Notes under the pieces: model-generated
What the model was told of the DNA's origin: nothing
The model's database searches: none
Seen by the model: the letters and a program-made list of their open reading frames with translations, nothing else
Translations under genes and position numbers: made by a program
Part shown: positions 1-49,576 of the stretch, in pieces
How the letters are laid out: every line of letters begins with the position of its first letter
Numbering within the stretch: position 1 is the stretch's first letter
Assembly: GCF_030019085.1 (NCBI RefSeq)
Contig: NZ_JASEFJ010000014.1
Coordinates: 1-49,576, forward strand
DNA: 49,576 nt
Direction: 5' to 3'
Origin: Methanoculleus sp.
Lineage (GTDB): Archaea; Halobacteriota; Methanomicrobia; Methanomicrobiales; Methanoculleaceae

Positions 1-1323
1 CGAGGCGCCCTGCCCCGTCCCGGTGAAGGTGAGCAGGGTATCCCACTCTCCGGTCTCCTGGTTGTAAACCTCGACATAACCGTAATCCCAGTCATCCTCG
101 ATGTCGTACCAGGAGGTGATCTGGAAGGTGGCCGACTCCACCCCGGTCAGGTTGAACTCCCGTGTCAGGGTGTTATAAAGATAATTGTCTGACCCCGACC
201 ACCACACATGGTCGCTTGCGTTGAGCGAGGGGTTCTCTATACGGAGCGTCCAGGTACCCGGAACGAGCGGAGCATCCCCGATGTACTTCACCATCCCCAC
301 ATAGGTGGGCACCGGAGTATCCCACCAGTCGCAGTCCACACCCGGGTAGACCGTCCCATCAGGCTTCTTCATGGTGACCTCAAGCCCGGAATAGAGCGGT
401 GCCTCCACCTCGACAAACATAAAACCAGGGTCAAACCCATCGTTCGCATTTACAACGGGGATCTCAATCTCGATGCCGGAGGTATTTATGGCCTGGTAAC
501 CTCCTCCGTCATCGGAAAACCCGATGCTCCCACCGCTGTAAGATATGACATCCGCCCCAAGTTCCACGGCACGCTCAAAACCGCGGATGATGGTAGAGGT
601 GTTCGCTGTCCCATACGAGTTGAAGACCTTGATCCCGATCAGGTCAGCGCCTGGCGCAACCCCCGTCTTTGTCCCGGATGCACCCGTCCCGGCGATTGTC
701 CCGGCACAGTGGGTGCCGTGACCGTGATCGTCATACGGGTGCGGAAGGCCGTTTACAAGGTCATCCCACGCGACCACCTTACCTGCAAGGTCAGGGTGGT
801 CGGCATAGATCCCGGTGTCAACAACGGCCACGGTCACCCCGGTGCCGTTAACCCCGTTCTCCCAGACCTCGGGCGCCTCGATCCAGTCCACGCCCCAGGC
901 GATATCCTCTGAGGACGTCGACGGTGGGTTTATGTAATCGATCACCTCGCCCGCAGGTTTGTAGAAGTTGATGCCACGCTCGCCCTTCTCCGAAGGGGCG
1001 GCGGCATCGATGGTAACAACCCGGTCAGGTACCACCATGGCAACGTCACTTCGGGCAGCGATCTTTTTCACTTCCTCAGGGCTGAGGGTAGCGGCAACGG
1101 CATTCACCGACCATAGCGGTGTCACATCTGCAGCGCCCATCTTCTCCAGGGTCGCTATCACGTCTCCCTGAGACTGATCGGCAAATGCCGCAAGTTCAGC
1201 AGGCCCCGCGCTGGCGGGGGCCTGCTCTTTCATCACGATTATCACATGCTGCGCCTCACCGGTGAACGGTGCAGCAGACGCAGCCCCTACCAGAAGCAGG
1301 GAAAGCAGAATGAGGTGTAGCAT
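1..1323 (-). CDS. Secreted subtilisin-like (S8) serine protease, 3' end outside window
   Basis: An exported endopeptidase of the subtilisin family. Reading from 1323 towards 1, a hydrophobic signal peptide ends near AASA, followed by a propeptide-like stretch (about residues 25-105, with VIIVMKEQAP and LSPEEVKKIAARSDV). The catalytic domain then shows the Asp motif (VAVVDTGIYADHPDL) and the His motif (DDHGHGTHCAGTIAG). The catalytic Ser motif is not reached: after SYSGGSIGFSDDGG the chain enters a beta-rich insertion resembling those of immune-inhibitor-A type proteases, and the frame is open at base 1. Start: ATG at 1323 begins the hydrophobic core; a GTG further upstream in frame would add an Arg-containing n-region, so the start is uncertain. 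A TATA-like sequence lies near 1369-1376. Family assignment is firm; the substrate is unknown. Confidence 0.9.
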   Translation of the reverse strand, partial: MLHLILLSLLLVGAASAAPFTGEAQHVIIVMKEQAPASAGPAELAAFADQSQGDVIATLEKMGAADVTPLWSVNAVAATLSPEEVKKIAARSDVAMVVPDRVVTIDAAAPSEKGERGINFYKPAGEVIDYINPPSTSSEDIAWGVDWIEAPEVWENGVNGTGVTVAVVDTGIYADHPDLAGKVVAWDDLVNGLPHPYDDHGHGTHCAGTIAGTGASGTKTGVAPGADLIGIKVFNSYGTANTSTIIRGFERAVELGADVISYSGGSIGFSDDGGGYQAINTSGIEIEIPVVNANDGFDPGFMFVEVEAPLYSGLEVTMKKPDGTVYPGVDCDWWDTPVPTYVGMVKYIGDAPLVPGTWTLRIENPSLNASDHVWWSGSDNYLYNTLTREFNLTGVESATFQITSWYDIEDDWDYGYVEVYNQETGEWDTLLTFTGTGQGAS

Positions 1324-1539
1324 AGCACGCACGGCAACCACATCTACGTGATTGAAACACCTTATTGGTATTAAAACATTTCATTCACCGAGCGTGAGCA
1401 TCTCCACATGGGGCAACCACCATGTTCTTTTAAGAAGCGTTAATTCACCTCAAAAATAGTGCAGCAAACCCTGGCCAGAATACCGGCGTCACTTCCGCAT
1501 GCACCCCCCCGGGCATTACATTCTATAAAAAGGGTATGG

Positions 1540-2280
1540 TTATCGTCTGTAAAAGATACAGAGCGCAAACGATATAATAAGGGCAACGACGGTTACAACC
1601 GTGGAGAGAGGCACTGGTGCAGGGGTTGCCGCGGTTTCATCACCCTCACGAGTTTCAGTGGTGGTCACCACAGTTCCAGAGGTCACGGTCTCACCAGCTC
1701 CGGGTGGCACGGAGGTCACCACAGATGCAGGTGTCTCACCAGTTCCAGCAGTCACGGTGGTGGTCGCCGCAGGTGCCGGCGTGGAGATCTCACCACCCCC
1801 ACCGCCACCGCTCGTTACCGCCGTCGCTGTGCCGGCAGTAACCCCGCCTGCGGCAACGCTCTCAAACGCGATCGAAGAGAACGCCGGGAAATCGCTCCAG
1901 CGGGCATCTTCGAGTGTCAGAGAACTGGACCCACCCCCCGCCACCGAGAAGGCCACCTCCACCACCGCTGTCGGGGACGGTATATTGACCGGGTCAGGGA
2001 AGATCACCAGCACCCTGGCCCGCCCCGCTTCGTTTGTGTTTACGGTCATCGAGGCACCGGCATACGCGGGCGCCAGCTGAATCCCGTCAAGAGTCACAAC
2101 AGCTGGGTCATACCGGAGATCGAACTGAACGCTTGTGGCCTGAGAGATGCCCGAGACCATCACAGGCAACCATGTCCCGTCCGCCGACCCGGAAGGCGCC
2201 TCAAGCAGGGATGCCGCCTGCACGCCGCCCACAAGGGAGACGCAGAGTAAGAGGAAGATTGCAATGGTTCTTGTTTGCAT
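1540..2280 (-). CDS. Cohesin-like domain surface protein, membrane anchored
   Basis: An exported protein, 246 residues. Residues 1-22 form a signal peptide ending in VQA. Residues about 24-135 look like a cohesin-type beta-sandwich: VQFDLRYDPAVVTLDGIQL, then a hydrophobic strand and SPTAVVEVAFSVAGGGSSSL, the pattern of domains that bind dockerins. A Gly-run followed by a Thr/Pro/Val-rich linker (about 150-220) leads to a single C-terminal membrane helix (TVVTVVALIISFALCIFYRR) with positive residues inside, so the domain should be displayed outside the cell. It lies downstream of a TATA-like sequence (2304-2311) and upstream of the secreted protease on the same strand. A scaffold or adhesion role is inference from the fold; no partner with a clear dockerin is in the window. 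Confidence 0.8.
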   Translation of the reverse strand: MQTRTIAIFLLLCVSLVGGVQAASLLEAPSGSADGTWLPVMVSGISQATSVQFDLRYDPAVVTLDGIQLAPAYAGASMTVNTNEAGRARVLVIFPDPVNIPSPTAVVEVAFSVAGGGSSSLTLEDARWSDFPAFSSIAFESVAAGGVTAGTATAVTSGGGGGGEISTPAPAATTTVTAGTGETPASVVTSVPPGAGETVTSGTVVTTTETREGDETAATPAPVPLSTVVTVVALIISFALCIFYRR

Positions 2281-2699
2281 GATATAACACCATTGTGCGA
2301 GCGTATAAAAAATCTGCTGCTATGAACGAGGCACGTCGAGGATGGATCCAGCGAGCAGATTCACTATCCAGATATGTTCCAGACTCAATTGCGGTTGGAG
2401 AACGATGCCTGGGAAAACATAATTACATCACTACCATAGGAGCCCTAGGTGAATGGTCACACAAGAGACGTCTTACACGAAGAGGAAAAGACAGTGGATT
2501 CTCGTCGGGAAACCATCCAGAAATCCCGTTCACCCAGCAACAGGTATTCCAGCGTGCCATGCCACCTACCCATGGATAAACCTCCGGCAGGTATACAGTC
2601 TCTCCGCGAAGCCACCACAGACACAGACCGCGCAACACCCCCTATCGCTCTCGCAATCTTGATACTTCTACGGCACAAAGAGACCTGAACGAATGACCC
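2281..2699. other. Intergenic region without a supported gene
   Basis: This 419-base stretch separates divergently transcribed genes. It holds a TATA-like sequence on the minus strand (2304-2311) for the cohesin-like gene. Several short open frames exist on both strands, but they overlap each other, have no recognisable domains and lack good ribosome-binding sites. I see no tRNA, repeat or hairpin that stands out. Confidence 0.5.
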
Positions 2700-3680
2700 A
2701 TGGACACCCCTGAAGAACAGCCCCTGATCGCACAGGCCGCCGGGGAGATCCCCGGTGACCTGGTCGCGGTCGTCGTCGCGTGCATTGCGACCATACTTTG
2801 CGTCTACGTCCCGATTTTAAACGAGAGTTTCCTCCGGATCGTCTTCGGCGTGGCGATGGTCCTCTTCATCCCCGGCTACGCCCTGATCGCCGCGCTCTTC
2901 CCGGCGCGGGACGACCTTGACGGTATCGAGCGGGTCGCACTCTCTTTCGGGCTCTCGATCGCGGTCGTCCCTCTCATCGGGCTCGGGTTGAACTACACAC
3001 CCTGGGGAATCCGGCTCGACCCCATCCTTGCATCGCTTACCCTCTTCACCCTGGCGATGGCCGCCGTCGCCTGGTACCGGCGCCTCCTCCTCCCGCCTGC
3101 CGAACGGTTCCGCGTCCCTGCCCGGGAGATGGTTGCTGCCGCTTGGGCCGAACTCTACGACCCCGGGGCCTCCCCTCTCGACCGTGCGCTCTCGGTCATC
3201 CTGGTGATCTCGATCGTCGCGGCAGTCGCAACAACGGTCTATGTCATCGTGGTGCCAAAAGAAGGAGAGCACTTCACCGAGTTCTACATCCTGGGGCCGG
3301 GTGGGAAGGCCGCCGATTACCCGACCGATTTCCCGGCCGGCTCAATCCAGACGGTGATCATCGGTGTAGGAAACCATGAGTACCGTAACATCACCTACAC
3401 CATCGAGGCCCTCCTCCTCAACCAGACGTTTGATACCCGTACAAACACCTCGACCATCCACGCCGTCGAACCGCTGGACAGGTTCAGCCTCACCGTCCCC
3501 CACAACGAGACCCGTGAGGTTCTCTGGAACTTCTCGGTCGCCTCCACCAACTACAACCGGCTCGAGTTCCTGCTCTTCAACGAGACGGTACCGGACGACT
3601 CGGTCACGGGCAGCGACCGGATCAACGCAAGTTACCGCGACCTCCACCTCTGGATCCGTGTCAGGCCCCGGGCCTCGTGA
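2700..3680 (+). CDS. DUF1616 family membrane protein
   Basis: A 326-residue membrane protein of the DUF1616 family found in many archaea; its function is not established. After a short acidic N-terminus there are two adjacent membrane segments (about residues 22-65, the second containing FGVAMVLFIPGYALIAALF), two more (about 80-130), a cytoplasmic loop, and a fifth segment near 160-180 (VILVISIVAAVATTVYVIVV). The rest (about 185-326) is an extracellular beta-rich domain carrying the family pattern TEFYILGPGGKAADYPTDFP and several Asn-glycosylation-type sites (NESF, NITY, NQTF, NTST). Family members often accompany S-layer or polysaccharide genes, so a cell-envelope role is plausible. Its last 20 bases overlap the 3' end of the convergent gene at 3661-4419. 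Confidence 0.85.
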   Translation: MDTPEEQPLIAQAAGEIPGDLVAVVVACIATILCVYVPILNESFLRIVFGVAMVLFIPGYALIAALFPARDDLDGIERVALSFGLSIAVVPLIGLGLNYTPWGIRLDPILASLTLFTLAMAAVAWYRRLLLPPAERFRVPAREMVAAAWAELYDPGASPLDRALSVILVISIVAAVATTVYVIVVPKEGEHFTEFYILGPGGKAADYPTDFPAGSIQTVIIGVGNHEYRNITYTIEALLLNQTFDTRTNTSTIHAVEPLDRFSLTVPHNETREVLWNFSVASTNYNRLEFLLFNETVPDDSVTGSDRINASYRDLHLWIRVRPRAS

Positions 3681-4419
3681 TCACCCGGAGCGTCCCCCTC
3701 TTCTCATCGACGCTGACGTGCTCGATCTTTGTCGGCTCCCCCGTCCCCAGGGCAACGATAGAGGCGATCAGGCTGCAGACCGGGCAGGCAACCATCGTGC
3801 AGCACTTCGGCGATGCCGCCCTGACCGCCCCACAACCAGGCATAAGACGATAGCCAGCGAGGGTGACGACGATACTCTCGCCGTCGCGAACAGCCCTGGT
3901 CTCATCCGCAATCTCGAGGAGGTCGTCACAGACCTCGGTTATGCAGGCAAGGAGCCCGGCCACCTCACCCGGGACCTCTAGGGCGTGCTTCTTCCGGAGT
4001 CGCTCGAGGAGCGGGGCGCAGGTAGGGGTGATCCGGACGGCACACGACCCCTCCTCTGTTATGAACGAGTAGTCGTCATCGGTTACCGCCGGGAGTCTCT
4101 CACCGACAGGGATGACCTGGACAACCGATCCATCCTCACGCGGGACGAACCGGCCGTCACCCTGAACCCCGAGGTCGGCGCAGAGGGTCGCGATATTGAC
4201 CGTCCCCTGGGCTGGGAGGAGAGCAAATAGCCCGGGGTCCAGGGGTTCGCCCTTGTAGAGCGCGAGCAGGAATACCCCTGCGATGAAACACCCGGTGCCC
4301 GCCAGGACAAGGGTTGCCGTGGTGATATCCCCCCTACCGGCGATGGTTGCAAGGATCAGGAGAACGGCGGCCGCGACGATGAGGAGAAAACCTCCCAGGT
4401 ATGGGTTGTTCCAGTTCAT
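3661..4419 (-). CDS. Membrane protein of unknown function, last gene of the MoxR operon
   Basis: A 252-residue protein I do not recognise. Two membrane helices (about residues 8-26 and 33-53) tether a cytoplasmic alpha/beta domain. Notable features are a Cys-rich segment near the C-terminus (PKCCTMVACPVCSLIASIVAL) in which a CxxC pair could bind metal or form a disulfide, and the regular strand pattern GESIVVTLAGYRL. Its ATG overlaps the stop of the preceding gene in ATGA fashion (4416-4419), so it is translated as the last member of the operon that starts near 9578, and its 3' end overlaps the convergent DUF1616 gene by 20 bases. Context suggests a part in the membrane complex served by the MoxR ATPase; this is inference. 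Confidence 0.75.
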   Translation of the reverse strand: MNWNNPYLGGFLLIVAAAVLLILATIAGRGDITTATLVLAGTGCFIAGVFLLALYKGEPLDPGLFALLPAQGTVNIATLCADLGVQGDGRFVPREDGSVVQVIPVGERLPAVTDDDYSFITEEGSCAVRITPTCAPLLERLRKKHALEVPGEVAGLLACITEVCDDLLEIADETRAVRDGESIVVTLAGYRLMPGCGAVRAASPKCCTMVACPVCSLIASIVALGTGEPTKIEHVSVDEKRGTLRVITRPGA

Positions 4420-4703
4420 GCCTCACCCCGCGCCATGAGGCTGAGTCGGTAATCGTAGAGGCTGAGAGCGAGGTATCCGCAGACGAGCACGGCTACCAGG
4501 ACCAGGAGAGCGACAACGCCACCGAGAACAACAGTAGCAGCAAACAGGGCGGTGGCAACCGCATAGACAGGGTAGCCCCGTCGGTCCTCAAGGTACAGTG
4601 CCAGAACGATGACCTGGATTATAAATGCAGCGACGATGTTCCCTGCGGCGACGACCAGCACCTCGCCGGCACAGAGGAGAAGGAAACGCCGGTCAACCTC
4701 CAT
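4416..4703 (-). CDS. Small membrane protein in the MoxR-DUF58 operon
   Basis: A 95-residue, very hydrophobic protein with no family I can name. It has two long hydrophobic stretches, about residues 8-35 (LLLCAGEVLVVAAGNIVAAF) and 48-80 (VATALFAATVVLGGVVALLV), possibly three or four helices in all, with a positively charged C-terminus (YDYRLSLMARGEA). It overlaps the DUF58 gene upstream by one base and the next gene by four, so it is almost certainly co-translated with them. It mirrors the other small membrane protein at the head of the operon (9312-9578). Function unknown. Confidence 0.75.
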   Translation of the reverse strand: MEVDRRFLLLCAGEVLVVAAGNIVAAFIIQVIVLALYLEDRRGYPVYAVATALFAATVVLGGVVALLVLVAVLVCGYLALSLYDYRLSLMARGEA

Positions 4704-5938
4704 CAGATCACCTCCATGGCGTCTACGCCCGGGATTCCAGCGGTCATACCGGCGGGGGCAAAGACAACGACCCGCATGCCCCTGACCTTTGCCTCCCCGA
4801 CGACCTGGACGAGGTGGCTCCTGTCCCCCGGCGGGAGGAGAGAGTATACGCGGAGTTCCATGGCGTCCGCCAGGGCGAGCGCCTCCCGCACCACTGCCGC
4901 AAAAGGTGATCCGCTCTCCCGTACAAACGCCGCCAGGACGGCGCCAGGCCTCTCCCCGCAGGCTGTCTCCCTGCTGATACCCCGGGCGCGGGCCGCAAGA
5001 ACGGCCGGACCCGGCGCCCGGTAGAGCGAGAGCCGGGGCTCGGTGGGTTCAAGCCCGGCAAGGGCGGAGAATGCATCCCTCACCTCCTCCGTCCGCGGTA
5101 TGAAACGAACGATCTCCGGGCCGGCAATCACCAGGATGGAACAGCCATCACGGGACGTGATCGCAGCCTCGACTGCACCCGAGACAGCCGCCATGAACCG
5201 GACAAAGGTCTCCCGGTCATCTGCCCTGGCCGGAAGGTCAACCAGTATCAGCGGCGCTCCACCTTCAAGCCCGGTCAGCTGCCGCACGTAGTAGGTGCCG
5301 CGCCTGGCGGTGATCTTCCAGTCGATCTGCGCGGGGTCATCCCCTGCCACGTAGGGCCGGAACCCTCTGACGCTCTGCCCTGCAAGTGCCGTCCGGCGGT
5401 CGACCTCGACCTCCCCGCCTCCAGTCCCCTTACCGCCGCCGTCAACAGACCTCGTCCCCGCCGGAAAGACGCGGATGTACGGGCTACGCAACCTCCGGTC
5501 GATAAGGTCACGGGAGAAGAAGGTGTCCCTCGCGGAGACCACAACCCCCCCAAACGAGGTCTCCCCGGGCGCCATTACCCGGATCGTGTAGGTCGCCGTT
5601 CGACCGGGTGGATAGAATGGTGGTTCAGCGGTTGCAACCGCCGGGGGGATGTCGCGCAGACGAACCTCCACCCCCTGCGGAATGGTGCAGTCGGCCCGCA
5701 CCATGACAGTCACGGTCGCCCCCTGCCGGAGGATCGTCCGCTCGACAGTCCGATCGACCGAAAGAGTGTTGATGACAACTGCAAGATCCCGCTCAAACCG
5801 CCAGCCACGCCAGAGGAGGAAGATGGCCAGGGAACCGGCGGCCAGGGCCGAGGCAGGATTGGCAACCAGTATCGCGACAACGGTGAGCGCCAGGGCAAGG
5901 GCCGCAACGCCCTCTGCCGTCCGGGTCGGCCGGATCAT
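4703..5938 (-). CDS. DUF58 domain protein, partner of MoxR ATPase
   Basis: A 411-residue protein of the DUF58 family, a von Willebrand A-related group usually encoded beside MoxR-type AAA+ ATPases. Two close hydrophobic segments (about residues 10-45) anchor it; residues 50-180 form a beta-rich region (VTVMVRADCTIPQGVEVRLR); the DUF58 core follows, with the signature GDDPAQIDWKITARRGTYYV at about 200-219 and a Rossmann-like strand LILVDLPARADD at 231-242. The C-terminal part continues the vWA-like fold (GCSILVIAGPEIVRF). In known systems MoxR and vWA/DUF58 proteins act together as chaperones that mature membrane or secreted complexes. Its ATG is three bases after the moxR stop. The substrate here is unknown. 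Confidence 0.9.
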   Translation of the reverse strand: MIRPTRTAEGVAALALALTVVAILVANPASALAAGSLAIFLLWRGWRFERDLAVVINTLSVDRTVERTILRQGATVTVMVRADCTIPQGVEVRLRDIPPAVATAEPPFYPPGRTATYTIRVMAPGETSFGGVVVSARDTFFSRDLIDRRLRSPYIRVFPAGTRSVDGGGKGTGGGEVEVDRRTALAGQSVRGFRPYVAGDDPAQIDWKITARRGTYYVRQLTGLEGGAPLILVDLPARADDRETFVRFMAAVSGAVEAAITSRDGCSILVIAGPEIVRFIPRTEEVRDAFSALAGLEPTEPRLSLYRAPGPAVLAARARGISRETACGERPGAVLAAFVRESGSPFAAVVREALALADAMELRVYSLLPPGDRSHLVQVVGEAKVRGMRVVVFAPAGMTAGIPGVDAMEVI

Positions 5939-5941
5939 GCC

Positions 5942-6916
5942 TCAGGACACCTCGACGCTCTCCAGGATCTCGTTGACGATCGAGTCCACCGCCAGGCCGG
6001 TGATCGTCGCTTCGCGGGTGAGGAGGAGGCGGTGCCGAAAGACCGGGAGGGCGAGTACCCTGACATCGTCAGGGATGACATAATCCCGACCGTTCAGGGC
6101 TGCCAGGACCCTCGAACCCCGGACGAAGGCTATCGATGCCCGGGAACTCGCACCGAGCCTGATGTCGCTGTGCAACCGTGTGGCAGCGACAAGGTCGCGT
6201 ATGTAGGTCATGACCGACTCATCAATCCGGATCTGCCGTACGGTTTCAGCCATCTCCGCCACGTCCTCTGGGGTGATGATCGGTCTGATCCGGTCGTGGT
6301 AGATACTCCAGTTCAGTTCCCCTGCCCGCTCCCGCCGGATGACCTCGAGCTCGTTCTCCGCATCCAGGTGCGTCAGGACGGCGCTGAACATGAACCGGTC
6401 ACGCTGCGCCTCGATCATGGGGAACGTCCCCTCGGCCTCGTGGGGGTTCTGGGTTGCAATGACAAAGAATGGTTGGGGAAGGGGGTAGGTCAAACCGTCA
6501 ATAGTCGCCTGGCCCTCGCTCATCGCCTCAAGGAGCGCGCTCTGGGTCTTCGGGGTGAGGCGGTTCATCTCGTCGACCATGAGGAAGTTTGCAAAGATCG
6601 GGCCTTTCTGGAGGATAAACTCGCTCGTATTCTGGTCATAGACCCGGACGCCGATGATGTCTGCCGGCTGGACATCCACAGCACCCTGTATGCGCTTGAA
6701 GTCGTAGCTGATCAGTCTCGCAATGGTCTTGCAGATGGTGGTCTTCGCCGTCCCGGGGACGCCCTCGATCAGGAGGTGACCGCCGCTGATCATGGTGACA
6801 AAGATCGCCCTGATGAGATGCTGGTTCCCGACGACCATCTGGCGGGTGGTCTCCTCGACGGTTCTGTAGGTGTTTGCAATCTTTTCGATGCGTTCGGTCA
6901 GGTTGTTGTTGTTCAT
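5942..6916 (-). CDS. MoxR-type AAA+ ATPase
   Basis: A 324-residue cytoplasmic ATPase of the MoxR family (AAA_3 plus lid domain). Walker A is GVPGTAKTT (about residues 55-63), Walker B is FLMVDEMNRL (about 115-124), sensor 1 lies in FFVIATQNPHEAEGTFPMIE (about 149-168), and an arginine-finger candidate is in EAQRDRFMF. The C-terminal lid contains the family pattern LGASSRASIAFVRGSRVLAAL. MoxR ATPases are chaperone-like machines that work with vWA or DUF58 partners; such a partner is the next gene. The 3' end of the DUF4350 gene overlaps its ATG by four bases. Length is typical for the family. The identification is firm; the client protein is not known. Confidence 0.95.
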   Translation of the reverse strand: MNNNNLTERIEKIANTYRTVEETTRQMVVGNQHLIRAIFVTMISGGHLLIEGVPGTAKTTICKTIARLISYDFKRIQGAVDVQPADIIGVRVYDQNTSEFILQKGPIFANFLMVDEMNRLTPKTQSALLEAMSEGQATIDGLTYPLPQPFFVIATQNPHEAEGTFPMIEAQRDRFMFSAVLTHLDAENELEVIRRERAGELNWSIYHDRIRPIITPEDVAEMAETVRQIRIDESVMTYIRDLVAATRLHSDIRLGASSRASIAFVRGSRVLAALNGRDYVIPDDVRVLALPVFRHRLLLTREATITGLAVDSIVNEILESVEVS

Positions 6917-7725
6917 TCTCTCTTCCTCCCAAACCGCCAGGCAACCGGCAGGATGGCCAGGGCGGCCAGGGCGGCCACGGCCGGCGGTCTCTCCTCTATC
7001 CAGGTCAGGGTGTTGATGATCGGGTTTCTGCTGCCGGTTCTGCTGTGGACGGCGTCGATCTGGACCGGCTGAAGGTTCTCTATGAACTTCGTGTTCTCGG
7101 GGAGCATGGCATTGATAAATAAGCTTGCATCGCCGAGAACTATGAGGTTTCCCTCACGGGCGCATACAACACGCCGCCCGAAGGTCTCGCCCTCACCCAC
7201 GTGGCCGTCACCGTCGATGTCGTCCCAGGTAAAGACCGATGTCTCGACGAGAGGTTCGCCACCCTCGACCGCCGCAGGACGGTTGAGGAGGACGGTCTCG
7301 ACCCCGGCAAAGAGGGTGTCATTCTCGACGACGTAGCCCTTGAAGAGGCCGGGGTGGGCATAATCACGCTCAAGGCTCGAGAGATTCCCCGGCCTGACGC
7401 GGATCTCACTTTCCAGGTCAACGAGGAGAGGGTTTGCAGCCCCCTCCTCGTCGGCGATGATGATACGACCACCGCCGTCCAGAAACGCCCGCAGGTAACC
7501 GACCTCAGCAGCTGTGAAGGGCCGGTCGGGCGCGAGGATGAGGAGGGTTGAACCGGGGTCGAGGCGCGAGAGGTCGCGGACGTCCTCCGCGGGGAGATTG
7601 GATGTGCCGTTCCAGCCGATGTTGTGCCGGCTGAACTCCTCGGTGGTGGTGGTGATGTGGAGGTAGAGTGCACCGCCGGCCAGGAGGAGGACGAGGATGA
7701 CCACCCAGGTCTCACGCTGCATCAA
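6913..7725 (-). CDS. DUF4350 domain membrane protein
   Basis: A 270-residue protein with an N-terminal membrane helix (about residues 8-24) and a C-terminal one (about 245-262, followed by RFGRKRE inside), so the middle faces outward. The middle has the DUF4350 pattern: STLLILAPDRPFTAAEVGYL and LDGGGRIIIADEEGAANPLL, resembling the glutamine-amidotransferase-like fold of GldG/ABC-linked proteins but without an evident catalytic Cys. A DxDxDG-type loop (DIDGDGHVGEGE, about 168-179) could bind calcium. It sits between the DUF4129 gene (start codon adjacent to its stop) and moxR (four-base overlap). This order, DUF4129-DUF4350-MoxR-DUF58, is common in archaea. The molecular role is not established. 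Confidence 0.85.
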   Translation of the reverse strand: MMQRETWVVILVLLLAGGALYLHITTTTEEFSRHNIGWNGTSNLPAEDVRDLSRLDPGSTLLILAPDRPFTAAEVGYLRAFLDGGGRIIIADEEGAANPLLVDLESEIRVRPGNLSSLERDYAHPGLFKGYVVENDTLFAGVETVLLNRPAAVEGGEPLVETSVFTWDDIDGDGHVGEGETFGRRVVCAREGNLIVLGDASLFINAMLPENTKFIENLQPVQIDAVHSRTGSRNPIINTLTWIEERPPAVAALAALAILPVAWRFGRKRE

Positions 7726-9315
7726 TCACCCCCTCCCGAGTGCTTCCCGCTCCATCGAACGGAGTTCTTCTTCTGTGGGGACCTCTCCTGCATAACGGAT
7801 CCGTTCGTAGCGCTCAAAGAACGCGGCGTGATCGGGGGCGAGCCTGGCGCACTCCCGCGGCGTCTTTGAGGCGGGGATGCCGAGCCTCTCACGGAGAGCC
7901 CGGAATAGGAGGGTTGCGGCTTCCCGCGGCGGGAGGCCTTCGATCTCCACCGACGGAACCGTTTCTGCAATCTCCGGCGGCGGTTCGATATCGGGCTCTT
8001 CCTGGACTGGATGTTCCTCCGGCAGGCCCCGCCGCCGGATGTACCAACCGGCACCGAGCGCGGCAGCAATGGCGGCGATGAATGGGAATGGCGAGAGCCC
8101 CTCGCCCCTGACCTGGAGGGTCTCAACCTGGCTCCTGGAGGAGTTCAGGGGGTAGCCTGCGGCGTTGAACTCCGCCCGGATGGTGTGCTCCCCCCCCGTA
8201 AGGACGAGCGTTCTTGCGTATGTGCCGTTGCCGTCGGTCTCTGTGCTGATGAGCGTCTCGCCGTCCACACGGAGGAGGACCGGAGCCTCCAGGACAGGCC
8301 GGCCATCCTCCGTTGTGAGGTTTCCGGTGCAGGCAACGGCCGTCCGGTTCACCTCCACGACGGCAAGGCTGATATTCGTGTCCGCGGCCAGGACGTCGAA
8401 TGTCGTGACCTCAGAGAAGATGGTAGCCGCGGTGGCGTAGACCAGGTGCGGTCCTGCCAGGACACGACCTATCCTGTAGGGGTATTCGTAGGTAGCGTTG
8501 CCATCGAGTGTGGTGTTTCTGGCGATCCTGCTGTCGATGTAGATCGTGACCGGGGTTCCGGGAATACCACCCCCATACGTCCCGTTGATGGTGAGGTTCT
8601 CCCCGTAGCGCCCCTCGCGGGGTGTGATGGAGATGGTGAGAGGAGAGCGGGGGGCACCTGAAGATGTCCCGTTCCCTTCCTGCCACTCCTCCGCAGCGCC
8701 GACGACCTCATCCAGGACATCAACACTCTCCTCATAGGAGGTAGCGTTCGCGCCGTAACGCGTGGCGATCCTGGCCGTCTCGGGCTCACGGTTCGCGTAG
8801 GCGGTGTAGGTCTCTTTCATCTTCTGCCGCAGGGCCTCGCCTTCGTAGATTACCGCCATCCGCTGGTCTCCATCCAGAACCTCAATCTCGAGGCTTTTTA
8901 GTTCGTCAAGCCGCTGGCTGTCGTTCAGGAGCGCCGCCATGGCCTCCTGATTCTGCCGGTTGCTCTTCTGGAACTCGGCGATATCGGTCTCCGAGAGGTC
9001 GAGTTTGACGACAAGCCGGTCAAACTGGCTGGAGAGTTCCGAATACCGGGCGAGGTCGCGTTCGGCGCTCTCGTAGTCTTTGACCTTGATCGTGAGGGCG
9101 AGAGTCCCCGTATGACCCAGGAGTTCATCCATCAGGGGGACGACGGATGCAGCATCGCCCGGAGAGCGTTTCTCGATGGTCGACGGGTCGGCATGGGCGG
9201 CGGTCGATATGTTCTCCGCTGCGTAGAGGACGGGGTCGACCGCTTCTCCGGCAAGGAGGAGGATGAGCAGAACGGCTGCCGCCGCCAGGATGATATGGGA
9301 CGCCCGGGGTCTCAT
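7726..9315 (-). CDS. Large extracellular Ig-like protein with C-terminal DUF4129 domain
   Basis: A 529-residue membrane protein. A signal/anchor helix (about residues 7-27) is followed by an alpha-helical, charged region (about 40-220, probably coiled coil), then two Ig-like repeats of the kind used in bacterial and archaeal surface proteins (about 225-315, with GRYGENLTINGTYGGGIPGT; and about 318-405, with GRPVLEAPVLLRVDGETLIS). A membrane helix (about 413-430) precedes the cytoplasmic DUF4129 domain (about 458-529: PPREAATLLFRALRERLGIP, TPRECA, YERIRYAG). DUF4129 is often fused to transglutaminase domains or found beside MoxR-DUF58; no transglutaminase is fused here. Its ATG overlaps the preceding stop by four bases and its own stop abuts the next start. 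Confidence 0.85.
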   Translation of the reverse strand: MRPRASHIILAAAAVLLILLLAGEAVDPVLYAAENISTAAHADPSTIEKRSPGDAASVVPLMDELLGHTGTLALTIKVKDYESAERDLARYSELSSQFDRLVVKLDLSETDIAEFQKSNRQNQEAMAALLNDSQRLDELKSLEIEVLDGDQRMAVIYEGEALRQKMKETYTAYANREPETARIATRYGANATSYEESVDVLDEVVGAAEEWQEGNGTSSGAPRSPLTISITPREGRYGENLTINGTYGGGIPGTPVTIYIDSRIARNTTLDGNATYEYPYRIGRVLAGPHLVYATAATIFSEVTTFDVLAADTNISLAVVEVNRTAVACTGNLTTEDGRPVLEAPVLLRVDGETLISTETDGNGTYARTLVLTGGEHTIRAEFNAAGYPLNSSRSQVETLQVRGEGLSPFPFIAAIAAALGAGWYIRRRGLPEEHPVQEEPDIEPPPEIAETVPSVEIEGLPPREAATLLFRALRERLGIPASKTPRECARLAPDHAAFFERYERIRYAGEVPTEEELRSMEREALGRG

Positions 9316-9578
9316 GCAGCAATGATCTCCAGGATTTTCTCTGCGACGATGTAGGCGAAGATAGCAACCTCCACGACGATAAGGTAACCGATGTAGCGCA
9401 TGTAGCGCGGCCGCGAGAAGGCTCCGTCGATCAGGACGGCGACAACCAGGAGGCCTATCAGCGAGAGAACGAAGAATACCTCAAGGTCAAGCGTCCGATT
9501 GAGGATCATAAAGAATGTGACTATGATAAGCCATACCGCAAGCACGGCCGCTGCATAGTATTTCTTCGCACCCGCCAT
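9312..9578 (-). CDS. Small membrane protein heading the MoxR operon
   Basis: An 88-residue protein with three predicted membrane helices (about residues 9-27, 34-52 and 63-85) and a Lys-containing N-terminus (MAGAKKYYAAAV). I chose ATG at 9578: it begins the conserved-looking hydrophobic part, whereas the upstream extension of the frame is rich in Arg and Pro and looks non-coding. A/T-rich DNA directly upstream (9580-9616) is a likely promoter. The stop overlaps the next ATG by four bases, placing it first in the seven-gene operon 9578-3661. No family recognised. Confidence 0.75.
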   Translation of the reverse strand: MAGAKKYYAAAVLAVWLIIVTFFMILNRTLDLEVFFVLSLIGLLVVAVLIDGAFSRPRYMRYIGYLIVVEVAIFAYIVAEKILEIIAA

Positions 9579-10161
9579 TGTGATAAATTGTGGCGTTTTT
9601 GATAGATAATAATATTGAAAACCTTCAGCCCCATGAAGCGAGGATCTTAAAGCAGGGGGGCGGCGACAAGAATTGGGAGAACCCGGTAAACGCTCCCGGC
9701 AGAGACCGTCGCCAGAATTCAGTCGATGGTAAAGTAGCAAAGCAGTCCTGCTAATCGCCGGGCAAATTTCACCCCCCCGCGGATAATCGTTGATCCTGAT
9801 TCGGGGGGTCTGGACCACCACTGGAGCGGGTAGAGGAGGAACACCTCACCAAACATGTAAACGCCCTGCTCAAATCACACCGTGGCTCTTCAAAAGAGAA
9901 ATGGATACTATCCGGGCAACATGATAACCAGCCCCCTCCAGAACCACCTGGATCTTCAGCCTTATTTTGCCGTTATATCCACACTTCAAGGCTCAAAGAT
10001 CGCTCCACTTGTAAAACTACACTCGCTCTGTGGCCTGATATTAGATCCTGGTAGTTTAAAATCGGAAACACGGGGGAGACTCCGGAGAAGACCCATGCAC
10101 GGCCATCCCTGGTTGGTGGGGATGGTCAGCGAAGGCGGTTCGACCTGAATGCAGGAGACAG

Positions 10162-10314
10162 GGCGATTCTCCATCCGATACACTGTCCTGGAGGGTGTCT
10201 TTCCGGATCGTCTCGCTCACGCTCCCCTGAACACGGCCATCCCTGCTATCGCCACCCACTGCCCGCCCCCTCGCAGGGGGCGGGAGGAGGCCGCGATAGC
10301 GGCCGGGTGGTGGG
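10162..10314 (+). repeat. Dispersed GC-hairpin intergenic repeat, copy A
   Basis: Copy A begins with the box GGCGATTCTCCAT (10162), continues with a GATACACTGTCC word, then CACGGCCATCCC near 10233, and ends in two hairpins: CCCGCCCCC/GGGGGCGGG and GCCGC-GATA-GCGGC, followed by GGGTGGTGGG. The same order of words occurs at 20532-20664, 34485-34610 and, on the other strand, 41442-41590, with a partial copy at 32833-32884. No copy codes for a recognisable protein. Confidence 0.75.
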
Positions 10315-10377
10315 GGTGTTCTACATCAAGGGAAAAGAGTGTCTGTGTGACACGAGAATTATGCTATTATTTTCCGG

Positions 10378-10496
10378 ATAATTGTAAAAATACCGCTGTT
10401 GTGAGTGTACTTCTGGCGGGGGTGACCATTACACCTGGCGTTAAACAGAAGACGAAGACTCAGAGGGTGACTGAATGGTGAAATCTGGAGGAGTCT
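10378..10496 (+). repeat. 119-base repeat, copy 1 (pair with 34754-34872)
   Basis: Aligned by eye without gaps to 34754-34872, this 119-base segment differs at only seven positions (about 94 percent identity). It starts ATAATTGTAAAAATACCGCT and ends CTGGAGGAG plus three bases. Similarity stops abruptly on both sides. In both loci it follows a copy of the GC-hairpin repeat (64 bases after copy A, about 144 after copy C). On the plus strand both copies carry the end of an open frame finishing in a Glu-Trp-stop, but most differences between the copies change amino acids, so coding is doubtful. Confidence 0.85.
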
Positions 10497-10674
10497 GATG
10501 GTACTTCATGAGGATGTGAGACAGAGATGGATATTTGAGCCTCCCCGCTATCTGACTCCCGGATGGAAACACTCCTTGAGGAAACACTCGACCGAGGGAT
10601 GATCCTCCATGAAACTTAAGAGACTCAAAGAAATCGCACACCATCAACGAGATTAGCCGCTTTCGATAGGGAAG

Positions 10675-10720
10675 TTTTATAACGATCCAGGCAAAAACAA
10701 ACCCTCACCACGGGGGTGAG
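10675..10720 (+). promoter_or_regulatory. TATA-like promoter and hairpin covering the ribosome-binding site
   Basis: A TATA-like sequence (TTTTATAACG, 10675-10684) lies about 45 bases before the ATG at 10726. The leader contains CTCACC (10704-10709) and GGTGAG (10715-10720), a six-base-pair stem with loop ACGGG. The GGTGAG arm is also the Shine-Dalgarno sequence, five bases before the ATG, so the hairpin could hide the ribosome-binding site. Confidence 0.5.
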
Positions 10721-10725
10721 AACCG

Positions 10726-10977
10726 ATGTCAGCGAAGAAACCTATCACGGAGAAATACAGCGAGGCCCAGAGGAGGATCCTGCACCACCTCAAGGCAGGG
10801 TTACGTGCAGGCAAATACTACTTCAAGTCCAAGTATATCGCACTCGATCTCGGCCTCTCTCCAAAAGAGGTCGGCACCAACCTTGCCATCCTCTCTGAGA
10901 TCTGCGACGACCTGGATATCAAGCGCTGGAGTTACTCAAACAGTACCACATGGCGGGTGACCCCTCGCCCATCATAA
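10726..10977 (+). CDS. Small conserved archaeal protein, DUF7123-like
   Basis: An 83-residue basic cytoplasmic protein. The segment YYFKSKYIALDLGLSPKEVG (about residues 31-50) followed by TNLAILSEICDDLDIKRWSY and a C-terminal TTWRV matches my memory of small archaeal proteins now called DUF7123; the helical pattern with LSPKEVGTNLAIL is compatible with a winged-helix or helix-turn-helix fold. The start ATG has a strong GGTGAG site five bases upstream, which may be folded into a hairpin. The next gene starts 29 bases after its stop but seems to have its own A/T-rich promoter. DNA or RNA binding is inference. Confidence 0.75.
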   Translation: MSAKKPITEKYSEAQRRILHHLKAGLRAGKYYFKSKYIALDLGLSPKEVGTNLAILSEICDDLDIKRWSYSNSTTWRVTPRPS

Positions 10978-11006
10978 TTTAATCCTGAAAAGCTCACTCT
11001 TTCTGT

Positions 11007-11204
11007 ATGAAGATCGTGGAGTTTGAGGCAAACATCGAGTTTGTGGCAAACATCAATGAGCACAAGGACTGTCTCATGTCCCAGGACAAGAACTACGAGA
11101 ACCCGGAAGTGCTCTGGTTCAACATCGACGTCCCGAAAGGTCACGGTGTACGGGCCGGTGACCGCGTCCGGGTGACAGTTGAGAAGATCCAGGACTCCTC
11201 GTAG
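11007..11204 (+). CDS. Small conserved hypothetical protein
   Basis: A 65-residue soluble protein. The first half has an FEANIEFVANI strand pattern, the middle holds a charged loop (EHKDCLMSQDKNYE), and the end is GHGVRAGDRVRVTVEKIQ, which looks like the last strands of a small beta-barrel such as an OB or TRAM-like fold. An A/T-rich TATA-like sequence lies near 10974-10983, about 28 bases before the ATG, so the transcript may be leaderless; no clear Shine-Dalgarno sequence is visible. A T-run after the stop (11235-11239) may end the transcript. I cannot name a function. Confidence 0.65.
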   Translation: MKIVEFEANIEFVANINEHKDCLMSQDKNYENPEVLWFNIDVPKGHGVRAGDRVRVTVEKIQDSS

Positions 11205-11234
11205 CAGCAGCCACAGGTTATCCTAACCTCGCTC

Positions 11235-11239
11235 TTTTT
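11235..11239 (+). terminator. Possible T-tract terminator
   Basis: A five-T run (CTCTTTTTG) about 30 bases after the stop of the small gene on the plus strand, the form of many archaeal terminators. There is no strong hairpin. Confidence 0.3.
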
Positions 11240-11325
11240 GACACCATACCTGATCAAAGGACAGCCTGGCGCACGATTTGACCCCCTTCAAAACCCCGGC
11301 AGGCCTCCCGGAGCACTTTACGGCT

Positions 11326-11934
11326 TTACCCTGTAGCCGGCAGATACTCAGGGAGCGTCTCCAGGGTGATGCGATATGAATCGACATTGTCCACACTTAC
11401 TATGAGATAAAACTCCTTTCCCCCCCTCTCGACATTTCTGATGATCTTCCCAGGATACTGGAGTTCAGCCCCTTCAACTATCGTCCCGCTCTCAAGTTCA
11501 ACAAGAGCCATCCGGAAGTGTGCCGCCTCGGGCCTCACCGTTGCAGAGACGCTGCAGTTAAGCCTCCAGACCGAATATGGCACGTAGAACGTCTCCGTGA
11601 TCCCGCCCATGCTCTCCTCTATATAAGCAAACGGTATGGCCCTGTCAGGTCCCTTCCAGGGGGGGTCGGAACTCCCATACCGGGTAAGGTTCTCCGGGAG
11701 GTAGCAGACGGGATAGTCCCAGACGTTAGTGGTATAGGTGATCCTGAACGGTTCAGGCAGAGAGATGGTCGATCCCGGCGTGGGGGTCGGTGTGGTGACG
11801 ATAGGTGTGGGCGTCGGAACAGGGATCTCCTGGATCCCTGACCCCGGCTCCCCTGTCGGCGGCCGAAAGATGAGTGCTACCGCGGAGACGATGATCAGGG
11901 CAGCAATGATACTGAGGAGATCGCCTTTGTCCAC
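11326..11934 (-). CDS. Membrane-anchored extracellular protein with Pro/Thr stalk
   Basis: A 202-residue protein of unknown function. One N-terminal membrane helix (about residues 7-24) is followed by a Pro/Thr-rich stalk (PVPTPTPIVTTPTPTPG, about 39-55) and a beta-rich domain (about 60-198) with aromatic strands (RITYTTNVWDYPVCYLPENL, then VPYSVWRLNCSVSATVRP) and two Cys that could pair. Such stalked proteins are common in Methanomicrobia envelopes. It is a single gene, preceded by 164 bases shared with the divergent gene at 12099. The domain is not one I recognise. Confidence 0.7.
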   Translation of the reverse strand: MDKGDLLSIIAALIIVSAVALIFRPPTGEPGSGIQEIPVPTPTPIVTTPTPTPGSTISLPEPFRITYTTNVWDYPVCYLPENLTRYGSSDPPWKGPDRAIPFAYIEESMGGITETFYVPYSVWRLNCSVSATVRPEAAHFRMALVELESGTIVEGAELQYPGKIIRNVERGGKEFYLIVSVDNVDSYRITLETLPEYLPATG

Positions 11935-12098
11935 AGATTTAAGAGGGTGTAGACATTAAAAAGACCTTCGGGTTTACCACACGGTAGCAACCGATTCGAG
12001 CCCCCAGGATTCGGAGCAGTATCAACCTCATCTCAGAATATAGAACGTGAAACGTAAGCGTTAATATCTGGGCCACACCAGCGTCTTGATGGAGGAGC

Positions 12099-12356
12099 AT
12101 GGACGTCACTGAAGTGCGCACCTGGGTGATCTTTTACCTGCTATCGTTTGTGGTGCTCCTTGTGGCAACATTCATCACATCCCGGGGCAGCCAGCTCTGG
12201 ATCAGTCTAATGCTCATCATCATCGTCGTCGGTGTAAACCTCTTCCTGCTCGCCAGCGAGTTAAAGCGCTACCAGGCGAGGAGAGCGTTCCTGGAACGGA
12301 TCTCAAAGATGGTCAGGGATAGTGAGACAGAAGATGGCTCCGTCCCACCAAGATAG
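12099..12356 (+). CDS. Small membrane protein with two helices
   Basis: An 85-residue protein with two membrane segments (about residues 8-26, VIFYLLSFVVLLVATFI, and 34-50, LWISLMLIIIVVGVNLFLLA) and a charged cytoplasmic tail (ELKRYQARRAFLERISKMVR) that probably forms an amphipathic helix. The start ATG has GGAGG a few bases upstream, and TTAATATC (about 12060-12067) is a TATA candidate. Its stop lies two bases from the end of the convergent cheR gene. Function unknown. Confidence 0.65.
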   Translation: MDVTEVRTWVIFYLLSFVVLLVATFITSRGSQLWISLMLIIIVVGVNLFLLASELKRYQARRAFLERISKMVRDSETEDGSVPPR

Positions 12357-12358
12357 GT

Positions 12359-13153
12359 TCAGGCGACCTTCCTGAAGATCTTCTGTGCACTGTTATATGG
12401 CACAAAAAGGTGTTCAACCTCTCTTCCAAGGTACTCAGTCTTGCCCATGACGTAGTAACCGCCATCAGCAAGTGCAGAGTAAAACAGATGCGTAAGATCG
12501 TTCTTCTGCTTCTCGGTAAAGTAGATGGTGACGTTTCGACAGGTTACAATGTCCAGGTAGCGGGCGACCGGCTCCCCTGACATCAGATCGTGCTTACGGA
12601 ACCTCACAAGGCTCTTGACATGAGGGCGGACCTCGAACGTCCCATCATCATGGCTGATAAAGTGCTTGCGGATCCTCTTTTCATCCACGTTCTCAAGCGC
12701 TTTAACATCGTAAACCCCGGCCATGGCTTTCTGGAGAGCAACGGCGTCGATATCCGTCGCATATATTGTCACACCGATATCCTTACGAAGGGCAAGCAGT
12801 TCGTGAACCAGTATGGCTATCGAGTAGGGCTCCTCACCTGTGGCACAGCCCGCACACCAGATCTTTATCGAGTCCCTGCGACGTGCAAGATCCGGCAGAA
12901 TCTCCCGGCGTAGCACCTCGAAAACCTCCGGGTCGCGGAAGAATTTGGTGACGTTTATGGTTAGAGCATTACGAAGGAGTTCATGCTCCTGTGGGTTTGC
13001 CAGCAGGTAGCGATGGTAAGCCTCAAAATCAGCGGTGTTTGTAAGGCGCATCCGGGAGAGGAGACGCCGTTTTATGTAGTCTTCCTTGTAGTTCGAGCAC
13101 TTTATACCGAGCAACCGCTCGATGGTCTTCTGGAGCGAGGCAAAGTCATCCAT
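12359..13153 (-). CDS. cheR: Chemotaxis protein methyltransferase CheR
   Basis: CheR transfers methyl groups from S-adenosylmethionine to glutamates of chemoreceptors, setting receptor activity during adaptation. The 264-residue chain has the N-terminal helical domain (about 1-75, LLSRMRLTNTADFEAYHRYL) and the methyltransferase domain with the SAM-binding loop IWCAGCATGEEPYSIAIL (about 98-115), an acidic strand end (IYATDIDAVALQKA) and DIVTCRNVTIYF near 199-210 in the expected position. Length fits a stand-alone CheR; no C-terminal TPR or pentapeptide-binding extension is seen. It is the last gene of the parA-mcp-cheW-cheR operon, 37 bases after cheW. Confidence 0.95.
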   Translation of the reverse strand: MDDFASLQKTIERLLGIKCSNYKEDYIKRRLLSRMRLTNTADFEAYHRYLLANPQEHELLRNALTINVTKFFRDPEVFEVLRREILPDLARRRDSIKIWCAGCATGEEPYSIAILVHELLALRKDIGVTIYATDIDAVALQKAMAGVYDVKALENVDEKRIRKHFISHDDGTFEVRPHVKSLVRFRKHDLMSGEPVARYLDIVTCRNVTIYFTEKQKNDLTHLFYSALADGGYYVMGKTEYLGREVEHLFVPYNSAQKIFRKVA

Positions 13154-13190
13154 GGGGCTGTTTCACACTCGTGCCGGCATGCCCGGTCTA

Positions 13191-13670
13191 CTAAGCGCTC
13201 TGATAGTTTCCAAGATCGTTGATCACCTTCTGAACATCAAGCCAGATTATGAGATTCTCCGTCTTTGCGCTCTCTGCATCCCCGATCTTGATGATCGCCT
13301 TGATGTAGGAGCTGATTGATGAGGTGATGCTATCGTTGATCCGCTCGATCTGATCCTCACGTACGGATATGACGCTATGAACGTCATCGACGATTATACC
13401 AACATTCGACCCGCCGGCCACCTCCGGCATCAGTACCACAATCTTCCGGTTCTCAGAATCTCCGGAACCGGGGAGGCCTAGAAGGTTGCGCAGGTCGATT
13501 ATGTTTGTGATCTCGCCTCTGAGGTTGATGATGCCCGCAAGGTAGCCGGGTGCACGGGGAAGGGGGGTGATCGGCATCATCTCCACGATCTCCCGCGCAA
13601 TCTTGATGTCCAGTGCATAGTGCTCCTTCCCGAGCTGGAACTCCACCACATCCACGGACGCTGCCATCAT
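13191..13670 (-). CDS. cheW: Chemotaxis coupling protein CheW
   Basis: CheW is the SH3-like adaptor that couples receptors to the kinase CheA. The 159-residue chain matches the family throughout: FQLGKEHYALDIKIAREIVE (about 12-31), the MPITPLPRAPGYLAGIINLR stretch (about 33-52), GEITNIIDLRNLLGLP, and NVGIIVDDVHSVISV near 92-106. A consecutive ATGATG gives two possible starts (13670 or 13667); the purine-rich GAGGGGGAG lies immediately upstream, so the second may be used. It begins seven bases after the receptor gene stop, so the two are surely co-transcribed. The CheA partner is encoded about 30 kb away at 43777-45738. Confidence 0.95.
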   Translation of the reverse strand: MMAASVDVVEFQLGKEHYALDIKIAREIVEMMPITPLPRAPGYLAGIINLRGEITNIIDLRNLLGLPGSGDSENRKIVVLMPEVAGGSNVGIIVDDVHSVISVREDQIERINDSITSSISSYIKAIIKIGDAESAKTENLIIWLDVQKVINDLGNYQSA

Positions 13671-13677
13671 CTCCCCC

Positions 13678-16600
13678 TCAGTTTAACTTGAACTGCATCA
13701 TCGCCTTTCTGAGCTGCTCGGCCATGCTTGCCAGTTCGTGGGAGGCGCTCCCAACCTCCTCGGTGGAGGCGCTGACCTCTTCAGCGAGAGCTGCCATATC
13801 CTCGGTGCGGTCCAGACTCTCTTTGGTCATGTGAGTGAACTCATCCATCTTCTGCATGACACTGTTTGTGGATGTGGCCTGGTCCTCGGTGGCCTTGGTG
13901 ATCTCGCTGATGCCATGAGCGACGACCTCCACGCTGTCGACGATCCGGTTCAGGCTCGCGATAACCTTGTTGACGCTCTCGATGCCTGCCTGGATCTCCT
14001 GGTGGGACGCCTGCATCGACCCGGTAGTCCTCTCGGTGCTCGCCTGGATCGTTCGGATCAGGTCCTCGATATCCTGACTGGCCCGCTTTGATTCGCCTGC
14101 AAGGTTCCTGATCTCCCCGGCAACCACGGCAAAACCGCGGCCATGCTCTCCCGCACGGGCAGCCTCGATTGCGGCGTTCAGTGCCAGCAGGTTGGTCTGG
14201 TTGGCGATGTCAGCGATCAACTTGACGATGTTGTTGATCTCGCGCATCTGACTGTTGAGGGTGTTGATCTCATCGACAGTCTGTTTGGAGATCCCTTCGA
14301 CCAGTTCCATCTTCTTTGCCGCAACGTCACCGAGAGAGGCGGCCTCGTTTCCTTCTCTGGCAGATTTTGTGGCCTGTTCCATGACAGTCTGCGATGTGCT
14401 TGCAATCTCCTCGATGGAGGCTGAGAGGTCGTTTATATCTTTCCCGATCTCTTCGATCTTCTCGAGCTGACGGCGTGCGTCCTCAGACGACTGCTGTGTT
14501 GAGACAGCGACCTGCTCTGTGGCACGGATGATCTCATCGGTACTCTTGCTGACCTCTTTAGTCGTCATATCCACCTGCTCAACCGCCTTTGCCACGTCGG
14601 CAAGGACCGCCCGGATGGCTGTCAGGGAGGTGTTGTAATCCTTCTTGACACGATGGAGCGGATCGTCGCTCTCCGCCTCCACAAACGTCGTCAGGTCACC
14701 CTTTGACATGGCGGAAAGGGCGTTTCCGAGGGCTTCGGCACTTGCGGCAAGCCGCTCGCTCTCCTTCTTCGCCCTCTCCATCAGTTCTTTGATCTGCTCC
14801 TCCCTCTGCCGCTGCTCGGTGACGTTGTTGTAAACTGTAAGAACCGAGTCCAGGTTACCTGCACGGTCAAAAAGGGGGATGTTGTAGCGGTCAAAGATGT
14901 ATACACCAGCAGGGAACTCTACCACAGCCTCACCGTGACCTGCCTGCCGGGTCCGTATGGTGTCAAGAAGCCCCTGGCCTGACTGGGAACGGTACTTGAT
15001 TATCTCGTTCACGCGGTGATTTACCACCTGGTCTTCTGTGTAGCCCGAGAGTTTCAGGAACGCCTTGTTTGCCATCCGGAGGGTCGTATCCGGGTTCCAG
15101 AGGAGGAGGGGGATCGGGTTTTCCTGAATTATCGCTTCGGTCTGTTTCTGCAGTTCCTTGACCCTCTCCATCTCTTCCTGCTGCTTTGTCCAGTCGTTCC
15201 AGACGTAGAAGGCAACATCGATCTCCCCCTTCTCGTCCAGGATGGGGATGGCGTTCAGGGTGAGATACTTACGGACACCGTCAGGCCACTTGACCATGAC
15301 ATCGGTTCTTGAGAGTTTCTTCGTCTCGTAGCAGGCGTAGAAGTGGTCGCCGTCAAGGATGGTGATGTCGTAGTCGTAGAGTTTCTTAGCAAGCGTCTCC
15401 TCGCGCGTACCACGCCACATCTTCACATAAGCATCGTTGATATCGATACGGCTCTTGTCCGGGGCCAGGATCGCGATGGCAAGCGGGTTGTGCTTGATCA
15501 TCGTATCAACGCGGCGTTCAGTCTTTCTGACCTCCTCCTCCTTCTCCTTGAGTTCAGTCCAGTCGTTCCAGACGTAGAAGGCAACATCGATCTCGCCCTT
15601 CTCGTCCAGGATGGGGATGGCGTTCAGGGTGAGATACTTACGGACGCCGTCAGGCCACTTGACCATCACATCGGTTCTTGAGAGTTTCTTCGTCTCGTAG
15701 CAGGCGTAGAAGTGGTCGCCGTCAAGGATGGTGATGTCGTAGTCGTAGAGTTTCTTAGCAAGCGTCTCCTCGCGCGTACCACGCCACATCTTCACATAAG
15801 CATCGTTGATATCGATACGGCTCTTGTCCGGGGCCAGGATCGCGATGGCAAGCGGGTTGTGCTTGATCATCGTATCAACGCGGCGCTGCACCCGCCGCAC
15901 TTCTTCCTCTTTCTTGCGCTCCTCAGTGACGTCGTTGTAGACGATCAGGACCCGATTCAGTTCGTTCTTCTCGTCAAATAGCGGGATCCCGTACTGCTCC
16001 AGGGTATAGATGCCGCTGGGGAACTCGACCGTCACTTCACCATAGACCTGCCCTTTCCCGGTGAGAACTTTCTTGATCCCCTCTCCCGTCTGCTTCAGGA
16101 CCCTGAAGTCCCGCAGGCTCATGGTGGTGATACGCGATTTATCAATCCCGGTCAGTTTCAGGTATGCCTCATTGGCGATCTGGATCTTCATCGCGGTATC
16201 GACGACCAGGATTGGCATCGGGTTCTGCTGGATGATCGTATCGGACTGCCGCTGCAACTCCGCAATGTCTGCAATCTGGGATTTGATCTCCTCCTCCCAC
16301 TCGCGCTGCCGGGTGACGTCGTTATAGACTATAAGGATGCTCTCGACCGCGCCCGCATTGTCAAGCAGGGGTATACCGTACTGTTCAAGAATACGGGTGC
16401 CTGAAGGCAGTTCGACGACGACCTCAGCCTGTACGCGTTTCTTCTCCTGGAGCACCTGTCTGAGCCCGGAGCCCTTCTGCGACTTTATCTTGAAGTCCCG
16501 GAGGCTCCGGCCGAGCACCTGCTCCATAGAGATCCCGCTCATCTCGGCGTAGGCGGCGTTTGCCATCTTTATCCTGAACTGCGGGTCGACGACCAGCATG

Positions 16601-16908
16601 GGCATCGGGTTCTCCTGGATGATCGCATCAGAACCCCTGAGGAGCATATTTGCCTCATCCAGCCGTTTCTTGAGACGCTGCTTCTCCTCCCGCTTCTTCT
16701 CGATCAGCGCATTGATCGAGGCGGCCAGCGGCCTGTATGTCTCAGGAATAGCGGTGGTGTCGATATGCGCCGCGTCATCACCGGCAAGCACCGCTCCAAT
16801 TGCAGCCTCTATTGACGGTGGGACGGCCACCGCCACCTGTTCCTGTCCTGTCATACCCGGCACAACCGGTCCGGTGAATAGTGCTTTTCTTCCAGGTTTC
16901 TCGATCAT
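13678..16908 (-). CDS. Soluble methyl-accepting chemotaxis protein with five PAS domains
   Basis: A 1076-residue chemoreceptor without any membrane segment, hence cytoplasmic. After a short N-terminal part (1-90, ending in a Lys/Glu-rich helix) come five PAS domains, at about residues 92-212, 220-335, 341-450, 464-574 and 590-710; the recurrent words are [19 protein letters not shown] and LIVYNDVT. The third and fourth are identical in protein sequence. A HAMP-like linker (about 735-790, [14 protein letters not shown]) leads to the signalling domain, whose hairpin tip contains [20 protein letters not shown] and EIRNLAGES, where CheA and CheW bind. Conserved Glu/Gln pairs in the helices are expected methylation sites. 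PAS ligands (haem, FAD or small molecules) cannot be told. It lies 20 bases after the parA-like gene, which may position it. Confidence 0.95.
15188..15516 (-). repeat. Tandem duplication in the receptor gene, unit 2
   Basis: This 329-base block is repeated at 15557-15885 with a period of 369 bases (123 codons). By eye only three bases differ, and all are silent, so the two encoded PAS domains are identical. In coding order this is the second unit (about residues 464-574). Confidence 0.9.
15557..15885 (-). repeat. Tandem duplication in the receptor gene, unit 1
   Basis: First unit in coding order (about residues 341-450) of the 369-base-period duplication; see 15188-15516. The linker between units (40 bases) is not part of the near-identical block in the flanks, so the ends of the duplication can be placed at both sides. 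Confidence 0.9.
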
Positions 16909-16928
16909 CGATCACACATCCTCAATCT

Positions 16929-17786
16929 TCATCTATCTTTAAGGCTCTCCAGCGCAGTTGCCACTGCCCGGTAATCTCTGCCAGGTTTGCTCTCAGGTGC
17001 ATAGTGAGAGATCGGTAGTCCCTTCTGCTGCGCCTCATATATTAGAGGCGAATAATGGACTACAAACACCTGCCTGAACTTCTTTCTCACCTCAGACTCG
17101 AACGCCTCAAGCCGCTCCTTCTCTCTCTCCTCCTCAGCAAAGGATGCAGGCGAAAAGATACGCTTCAGGAAGAGCGCAAACCCGCCGCCGGAGTCATCAG
17201 ATCCTTTCCAGCGCGTCAGGATGGCAAAATCTGCGTTGACATCCTCGCCGATCATCTCCCGGATGTCGCTAAAGATCGTCGATAGCGCTTCCATGCCGTT
17301 CAGAGCAAAGGTGCCGGCATCGAGGGTGACGACGGTATGGTCCGCTGCGACAAGACCGTTGATGACAAACTGACCCATGCTCGGCGGTGTGTCGATCAGG
17401 ATGAAGTCGTAGGTGCCCCGTACCGGGGTGAGCACCTCCCTGAGTATCTCCGCCCGGTCATCTATGCCGTAGAGATAGGGCTCAACTCCCACCAGGTCAA
17501 GGGTAGCGGGGGCGAGATAAATCCCCGATGCTGTGGGAAGGATGATATCACCGATCCCCACATCGGGAAAACCCTCAAAGATGCTCATAAAGACGTCATA
17601 CATGCTCTGCTCGAGGCTTGCGGGTTCGACGCCAAGCCCGCTGGTAGCGTTGGCCTGCGGGTCACAGTCCACCACCAGAACACGTTTCCCATCCTTCTGG
17701 AGGTAACCTGCAACATTGAGGCAGGAGGTAGTCTTTCCTGTACCACCCTTATGGTGGGCGAACGCTATAACCGTAATGTCCAGCAC
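16929..17786 (-). CDS. ParA/MinD-type ATPase of the chemotaxis operon
   Basis: A 285-residue deviant Walker A ATPase. The P-loop is HHKGGTGKTTSCLNVAGYL (about residues 10-28) with both signature lysines; Walker A-prime is VLVVDCDPQANATSGLGVEP (about 34-53), and Walker B-like FILIDTPPSMGQFVINGLVA is near 129-148. ParA proteins form ATP-dependent gradients that place plasmids, chromosomes or, as ParC in some bacteria, chemoreceptor arrays. As the first gene of the operon with a soluble receptor, cheW and cheR, and without a ParB gene, a role in placing the cytoplasmic receptor array is likely (inference). Start is GTG at 17786, with GAGG and AGGGG upstream; TATAAAAA at 17827-17834 is its promoter. 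Confidence 0.9.
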   Translation of the reverse strand: MLDITVIAFAHHKGGTGKTTSCLNVAGYLQKDGKRVLVVDCDPQANATSGLGVEPASLEQSMYDVFMSIFEGFPDVGIGDIILPTASGIYLAPATLDLVGVEPYLYGIDDRAEILREVLTPVRGTYDFILIDTPPSMGQFVINGLVAADHTVVTLDAGTFALNGMEALSTIFSDIREMIGEDVNADFAILTRWKGSDDSGGGFALFLKRIFSPASFAEEEREKERLEAFESEVRKKFRQVFVVHYSPLIYEAQQKGLPISHYAPESKPGRDYRAVATALESLKDR

Positions 17787-17826
17787 CCCTCATTACCTCT
17801 TTTGGAACCTGTGATATTAAATCTAT

Positions 17827-17834
17827 TTTTTATA
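17827..17834 (-). promoter_or_regulatory. TATA box of the parA-mcp-cheW-cheR operon
   Basis: On the minus strand the sequence reads TATAAAAA, in CTATAAAAAATAG, 41 bases before the GTG of the parA-like gene. A start of transcription about 25 bases downstream would leave a short leader that includes the purine-rich ribosome-binding site. Confidence 0.6.
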
Positions 17835-17914
17835 GTATCACAACCATTCCAATACCGGGGCCTTTTTTGAGATATTGTTTCTTATATCGGAGAGATACTG
17901 AAATTTTTTTTCCA

Positions 17915-18198
17915 CACGCCCCACCCGGAGCGGGGGAAACTATCTCCATAACATCCCGGAAAAACGAGGAGATGTAAGAGCGCCAGGATCTAAAGAAGAG
18001 AAGGTGCCCGGCCTATCATGAAGTGAAAGGGGTTTTTGCATGCTTCAGAAACCAGGTCGCTCACTTCTGCTATACCATACCGGGCCGTAGCCATCCTTTC
18101 GAGGAAGCGGACGTCAGGCGATAACCTCCTGGTTTAACTTGCGGGGTGGAAGGGTGCGGAGTGGGAGGTTCCCCGTCGAGAGGCGCGGGGTAGTTCAC
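17915..18198 (+). mobile_element. Possible solo IS605-type element ends (no transposase)
   Basis: The right part (about 18085-18198) looks like the 3' end of a tnpB-type element: GGCGATAACCTCCTGG, TTGCGGGG, GGAAGGGTGCGG, then a GC hairpin (18171-18190) followed by TAGTTCAC, compare GGGCGGGGTAGTTGAC at the right end of the tnpB element at 40366. A left GC hairpin (GCCCCACCCGGAGCGGGG, about 17918-17935) could be the other end. The 280 bases between have no transposase frame. It may be a relic or a short non-autonomous element that still encodes an omega-RNA-like sequence. The rest of the gap 17787-18266 is A/T-rich promoter DNA. Confidence 0.45.
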
Positions 18199-18222
18199 CA
18201 CCCACCTCGATCTTCGCTGTTT

Positions 18223-18271
18223 TTCACAATATTTTTCACAATATTTTTATAACAAAAGCCAGAATTGTGAA
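18223..18271 (+). promoter_or_regulatory. Repeated operator-like words around a TATA box
   Basis: The 12-base word TTTTTCACAATA occurs twice in direct tandem (18220-18231 and 18232-18243) and runs into TTTTTATAAC (18244-18253), the TATA box. The inverse of its core, ATTGTGAA, lies at 18264-18271, at the expected transcription start. Two direct TTCACAAT sites and one inverted site thus flank the TATA box of the lipoprotein-adenine deaminase operon, a layout typical of repressor or activator sites. Confidence 0.55.
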
Positions 18272-18275
18272 TAAA

Positions 18276-18689
18276 ATGGATGAGAGTGGATCTGGTGAAC
18301 CGGGAGGTGGTCGGTTCTCAGGGCATATGTCAGGCAGATATACAGGTCTTCTGATACTGGTGACCCTTGTGGTCCTCGCCACATCGGCAGGCTGCCTTAC
18401 CACCGCAATAGGGGAGGTGACCTACGACGGCGAGGCCCTGCAGATTGCTGTGGAGAACACCGGTGATCCAGTCGAGAACGCCGTGCTCCAGGTGAAGATC
18501 ATGGAGGTAGACCACTTTGAGCAGAAAGAGGTCTTCTCCGAAGCGCGGTATATCGATCTCGATACCGGGGAGAATAACTACTCGACCGAGGTAGACCTCC
18601 AGCCCGGCAGATACAGGGCCTTTCTGATCATATTCATCGGTAATGAGCGGAGCGCGTCTGTCATCCGCGACCTGGAGGTAACCGTCTGA
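18276..18689 (+). CDS. Predicted lipoprotein, small extracellular beta domain
   Basis: A membrane-anchored extracellular protein of unknown function. A hydrophobic signal (LLILVTLVVLATSAGC) ends in a lipobox-like sequence whose Cys would be the lipid-bound first residue. The mature part (about 95 residues) is one beta-rich domain with IAVENTGDPVENAVLQVKI and YSTEVDLQPGRYRAFLIIF, like small Ig-like domains. ATG at 18276 lies about 25-28 bases from the TATA box, which would give a leaderless message; GTG at 18267 and ATG at 18327 (just before the signal core) are alternatives. Its stop codon overlaps the proposed CTG start of the adenine deaminase gene, so the two form an operon. Confidence 0.7.
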   Translation: MDESGSGEPGGGRFSGHMSGRYTGLLILVTLVVLATSAGCLTTAIGEVTYDGEALQIAVENTGDPVENAVLQVKIMEVDHFEQKEVFSEARYIDLDTGENNYSTEVDLQPGRYRAFLIIFIGNERSASVIRDLEVTV

Positions 18690-20341
18690 CCCTTCCGGGA
18701 CTGGCAGCGGCGCGTGGACTCGAGCCTGCGGATGCCGTCTTTACCGGTGCCGAGGTCTTCAACCCCTTCTCCTCCACATTTGAGTGTGCAGACTTTGCGG
18801 TGAAAGACGGCTACATCATCGGTCTCGGGGACTATGAGGGGAAGAAAGAGCACGACCTCTCCGGCACCTATGTGGTGCCCGGGCTGATCGACGCCCACGT
18901 CCACATAGAGAGTTCGCTCCTTGCACCGGCGGAGTATGCGCGGGTTGTCCTTACACACGGCACAACGACGGTGATCGCCGATCCCCACGAGATAGCAAAC
19001 GTCTGCGGGGTGGCGGGTATCGAGTACATGCTTGCCGGTGGGGCCCGAACACCGCTCGACATCCTGATCATGCTCCCCTCCTGCGTCCCGGCAACACCCC
19101 ACGATATGGGCGGTGCCAGGCTTACAGCCGCCGACCTTGCCCGGTTCCGGGGGCGGGAGAGGGTCATAGGGCTTGCCGAGGTTATGAACGTCCCCGGCGT
19201 CCTGACCGGGGATGAAGATCTCCGGGCAAAGATGGATCTCTTTGAGGTTATCGACGGCCACGCGCCGTCCCTCTCCGGGAAGGACCTGAACGCCTACATC
19301 CATGCCGGCGTCCAGAGTGACCACGAGTCAACGACGCTTTCTGAGGCCCTTGAAAAACTCCTCCGGGGGATGTATGTCATGATCAGGGAGGGCTCGACAG
19401 AGCAGAACCTCCGCGACCTCCTGCCGCTCGTTAACAGGTGCACAGCGCCGCGGTGCTGTTTTGCAACCGATGATCGGCATGCCGGGACGCTTGTCCGGGA
19501 TGGACATATAGACGACTGTATCAGAAAAGCAACCACTTACGGTCTCGAGGTCGAATTGGCGCTCCGGATGGCGACCCTCTCCGCCGCTGAACGGTTCAGG
19601 CTCCATGACCGGGGCGCCATTGCACCAGGTAGGCTCGGTGACTTCTGCGTCATTGACGACCCCGACCGCTTCTGCGTCTTACGGACGTTCAAGCGCGGTG
19701 TTGAGGTGATCGACCGGGGTTATCGACCGCCAGAGGTTCCAGTGGCTCCAATGCACGCCCGCGTTCCGGTGCAAGATGAGATCCGGATAACCGGGGCGGG
19801 GGAGGCGCGTGTGATCGGGGTCGTGCCCGGGCATATCACAACACGCGACCTCCGCTGTCCGGTCGATGCCGCCGCGATCCCGGATACCGGGCGCGATATC
19901 CTGAAGGCGGTCGTCACCGACCGTTACCGCGGGCGCGGGTCTGGTGTGGGACTTGTCCATGGCCTCGGGTTACAGGAGGGAGCGATCGCCGGGTCGGTCT
20001 CCCACGACTCCCACAACATCGTCGCCGTCGGCGTCGATGACAGAGATATCATCCGTGCCATCGCCGAAGTGGTCAGGCTCGGCGGGGGGCTTGTGGCTGT
20101 CTCCGGAAACGAGGTGACAACGCTACCCCTGGAGTGTGCCGGACTGATGTCCGCCCGCCCCTACGATGAGGTTCTCCGGCGGTTGGCGGCAGTCGAGGCG
20201 CATGCGGGAGAACTTGGCGCGATCGAGAACCCTTTCATGTATCTATCGTTCCTGGCACTGACCGTCATCCCCGAACTCCGGGTCACGGAGCGGGGGGTCT
20301 TTGATGTCGGGGCGTTTTCGGACGTGCCGCTCTTCTGTTGA
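18686..20341 (+). CDS. ade: Adenine deaminase, probable CTG start
   Basis: Converts adenine to hypoxanthine and ammonia in purine salvage; an amidohydrolase with a binuclear metal site. Motifs: PGLIDAHVHIESSLL (metal-binding His pair), HGTTTVIADPHEIANVCG, the VIDGHAPSLSGKDLNAY region, and FATDDRHAGTLVRDGHIDD. The C-terminal domain (GLVHGLGLQEGAIAGSVSHD and HNIVAVGVDD) is the family's. Homologous sequence (ADAVFTGAEVFNPF) starts well before the first ordinary start, GTG at 18800. Upstream of that GTG the frame is open to a stop at 18644 but has no ATG, GTG or TTG. CTG at 18686 has GGAGGT six bases before it and overlaps the preceding stop as CTGA. This start gives 551 residues, usual for the family. 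The enzyme identity is firm; the start codon is inference. Confidence 0.9.
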   Translation: MTLPGLAAARGLEPADAVFTGAEVFNPFSSTFECADFAVKDGYIIGLGDYEGKKEHDLSGTYVVPGLIDAHVHIESSLLAPAEYARVVLTHGTTTVIADPHEIANVCGVAGIEYMLAGGARTPLDILIMLPSCVPATPHDMGGARLTAADLARFRGRERVIGLAEVMNVPGVLTGDEDLRAKMDLFEVIDGHAPSLSGKDLNAYIHAGVQSDHESTTLSEALEKLLRGMYVMIREGSTEQNLRDLLPLVNRCTAPRCCFATDDRHAGTLVRDGHIDDCIRKATTYGLEVELALRMATLSAAERFRLHDRGAIAPGRLGDFCVIDDPDRFCVLRTFKRGVEVIDRGYRPPEVPVAPMHARVPVQDEIRITGAGEARVIGVVPGHITTRDLRCPVDAAAIPDTGRDILKAVVTDRYRGRGSGVGLVHGLGLQEGAIAGSVSHDSHNIVAVGVDDRDIIRAIAEVVRLGGGLVAVSGNEVTTLPLECAGLMSARPYDEVLRRLAAVEAHAGELGAIENPFMYLSFLALTVIPELRVTERGVFDVGAFSDVPLFC

Positions 20342-20834
20342 ATGAGATCAGCCCGGATAGGCCTGCCTGAGGGAGGCACAGCGTTTCCCGCTCCCAGGGG
20401 ACGGGGTTTTCAGGGATGGAGGGAGGCGCTGAAAGAGTTGAAAGGCCTGGGTGGTCGACGCTATGAGAAAACCAGTAACCCGGAACCATGCCCGGACAGG
20501 GCAGGTGAAAATTCCTTCCCCACCCCTGTTCTGCGATTCTCCATAGATAAGGTGTCAGGATCCCATCTCACCGGGTTATCCTGCTCCCTACCTGGCACGG
20601 TCTTCCAGGTTTATTGCCGCAGACTGCCCGCCCCTCAAAAGAGGCGGGATCAGGCGCGGGTGGTCAAAGATACGAGAGACGCCATCCTCGAGACGCCTGA
20701 AAACAGGCGGAACTTCCCTTTTCTGCGGATCTCCCTCATTATGGTGCAGCGGAGGAGGAGAGTCTCCCGGGTTCTCTGCGAAAAACTACCCGTCCCTCCC
20801 CCCATCGCATCATGCGTCCTCCACGTCCCCTCCC
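20342..20834. other. Intergenic region with one repeat copy
   Basis: A 493-base space between the ends of convergent genes. It contains GC-hairpin repeat copy B (20532-20664). A plus-strand open frame crosses the whole space, but it is Arg/Pro-rich, passes through the repeat and into the antisense of the next gene, and is not supported as a gene. Confidence 0.5.
20532..20664 (+). repeat. Dispersed GC-hairpin intergenic repeat, copy B
   Basis: Shares, in order, TGCGATTCTCCAT (20532), a GATAAGGTGTC word, CCTGGCACGGTCTTCC (about 20591), ACTGCCCGCCCC and a closing hairpin with GAGGCGGG, then GCGGGTGGTC, with copies A, C and D. It is the most diverged of the fuller copies. Confidence 0.6.
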
Positions 20835-21584
20835 TCACCCGAAGAACTCCACCGCCCCCGGTGCGAGAACCGCGATCAGAACCAGGATCAGGGGCTGGTG
20901 GAGGAAGTAAATGAGGAGCGAGTGCCGACCCAGGAACTCGAACGGTCGTGATACCGCCGGCCCCGGGTCGTTGACCCGAAACCCGCGCCTCCCATCCGTG
21001 TAGAATGTATGCCCGCAGGCCATCCCGGCAAGGACGATACCGAACCATGGAAACAGCGGGACGTAGTCCAGACTCGCAAAGGATGCCGGATGGATGCCGA
21101 GCCAGAGGAGAGGCCAGGGGCCGTTGACGAGAGTTACGGCGTAACCTGCGATGAAACATGCCACACTCGCAACGACGAGTCTCCTTGCGTCCATCCGGAC
21201 AAAGAGAGGTGCAAGCAGGATCGAGACCCCTATGAAGTGAAGGATCCCAAAGACGATGCAGACCGAGGGCAGGAGCAGCCAGGTTACACCGGTTATTACC
21301 AGACCGCAACCGAAGATGAGCAGACCGCGCCGGATGTATTTAAGCGCGAGATCACGCCCGGCGAGATGCCGCCTGGCGCGGGCATAACTGATCGTAAAGG
21401 AGAGACCTACCAGGAAGATGAAAGTCGATGCGGTCAGACGGGCGAGCAGCCAGAGAAACCCCCCGGAGACCTCAAGCGGCAGAACGCCGAAGAAGTTGAG
21501 GTCGAAGGCCGAATGGAAGATGATCATCGTCACCACGGCAACACCTCGAGCTAGATCGATCTCCCAGTAGCGCGTCCCGGGCAT
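20835..21584 (-). CDS. DUF1624 / HGSNAT-like membrane acyltransferase
   Basis: A 249-residue multi-pass protein of the DUF1624 family, related to the catalytic domain of heparan-alpha-glucosaminide N-acetyltransferase. The signature RYWEIDLARGVAVVTMIIFH with the family's DxxRG and His lies at about residues 5-24. Seven or so helices follow; FLVGLSFTISYARAR, GILHFIGVSILLAPLF and LIYFLHQPLILVLI are typical. Such proteins are thought to move acetyl groups across the membrane onto sugars; the acceptor here is unknown. I chose ATG at 21584 because GAGGGGG lies five bases upstream; a longer frame begins at 21623. It starts 10 bases after the zinc-ribbon gene. Confidence 0.85.
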   Translation of the reverse strand: MPGTRYWEIDLARGVAVVTMIIFHSAFDLNFFGVLPLEVSGGFLWLLARLTASTFIFLVGLSFTISYARARRHLAGRDLALKYIRRGLLIFGCGLVITGVTWLLLPSVCIVFGILHFIGVSILLAPLFVRMDARRLVVASVACFIAGYAVTLVNGPWPLLWLGIHPASFASLDYVPLFPWFGIVLAGMACGHTFYTDGRRGFRVNDPGPAVSRPFEFLGRHSLLIYFLHQPLILVLIAVLAPGAVEFFG

Positions 21585-21594
21585 GGCGTCCCCC

Positions 21595-21753
21595 TCAGAA
21601 GGATCTCCGCCGGACGGGCGCACCGCAATCAGGACAGGTCGTCATCGCGGTTATCTCGCGAAACACCTCTTCTGTCGGCTCGTTGTAGATCCGGGAGAAG
21701 CCGCACTGCCGACTGCACTCTATCACGATGAACTGGCTACAGATCCTGCCCAC
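21595..21753 (-). CDS. Small zinc-ribbon protein
   Basis: A 52-residue protein. The chain has two metal-knuckle pairs, ECSRQCGFSRIY (Cys-x3-Cys) and TTCPDCGAPVRRRSF (CxxC), separated by a short acidic helix with NEPTEEVFREI, the layout of a small zinc ribbon. Start is GTG at 21753 with GGTGGT upstream; TTG at 21759 is an alternative. The stop is 10 bases before the acyltransferase start, so they form an operon. Protein or nucleic-acid binding is possible; nothing more can be said. Confidence 0.65.
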   Translation of the reverse strand: MGRICSQFIVIECSRQCGFSRIYNEPTEEVFREITAMTTCPDCGAPVRRRSF

Positions 21754-21808
21754 GTCCAATCACCACCCCTGCCGCTGACGTAGCATGAGTTACCTCCATC
21801 AAGATGGT

Positions 21809-21836
21809 GGGGTCACCCGATAAGTAGTTTGACCCC
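21809..21836. promoter_or_regulatory. Inverted repeat between divergent genes
   Basis: GGGGTCA (21809-21815) and TGACCCC (21830-21836) form a perfect inverted repeat with a 14-base spacer, between the divergent zinc-ribbon gene (start 21753) and the marker 8 gene (start 21878). The spacing is right for a dimeric regulator, or the arms could form a hairpin in a long leader. Confidence 0.4.
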
Positions 21837-21877
21837 CCGTAGCGCACCATTATTCTCTCCCCGACCCAGATCTCCGT

Positions 21878-22735
21878 ATGAGCAAGCACGACGAACATAT
21901 CATAGAAGCCATCGGAAGATGCCAGGTTGTGATCCGGAACGGCCAGGTCGTCGAGGTCGGAAGACCCGTCATCCATGACTGCCCTCTGGCGCGGCGGTTT
22001 GCCTGCCCTGTCGAGGATATGACACCGGAGGCGATAAAACGCAACATCGAAGCGCGGATCAGAACATTTGGCATGTGTACCCCCGAACGGCAGGTTCTCG
22101 CCGGGCCGGACTTTGTCATCTTCGGAGCCTCGGAACTCCTCAGCAGCGCCGTGCGCAGGGGAGACCTGGACGCCGCAGTGATAGTCTCTGACGGGGCAGG
22201 GACGATCGTTGCGACGAACCCGGCCCTCATCCAGGGGATCGGCGGCCGGATGTCCGGACTCGTGAAGACATCCCCGATCCCTGAAGTGATCGCGCGGATA
22301 CAGGAGAACGGAGGGGTGGTCCTGGACACGGCGACCGCCACGATAGACCAGGCCGCCGGTGTCGCGCTGGCAAGAGACCTCGGCCACCGCCGGGTCGCAG
22401 TGACCACCGCCGATGCCACAGAGGCGGCGACCATCCGGGAAGGGTTTCCGGAGGCTTTTATAGTAGCCGTCCACACCACCGGGATATCACGAGAGGACGC
22501 AGTCGCGCTGGCCGGGGCCGCCGACCTGATCACCGCCTGCGCATCGCGGCATATACGTGATGTGGCTGCAAAGAAGGCGCTCCTCCAGGCAGGCACATCC
22601 ATCCCGGTATTTGCGATGACACCGGCGGGAAAGAGGATCATCCTCGGGAAGGTGGCTGAGACCGACCAGCAGATCCTGGTGCAGGGGGCGCGCCTCCCGG
22701 TGGATGGGGCACAGTCGCCCACCCCGCTCTACTGA
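21878..22735 (+). CDS. Methanogenesis marker protein 8 (DUF2099)
   Basis: A 285-residue cytoplasmic protein of the DUF2099 family, known as methanogenesis marker 8 because it occurs in nearly all methanogens and almost nowhere else; its biochemical function is unproven. Family features are the N-terminal HIIEAIGRCQVVIRNGQVVE (about residues 7-26), the Cys-containing HDCPLARRFACPVEDMTPEA, GMCTPERQVLAGPDFVIFGA (about 65-84), and RRGDLDAAVIVSDGAGTIVA. The C-terminal half has regular Rossmann-like strands (RVAVTTADATEAATI, ITACASRHIRDVAA). It is monocistronic, with a 7-base inverted repeat upstream. Its stop is six bases from the end of the convergent HAD gene. The presence of this gene is a strong sign that the host is a methanogen. 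Confidence 0.9.
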   Translation: MSKHDEHIIEAIGRCQVVIRNGQVVEVGRPVIHDCPLARRFACPVEDMTPEAIKRNIEARIRTFGMCTPERQVLAGPDFVIFGASELLSSAVRRGDLDAAVIVSDGAGTIVATNPALIQGIGGRMSGLVKTSPIPEVIARIQENGGVVLDTATATIDQAAGVALARDLGHRRVAVTTADATEAATIREGFPEAFIVAVHTTGISREDAVALAGAADLITACASRHIRDVAAKKALLQAGTSIPVFAMTPAGKRIILGKVAETDQQILVQGARLPVDGAQSPTPLY

Positions 22736-22741
22736 GGGGGT

Positions 22742-23440
22742 CTACCCTTTCCCGGGTATGCTGAGGAATCTTCTGAGTTGTGCAAACTCCGAGAGTATTA
22801 TATCCGCCCCGACATCCGCCACGCGGCTCTCTCGCCAGTCACCGTAAGCGGCAAACGCGGTCACCATCCCCAGTCGCCGTCCGGGCGCGATGTCGCGTAC
22901 GGCGCTGTCGCCAACCATCATCGCCCCTCTCGGCGCCACACCAAGTCGGCGGAGGGCGTAGATGAGAGAGTCAGGTTCGGGTTTCCGTCTGCCGGAGAGA
23001 TCCGGTGTCACGATCGTCTCGAAGTAATCTATTAGCCCGGTCTTCTCAAGCCGTCGCCGTGCCTGGAAAGACTCCGCATCGGTCACAACAGCAAGCCCAA
23101 TCCCGCCGTCCCGCAGGCTCTGGAGCGTCTCCTCGACGCCCGGGTATGCCTCGACCAGATCGAGTTTGACGTCCTCGTAGATGCGGCAGCAGACCTCGAA
23201 CGCCTCCCCATCGTAGATCCCGAGATCGTGGAGGTAATCACTTATGTTCTCATGGTCCTCAAACCCGTGAACCCCCCTAAGGAACTGCGAAAAGAGGGTC
23301 TCGGGGTCGCCTTCCCCCAGGTAGTCGATCACAGAGCGGCACGCCTCACGCTTTGCTCGAACAAGGTCAAAGAGGGTGTTGTCCATGTCGCAGAGGACAG
23401 CCTCTACCGCGTAATGCCGAGTTCTGCAAGTCTCCTGCAT
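22742..23440 (-). CDS. HAD-superfamily hydrolase (phosphatase-like)
   Basis: A 232-residue haloacid-dehalogenase-type hydrolase. Motif I is CDMDNTLFDL (about residues 17-26) with both aspartates; motif II lies in LAVVTDAESFQARR (Thr); motif III Lys is in GRRKPEPDSLIYAL (about 164-177); motif IV is MMVGDSAVRDIAPGRRLGM (about 185-203). The cap is a helical type-1 insertion (about 30-95). It probably removes phosphate from a small metabolite; the substrate is unknown. Its ATG lies 37 bases inside the end of the PIN-like gene, so it is the third gene of the CARF-PIN-HAD operon. Confidence 0.9.
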   Translation of the reverse strand: MQETCRTRHYAVEAVLCDMDNTLFDLVRAKREACRSVIDYLGEGDPETLFSQFLRGVHGFEDHENISDYLHDLGIYDGEAFEVCCRIYEDVKLDLVEAYPGVEETLQSLRDGGIGLAVVTDAESFQARRRLEKTGLIDYFETIVTPDLSGRRKPEPDSLIYALRRLGVAPRGAMMVGDSAVRDIAPGRRLGMVTAFAAYGDWRESRVADVGADIILSEFAQLRRFLSIPGKG

Positions 23441-24411
23441 ATATCAAGTTCCCGCCTGCATGCATGGTATACCTCATCGTCCCGGAACCTGATCTTCAGT
23501 TCGTCGATATCGTTACCCTTTCCGCCATACTCACCGAAGATTGTGAACCCGTTGCAGTCTACAAACCCGAAGACGGCAGCGATGTTGAAGAGCAGTCGCC
23601 GGAACGCCGGTGCCGTGCAGGTTGTTGCCTCAAGTCTGTATGGGCGGTCAAAGTAGAAATATTCAAGCCCCTCTGTCATGCAGAGGTCGACCATGTAGAT
23701 GTCGGCGGTCAGGAGAACCGGAAGAGCGTAGCGTTCCTCCTCGAACTTCCGGAGCGCCCGGACGATGTTACGGTCGTTCTCCTCTGCAAGGTGAGTGTGC
23801 GGCCCCGACGCCGGGATCTCCGTTGCCCGGTCGCGGACGGAGCGATACTCTTTCAGCGCCAGATAGGCCGCTTTCCGGGAGCGTTTCATCCGTTTGTTCT
23901 CAAGTTCTGCGAGATGGTTCCGCCACTCCGGCGCCAGTGCTATCATCTCCTCGATCATCTCTGACCGGTACTTCCGGTTGACGGCATATGAGATCTCGTC
24001 GCGGACTGTCTCAACGATCAGGTATGAGGCAGGGTCGATCCCGGGGTTGTTCGATGCAAACCCGTGGTAGAAGAGGTTTGTATCCAGGCCGAAATAGACA
24101 GCTTTTTTGAGGCTCCTGTAGGATACAAGCATAGCATCGAAGGCGGCCTGGTTGGTGTAGCGGGCGATGCCGGCTGCAAACACGCACTCCTGAAGGTCGG
24201 CATAAGATGGAAGTTCGGCTGCAATCGGTTCATATGCAGCAAGCCAGTCGCGGAAAGTCTCGCGCGTCGCAGGCACCTGAAGCGAAAACCCGGTTCCTTC
24301 CGGGCGCGCAACCAGGATCTCCCCCTCGTAGAGCGGGTATGAGAGATGAACCTCGTCGATAAAGTTGATGAGAACCTGGAGTTCGTCCTCCCTTATTATG
24401 AGGTCGTTCAT
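23404..24411 (-). CDS. PIN-like nuclease domain protein, partner of the CARF-like gene
   Basis: A 335-residue protein I do not recognise as a named family. The central part reads like a PIN ribonuclease: a hydrophobic strand ending in Asp (AVYFGLDTNLFYHGF, about residues 106-120), an acidic pair in VETVRDEISYAVNRK (about 135-149), an Asp in EENDRNIVRALRKFEEER and a last strand VLLTADIYMVDL (about 246-257). These four acidic positions are the usual PIN metal site. Before it lies a 100-residue N-terminal domain (SYPLYEGEILVARPEGTGF) and after it an alpha/beta tail (FGEYGGKGNDIDELKIRF). Its ATG overlaps the end of the CARF-like gene by four bases, so the two products are probably partners: a ligand sensor and an RNase. 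The PIN call is by pattern only. Confidence 0.7.
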   Translation of the reverse strand: MNDLIIREDELQVLINFIDEVHLSYPLYEGEILVARPEGTGFSLQVPATRETFRDWLAAYEPIAAELPSYADLQECVFAAGIARYTNQAAFDAMLVSYRSLKKAVYFGLDTNLFYHGFASNNPGIDPASYLIVETVRDEISYAVNRKYRSEMIEEMIALAPEWRNHLAELENKRMKRSRKAAYLALKEYRSVRDRATEIPASGPHTHLAEENDRNIVRALRKFEEERYALPVLLTADIYMVDLCMTEGLEYFYFDRPYRLEATTCTAPAFRRLLFNIAAVFGFVDCNGFTIFGEYGGKGNDIDELKIRFRDDEVYHACRRELDICRRLAELGITR

Positions 24412-24923
24412 GCTGAAATCGCCCCTGCGTCCTCGACGAGGTCGTGGATCCTCTGAACCTGATGCGGGATCATCATGTAGGGCTTTGCGATATCATCGGT
24501 GGTCTTCATGGCCAGGTAGTAGATGTGCCGGATATCAACCCCCTCAACAGAGAGCGCGACGAGTGCCCCGGCGACCGTGACCTTCCTGCCGGAGGTTATG
24601 TCGATCGCGGCGTCATACCCCTGCTCTATGAAGTCGACTGCGAGAGAGCGGATCGTCTGCCCCGACCGGACGAAATCTGCTTCAGGCAGGATCTCCACCC
24701 GGACGGCCGGAGAGAAACCATACCCCTCCGAGACTATACCGACCGCTACCGCCGCGATGGACGCCGCCTCTGCATACGGCTCTTCGGTGACGATAACGAC
24801 CTGTTCAGGACGCAGGCCTCTCTCCCGCACCACAGCGTGATACGCGTTTACAAGCGCCCATGTCGAGCGTCCGAGAAGCGTTATATAGGCATCGCCGGCG
24901 GCGGGTCTCCCGGGGAGGTTCAC
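24408..24923 (-). CDS. Stand-alone CARF-like ligand-sensing protein
   Basis: A 171-residue protein made of one Rossmann-like domain resembling CARF domains, which bind cyclic oligoadenylates or other nucleotides in CRISPR-linked effectors. Strand 1 and its Gly-Ser loop are AYITLLGRSTWALVNAYHAV (about residues 12-31), strand 2 is VVIVTEEPYAEAASI, strand 3 is VRVEILPEADF, and the motif II position is DAAIDITSGRKVTVAGALVA (about 109-128), like the D-x-T-x-G-x-K pattern of CARF proteins. Start: a TATA box (24948-24953) sits inside a longer frame that could begin at 25016, and GTG at 24923 is 25-28 bases from it, which fits a leaderless start just before strand 1. No effector domain is fused; the PIN-like gene follows. 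No CRISPR array or cas gene is in the window. Confidence 0.75.
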   Translation of the reverse strand: MNLPGRPAAGDAYITLLGRSTWALVNAYHAVVRERGLRPEQVVIVTEEPYAEAASIAAVAVGIVSEGYGFSPAVRVEILPEADFVRSGQTIRSLAVDFIEQGYDAAIDITSGRKVTVAGALVALSVEGVDIRHIYYLAMKTTDDIAKPYMMIPHQVQRIHDLVEDAGAISA

Positions 24924-24947
24924 TGTCTCAAGACTCAACCCCGCTGC

Positions 24948-24953
24948 TATATA
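24948..24953 (-). promoter_or_regulatory. TATA box of the CARF-PIN-HAD operon
   Basis: Minus-strand TATATA, in CCTATATAGC, lies 25-30 bases upstream of GTG 24923. It decides the start of the CARF-like protein, since translation from the upstream GTG (25016) would need a transcript beginning further away. Confidence 0.55.
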
Positions 24954-25225
24954 GGCTTTGTCGGAACTGGCCTGATGACGATATCCAGTATAAGAGGCGA
25001 TGCGTGATGATGACACCCCCAGAACTACGGACTCACCCTGGTAGAGCTATGCGGAGATGTTTGGACACTCAATCCAATCCACACCACCTCCTATCCGAAG
25101 AGACGCCATCCGGGGCTCCCGCCAAATTCACGAGATTACCTCCAGTTTAAGTCAGCGCTATGTGCCCGGGCCGGATCATCCAAGTGGGAGGGTAAACAGC
25201 GCCGGGCAGCGAGAGCACCGACACC

Positions 25226-25233
25226 ATAAAATA
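25226..25233 (+). promoter_or_regulatory. TATA box of the superoxide dismutase gene
   Basis: ATAAAATA, about 33 bases before the ATG at 25263, in an otherwise G/C-rich stretch. The predicted transcript would have a leader of only a few bases. Confidence 0.55.
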
Positions 25234-25262
25234 GATCGCCTCCCATCTAACGATCGATAACC

Positions 25263-25889
25263 ATGGCTGTAGAGATGATGACAACCCAACGGAAATACGA
25301 ACTTCCGCCGCTGCCCTATGCGGCAGACGCACTCGAGCCACAAATATCAAAAGAGCAGATCAGCATCCACCACGACAAACACCACCAGGGCTACGTGACG
25401 GGGGCGAACGCCAACCTTGAGAGACTTGAGAAGGCGAGGCAGGAAGGCGCCGAACTCGACATGAAAGCGCTGCTGAAGGAACTCTCGTTCAACATCGGCG
25501 GTCATGTCCTGCACACCCTCTTCTGGCCCACGATGGCGCCGGCCGGGAGGGGAGGTGGCGGGACACCCGGCGGCGCCCTTGCCGACCTTATAGAGAGAGA
25601 ATGGGGTTCCTTCAACCGGTTCAAGGCCGAGTTTACAAAAGCGGCCGCAAGCGTCGAGGGGTCGGGCTGGGCTGCCCTCGCCTGCTGCCCCATAACCGAT
25701 CGGCCCATCATAATGCAGATCGAGAAACACAACACCAACGTCTACCCCTCGTTCAGGATCCTGATGGTGCTCGATGTCTGGGAACACGCCTACTATCTCG
25801 ACTACCAGAACAACCGGGGACAGTTCATCGATGCGTTCTGGAACGTTGTGAACTGGGATACGGTAGACAAAAGGCTGGAAAATATCTGA
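25263..25889 (+). CDS. sod: Iron/manganese superoxide dismutase
   Basis: Dismutates superoxide to oxygen and peroxide in the cytoplasm. The 208-residue chain shows both family domains: the N-terminal hairpin with [20 protein letters not shown] (first metal His, about residues 35-54), the second His in [16 protein letters not shown] (about 76-91), and the C-terminal domain with the signature [20 protein letters not shown] (about 170-189), which holds the metal Asp and His. The Gly-rich loop [10 protein letters not shown] is a lineage detail. Metal choice (Fe or Mn) cannot be read safely. For an anaerobic methanogen this is an oxygen-defence enzyme. A TATA box is 33 bases upstream; a T-run follows the stop (25899-25903). 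A second possible start is MTTQRKYEL five codons on. Confidence 0.95.
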
Positions 25890-25898
25890 AAAACCCTC

Positions 25899-25903
25899 TT
25901 TTT
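25899..25903 (+). terminator. Possible T-tract terminator after sod
   Basis: A CCCTCTTTTTCCCC run ten bases after the sod stop, the usual form of an archaeal intrinsic terminator. Confidence 0.4.
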
Positions 25904-25972
25904 CCCCGGCAACCTGCATAGACCGCTCCCGAACGGATATGTACCATAACGCACCATGATCGTCATCGGTGC

Positions 25973-25980
25973 ATATATAT
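25973..25980 (+). promoter_or_regulatory. TATA box that sets the start of the ACT-domain gene
   Basis: TATATAT within GCATATATATGC lies 25-30 bases before ATG 26004. Because it falls inside a longer frame that begins at 25956, it argues that the shorter protein is the real one and that the message is leaderless. Confidence 0.6.
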
Positions 25981-26003
25981 GCAGCCGGTTACAAGATCAT
26001 CCC

Positions 26004-26507
26004 ATGTGGGCTGACATCTCACAGGAGTTTGCCGACTCGCCGTCACAGAGCAGGGTGGTTCGTTTCCTGATTGAGAACGGGTTTGGCATAAACGAAGAAG
26101 GCCGCATCGTCTGCAATGGCATCGAGATCCCGGCCACACACATAGGGAGGGCTATAGAGACCGACCGCAGGGTTGTCGACGCCACCGCCCGCCGCATCCT
26201 TGAGAAACCAGAACTGCGGGAGATCTTTACACGTATGCGGGCCGTGCCCGACCTCTCCGGGGTTGCCGAGGGGCTCGGCCTCTCTGTCATCACGCTCTAT
26301 CCAAAAGACGCACACCAGAAAGGGATCGTCGGCGCAGCGGTCGGCGTCCTGGTCGATCATGACCTGCCTATCCGGCAGATCTATGTCACCGACCCCTACC
26401 TCACAGAAGAGCCAAGACTCGTTATGATCGTGGATGAACCCCGGATCCCGGCATCAGTCTACGAACGCCTGCGTGCGCTCCCGCAGGTGAAAAAACTGGT
26501 TATCTGA
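26004..26507 (+). CDS. Predicted ACT-domain regulator of amino acid metabolism (COG2150-like)
   Basis: A 167-residue cytoplasmic protein. The N-terminal half is a winged-helix-like region: SRVVRFLIENGFGINEEGRI, then IEIPATHIGRAIETDRRVVD, where the AIETDRRVVDATARRIL stretch is the recognition-helix region. The C-terminal half (about 95-167) has the beta-alpha-beta pattern of an ACT domain (LSVITLYPKDAHQKGIVGAA and LVMIVDEPRIPASVYERL), which usually binds amino acids. Archaeal homologues are annotated as predicted regulators of amino acid metabolism; no target is proven. The start is chosen from the TATA box at 25973. Its last eight bases overlap the convergent HD-domain gene. Confidence 0.8.
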   Translation: MWADISQEFADSPSQSRVVRFLIENGFGINEEGRIVCNGIEIPATHIGRAIETDRRVVDATARRILEKPELREIFTRMRAVPDLSGVAEGLGLSVITLYPKDAHQKGIVGAAVGVLVDHDLPIRQIYVTDPYLTEEPRLVMIVDEPRIPASVYERLRALPQVKKLVI

Positions 26508-26985
26508 AGAGTTCCACCTCAAGTCCAAGCCTGTATATTCGCCGTCTCTGCCCCACCGGAAGGTCGATCGCGTGCAACAACCGCTCATCGAGCGTTATAA
26601 CACGGGTTCCCTTCACCAGGTTGTCCGCGTGGGCAACGATCTTCTCCTCCGCCGTCCGGGGAATGCAATCGCGAGGAAGAAGATTCAACAACGAACATTC
26701 GTCGGCCGTCAGCCCGGCACCGATATGCCGCTCGACGATAGCGACGACCGCCTCATCCAGGCCAAAAGACCGGCAGATCTCGGCACCCACTTCGGCATGG
26801 TGGATATCGTGCGTCACCCCGCGGCCGATATCATGAAGGAGAGCACCGGCCTCGACCAGGTCACGGTCTATCAGGGGATCGGATGCGTAGGTGAGCGCAA
26901 GGTCGCGCACCGCCCGACAGTGCGCGATGACTCCGGGAGAAGATCCCGCCTGCCGGAGGAGGGCGATACAGTCCTCTTCACGCAC
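26500..26985 (-). CDS. HD-domain metal-dependent phosphohydrolase (TIGR00295-like)
   Basis: A 161-residue cytoplasmic protein of the small archaeal HD family. Metal ligands are visible in order: [13 protein letters not shown] (first His, about residue 22), [20 protein letters not shown] (HD pair at about 51-52, second His after), VERHIGAG and [15 protein letters not shown] (late Asp). Such proteins hydrolyse phosphomonoesters or nucleotides; the substrate here is unknown. Its start lies eight bases inside the end of the tfe gene, so the two are translated together. Confidence 0.85.
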
Positions 26986-27499
26986 TCCCGAGGCTCTCCC
27001 TGATCTTCTCGACCCTCTTTCTGAGGGCGGCTACAAGAAGTTCGTTGTCGAAGTGTTCAAGCGTGGCGTCACAGTTCGGGCATGTAAAACTCCAGTCTGC
27101 CGCGTCTGCAAAGGTGTAGATGACGCTGCAGTCCCTGCACATGTAAAAGTCGTTCGTCTCCTCATAGGCGAGTCGGGCGCCAAGTTTCTCGACCGCATCA
27201 CGGAGATCTTCCTCGATCACGTCATAAATGCGGTCCAGTCGGAGATGCCAGAGATAGGTGAGCCAGCCGGTCTCGACGTTCTTCAGCCGCCGATACTCGG
27301 CAAGACGTTTCTCGTAGAGAGTGTAGAGGGTGTGGCGGACGGTGTTGAGGTTGATCCCGGTGATCTCTGCAAGTTCCTCATCACTGTGTTCCTCATCCCC
27401 TGGAAACCTCCTGAGAACCTCGATTCCATCATCTCCGATCATACGCCGTAGGTAAGCGTTGATCGCCGGATCATCCAGCAGTTCGGCTACAGACACCAT
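26978..27499 (-). CDS. tfe: Transcription factor E (TFE alpha)
   Basis: TFE stabilises the open promoter complex of the archaeal RNA polymerase; it is the homologue of the TFIIE alpha subunit. The 173-residue chain has the N-terminal winged helix (about 1-85: [20 protein letters not shown], then [20 protein letters not shown] with a tip Trp/Tyr wing), and a C-terminal zinc ribbon ([11 protein letters not shown] at about 118-128 and [14 protein letters not shown] at about 136-149). I chose ATG at 27499, which gives the usual length; the frame is open to 27655 but that part reads through the end of the upstream gene. Its end overlaps the HD gene by eight bases. Confidence 0.95.
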
Positions 27500-27584
27500 A
27501 CTCAAAATCTCTCCCGGTTTAACCGTAAGTATGTGTACACAAAAGTCTTGATACCCTGCATAGTCTCTCCTCCATACCTTAACA

Positions 27585-28667
27585 CTATCCCTTTTGCTCC
27601 CCCAGCCGTCTCCTGACGAGCGCGAGTGTCCTATCAAGGTCGACATACGCCTCATCCTCCGATCTACCGCGGCCGTAGACGCTCAGTAATGCCTGACCCT
27701 CCTCGAACTCGGCTCCCGGCCAGGGGATGTCAGCGATGCGGGGTGCAAGGTCAGAGAGATCGGCATCAAGCCGCATATCTCGTTTTGCAAAAAGGATCTG
27801 CCTGACCGCAACCTGCCGTGCAGGAGGCCGCATTGCCGCTATAACCCCACAGCAGGCGTTCATGTGCATCTCAAAGACGCTCTCTCCTATCGCCATCTCA
27901 ACGGTATCCAGGGTTGCCTGGAACCGGGGATTGATCTCGATCGCCCACGGCCTCTCGCCTGCCACAAAATCGATCCCGACCGAACCGACAGAACCGCTTG
28001 CAGCGGCAATCTTCTCCGCCACAGCGATCATCTCCCCCGCAAGAGGGTGGAAAAACGGGGTGAGCGAGCCTGCAAACCCGTGAGCACTCTCTCCCTCACC
28101 CCGCAGGATCTGGCGGTTGACTGCGATGGCCCGCGCACGCCGGCCGTCCGTGATGCAGGAGACGCTTGAGGGGAGACCGTCAACGAGCGTCTGGACGACG
28201 TAGGGGACGTCTGGCCAGGCCTCCTCCCAGCGGTGGAGTTCCTCCTCTGTCCTCACAACCGCGTTCCTCCAGCCCCCTGCTCCACGACGCGGCTTGACCA
28301 TCGCCGGGAACCGCCCATCGGCAAGCGGCGGGACCGGAACGTCCAGCCCCTCAAAGAATCGCTGGATCTCAAGTTTGTCCAGCAGTCGCTCCACCTTTGC
28401 GGGAGGGGTTCCGTAGAGGGGGATCGTCGTCCCCACGGTCTCGGCACCCGAGGTGACAACCAGCGCGTCAACCGGGTGTCGGGATGCAAGTTCAACGATC
28501 CTGTCAGGGAGGTCGGCGAGTTCATTGAAAGCCAGTGAATCTCTCGTGTACCAGGAGAGGTCCTGATCACAGTAATGATCTACGGCGTAGACGGTATACC
28601 CCGCCCGGTATGCCGACTGCGCCACATGCCGCGTCGCAAACCCCGCAACAAGCACCCGCGGCTTCAC
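27585..28667 (-). CDS. ATP-grasp carboligase-like enzyme (COG2232-type)
   Basis: A 360-residue enzyme of the ATP-grasp fold, which joins a carboxylate to an amine or similar nucleophile using ATP. The pre-grasp Rossmann part is [20 protein letters not shown] (about 1-20); the ATP lobe has [19 protein letters not shown] (about 123-141); the metal-binding strand is [20 protein letters not shown] (about 231-250), with the family's Glu and Asn-Pro-Arg. It resembles the archaeal COG2232 group related to biotin carboxylase; the substrate is not established. A cofactor role is possible given its archaeal spread. Its start overlaps trm56 by four bases. Confidence 0.85.
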
Positions 28668-29197
28668 CGTTCCACCGTCTTCTTACCCGCTTTTGCCGGT
28701 TCAATCCGGATCTGCGCGTCCGGGTATTCCCGGTTGAGTTCCTTACCCTCAAAGAGGTGGTCAAGGAATAGAGCAAGACTCGAGATCTCCGAGTGAGGCT
28801 GTGTGGTCACCGATACGTTGTAGTCAGCAAGCCCGTAGATCTCGCCCGGGACCTTCTCCGCCCCAACCACGACAAGCACACGGTCAAGGACGCGGATCTC
28901 TTCAACAAGATCGGTCATCGGAAGGCCGTACATCGTCAGGTGGACAACACTGCCGCCAGAGGCCTTCCAGTCCCGGATACACTGCCTCCACTTCACACCA
29001 TCCTCAACGAAGAAGTCACCTCCCCAGCGGGATACCACGTCCAGGATGCTCGTAACCACCCCCCGGTCTTCCGCCGCGAGATACATGCCACGGGCTCCAA
29101 GCGCACGCGCTGTAAGCCCGACATGGGTCGTCACCCGCTGGTCGCGTTCCGGGCGGTGACCTATCCGGAGGACTGCTACCTCGGGCATCCCGCTCAC
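28664..29197 (-). CDS. trm56: tRNA (cytidine(56)-2'-O)-methyltransferase aTrm56
   Basis: Methylates the 2'-OH of cytidine 56 in the T-loop of archaeal tRNAs, helping to stabilise the D-loop/T-loop contact. The 177-residue chain has the N-terminal [20 protein letters not shown] (about 8-27) with the conserved Arg, and the SPOUT trefoil-knot region [20 protein letters not shown] (about 104-123) and [20 protein letters not shown] (about 124-143). Its ATG overlaps the stop of the small winged-helix gene by four bases; MPEVAVL at residue 4 is a second possible start. It belongs to the operon 29469-27585. Confidence 0.95.
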
Positions 29198-29469
29198 TCC
29201 TTCTTAGCCCGGATTACACCGTTCTCTATGACGAACGGGAGGTCAACCCTGCTGTGGCGGGACCGACACGCGATCAGCGATTCCTGGATGGAGAGAAGAC
29301 GTATCCTCCCACCCGACCGCTGTATCAGGAGATAGTGCTCAAGACGTTCGAGCGATGCCATGACCGCATCGGGTTCAAAACCGGTGACAGATATCAGATC
29401 TTCGACCGTTATGGTGCCGGTTTGTGGAATCCCGTGATATACGGCCCAATCCAGATCCTCCTCACGCAC
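29194..29469 (-). CDS. Small winged-helix-like protein upstream of trm56
   Basis: A 91-residue soluble protein. The segment [20 protein letters not shown] (about residues 18-37) followed by [20 protein letters not shown] is a good match to a winged helix: helix, turn, recognition helix, two-stranded wing. The start is GTG at 29469 with AGGTG upstream. It overlaps trm56 by four bases. Whether it binds DNA or tRNA is unknown; a regulatory role for the operon is possible. Confidence 0.7.
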
Positions 29470-29490
29470 ACCTACTCTTTTTTCCGGCGA

Positions 29491-29510
29491 GACCGATATA
29501 GTTATTCATA
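29491..29510 (-). promoter_or_regulatory. Promoter word shared with alaS
   Basis: On the minus strand the 20-base word TATGAATAACTATATCGGTC contains the TATA core of the wHTH-trm56 operon. The promoter region of alaS has the same word with two differences (39041-39060). The TATA core is about 28 bases from GTG 29469. On the plus strand the same DNA can serve the gene at 29544. Confidence 0.5.
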
Positions 29511-29543
29511 CACCCGCCGGTCGTATGCAGGGAGGAGTGAGGT

Positions 29544-29936
29544 ATGGTCGATTACATAGAACTTGCAGAACTTGCCGATACCCTGTTTGAGGCAAGCGAT
29601 GATGACGACGAACTCCTGGCGGAGATGCTGGAGACTCTTGATGAAGAGACGCTTAAAGCGCTCATCTCTTCAGATCTCCTGAACGCCTATCAGGTCTTCT
29701 ACTACTTCTTCCGGGAGACCCCGGAAGACCTGGCGAGAGAGAGACTCCAGCTCCATGCCGCCTCAGACCTTGCCCGCGGAATCGTCATCGAAGAGGTTGA
29801 CATCTACGAGGTGGTCTTCCTGGTGGAGAACGGGGAACCGGTGATCCTCATGACCGACGGAGAGACCACACTTGCACGGTTCACCGGCCCGGAGGCCTAC
29901 GAGAGGATCGGCGTCTACATCGATGAGTCTCTATGA
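29544..29936 (+). CDS. Acidic conserved hypothetical protein
   Basis: A 130-residue, strongly acidic soluble protein that I do not recognise. The N-terminal half is helical (LADTLFEASDDDDELLAEML, then DEETLKALISSDLLNAYQVF); the C-terminal half is beta-rich (IVIEEVDIYEVVFLVENGEP, then VILMTDGETTLARF). GGAGG lies eight bases before the ATG. It is divergent from the trm56 operon and convergent with the UPF0280 gene, 12 bases away. Function unknown. Confidence 0.65.
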   Translation: MVDYIELAELADTLFEASDDDDELLAEMLETLDEETLKALISSDLLNAYQVFYYFFRETPEDLARERLQLHAASDLARGIVIEEVDIYEVVFLVENGEPVILMTDGETTLARFTGPEAYERIGVYIDESL

Positions 29937-29948
29937 ACTTCGTGGACA

Positions 29949-30665
29949 TCAGAACGGCTGCCTGCCAGCGGTGATCAGCCGTTCGTCCACCCTCGCCCGC
30001 ACGACCGGCGGGAGGTCGCCCCAGCGGATCACCGTATCCCCGATTATGACAAGAACCGCGGTAACACCGGATCCGTCCAGTCTGTCCAGGACAGATGTAT
30101 CTTCCGCCGTGATCTGGTTGCAGATCGCCGTTGCCCATGCGTCTGCGACGGCGACGTCAGGGGAAAAAACAGTCACAGCATCGGCGATACCGAAACTGAG
30201 GGACGGCCCCACCGTCGCCGATGAGGTGCAGACCCCCAGGATCTCGTCCTGCGGCGGGACGCGGAACGCGATCCGCCCGCTCAAAGGCGATCCACCCGCG
30301 TAGATCCCGATCGTGACCGGGCGGTCGCTCACCAGGGCGATATCCCCGCCGTTATCGATGAGACCAAACGACGCCCCCACACCGATCATCGCCCCCACAC
30401 CGGCCATGGCTATGGCGCCCGCCACCGCAGCCATCGGCCCGACACCCGCCTCTGCGGCAGCACTGACCATGCTCGCCGGGGTCTTTGCGGCGCCCTGGGG
30501 GGAATACGGTTCGAGCGTCGCCGCAAAAAAGGGGTCGCGGGCGATCTGATCCTCGACCTCCCGGCGGGCGGCCAGCATCCCGGACTTCGCAGCATCGATA
30601 TGCCCCGGTTCGTCGGCGAGGATCGTCGCGATCGTCTGGCGGAACTCGAAATGCTCCCGGATCAT
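29949..30665 (-). CDS. UPF0280 (ApbE-like) protein of homocysteine biosynthesis
   Basis: A 238-residue protein of the UPF0280/COG2122 family, related to the FMN transferase ApbE. Family signatures are FEFRQTIATILADEPGHIDA (about residues 6-25), DPFFAATLEPYSPQ and VGPMAAVAGAIAMAGVGAM followed by DNGGDIALV (about 108-116). In Methanosarcina acetivorans this family (MA1715), with the DUF39 protein and the NIL-ferredoxin, has been tied to homocysteine formation; here all three form one operon. I chose ATG at 30665, which overlaps the ferredoxin stop as ATGA; an upstream frame to 30725 overlaps that gene and is unlikely. A precise reaction, perhaps flavin attachment or sulfur transfer, is not known. 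Confidence 0.85.
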   Translation of the reverse strand: MIREHFEFRQTIATILADEPGHIDAAKSGMLAARREVEDQIARDPFFAATLEPYSPQGAAKTPASMVSAAAEAGVGPMAAVAGAIAMAGVGAMIGVGASFGLIDNGGDIALVSDRPVTIGIYAGGSPLSGRIAFRVPPQDEILGVCTSSATVGPSLSFGIADAVTVFSPDVAVADAWATAICNQITAEDTSVLDRLDGSGVTAVLVIIGDTVIRWGDLPPVVRARVDERLITAGRQPF

Positions 30666-31060
30666 TCCTGCTGTGAGAGAGCGCCGTGCGGGCATGCCGG
30701 GACGCATCTGCCGCAGAGGACGCATCGTTCAGCGTTCACGCATAGCCGCCACTCGGGATCGAAGGAAAAAACCTCTTGCGGGCAGACGCTCATGCACGCC
30801 CCGCAGTCGACGCACTCCTCCTCGTCCCGGACGATGGCATCAACCACCACCCGGACGGACACACCCATCTCCTCAAAACGCCGCCGGATCAGGTCAGCAT
30901 CGCCGTCAGGGACGTCCACCAGCACCTCGCCGGCCATCGAGTCAATGTTAGCCTTCTCGACGTTGATGAGGACGCCGGTCTCTTTTACCACACGGGCGAT
31001 TACCGGTTCCCTGCCGGGGTCGTGCTGACCCTTCCGGGAGAACGACAGCAGGAGTTTCAT
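30662..31060 (-). CDS. NIL-domain ferredoxin of homocysteine biosynthesis
   Basis: A 132-residue electron carrier. The N-terminal half is an NIL domain (ARVVKETGVLINVEKANIDS and EVLVDVPDGDADLIRRRFEE), a ferredoxin-like fold also found in methionine ABC transporters. The C-terminal half has two [4Fe-4S] motifs: CVDCGACMSVCP (about 81-92) and CVLCGRCVPACPHGAL (about 112-127). It is the homologue of MA1822, which works with the DUF39 protein in turning aspartate semialdehyde and sulfide into homocysteine. ATG at 31060 overlaps the DUF39 stop as ATGA and has GGTGGAG before it; a GTG two codons upstream is the alternative. Confidence 0.9.
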   Translation of the reverse strand: MKLLLSFSRKGQHDPGREPVIARVVKETGVLINVEKANIDSMAGEVLVDVPDGDADLIRRRFEEMGVSVRVVVDAIVRDEEECVDCGACMSVCPQEVFSFDPEWRLCVNAERCVLCGRCVPACPHGALSQQE

Positions 31061-32565
31061 CTCCACCGCCTCCCCGAGAGCAGTTTACCGAGATCGATAG
31101 CAGAGAGGATGCCAACGACCCTGTTTGAGGCATCAACCACTGGCAGCGCGCTGATGTTGTTCTGCTCAAGTTTCTGCGCGGCTATGTCCACAGGTTCGTC
31201 GGGCATCGTCCTGATCACGTTCCGCGTCATGATATCCTTCACCTGCCGGAACCGGCCGTCACTAACCACAGCCTTCGAGACGTCGTATGTGGTGACTATC
31301 CCGACCAGCAGACCACTGGCGTCCACGACAGGGAGGTGGTTTGTCTCGCCTTTCAGGAGTTTTTTTGCTGCAACCCGGATATCCTCGTCCTCCGTGATGC
31401 TGATCACCCGCCGGTCCATGATCTCGCGGACACGGGGGGTCACGGCCGTCTGGCGCATGGGTTTTGACCGCTTTTTCGGGTCGATCCTGCGGGTGGGGAG
31501 CGCAAGTTCCATCTTCCCGGTCTCGATCCAGGTCTTGAGTTCACGCGCTACCGCCCGCGCACGCCGGTAACTGGATAGAGGTGAGGTTCTGACGGTCTCA
31601 CCGCCGATCTCGACCGATCCGCTCTTCAGGTCTGCATAACTAACCCTTGCAAGCGACGGCCGGTCACGCCGGGGTGTGCCGTAATCGATGATATCTGTCA
31701 GGATATCCTCATCACGGACGGCGGTGCTCCGGACAACCTCCGTATCGAGAACCGGTATGGGCACGCCGACACCGATATAAAGCGTCACCCCGTAGCCGCT
31801 CATGACCGCGGCACGCAGGAACTCCTGACGCATCTCTTTTAAGTCCCCGGTAACCATCAGGGTTCCAAACCCGGTGCCCGCTGAGTGCTGGGTGCCCTCC
31901 CCGATGATCATCCCCCTGGCACCGCCGAGGAAGATCGGAACGCCGCTCCCGATGACCCTGAAACCCGGGTCGTTGACGAGGGGCGAGAGGGTTCCTGCAC
32001 CGGAGTAGGAGACGTTACCACAGTGGGGAAGGAGGGTGCCCATGTAGGTGTGGAGCGTCCTGTCCGTTGCGTTCGTCGCCGCGTTGTAGCGCTGGTAGGC
32101 GTTTCGCGGGTTCACCATGATCGCCTGGTTCATGTCCTCAAGCAGAAGCTCCGTGGTTATGCTCCTGCGAGGGTAACAGTCGGTACCGTGTGAGGTTGCC
32201 CGAAGTTCTACGGTGCTGCCGGAGACAAACTCCTCCAGAACATGCGCACCGCCGTAGGGGCGGTCATGGGTCTCGGACTGCTGGGTTGCACCAAGGTAGG
32301 CGTCGACCGCCGCTATTCCGGCGTATGCCTCCACGTCGTTTAGCCAGACGCGCTCCATCCTGATGGGGGGGTCGGCGTGCCCGAAGTTGAAGAAAGCACC
32401 GGAAGAGCACATCGCTCCGAACGTCCCGGTCGTTACGACATCGACCTCCTCCAGTGCCCCTTCCTCTCCCAGTTCGTCGACTATTGCCGGCATCTCTTCG
32501 GCGGTGACAACACGTGCACTGCCTTCGCGTATCCGGGCATTGATGAGATCCAGGGACTTTTCCAT
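31057..32565 (-). CDS. Homocysteine biosynthesis protein, DUF39 plus CBS domains
   Basis: A 502-residue enzyme of the DUF39/COG1900 family, homologous to MA1821 of Methanosarcina acetivorans, needed for homocysteine formation from aspartate semialdehyde and sulfide in methanogens. The catalytic part (about 1-365) has conserved Cys in FGAMCSSGAFFNFGHAD, HGTDCYPRRS and LLPHCGNVSYSGAG. A pair of CBS domains follows (about 380-502: DRRVISITEDEDIRVAAKKL and DIMTRNVIRTMPDEPVDIAA), probably binding an adenosyl ligand such as SAM or AMP to control activity. It is first in the operon; a TATA box is centred 25 bases from the ATG, so the message is leaderless. Confidence 0.92.
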   Translation of the reverse strand: MEKSLDLINARIREGSARVVTAEEMPAIVDELGEEGALEEVDVVTTGTFGAMCSSGAFFNFGHADPPIRMERVWLNDVEAYAGIAAVDAYLGATQQSETHDRPYGGAHVLEEFVSGSTVELRATSHGTDCYPRRSITTELLLEDMNQAIMVNPRNAYQRYNAATNATDRTLHTYMGTLLPHCGNVSYSGAGTLSPLVNDPGFRVIGSGVPIFLGGARGMIIGEGTQHSAGTGFGTLMVTGDLKEMRQEFLRAAVMSGYGVTLYIGVGVPIPVLDTEVVRSTAVRDEDILTDIIDYGTPRRDRPSLARVSYADLKSGSVEIGGETVRTSPLSSYRRARAVARELKTWIETGKMELALPTRRIDPKKRSKPMRQTAVTPRVREIMDRRVISITEDEDIRVAAKKLLKGETNHLPVVDASGLLVGIVTTYDVSKAVVSDGRFRQVKDIMTRNVIRTMPDEPVDIAAQKLEQNNISALPVVDASNRVVGILSAIDLGKLLSGRRWR

Positions 32566-32586
32566 GAACGTATATTCATTCTGGAA

Positions 32587-32594
32587 TATTTATA
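32587..32594 (-). promoter_or_regulatory. TATA box of the homocysteine operon
   Basis: Minus-strand TATAAATA, in CCTATAAATATTCC, centred 25 bases before ATG 32565. Transcription would start at or next to the A of the ATG, giving a leaderless message. Confidence 0.65.
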
Positions 32595-32595
32595 G

Positions 32596-32968
32596 GTGTT
32601 GATTATTACTTGTGGTAATCAGAAGGGTATCAAACCGGCACCTTCGAGCCGTGACCCGGTTTTACGACCTATCGCGGGACGGACCCCGGAGGATCTTCAT
32701 CGCCGCAGACCGACCTTTCATCTGTATCTTGTTGTGACCGGGTTTTTGAGAGGAAACTATGCCGGAGAGAGGAGAGTGCACTTCGCCGGTTCCTGGTTAG
32801 ACCCAAAGAGAGATCTGATCTTGCGTCCCGGTCACGGTTTCCCCTGCCAATCACCACCCACTGCCCACCCCCTGCGAGGGGGTGTTTTCCGTAAAAGGCG
32901 TTCACCGCGGGCTATTTTGATCGTTGCGCGAATATCAACGTGAAAAATTGAGTGTTTTGTGAGGAGGT
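32596..32968. other. Intergenic region with a partial repeat
   Basis: This 373-base stretch between the homocysteine operon promoter and the end of the PEGA gene holds one partial copy of the GC-hairpin repeat (32833-32884). No gene with a recognisable domain or start signal is seen. Confidence 0.5.
32833..32884 (+). repeat. Dispersed GC-hairpin intergenic repeat, partial copy E
   Basis: Only the right half is present: CACGGTTTCCCCTGCCAATC, then ACCACCCACTGCCC and a CCCCC/GGGGG hairpin. The closest matches are to copies A (ACCCACTGCCCGCCCCC) and C (CCTGGCAATCACC). The left box with GATTCTCC is missing. Confidence 0.5.
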
Positions 32969-34258
32969 TCAGTCACGCCGGCGCAGGGCGACCAGGAACA
33001 CGATGAGGGCGAGCGCGCCTATCGCAGCAAACGGCGCTGTCCCGGTACCTGGCGTCTGGATGGGCGAGAGCGAGGCCGATACTGAAGAGGTACTCCCGCC
33101 ACCTAACTCCACCGTTGTCGAGTAGTCGTTGTAACCTGCGAGTGCCAGTCTGACCTGATGGGTTCCGGTTGGAATGCCGTCGAGGGTCAGGGGGGTGACG
33201 CCCCGGTAGACGTTATCGATGTAGACCTGGGCACCGCCGGGCGAGGAGGTGACCGAGATCGAGCCCGTTGTGGTCGATTGACCGGGCTGGAGCGTCGCGG
33301 TGACGTGACTTGTGGTTGCAGCACTGACCACGACCGACGTGGTGTAGTCCTGGTATCCGGAGAGGGACGCCCTCAGGGTATGGGTGCCAGGATGGACGTT
33401 TGATATCGTGTAGACCCCGGCCGAAGGTGTTCTGCCCTGGTATTTCTCGTCCAGGAAGATATCAGCCCCTGGCGGGTAGGAAACCACGTCAATTGCCCCG
33501 GGGGTCTCGGAGGGGATCGGCGAGAGGCGGGCGTTGATGGAACTGGTCACGCCCGGACTCACGCTCAGGCTCGACGTCCAGTCATAGTAGCCGGCCAGAT
33601 CGAGTTCGATCGTGTGTTTCCCGGCAGAGACGGTCGTGAGGGTCAGGGGGGTGACGCCCCTGTAGTTCCCATCCATATAGACGTAGGCACCGGATGGGCT
33701 GGATGTGACCTTGATCGAGCCATACCGTTCAATCGGCGTCAGCGTGAACTGAATGCTCGATTGCTGCCCCGACCTGACCGTAACAGTGGAGGAATCGGAC
33801 TGGTAACCCTGGTGCTCGGCCTCAAGGGAGTAGGTACCCGGGGATAGGTCAGGGATCGTAAGCGGGGTTACACCCTTATACTGCCCGTTTAAGTAGATCG
33901 CAGCGCTTGATGGGCTCGACGTGACGTAGATCGAACCGGCGGTCTCAACAGGTTGAAGTGTCACGTAGACGTCCGCAGTCTCCCCTGCCGCAGGACTCGT
34001 CGGGAGGCTGCCGGTGTAGGTATGGTAGCCACTCTTCTCGACCCGGATTGTGTTATATGGCGTTCCGGTTGCATAGACCGGGACATCAAGCGATCCCCCG
34101 TAGGTTGTGCCCTGGTAGCGGCCGTCAAAGTAGACGTCGGCACCGTCGATGTTGCAGTGGACGCGATACCATCCTTCATCCCCACCGATCTGAGCCGATA
34201 CAGCAGGGACGGCGGCGCATATAACGAGTAGCGCCATTCCGATTATAAAAGATCTCAT
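32969..34258 (-). CDS. Secreted PEGA-repeat surface protein
   Basis: A 429-residue exported protein. A signal peptide (about 1-22, ending VSA) is followed by five PEGA-type beta repeats (about 30-110, 112-182, 184-253, 255-328, 330-402). Typical words are GSIYVTSSPSSAAIYLNGQY, GVTPLTIPDLSPGTYSLEAE and the closing GY. The repeats are near 70 residues and recent enough to share TSSP and GVTPLTL. A short Pro/Gly/Thr linker and one C-terminal membrane helix (PFAAIGALALIVFLVAL) with RRRD anchor it to the cell. PEGA proteins are envelope components, often binding sugars or other surface proteins; the partner is unknown. Genes of this type are common in Methanomicrobiales. Confidence 0.9.
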   Translation of the reverse strand: MRSFIIGMALLVICAAVPAVSAQIGGDEGWYRVHCNIDGADVYFDGRYQGTTYGGSLDVPVYATGTPYNTIRVEKSGYHTYTGSLPTSPAAGETADVYVTLQPVETAGSIYVTSSPSSAAIYLNGQYKGVTPLTIPDLSPGTYSLEAEHQGYQSDSSTVTVRSGQQSSIQFTLTPIERYGSIKVTSSPSGAYVYMDGNYRGVTPLTLTTVSAGKHTIELDLAGYYDWTSSLSVSPGVTSSINARLSPIPSETPGAIDVVSYPPGADIFLDEKYQGRTPSAGVYTISNVHPGTHTLRASLSGYQDYTTSVVVSAATTSHVTATLQPGQSTTTGSISVTSSPGGAQVYIDNVYRGVTPLTLDGIPTGTHQVRLALAGYNDYSTTVELGGGSTSSVSASLSPIQTPGTGTAPFAAIGALALIVFLVALRRRD

Positions 34259-34484
34259 TACAAACCGTCTCCGATGGATGGTTAGCGGTTGTCGGCTTTT
34301 TTACGGATAACCCTTCCTATTTGATCCTTCCTCTCTTCCAGTGTTCATGATATACACCAGATATCCAATCAGATCGGACATAAGCCACAGGCCACCAGGG
34401 GTGGTCAGCGAATACTGTTCCCGGTAACACGTCAAGACAGGGGCAGGGGCGTTCCGCCCCTTCCCCGTCAACCCCTCCCAAAAG

Positions 34485-34610
34485 GGTGATTCTCCCTTCG
34501 ATACAGTGTCCGGGAATGCATCCAGAGTATCACAGCGAGACTCTCCCCCTGGCACGGCCTTCCCTGGCAATCACCCCGTTCTGTGCCCTCACCCCCGAGG
34601 GGGTGGAGAA
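34485..34610 (+). repeat. Dispersed GC-hairpin intergenic repeat, copy C
   Basis: Begins GGTGATTCTCCCTTCGATAC (34485), with GATACAGTGTCCGG, then GGCACGGCCTTCCCTGGCAA (34553) and a CACCCCCGAGGGGGTGG hairpin. Upstream, GGGGTGGTCAGCGAA (34396-34410) also recurs before copy A (GGGGATGGTCAGCGAA), so the unit may extend about 90 bases to the left. Confidence 0.65.
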
Positions 34611-34753
34611 AGCGAACCTTCGCTTATGTGGAGTTACTGAACCATGGTGCTCCGGGAGCAGAATATCTGTCGCGATGCCCGGGCAGGTGAGGGTAGGGTC
34701 TCGCAAAGCAGATCTGAACGGCCTATTTACGAAAATTGTGCTGGTATCTCTGA

Positions 34754-34872
34754 ATAATTGTAAAAATACCGCTGTTGTGAGTGTACTCCTGCCAGGGGTG
34801 ACCATTACACCTGGCGTTAACCAGAAGACGAAGACTCAGAAGGTGGCTGAATGGTGAAATCTGGAGGAGGCT
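34754..34872 (+). repeat. 119-base repeat, copy 2
   Basis: Same length as copy 1 (10378-10496), seven mismatches, no gaps. It lies just upstream (in plus-strand terms) of the end of the UPF0316 gene. Confidence 0.85.
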
Positions 34873-34885
34873 ACCGATCCTGTGC

Positions 34886-35485
34886 TCACTTCCCTTTCCG
34901 GATGAACCTTCCGAGGCGGAACGGCGTTGGACCTGGCACAGAGGCCGGAAAAGTGCCTTCCGCCGCTCGCCGGACGTCCTCGATCGAGTAGAACGCCCTG
35001 GGGTTAAACTGATGGATAGCGTTCTCCACATCGCGAAGATTCTTCCTTCTGATCACAGAGAATATGACCTTGCTCGGGCCCAATTTTCCCTGGGCGTCTA
35101 TAACAGTCACTCCGTATCCGGCAGCCCGGAGGTAGTCGATCAGGTTGGTAGCGTCCCTCTGGGTGATAATCCGGACGAGCGCAAGCCCCATCGCCAGTCG
35201 CTCTTCAATGATCATCCCGATGTAGTTTCCGGTAGCAAAACCCGCCGCGTATGCAAGATAGTTGATCGGATTTGTGAGATTCTGAAATATCTGGCCTATG
35301 GCGACGATCCAGATGAAGATCTCGATGAATCCGAGGAGGGGAGCGACCGTCTTCATCCCCCGTGAGACGAAGATGATCCGCATCGTCCCTATTGTGACGT
35401 CACAGATGCGCGCGAAGAATATGAAGATCGGGACTATGAAGAGGGAGAAGAACTCCGGGTCTATCCCGAGGGCGCTACCGATCAT
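34886..35485 (-). CDS. UPF0316 membrane protein (DUF5698/DUF2179)
   Basis: A 199-residue membrane protein of the UPF0316 family; the function is unknown. Three hydrophobic segments (about residues 12-32, 45-70, 72-95) include the family pattern [19 protein letters not shown] (about 25-43). The C-terminal cytoplasmic DUF2179 domain (about 105-175) has [20 protein letters not shown] and [19 protein letters not shown], a small ligand-binding-like fold. It is a single gene; the ATG region overlaps no neighbour. The end of the coding region is 14 bases past the 119-base repeat. Confidence 0.85.
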
Positions 35486-35622
35486 GGATCATGGTTTGAT
35501 AATCTGGTGATATAGTCATACCCCCGTTGCAGCCAGTTCTGGCATAAAAATCCCCGGACCAACACATTCTGAAAAGATCCTCTGTAATATGCGCGAAAAT
35601 ACGTGGGGTTCGGTCCCGCCCA

Positions 35623-36270
35623 TCACCGGGTTTCGTCTGACATATCCTGCTCCTTCTCCAGACGCTCACGGTAGCGCCGGGATGTTCGCCACCAGTAGAA
35701 TACCTCGTATACCAGCAGCGCGAGCAGCACCACGCAGGCGCCGAAGAAGAATCCCATCACCAGGTCGTGAACCGGCGGTGCCACAGCAGCACCGGTTGCC
35801 GGGACATCGAACGTCGAGACCTTCTCACCCGTCTCGGTCGCAGCCCTCTGGAGGAGGGGTTCTGCATCGGGGGACGGCGGCAGGAGAGCAGGGAGGAGGA
35901 CCCTGAGCCCGACTGTAGCAAGGACTATCAGCGCAAATAGCATCGTGTACTTCTTTAAGACCGACCGGAGATCGCTTACCGGCGGAGCGATGATGAGCAC
36001 CTGTTCCGTGAGCCCATAGACCTTAACCTCGCGCCCCTTCTCGCTCCAGCGGGTATCGACGACCTCGAGAAGCCCGGCCTCGAGAAGGTTCTCGATGTGG
36101 TATGTGGCGGTGGTGATCGGGATCTTCATCTGCCTGGCAACCTCTGACGATGTCAGGGGCCCTGAACTGAACGCCTGTATTATCGCGTTTGCCGTCTGGC
36201 TTGCCATTGCCCGGGCGATCTTCTGCGCCCGTTCATCGCCCGGCTGAAGAACTACAACCTCATTCGCCAT
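35623..36270 (-). CDS. Membrane-bound ArsR-type winged-helix regulator
   Basis: A 215-residue regulator fixed to the membrane. The N-terminal part is a winged helix: LTSSEVARQMKIPITTATYH (about 39-58), IENLLEAGLLEVVDTRWSEK, and a wing GREVKVYGL (about 79-87). Two membrane helices follow (about 107-129 and 170-190) with an extracellular loop between, and a charged C-terminal tail inside. Such one-component membrane regulators sense envelope or extracellular conditions; the target genes are unknown. Its ATG lies 11 bases inside the end of alaS, so it is translated in the same operon. Confidence 0.85.
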   Translation of the reverse strand: MANEVVVLQPGDERAQKIARAMASQTANAIIQAFSSGPLTSSEVARQMKIPITTATYHIENLLEAGLLEVVDTRWSEKGREVKVYGLTEQVLIIAPPVSDLRSVLKKYTMLFALIVLATVGLRVLLPALLPPSPDAEPLLQRAATETGEKVSTFDVPATGAAVAPPVHDLVMGFFFGACVVLLALLVYEVFYWWRTSRRYRERLEKEQDMSDETR

Positions 36271-39007
36271 GTAACGCTTCTAAAATCATCTCGCGGCCGT
36301 GCCTGAGCGCTTCTTCAAGCCTTGAGGTGTCAGGACCCGCACCCTGTGCAAGGTTTGGTTTACCCCCACCTTTTCCGCCGAGTATACCGCATGCCTCCCG
36401 GACGAGATCGGCAGCATTCACCGCCTGGTTGCCGGAGGTCGCCACCACCCTCGCACCACCGTCGACCGACGCGATCAGCGCCACCCCCCCCTCATCGGCC
36501 ACCGACGTGGCAAGCGCGACGAGTTCCTTTGGGGTTGCATCGATCCGCCGGACAACAACCCGGACGCCGTCCACGACCTCGCCCTCAAGGTTCTGCCTCT
36601 CGAGTTCAACCACCCTGTTGCGGAGGCGATCGATCTCCTTTCTCTGTTCCTTCCATTCCGAGAAGAATCGTGCCACCGTCACTGGCAGGTTCTCGGGCTG
36701 GACGCTCAGGACGTCAGCAGATGCCCGGAGAAGTTTTTCCATATTTTGCACGGCGCGCACTGCGGCTAGACCGGCCGAAAAGACCAGCCTCTCGACACCG
36801 TCCTGAATGTGCTCTACGCCAATGACCCGGATCAGCCCGATCTCACCGGTAGAGCGGACATGCGTCCCCGCACACGCCTGTACGTCGCTACCGACCCTGA
36901 CTATCCTGATCTCCCGGCCCGGTGGGACGCCGCCCTGGTAGAGGTCGAAGCCGTACTTGCGCTCGGCCTTTGTCCTCTCCTCCACGCTGATAATGACCGG
37001 AAGATCGGCCATGACCATACGGTTCGCCTCGATCTCGATCTTCTGGAGTTCTTCAGGCGTGATATGCTTGTAGTGCTGGATATCCAGGCGCGAGACCTCG
37101 CTCCCTTTCTGAGCGCCGGCCTGGTGGACGTGTGCGCCGAGCACCTTCTTTGCGGCATACAGAAGGACGTGTGTCGCTGTGTGGTGGCGCATCAGCGAGA
37201 ACCGGCGTTCCTCGTCCACCATGCCCTTCACCCGCTCTCCTCGCTTGAGGGTGCCACCTGTGACACGGTGGAGGATCACGTCGTCGAGTTTTCTCACCTC
37301 TTCCACCCGCACCACGTTATCGGGTGTTACCAGAGTCCCCGTATCGGATGGCTGGCCGCCACCCTCAGGGTAGAAGAGTGTCTGGTCGAGTACCACCATT
37401 CCATCGAAGTAGTCCAGCACCACCGCCTCGAACTCGACCTCGGTGGTGAGATCGTAGTAGAGTTTCTTGGTTGGGGGCAGACTCGCTGCCCGCTCGCGGT
37501 AGGGCGCCAGAGTGTCCTCCACTTTAGAATCTTTCTGAGATTCCAGGTGCTTCTGGGCGATCAGGGAGTAGAAGTTGTCCGGGATCTCGACCACTGCACC
37601 CTCGGCGGCAGCGACCTCTTTTACCATCTCAGGCGGAATCCCGTGCGAGTCATACAGCGTGATAACCTCCTGGAGAGGGACCCTCGAACTCTTTGCCCTG
37701 TAGTTCCTGGCGATCTTCTGGACGATCCGCGCCCCACGTTCGAGGGTGCTGGAGTAGCGCTCCACCTCGTTCTCCACGATCTCCATCACAACGTCCACGT
37801 CCTGCTCAAAGTTATCCTTCCCCACGATCTCCATCTGCGCCTCCACCAGGTCAGCGAGTTCCTCGTCCATTGAGAGGTCGTTCATCATCCGCAGCGTCCG
37901 CCGGAGCACCAGTCGCGCAAGGTAACCCTCACGAACGTTCGAGGGGACGATGCAGTCGCCAAGCATGTAGGCGAGACAGCGGGTGTGGTCGGCGATCGCG
38001 TAGACCTTCTCGATCGGAGTGACAATCCGCTCCAGGCGCTCCACCGGCACATTGATGGCCTCGGCAACCTTCCGTCGGAGTTTGTGGAGGTTCGTCCCTG
38101 AGATATCCATCACGCCGGCGAACCTGGCGCTGAGCCCCATTATCTTTGCGAACTCTGGGTTATCGAGGAGGTTCTCCAGGTGGGCCGACTGCATCAGTCG
38201 ACTCACCATATCCGGAAATACAGCGTCGTAGATCGTCGGTGAACCCGTCGATGCCCAGACGAACCTCTCGAGCCCGTAACCGGTATCCACGATCCTGAGT
38301 CGGATGGGGTAGTAAAGTTCCCCACCCACCTCTACGGGAGGCTGATTGGTCTTCTGCCGTCCGAGGTTCATGAATACCAGCGTCGCGACCTCAAGCCCGC
38401 CGGTGAGCACCTCCACGGACGCACCGGCGTTTCCGCCGCCGTACCAGGGGTGCTCCTTGTAGGTGACGCGGGCAGGGTTGCCACCGATCGAGGCGATGAA
38501 CTCGTCGCAGAGGGCGACGGTCTCATCTTTCCAGTAGATCTGTTTCTCGGGGGTGTTGAAGGCGTGGTGCGCCATCATCTCAAATAGCGTCAGATGACGA
38601 CCTGACCTTCCGACAGAGTCAAGGTCGTTTAAACGGATGCAGGGCTGGGAGATGGTCAGCGGGTTTGCTGGGGGGGGAACGACCCCGCTTGTTACAAACG
38701 GCTGGAAATCTGCGATGGATGCAATGGTCAGGTAGATATCGTCCCTCCAGCGTGCGGCGACTGGATATCGTTCGAGGCGTGTGTGACCATGCCGCTCGAA
38801 GAACGAGAGGAATGCTTCCCGCATCTCATTAACTGTGTGGGGTTTAAAGACCGGGTTGCCGATGAAGTCGTATGTCACGCAGGGGGAGTCTCCACAGAAT
38901 TCCTGCTCGGGGTCCCGTGTCCAGAAAGCTGATCCGCAGGCCTTGCAGACCTTCCGCACAAACCCCTGTGACCGGAAGTAATCGAGCGTATATTCATCCT
39001 CGAGCAT
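36260..39007 (-). CDS. alaS: Alanyl-tRNA synthetase (archaeal type)
   Basis: Charges tRNA-Ala with alanine and edits misloaded Ser and Gly. The 915-residue chain is of the archaeal form with an N-terminal zinc-ribbon-like region (VCKACGSAFW, about 20-29), the class II core (FLSFFERHGHTRLERYPVAA, about 67-86), the HHTATHVLLYAAKK editing-site motif (about 606-619), the CAGTHVRSTGEIGLIRVIGV motif (about 708-727), and the C-terminal DHHA1 part with GGKGGGKPNLAQGAG (about 882-896). All key His and Cys in the editing site are present. The promoter word at 39041 is shared with the trm56 operon. The stop overlaps the regulator gene by 11 bases. Confidence 0.97.
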   Translation of the reverse strand: MLEDEYTLDYFRSQGFVRKVCKACGSAFWTRDPEQEFCGDSPCVTYDFIGNPVFKPHTVNEMREAFLSFFERHGHTRLERYPVAARWRDDIYLTIASIADFQPFVTSGVVPPPANPLTISQPCIRLNDLDSVGRSGRHLTLFEMMAHHAFNTPEKQIYWKDETVALCDEFIASIGGNPARVTYKEHPWYGGGNAGASVEVLTGGLEVATLVFMNLGRQKTNQPPVEVGGELYYPIRLRIVDTGYGLERFVWASTGSPTIYDAVFPDMVSRLMQSAHLENLLDNPEFAKIMGLSARFAGVMDISGTNLHKLRRKVAEAINVPVERLERIVTPIEKVYAIADHTRCLAYMLGDCIVPSNVREGYLARLVLRRTLRMMNDLSMDEELADLVEAQMEIVGKDNFEQDVDVVMEIVENEVERYSSTLERGARIVQKIARNYRAKSSRVPLQEVITLYDSHGIPPEMVKEVAAAEGAVVEIPDNFYSLIAQKHLESQKDSKVEDTLAPYRERAASLPPTKKLYYDLTTEVEFEAVVLDYFDGMVVLDQTLFYPEGGGQPSDTGTLVTPDNVVRVEEVRKLDDVILHRVTGGTLKRGERVKGMVDEERRFSLMRHHTATHVLLYAAKKVLGAHVHQAGAQKGSEVSRLDIQHYKHITPEELQKIEIEANRMVMADLPVIISVEERTKAERKYGFDLYQGGVPPGREIRIVRVGSDVQACAGTHVRSTGEIGLIRVIGVEHIQDGVERLVFSAGLAAVRAVQNMEKLLRASADVLSVQPENLPVTVARFFSEWKEQRKEIDRLRNRVVELERQNLEGEVVDGVRVVVRRIDATPKELVALATSVADEGGVALIASVDGGARVVATSGNQAVNAADLVREACGILGGKGGGKPNLAQGAGPDTSRLEEALRHGREMILEALHGE

Positions 39008-39040
39008 TGAAAATCACGCAGCGTAGATATGTAGGGTTGT

Positions 39041-39060
39041 GACCGATATAGTTGTTCGTA
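39041..39060 (-). promoter_or_regulatory. Promoter of alaS
   Basis: On the minus strand the word TACGAACAACTATATCGGTC carries a TATA core about 40 bases before ATG 39007. The promoter of the trm56 operon (29491-29510) has the same word with two changes. Confidence 0.5.
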
Positions 39061-39087
39061 TGCGCTGTTCAAGGTTTCCACTCTCTT

Positions 39088-40366
39088 TGCGCAAGGGGGC
39101 CCCCCCTTTAGGGTGGGGAGGAATTGCGCGTTTCACCTCCACTAATACGATATATAGTTATACACTTAGTGATACCAATAGATCGATGCTTATCCAGAAG
39201 ACCGTGCAGATAATCATCGAACCAGATCCAGATCTCCGTGAAACGCTTGATACGTTCACTGAAGTCTGCAATCAGATTTCTCCAACTGCATATAATTCTG
39301 GCAAGCCTCTCAATGCTCTCCGTCTTCACAAAGCAGTCTATGCAACGACAAGGGTGTAATTTCGAGCCAACTTACATGTACTGCTATCAGGCTCACTGCC
39401 GGGGCATATGTAGCGGCTCGAAAAAATGGGCATCAGATCAGTCGCCCGTTTATATGGAAGACTCCACGCGCTCTCTTTCTCATTGGGAAAAAAGGGCGGG
39501 ACGCATCCTTCAGAAAGGATGGAACTCTGTCGATATGGACGGTTGCAGGTAGAAAGCATCTCAAATACTCCGTGCCACTAGCGTTCCAGGAAACTCTCGC
39601 GTCGGCTAAAGAGATCAATAGTGTTGTCGTTACAGTTCGCGGAGGCCGTCTCATTGGTTATGTTGCTATAACAGTGGAAGTCCCGGACATGCCAGGAATC
39701 GTCCCGGCAGGTGTAGATCTCAACGAGACCAACGCTATCGTTGCAGTAGACGCCGATGGAAGAACTCTGTTTATCACGGGGCTGCACAGAAAAGTGCTCA
39801 CCATCAGAACGCGCAAGACCGTTTCTCGGCTTCAGGTCAAACTTGAAGCGAAGAAGGCAGAGGGAAAGAACACAAGAAGTGTTGTTCGTGTCCTCAAACG
39901 GCTGTCGCTCAAGAGATCGCGGCGAACCCGGGACTTCTGTCATTGTGCGTCCAGGCATCTCATTGAATGGGCTCCTCAGAACTGCGTGCTCGTATTCGAA
40001 GACCTCTCGTTCTCGAATAAGAGAAAGAAGTCTAAGAAACGTTCCAAATCTTTGAATCGCCGTCTTTCTGTGTGGCCCGGAGGCATGATTCGAACCTTCG
40101 CTACCTACAAAGTAGCCGGGAAAGGCATCGCCGTTGGAATTGATCCTGCGTATACCTCTCAAATATGCTCTCGATGTGGGTTGCCTGGAAACCGTTCTCG
40201 TCATTCTTTTACCTGCCCGCACTGTGGTCACACCGATCACAGTGACATCAATGCCGCGATCAACATTCGGAACCGCTTTACTGTCCTTCGGGACAGTGGG
40301 GTGTTGTCAACCACCCCTGAAGCCTCTTAGGGAGGCGAGCCCCGCCCTTCAGGGCGGGGTAGTTGA
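39088..40366 (+). mobile_element. IS200/IS605-type element with tnpB only
   Basis: A single-gene element without tnpA. The left end has an imperfect GC hairpin (39100-39118) set inside a longer inverted repeat GCGCAA/TTGCGC (39089-39094, 39124-39129). The right end has a small hairpin (GCCTC/GAGGC, 40322-40336) and a perfect nine-pair hairpin CCCCGCCCT-TC-AGGGCGGGG (40340-40359), then TAGTTGAC. These subterminal hairpins without long terminal repeats are typical of IS200/IS605 elements. The right end (with the 3' part of tnpB) should give the omega-RNA. Exact ends are estimates. Confidence 0.8.
39186..40330 (+). pseudogene. tnpB: TnpB RNA-guided nuclease gene with one frameshift
   Basis: TnpB is an RNA-guided DNA nuclease, ancestor of Cas12. 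The N-terminal part (39186-39353, about 56 residues from MLIQKTVQIIIEPDPDLRET) runs in one frame to a stop at 39357-39359; the rest continues in another frame from about 39353 (VISSQLTCTAIRLTAGAYVA, then DASFRKDGTLSIWTVAGR) to 40330. Only one frame change is needed. Catalytic RuvC positions look intact: Asp in PAGVDLNETNAIVAVD, Glu in VLVFEDLSF, Asp in HSDINAAINI, and the zinc finger CSRCG plus CPHCGH. Hence it is recently inactivated, or a sequencing or recoding event. A shorter protein from ATG 39572 would lack the N-terminal domain. Confidence 0.85.
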
Positions 40367-40672
40367 CGTATCCTGATACCACAGGTCGTAGGATTCATAC
40401 AGTCCCGTTCTTTCGGCGATCCTCACCGCAAGTATATGCCAGCATTCCCGTCCTCTGAAGAGGAAGTCGCTGCAGGTGCAGAAATCGTCCTCGACAACAT
40501 ACTCGCTGCTGCGCCCGACCACGATGAAAAAGTCAAGGTAGCGTTTTACCTGACCCTCATCAACTGCCATAAGTGCCTTTCGACCACGCTCTCCGTAGAC
40601 GCGCTCGATGCAGGTGCGCAGTTCCGGTGTCAGCGCCCCCTCTCGCTCGATATCCTGCCATATATCACTCAT
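40349..40672 (-). CDS. SWIM zinc-finger protein with tail changed by the IS
   Basis: A 107-residue protein with a SWIM finger, Cys-x-Cys and Cys-x-His: FCTCSDFLFRGRECWHIL (about residues 64-81). SWIM domains bind DNA or proteins; stand-alone archaeal ones have no known role. The last residues (DTSTTPP) and the stop (40349-40351) come from the right end hairpin of the IS605-type element, so the natural end of the gene has been replaced. The ATG overlaps the stop of the Nif3-like gene by four bases, making an operon. Confidence 0.8.
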   Translation of the reverse strand: MSDIWQDIEREGALTPELRTCIERVYGERGRKALMAVDEGQVKRYLDFFIVVGRSSEYVVEDDFCTCSDFLFRGRECWHILAVRIAERTGLYESYDLWYQDTSTTPP

Positions 40673-41379
40673 GGAACTATCGCTACATCTGGTGGATCCG
40701 GGATATAATGCCAGCCCATGTGGGATGCAAGGGCTTCCATGGCCGGTGCCTCGAGGGCGTAATGGGTGGCTTCAAGGCAGGGGATTGGCGATGCACGGGC
40801 AACGCTGTGTTTTAACTCCGCCGAGAGGAAGGCTTCTGCCCCAAGATCTACGGCCTCCTGGATCAGGTCGGGGTCAAACCCGGCACCACCGACGACCGCG
40901 AGTCGCCGGATCAGACCTACCTCGCCGTAGACCCGGATCCCTCCACCGGGGAGGAGGCGGGCGATCCCTCCCGGGTCAAGAGAGCAGTTGCCGACGATGC
41001 CGGTGGTCATCCGTTCTGTTCCTGATAGCCCGAGCCGGGATGCCAGGACGTCGTTTACACCGCCTTCGGCACGGTCGAAGTTTGTGTGGATCACGTAGAG
41101 GTTCATACCGGCAGAAAGGAGGGCCGAGAGGAGGCGTGATGTTGCCCCCCTGATCGACGTTACCGGTCTCCAGAGGGGGGTGTGGTGGACGACCAGCATA
41201 TCCGCACCGGTGCGTACCGCGGCGTTCACAACCTTCTCTGTGGCGTCGAGTGCACAGCAGACCTCTTCGATCTCGTCTCTCCCCTCGACAATGAGACCGA
41301 TCCTGCTTTCATCATACTCTTCGGCAAGGCTGGATGGTGCAACCTCCTCCATTGCAGCGATGAAGTCCTTGATATACAT
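40669..41379 (-). CDS. Nif3-like dinuclear metal centre protein (DUF34)
   Basis: A 236-residue soluble protein of the NIF3/DUF34 family, known as toroid hexamers with a two-metal site; the function is unproven, though GTP cyclohydrolase-like or metal-handling roles have been proposed. Family motifs are the ADMLVVHHTPLW pair of His (about residues 59-70), VIHTNFDRAEGGVNDVLASR (about 92-111) and ELKHSVARASPIPCLEATHY (about 192-211). I chose ATG 41379 (MYIKDFIAAM), since the longer frame begins in Arg-rich sequence inside a repeat. TTTTATCC, about 25-30 bases upstream, is a TATA candidate. It is followed by the SWIM gene with a four-base overlap. Confidence 0.9.
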   Translation of the reverse strand: MYIKDFIAAMEEVAPSSLAEEYDESRIGLIVEGRDEIEEVCCALDATEKVVNAAVRTGADMLVVHHTPLWRPVTSIRGATSRLLSALLSAGMNLYVIHTNFDRAEGGVNDVLASRLGLSGTERMTTGIVGNCSLDPGGIARLLPGGGIRVYGEVGLIRRLAVVGGAGFDPDLIQEAVDLGAEAFLSAELKHSVARASPIPCLEATHYALEAPAMEALASHMGWHYIPDPPDVAIVP

Positions 41380-41441
41380 ATGATTATCCCTACGATCTCG
41401 TGGGATAAAAGGGTAAACGAGTGGGGAGGCTGACCTGGAAA

Positions 41442-41590
41442 TCCACCTCCCGGCCGCTACCACGGCCTCCTCCCGCCCCCCCCGGGGGCGGGCAGTGATC
41501 TGCGATAGACCCGGATGGCCGTGCAAGGGGGAGGGTCGCACCGTAACGCTGGAGACATCCTCCAGGGCACTGTATCGATGGAGAATCGCC
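41442..41590 (-). repeat. Dispersed GC-hairpin intergenic repeat, copy D
   Basis: On the minus strand it runs GGCGATTCTCCATCGATACA (41590 downwards), GTGCCCTGGAGGATGTCTCC, GCACGGCCATCCGGG, ACTGCCCGCCCCC with its GGGGGCGGG partner, then GGAGGAGGCC and TAGCGGCCGGGAGGTGG. It is the closest relative of copy A. It lies between the promoter of the Nif3-like gene and the end of the propeller gene. Confidence 0.75.
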
Positions 41591-41629
41591 AATCAGGGGA
41601 GAGGGATAGAACAGGCGCCGCCTCCCCCG

Positions 41630-42655
41630 TTACAGCACCTGAATTGTCGGGTATCGCTGGAGCGGTGGGATGTAGCCAACGTGGCCGGGAACAACAAACC
41701 AGCAACGCCCGTAAGCATCGACGAAGAGTCTCTTGACAAAGTTTTTCCGGATACCATCACTCGACGTCAGATGTAGCACGACGCCGGAAGAGTTCAACCC
41801 GTATATGCCGTTATCAGATGCAATGAGAAGCGTCCCATCACGTGTTGCCGCGACATCGTTGATCCTTACCGGAAACGTGTTCAGGTCTGAGGCGTTGAGA
41901 ACACGGGTGACCCCCCCATCAGGAGAGTAATGGAGAACTGTTGTGCGGTTGAAAAGGTAGACCCCACCGAAGGGGTCGACCCGCACCCCGGAGATTGTGA
42001 GTAGCGGATCGTCCCCAAAAAAGACCTGTTCAAACCGGAGATTGCCTTTTCGATCTTTTAGCACCCAGACGCCCTCGTTCTCAGAATCGATGACCAGCGC
42101 ATCGCTCCCGGCATCGACCACCATGCTCACAACGGTATAAAACCCTGCTCCCTCGGGTCCACCGGGTTTATACCACGTCCAGACACCGTCATGCCAGTGA
42201 TGCAGACCCGCACTCCCGGTGGCGACCCAGACCTCGTCATCCCATCGCCTGATACAGTTGATGTTCAGGTTCTTGAGGTGATCCTGGTCCTGGATTGCAC
42301 GATATCCCGTCCCGTTCCCCATCTGCAGCCCGCAGGAATACCCGAGCCAGAGGTGACCATCCGGGTCGAGGGCAAGAGCGGTCACCATGTTGTCCAGCGG
42401 TTCGAGAAAACCGTAGTCTGTCTGGCGAGGGTTCCTGGCGTTGACCGAATACCACGTCCCACTTGCAGTGTAGATGGAGAGACCCTCGGCGGTCGCAAAG
42501 ATGACATCCCCGTACCGCCCATTGATCACGTCCTTGACGTCCGCAGAGGCGATGGAGGAGGCGTGGTCAGGAGCCGCGATATATATACCAGAAGATGGTG
42601 GAATAATCAGGAGAGATGCCAGAAGAAGATGGGCTAGGATCAGACCTGGCTGCAT
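41630..42655 (-). CDS. Secreted beta-propeller protein
   Basis: A 341-residue exported protein. A signal peptide (about 1-23) is followed by repeated blades of about 40-45 residues, with recurring DPDGHLWLGYSCGLQMGNG, DDEVWVATGSAGLHHWHDGV, DPFGGVYLFN and DGTLLIASDNGIYGLNSSGV. This pattern is that of the two-component-regulator-type propellers found on surface sensors, here without a kinase. The ATG lies 16 bases inside the end of cheD; an extracellular sensor for chemotaxis is possible but is inference, since no membrane anchor for signalling is seen. Confidence 0.8.
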   Translation of the reverse strand: MQPGLILAHLLLASLLIIPPSSGIYIAAPDHASSIASADVKDVINGRYGDVIFATAEGLSIYTASGTWYSVNARNPRQTDYGFLEPLDNMVTALALDPDGHLWLGYSCGLQMGNGTGYRAIQDQDHLKNLNINCIRRWDDEVWVATGSAGLHHWHDGVWTWYKPGGPEGAGFYTVVSMVVDAGSDALVIDSENEGVWVLKDRKGNLRFEQVFFGDDPLLTISGVRVDPFGGVYLFNRTTVLHYSPDGGVTRVLNASDLNTFPVRINDVAATRDGTLLIASDNGIYGLNSSGVVLHLTSSDGIRKNFVKRLFVDAYGRCWFVVPGHVGYIPPLQRYPTIQVL

Positions 42656-43131
42656 GTTCCATCCGCCCTCTTGATGACGAGGCGGCCTTTCCCCTCGGGC
42701 CAGAAGTAGACCGAGCGACCGACCTTTCCGCCTGTCTCCTCGTAGTCGATCCTGATCCTCTGTTTCTGCAGATTCTCCTTAACCGCAGCAATGTTCCGTT
42801 CGCCGATGTTCAGCGAGTTCGCCGAGAATACAAACATGCTCGCACCACCGACGACAAACGCAGCGATCGTGTTTCTGGTGCATCCCTGGCTCTCCATCTC
42901 ATCGAGAAGGACATTCGTGGCAGTATCCGCAAATTTGCCAGGACGATCGACGCTCCCGCGGCTTTCGGGAAGCATTATGTGAGCGAGACCCGCAATCAAA
43001 CGCCGCCGGTCATACAGGATGAGCGCGATGCAGGAACCAAGCCCGATCGTTGCCATCGGATAGTTCCCAACACGGTGTTCACCGAGCCCCAGGATAACTG
43101 CCGTCTCCTCTCCAAAAAAATCGTTCTCCAT
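42640..43131 (-). CDS. cheD: Chemoreceptor glutamine deamidase CheD
   Basis: CheD deamidates receptor glutamines and, with CheC, tunes adaptation. The 163-residue chain has the motif ATIGLGSCIALILYDRRR (about residues 27-44) holding the catalytic Cys, the His in IAGLAHIMLPESRGS (about 46-60), and the Thr/Ser stretch AAFVVGGASMFVFS (about 89-102). All three catalytic-site elements are present. It is the last che gene of the archaellum-linked operon, 19 bases after cheC, and overlaps the propeller gene by 16 bases. Confidence 0.95.
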   Translation of the reverse strand: MENDFFGEETAVILGLGEHRVGNYPMATIGLGSCIALILYDRRRLIAGLAHIMLPESRGSVDRPGKFADTATNVLLDEMESQGCTRNTIAAFVVGGASMFVFSANSLNIGERNIAAVKENLQKQRIRIDYEETGGKVGRSVYFWPEGKGRLVIKRADGTCSQV

Positions 43132-43150
43132 GTTATTATCCGCGGGCCGG

Positions 43151-43765
43151 CTAGGAGGGTGGTTCCATCAGCCGTTCCAGCATCCGGAACAACTGATCGG
43201 CAAGTTCTACATTAGGGAGCATGTAGATGCTCCCATAGACAGGGGGCGCCTCGCTCATGAGCTCGGTGTTGAAGATCAGGACACTGTTCACATCGGTGGT
43301 CACCTGGGCAACGATGGACTCAAAAGCAGCATGCGCCATATCGATGGCCAGCGCTGGTGGCGAAGGCAGCATAACTATCCCCAGCAGTTCGGCGGTTGCA
43401 TCCAGGAACGCCGATATCATGATGTTCCCGATCTCGATCGCAGCGCTCTGATCCATCTCGTTGATCTCGCGATCGGTATCGCCCATACCAAGCATCTGAT
43501 TTGTCAGCTGGATGATCGTCTGCCGGGGCATGCTGACAACGATATAGCCGCCTTCCGCGATCTCACCCTGGATCTGGAAGACAACCATGGCAGAGATCTC
43601 GTTACTGATATACTTGTGGAGGTCGGCGATATCGATGGCCAGTACCTCCGGCACCGTCATCTCAACCGGGCTCATCAACATCTGTGACAGACTCGTCGCC
43701 GCGTGCGCCGCGCCGATGTTCCCGAACTCCGTCAGCGCGTCTTTCCAAACAGGATCAAGTTCCAT
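43151..43765 (-). CDS. cheC: CheY-P phosphatase CheC
   Basis: CheC dephosphorylates CheY-P and partners with CheD. The 204-residue chain shows the two active-site helices of the CheC/FliY/CheX family: DALTEFGNIGAAHAATSLSQ (about residues 9-28, Glu and Asn in EFGNIGAAHA) and SAAIEIGNIMISAFLDATAE (about 106-125, Glu and Asn in EIGNIMISA). The strand NSVLIFNTELMSEAPPVYGS and the family length fit. A GGAGAGG sequence precedes the ATG. It is 11 bases after cheA. Confidence 0.95.
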   Translation of the reverse strand: MELDPVWKDALTEFGNIGAAHAATSLSQMLMSPVEMTVPEVLAIDIADLHKYISNEISAMVVFQIQGEIAEGGYIVVSMPRQTIIQLTNQMLGMGDTDREINEMDQSAAIEIGNIMISAFLDATAELLGIVMLPSPPALAIDMAHAAFESIVAQVTTDVNSVLIFNTELMSEAPPVYGSIYMLPNVELADQLFRMLERLMEPPS

Positions 43766-43776
43766 GAAAACCTCTC

Positions 43777-45738
43777 CTAAATCATTGTATTTACATCGAG
43801 TACCGGCACAACATCACCGTCCCCGGGTATGGTAACACCGCTGATACCGCGGCAATAGCCTGCGATCCTCGAGAGCGGTTTCACCACAACCTCTTGCTGG
43901 CCATCAACATAATCGACGACTATGCAGCACCTCCTGCCATCATTCTGCAGCACGATCAGTGTATCGCCCTTCTCCGCCCGGCCGAACATATCCTCCAGAC
44001 GATACAGCGGAAGGGTCTGATCACGTAGCAGGATCGCATCGGAGTTGCCGATCCGATGGATCGCCTCCGGCTTTGCATGTGCCACCTCGACAACGTTGCT
44101 CACCGGGATGGCACACCGCCTCCCGTTGATACGCACCATCATGACATCGATGATCGCCATCGTCGGTGGCAGAACAAGCTCGAACTTAGTTCCTCTACCA
44201 GGCTCGCTCTCGACCTTGATCGTGCCCTTGAGCGACTCGATCGTCTTCTTAACCACATCAAGCCCGACTCCCCTGCCACTGATATCGTTGATGACGTCGG
44301 ACGTGCTGAACCCCGGTTCAAATAAGAGAGCAATAAGTTCGTCCTTCGTTGCGCTGGCCGCCGCCTCGGGTGTGAGAAACCCTTTTTCAACGGCCTTCTT
44401 CCGGAGTTTCTCGGGATCGATGCCCGCACCATCGTCTTCGACGTTTATTATAACGTTGTCCTTGTCCCTGCGGGCTGTCAGCCGTACCAACCCCTTTACA
44501 GGTTTGCCCGCGGCTTTCCGGGCCTCCGGTGTCTCTATACCGTGGTTCACAGCGTTCCTGATGATATGCAGGAGCGGGTCCGAGAGCCCATCCATCATGC
44601 TCCTGTCAAGTTCGGTCTCACCGCCCTCAACTATGAACTCAACCTCCTTCCCATCATGGTTTGCCACGTCCCGCACTACCCTCGGGAAACGGTTGAATAT
44701 ACGCTCAAGCGGCATCATCCTGATCCCCATCATCAGGTTCTGGAGGTCGGAGACCGAACGCCCGATCATGCTCAGAGCCTCGTCGAACTCCTTGATACCA
44801 TGCTTCTTCGCGATCTGCTCGAGCCTGCCGCGATTGATAACCAGATCCTCCACCAGGTTCATCATCCGGTCAAGCCGCTCGATATCGACACGGATATTCT
44901 TGATCTCCCTGATCTTCTCGGGCCTTGCCGTCTTCTGCACCTGCGGTGCCGGCGCCCGGGGGGACTCCGGCGTCTCTACGGGTTCATGGGCATCCATACT
45001 CTCTGCCGCCAGATACGATTCCAGCGGAGAGAGTGCAAGAAGAGATAGTTCCGTGCCAGAAGCAATCGTACGAAGCGCGTCCTCCCCTGCATCGCTCTCG
45101 ACGACAACCTCAAACGTTCCGTCGAAGATTCCATCCTCGATCTTATCGCGGGAGGGAGTCGTCGAGCGGATCTTCCCGATATCTTCCAGGTTCTGCAGGA
45201 GCAGCATCGCTCTTACGTCCTTCATGGTGCTTGTCGGGTCGACAGCGACCTTCATCCTGTAGACCGGAGAACCCCCCACCTCTCTGGAGGGTTCGCGTGG
45301 GGGTTCTGGAGGGGATGTGGGAGAGGGAGGGATGAGGTCTTCGACCGGCGATCCCTCCTCGGCAAACGCCATAAGTTCCTGCACCAGAGGCCCGGACTGC
45401 TCGTCTGATGGGTTCTCCCCGGCTTCGATGGCATCAAGCATTCCCTCAATCACGTCGGTGCAGGTGAGCAGAAGGTCGGTAAGCGACGGGCTCACCTCCA
45501 GCCCGCCGTTACGGATGAGTGAGAAGACGTCTTCCATCGAGTGACAGAGGTGCTCCATTGCATCAAAGCCCATCGAAGCGGCCATCCCCTTGAGGGTGTG
45601 CGCCGACCGGAAGATCTCGTCGATGGCAGTCTGCTGGTCCTCCCCACTCTCAAGGGCAAGGAGGTTGTTCACGATGTTCTCATGATTCTCCCGCGACTCT
45701 TCGACAAACAGCTTCCGGTATACCTCTTCGTCAAACAT
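43777..45738 (-). CDS. cheA: Chemotaxis histidine kinase CheA
   Basis: CheA is the kinase of the receptor array; it autophosphorylates and passes phosphate to CheY and CheB. The 653-residue chain has the Hpt domain (about 1-105, phospho-acceptor His in AHTLKGMAASMGFDAMEHL), a CheY-binding P2-like part (about 155-260), P3 dimerisation helices (about 290-360), the ATPase domain (N box NAVNHGIETPEARK, G1 DDGAGIDPEKLRKKA, G2 GRGVGLDVVKKTIESLKG) and a C-terminal CheW-like domain (about 520-653). I chose ATG 45738 (MFDEEVYRKLF) as the family start; a longer frame reads into cheB. Its start overlaps the cheB end by eight bases. Confidence 0.97.
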   Translation of the reverse strand: MFDEEVYRKLFVEESRENHENIVNNLLALESGEDQQTAIDEIFRSAHTLKGMAASMGFDAMEHLCHSMEDVFSLIRNGGLEVSPSLTDLLLTCTDVIEGMLDAIEAGENPSDEQSGPLVQELMAFAEEGSPVEDLIPPSPTSPPEPPREPSREVGGSPVYRMKVAVDPTSTMKDVRAMLLLQNLEDIGKIRSTTPSRDKIEDGIFDGTFEVVVESDAGEDALRTIASGTELSLLALSPLESYLAAESMDAHEPVETPESPRAPAPQVQKTARPEKIREIKNIRVDIERLDRMMNLVEDLVINRGRLEQIAKKHGIKEFDEALSMIGRSVSDLQNLMMGIRMMPLERIFNRFPRVVRDVANHDGKEVEFIVEGGETELDRSMMDGLSDPLLHIIRNAVNHGIETPEARKAAGKPVKGLVRLTARRDKDNVIINVEDDGAGIDPEKLRKKAVEKGFLTPEAAASATKDELIALLFEPGFSTSDVINDISGRGVGLDVVKKTIESLKGTIKVESEPGRGTKFELVLPPTMAIIDVMMVRINGRRCAIPVSNVVEVAHAKPEAIHRIGNSDAILLRDQTLPLYRLEDMFGRAEKGDTLIVLQNDGRRCCIVVDYVDGQQEVVVKPLSRIAGYCRGISGVTIPGDGDVVPVLDVNTMI

Positions 45739-46765
45739 GATCCACCTCAACCTGACCGACCGCTCGCGTGATCTCGCGCGCAAGGTTCTCCAGCGGAACA
45801 ACCCGGTCGACACAGTCTCTTGCCAGGGCGGCACGCGCCATCCCGTAGACAAGACAGTCCTCTTCTGCACAAACCATCGTGGTTCCGCCAGCCTTCTTCA
45901 CAGCAAGCGTCCCTTCACCACCGTCGCTCCCCATTCCCGAGAGGATAACAGAGACCGTTCTGGGGCCAAAGACATGCGCTGCTGAGGTAAAGGTCGTATC
46001 GACGGCGGGGCGGACAGCATGGACCGGTGGGGCGGTCGAATGAACTATCCGACCGTGGACACTCCCGGTGCTCGATGCAACCCTTGATATGACGCTGTGG
46101 ACGCCGGCTTTTGAGACCAGAACCGCCCCTTCCTCAAGGTTATCACCATTCCGGGTCTCCCTGACCTGCAGGGCCGAGACCCGGTTCAGACGTTCAGCAA
46201 GCGATGCCGTGAACCCCTCGGGCATGTGCTGGGTTATGACAACAGCAGCAGGAAGATCGGGCGGCAGCCCCGAGAGCAGGACGTCAAGCATCGGAGGACC
46301 ACCGGCCGAGGACCCTATCACCACAATCGTCTCCGCATCCTTCCGTCTGATCTCAGGATGTTTATCTACTGTCGGGAGACGAAGGAGGTTTCTGATCTTC
46401 TGAACAAGTTCTTTCTCGATGCCTCGAACGTTGGGGACATCCTTTGGCTTGAGCATGAAATCGTCCGCCCCGAGGCGCAGTGCCTGGTGGGTCATATCGG
46501 CGTTACGGGACGTCAACGTGCTCAGTACCAGGACCTTCGGTCTCCTGCTCTGACTCTGCAGGTTTTCAAGCACCTCAAGCCCGCCCATACGGGGCATCTC
46601 GATATCCAGCGTGACAACATCGGGGTTTAACTCCGCAATCTTATCGAGAGCATCGATGCCGTTCACCGCTGTCCCGACGACCTCGATCCCCGGATCGCTT
46701 TTGAGCAGGTCGCGGAGTATCGTCCGGATAAAGAGCGAGTCGTCGACGATCAGAACCCGTATCAT
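45731..46765 (-). CDS. cheB: Receptor methylesterase/response regulator CheB
   Basis: CheB removes receptor methyl groups and deamidates glutamines when phosphorylated by CheA. The 344-residue chain has a receiver domain (MIRVLIVDDSLFIRTIL, phospho-Asp in VVTLDIEMPRMGGLEVL at about 48-64, Lys in MLKPKDVPN) and a methylesterase domain with the catalytic Ser in VIGSSAGGPPMLD (about 152-164), His in ITQHMPEGFTASLAERL and Asp in ILSGMGSDGGEGTLAVKKAG. I chose ATG 46765; an upstream extension runs through the cheY region and is unlikely. It starts two bases after the cheY stop. Confidence 0.97.
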   Translation of the reverse strand: MIRVLIVDDSLFIRTILRDLLKSDPGIEVVGTAVNGIDALDKIAELNPDVVTLDIEMPRMGGLEVLENLQSQSRRPKVLVLSTLTSRNADMTHQALRLGADDFMLKPKDVPNVRGIEKELVQKIRNLLRLPTVDKHPEIRRKDAETIVVIGSSAGGPPMLDVLLSGLPPDLPAAVVITQHMPEGFTASLAERLNRVSALQVRETRNGDNLEEGAVLVSKAGVHSVISRVASSTGSVHGRIVHSTAPPVHAVRPAVDTTFTSAAHVFGPRTVSVILSGMGSDGGEGTLAVKKAGGTTMVCAEEDCLVYGMARAALARDCVDRVVPLENLAREITRAVGQVEVDHV

Positions 46766-46767
46766 GG

Positions 46768-47130
46768 TCACGCACTTAGAACGTTCTTGACTTCTTCGAG
46801 GACCTTTGGAGCCTGAAACGGCTTGACTATGTATCCTTTTGCACCGCTCTTGACGGCAAGCTTGACCATCTGCTCCTGGCCGACCGCCGTGCACATTATG
46901 ACCTTTGCGGAGGGGTCTGTAGCCCGGATAGCCTTGAGTGCCTCTATCCCGTTCACCTTTGGCATGACAATGTCCATTGTGACCAGGTCCGGTTTGAGCT
47001 CCTGATACTTTGCGACCGCCTCCGCTCCATCCGCCGCCTCACCAACGATGTCGTGCCCGCCGGAAAAGAGGATGTTCTTTAGCAGAGTCCTCATAAACAT
47101 AGTATCATCGACGATCAGAATCCTTCCCAT
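46768..47130 (-). CDS. cheY: Chemotaxis response regulator CheY
   Basis: CheY carries the signal from CheA to the archaellum, through CheF. The 120-residue receiver domain begins MGRILIVDDTMFMRTLL (acidic pair), with the phospho-Asp in LVTMDIVMPKVNGIEAL (about residues 51-67), the Thr switch in IMCTAVGQ and Lys in YIVKPFQAPKVLEE (about 101-114). No output domain is fused. A TATA box at 47169-47176 gives it a promoter of its own inside the operon; ATG 47130 is used because the longer frame reads through that promoter. Confidence 0.95.
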   Translation of the reverse strand: MGRILIVDDTMFMRTLLKNILFSGGHDIVGEAADGAEAVAKYQELKPDLVTMDIVMPKVNGIEALKAIRATDPSAKVIMCTAVGQEQMVKLAVKSGAKGYIVKPFQAPKVLEEVKNVLSA

Positions 47131-47168
47131 CGAACACCACTCATTCTTTATTTGTGAAAAAAAGGTAA

Positions 47169-47176
47169 TATATATT
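47169..47176 (-). promoter_or_regulatory. TATA box upstream of cheY
   Basis: Minus-strand ATATATAT, in AAATATATATTACC, about 40 bases before the ATG of cheY, followed by a T-rich stretch and the GAGTGGTG ribosome-binding region. It suggests that cheY-B-A-C-D can be transcribed apart from cheF. Confidence 0.6.
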
Positions 47177-47201
47177 TGCGTGAATGGCCTGTCCTGCACC
47201 A

Positions 47202-48011
47202 TCACTCCATTGGCGATTTTAATGATTCTGAGATATACCTGACACCTTTTGGGGTTAATTGAACCTCTTTTCTGACGTAGAGCACCTCGGCCATACCTGT
47301 GGATATGAGTTTATCGTAGATGGTATCGAGGTCTCTGTGCGAGAGTTTGAGCATATTCTCGATGGCACTTGAGTCCATCCCGCTGTAAACAAGCATTGCC
47401 ACCTGGCCGGTCATGGGATCCAGGTCCTCGCTGACCTCGGTGTCGCTCGTCGCCTCTTTGAGGAAGTTATAGAGGACCTGGAGCGTCGTCAGCGGGCAGA
47501 GGACAAAACTTGTCACGACCTCGTTCTCGACAAGGTGGTCGATCTTAACAACGTCCAGGTCCTTCCCCTGGATCTCCCGCGATGTGAGTTCGATGCTTGC
47601 CACCTCATCGAGGGGGATGCAGACCTGCTTCTCCTGGCTGACAAACCAGATCCCTGTCTTCATGACGGCGATCGCACCCTTCTCCCATCTGGCATCCTGT
47701 ATGAGGACGCCACCACGGATTGCAGGTGACATGAAGAAAGCGTTCAACCGATAGGCGCTTGCCTGTGTAATGATGAACTTCTTTAAGACGGTAAGAACCT
47801 TCTCGACCGACGCGATCTGGTAGACCGTCTCGCCGTCACCGCCGACGGCGACAATAATCTGGTTCTTCTTCTCCTCCAGATCGACAACCGACCTGTAGGG
47901 GATCTCCCGGTCAACAGGCGCCTCGATACGGAAACGGTCCTCTGCTATGCCAACCTTTGTCGGGACCCACCTGCCTTCATGTTCGACCTTTGCCGGGACC
48001 ATCTTCATCAT
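47202..48011 (-). CDS. cheF: Archaeal taxis adaptor CheF
   Basis: CheF is an archaea-only protein (DUF439) that binds CheY and the archaellum ArlCDE proteins and so links chemotaxis to the motor. The 269-residue chain has two similar halves: VPTKVGIAEDRFRIEAPVDR and EIPYRSVVDLEEKKNQIIVA at the start, and RWEKGAIAVMKTGIWFVSQE plus CIPLDEVASIELTSREIQGK in the middle. The C-terminal third (about 195-269) is a winged-helix-like domain (QVAMLVYSGMDSSAIENMLK and VQLTPKGVRYISES). ATG 48011 has GGTGA eight bases upstream; a GTG at 48023 is the alternative. It lies between cheY and an unknown membrane protein gene. Confidence 0.92.
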   Translation of the reverse strand: MMKMVPAKVEHEGRWVPTKVGIAEDRFRIEAPVDREIPYRSVVDLEEKKNQIIVAVGGDGETVYQIASVEKVLTVLKKFIITQASAYRLNAFFMSPAIRGGVLIQDARWEKGAIAVMKTGIWFVSQEKQVCIPLDEVASIELTSREIQGKDLDVVKIDHLVENEVVTSFVLCPLTTLQVLYNFLKEATSDTEVSEDLDPMTGQVAMLVYSGMDSSAIENMLKLSHRDLDTIYDKLISTGMAEVLYVRKEVQLTPKGVRYISESLKSPME

Positions 48012-48054
48012 CGCGTCCGTCACCTACCATATACCAGTATCTCGCAGGATGGTA

Positions 48055-49116
48055 TCACCGTTGTGATCGGAGTGCCTCAAGAATCTCTTCAAGCTCCGCC
48101 GCCAGATCTTTCGCCGGAATTTTCTCCCCCCCCAAATCCCGCAGCAGGCTGATATCCTCGACAAACTTCTTCCTCCGTCTGTCAGCCTTCAGTGTGGTGA
48201 TCAGAGAATCCTCAACCGTGCCACCGGAGGCAAAGGAAACTATATCAAAATCCTCTTTCTCCTCCCCCTTTTCTTCCTCCACCGCGGCCTCATCCTCCTG
48301 GGCAGGTTCCTCCTCTTCTTCCTCTTCTTCGCCCTCGACCTCGATCTCTATCTCCTCGGGGTTCAGTTCGTCGAGCGTGGAGAGTTCGTCTCTCAGTATA
48401 CTGATGTCCGGGATACCCTCATCGACAGGAATTTCCGGGACCTCAGCTGATATCGGAGGAAGAACGTTAACCCCGGCACCACCCCCCGGTGCCTCAATGT
48501 CGGTCTGGTGGGTCTTCAGGATCTCAGATACGGCATCCATATCCTCTGCGGACAGGAGGGATACATCCTCCGGCGAGAACGAACCCCCGAGGTCGGGGCC
48601 TTCGCCGTCGAGATCGAGATCGGCAAGCGAGTCAAGGTCAAGGTCTGCAAGCGAGGCCAGAGGGTCTGTCACGCTCCCGTCGGGTTTCGGGGTAGCGGGG
48701 GTCGGGGATGGAGCATCCCCCTCGACCGCCCGGTCGAGCATGGTATCGATCTCCCCGGCACGCTCCTTCTTCTCGCTATCTGATGACCTGGCATGGGCGA
48801 TCGTCTCCCGGATCGAGGCTGTGAACGTCCCGAGCATGCCGGAGAACCGGCCTTTTTTAGCAGGGGCAGGCCTCTCTTCCGCTGCAGTCGATGCGCCGGG
48901 CTTCTCCTTCTTCTTCCTCCACCCCAAAAACGTGGCTCGTAGATTTGAGGGTTTCAGTTCTGCAAGGTTGAGCGCCCCGGTGACCAGAAGCGCAAGGAAA
49001 CCGGCGAGCACGGTGACCGCAACGACAACCTCGGGGGTGGCATCGAAGAGGATGATCAGCGAACCGGTGCCGACGGTTATAAGGAACAGGAGCGGGCGAC
49101 GGAGACTCTCTCTCAC
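48055..49116 (-). CDS. Acidic membrane protein between arlJ and cheF
   Basis: A 353-residue protein I do not recognise. Two N-terminal membrane helices (about residues 8-25 and 29-50) and a Lys-rich stop (GWRKKKEKPG) place the rest in the cytoplasm. The middle is disordered-looking, with Ala/Lys linkers, a repeat-like ASLADLDLDSLADLDLDGEG, and a long acidic run (VEGEEEEEEEEPAQEDEAA). The C-terminus (about 300-353) is a compact helix: VEDISLLRDLGGEKIPAKDL, then AAELEEILEALRSQR. Its GTG overlaps the arlJ stop by one base. The position suggests a tether or scaffold for the motor switch, perhaps standing in for ArlC/D/E; that is inference. Confidence 0.75.
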   Translation of the reverse strand: MRESLRRPLLFLITVGTGSLIILFDATPEVVVAVTVLAGFLALLVTGALNLAELKPSNLRATFLGWRKKKEKPGASTAAEERPAPAKKGRFSGMLGTFTASIRETIAHARSSDSEKKERAGEIDTMLDRAVEGDAPSPTPATPKPDGSVTDPLASLADLDLDSLADLDLDGEGPDLGGSFSPEDVSLLSAEDMDAVSEILKTHQTDIEAPGGGAGVNVLPPISAEVPEIPVDEGIPDISILRDELSTLDELNPEEIEIEVEGEEEEEEEEPAQEDEAAVEEEKGEEKEDFDIVSFASGGTVEDSLITTLKADRRRKKFVEDISLLRDLGGEKIPAKDLAAELEEILEALRSQR

Positions 49117-49576
49117 TATCCCACCCCCACAAGTGCTGGAATGGAGAAGAAGATGCCCACGACGATCGGTGCAATGATGTATATGATACCTGTGGCCACA
49201 CAGAGCACGCTCGTGAAGAAGTAGTAGAGGTAGCGGTCACCGCCCATAACAATCTTACCGGCAAGGATGTTTGCAACGGTCAGCAATAAGAGGATCGTTA
49301 CCACGTAGGTTCGCATGATGTCTTCAGGGAAGTTCACAAAGAGGTTCATGGACATCCCCATGGATACCCCAACACCAGAAGGGGTGCCCCCCGAGAGGGC
49401 GCTTGAGGCCTCGGAGAAGTAGTTCATCACATCTGTAACGGCATTGGACATCGAGAGAAGGATCTCAAAAAGGAAGACAAAGATGGCGATCATTGCAGCG
49501 TGCATGGGCACGAGAAGGACGACGAAACCCTTCACCATCATGTCGCGTTTGCGCCGGAGCAGCACCTGCTCGAGCA
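49116..49576 (-). CDS. arlJ: Archaellum membrane platform protein ArlJ (FlaJ), 3' part
   Basis: ArlJ is the polytopic membrane protein of the archaellum motor, working with the ATPase ArlI. The visible 152 residues are the C-terminal part, open at the right edge of the window. They include KRDMMVKGFVVLLVPMHAAM (first helix), EILLSMSNAVTDVMNYFSEA, a cytoplasmic or external Gly/Ser loop (SSALSGGTPSGVGVSMGMSM), and three more helices (TYVVTILLLLTVANILAGKI, YLYYFFTSVLCVATGIIYII and PIVVGIFFSIPALV). The organisation (alternating helices, then GGDRYLYYFF) fits the family. The upstream genes of the archaellum cluster lie beyond the window. Confidence 0.85.
   Translation of the reverse strand, partial: LEQVLLRRKRDMMVKGFVVLLVPMHAAMIAIFVFLFEILLSMSNAVTDVMNYFSEASSALSGGTPSGVGVSMGMSMNLFVNFPEDIMRTYVVTILLLLTVANILAGKIVMGGDRYLYYFFTSVLCVATGIIYIIAPIVVGIFFSIPALVGVG

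Follow-up and report, generated by a model that had tools for sequence, protein, structure and literature searches.

The adenine deaminase gene (ade) of Methanoculleus almost certainly starts, judging from the sequence, at a CUG codon (position 18686) that overlaps the stop codon of a preceding lipoprotein gene. We propose, with a probability of roughly 0.8, that the ribosome terminating on the lipoprotein gene reinitiates on this CUG with Met-tRNAi, which would yield a deaminase of 551 residues. The features on which this reading is based are located as follows in the window, i.e. the whole stretch of 49,576 nucleotides that was analysed:

18327..18689, + strand: lipoprotein gene encoding a signal peptide and the lipobox ATSAGC, an ORF whose TGA stop overlaps the CTG
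18644..18646, + strand: in-frame TGA stop, which closes the ade frame upstream of the gene
18674..18679, + strand: Shine-Dalgarno motif GGAGGT, within the lipoprotein gene and six bases upstream of the CTG
18686..18688, + strand: predicted CTG start codon of ade, inside the CTGA overlap; 33 of the 34 genus loci have CTG here and one has TTG
18686..20341, + strand: ade, predicted adenine deaminase of 551 residues (TIGR01178, PF01979, PF13382, 3nqb, structure model)
18800..18802, + strand: GTG (Val39), the first ordinary start-like codon of the ade frame, not the start

Reading of the open reading frames confirmed that the ade frame runs from the TGA at 18644 to the GTG at 18800 without any ATG, GTG or TTG, as the first-pass annotation had stated. 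The CTG at 18686 is separated from the GGAGGT by the six-base spacer AACCGT and shares bases with the TGA at 18687-18689 that ends the upstream lipoprotein ORF on the same strand (CTGA, 18686-18689); this arrangement, described earlier for the window, recurs in almost all loci of the genus (see below). A second in-frame CTG at 18701 (+15) occurs only in the window and its nearest relative. The lipoprotein/ade pair carries a stop-start overlap of the NTGA type, in which the start codon is CTG rather than a canonical one. The likeness to other junctions of the window that had been proposed extends to the NTGA layout and not to the codon, as the remaining plausible stop-start overlaps of the window are ATGA, GTGA or TTGA, and four further CTGA sites are not comparable, having a canonical start close by or involving unconvincing genes.

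Most of the examined genomes of the order have the lipoprotein gene ahead of ade. The start of this gene is most likely ATG 18327, as the frame of several relatives opens directly at the corresponding ATG; GTG 18267 represents an alternative, less likely start. The encoded protein (GEVTY...LQPGxYK...VIRDLEV) matched no Pfam or NCBIfam family. Nearly all four-fold degenerate last codons of the lipoprotein gene (29 of 30) end in C, the base that opens the CTG. Other C-rich four-fold columns of the gene are equally constant, and wobble constancy therefore does not prove selection for this C. Downstream of ade, the window encodes a PF07786 (HGSNAT_cat) membrane protein (20835-21623, - strand) and a DUF2099 protein (PF09872; 21878-22735, + strand).

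The ade product, of which a sole copy was found in the window's genome, is on sequence grounds an adenine deaminase. It contains the Pfam domains PF01979 and PF13382 and matches the equivalog TIGR01178 with 530.9 bits (cut-off 472.5) over profile positions 13-550 of 552, in agreement with the earlier view that 551 residues counted from the CTG fit the family. The metal-site and catalytic residues H71, H73, H101, E102, E165, H192, H213, E214, D262 and D263 are invariant across 33 sequences. Furthermore, the segment upstream of GTG 18800 evolves as protein. Among the genus members compared, codons 5-33 (from the conserved LAAARG to the +102 GTG) exhibit a pN/pS of 0.23, versus 0.34 and 0.32 in later stretches, and of 1.9-2.0 when read in the other two frames. 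Codons 2-5 after the CTG vary freely (pN/pS 0.80), as expected of a loose tip just past a start. The alignment of 3nqb (PDB; adenine deaminase 2) begins at residue 5 of the ade product, and an AlphaFold2 model built from 33 sequences (mean pLDDT 93.5) includes a helix (residues 6-9) and two strands (15-26 and 31-40) as part of the fold; pLDDT is ~97 from residue 11 onward. Codon constraint, alignment and model all bear out the homology upstream of GTG 18800 that the first-pass annotation had claimed. Constraint on the protein extends back as far as the CTG region, and the interval lacks a canonical start, as expected of a CUG-initiated gene.

Thirty-five genomes carry the genus code g1, and 33 of them hold the ade N-terminus, in 34 loci (bin G015 contains two copies). 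Comparison of the junction across these relatives, as proposed earlier, gave CTGA in 33 loci and TTGA in one (G027), and the core GAGGT with its six-base spacer is unchanged in all 34. Between the in-frame stop (or over the last 60 bases) and the conserved LAAARG, no ATG, GTG or TTG was found in the 34 loci except the TTG of G027. The in-frame stop upstream of the CTG is located at -12 in G009 and at -18 in G021 and G034; in these three genomes CTG is the best or only near-cognate codon, and in G034 it is the sole one remaining. No near-cognate codon other than CTG (or TTG) is common to the whole genus. The same arrangement in 32 further genomes rules out a sequencing error at the junction, including an indel that conceals an ATG, and assembly error is excluded as several of the genomes consist of a single contig or few contigs. 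An ATG shared by all relatives, with CTG confined to this one genome, is false within the genus and true only outside it. The two ade copies of G015 (C71 and C72; L138, L154) probably derive from a mixed bin, one being identical to G031 at the junction and the other grouping with G012. Disrupted ade genes, with one in-frame TGA in G042 (C1:733550-735184) and G039 (C1:2146848-2148481) and split into two frames in G004 (C2:382287-383786) and G039, appear from their sequences to reflect decay or sequence errors.

On a DNA tree of ade from which the start region was left out, two changes account for the CTG label: the first separates the genus from its sisters, and the second is the switch to TTG in G027. 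As this lone TTG is nested within the genus on supported branches, CTG is likely the ancestral state of the sampled genus. TTG, a recognised start, is the only substitution seen at the start codon within the genus. Elsewhere, g2 has TTG (TTGA, a few bases past a TAG), g19 GTG or ATG, and g20 ATG, and the usual codon in members of the order's other families is an ATG at most a few bases from the lipoprotein stop, TGATG and ATGA overlaps among them. A plausible path would begin with an NTGA-type start standing directly past a TAG; a small deletion in the spacer could then have put the TAG out of the lipoprotein frame, making the TGA of the NTGA the new stop, and TTG or GTG could finally have changed to CTG.

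Three alternatives to a start at the CTG were considered. A start at the downstream GTG (+114, 18800; +102 in relatives) would make the protein 34-38 residues shorter. This GTG is the first start for an ORF caller restricted to ATG, GTG and TTG, and most genus members have a GTG at +102 or +114. Neither of the two is common to all genomes, however, and the equivalent of GTG 18800 is missing in G007, G008 and G009. Such a start would also remove a segment that is constrained as protein, homologous to 3nqb and, according to the model, comprises the first helix and two strands, and we regard an N-terminus at GTG 18800, which the first-pass annotation had raised, as extremely improbable. Scarcely more credible is a start at another nearby near-cognate codon such as the ATC at +3, which is present in 13 loci and missing in the window and most others, leaving CTG (or TTG) as the sole candidate shared by all. 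The overlap of the two frames is also compatible with a -1 frameshift from the lipoprotein gene into ade, -1 being the shift required, which would produce a lipoprotein-deaminase fusion. This too is highly unlikely: the last lipoprotein codons vary (GCC, CCC, GTC, TCC, CAC, ACC, TCT) with no conserved slippery site or shared heptamer, in G009, G021 and G034 the shared open stretch is no longer than a few codons, and the fusion would place a cytosolic enzyme behind a lipoprotein signal.

Given a start at the CUG, we infer termination-reinitiation with the initiator tRNA rather than independent initiation. The ribosome finishing the lipoprotein would halt at the UGA of CUGA, be held after termination by the GGAGGU six bases upstream, step back one base and reinitiate on the CUG. 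Decoding would use the ordinary Met-tRNAi (anticodon CAU) with a C-U mismatch at the first position, and the 551-residue product probably begins with Met. Expression of ade would be modest or low and tied to that of the lipoprotein. Overlaps of the NTGA type are frequent in the nearest relative, with 149 ATGA, 50 GTGA and 16 TTGA cases in 1.6 Mb of its sequence; among the CTGA junctions of this sequence, only that of ade has both a coding-like extension and a long distance to the next canonical start. The same 1.6 Mb (~80% of the genome) encode two CAU tRNAs and no CAG tRNA, which argues against an initiator tRNA that reads CUG. For comparison with the anti-Shine-Dalgarno sequence, the window's assembly was searched for a 16S gene, with none found; in the nearest relative, a simple search for the tail of the 16S gave no usable match.

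Alternatively, the CUG could be bound independently via its strong Shine-Dalgarno motif, the overlap with the lipoprotein stop being incidental. GGAGGT at six bases is indeed strong, stronger motifs of this kind tend to accompany non-AUG starts (PMC5622118), and the RNA at the junction is not more stable than shuffled sequences (z = 1.56). Against this stand the exact overlap retained genus-wide, the lipoprotein/ade adjacency kept by most of the order, and the coupling by termination-reinitiation of the overlapping gene pairs tested in Haloferax (PMC6728339), although one archaeal pair whose stop and start lie next to each other is reported to be uncoupled, as cited in the same paper. On balance we consider independent binding possible but rather unlikely, and favor reinitiation by the ribosome that has terminated on the lipoprotein gene. 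An extension of the reinitiation reading, in which selection keeps the CUG as it works only for ribosomes terminating on the lipoprotein and would hold the deaminase strictly proportional to it, appears unlikely and is offered as speculation.

Non-AUG starts and stop-start overlaps are known kinds of thing. CUG is, however, held to be almost unusable as a prokaryotic start codon. PMC11497404 quotes it at 0.024% of bacterial starts and gives its output in E. coli as 0.86% of that of AUG. Ancestral switches from AUG to CUG starts numbered only 2 of 61,358 in 36 groups of genomes (PMC5622118), and CUG was not enriched in mycobacterial selections (PMC4633059); the low output and the lack of enrichment speak against the proposed start. 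Fixation across a whole genus is noteworthy in view of this rarity, and no prior report of a CUG start of ade was found in a partial literature search. Widespread use of CTG starts is not supported by the window's genome, in which the pattern GGAGGT-N4-8-CTGA has 47 matches; 30 of these were made into loci and read, and only ade was convincing. A 124-residue ORF with a candidate CTGA start (C32:663) was among the 30. In addition, scanning the 1,457 genes predicted in G023 by hexamer score identified 34 upstream extensions including those of ade and a methylthiotransferase, and 18 others that were read resemble transposase fragments, frame breaks or antisense frames. One locus of that genome (G023:C1:973741-975066, - strand) has an N-terminus like isopropylmalate/citramalate synthase (VTVFDTTLRDGEQTPG) in a frame without a start; it adjoins a short direct repeat and an out-of-frame ATG and is probably a frame break in that genome.

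In 1.6 Mb of the nearest relative, only one gene other than ade clearly requires a non-canonical start. In G023 and the window's own genome, a UPF0004/radical-SAM methylthiotransferase has its conserved VYIETYGC upstream of every canonical start:

Methylthiotransferase: L280 (G000:C33:163354-164574); in G023, L279 and L245:4545-5768; further loci L281-L300

Its frame closes immediately upstream of the N-terminus that can be aligned; the candidate starts are an ATT or ATC preceded by AGGAG. Within the genus the start site reads ATC, ATT or ATA (AUA in one), and five loci have ATG at this codon or one close by, whereas no ATG or GTG was seen at the ade site. From sequence comparison, most genomes of the genus seem to start this gene at AUC or AUU, which suggests that weak starts are tolerated there. 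If selection does keep the CUG of ade as speculated above, then together with the AUC/AUU of the methylthiotransferase this would be a sign that start-codon selection in Methanoculleus is relaxed or specialised. ORF callers that accept only ATG, GTG and TTG would give ade 34-38 residues too short throughout the genus, without its first strands. Furthermore, a CUG start that persists over more than 30 diverged genomes represents a natural test of start-codon choice by the archaeal ribosome, and of whether this choice becomes less strict when the ribosome reinitiates at a stop codon.

Compared with TIGR01178 and 3nqb, the ade product agrees in its full-length match, the conserved HxH and other invariant residues and the N-terminal strands, and differs in the start codon only. 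The gene resembles the rare CUG-initiated genes of prokaryotes (PMC11497404) in that no canonical start is available and a Shine-Dalgarno motif precedes the CTG, but differs from them in being fixed across an archaeal genus and sited on the stop codon of the preceding gene. With the coupled overlapping pairs described in 2019 (PMC6728339), it shares the four-base stop-start overlap, the Shine-Dalgarno motif within the upstream gene and the conservation of the pair; in contrast to those pairs, the start here is CTG and the coupling of ade to the lipoprotein gene is a prediction.
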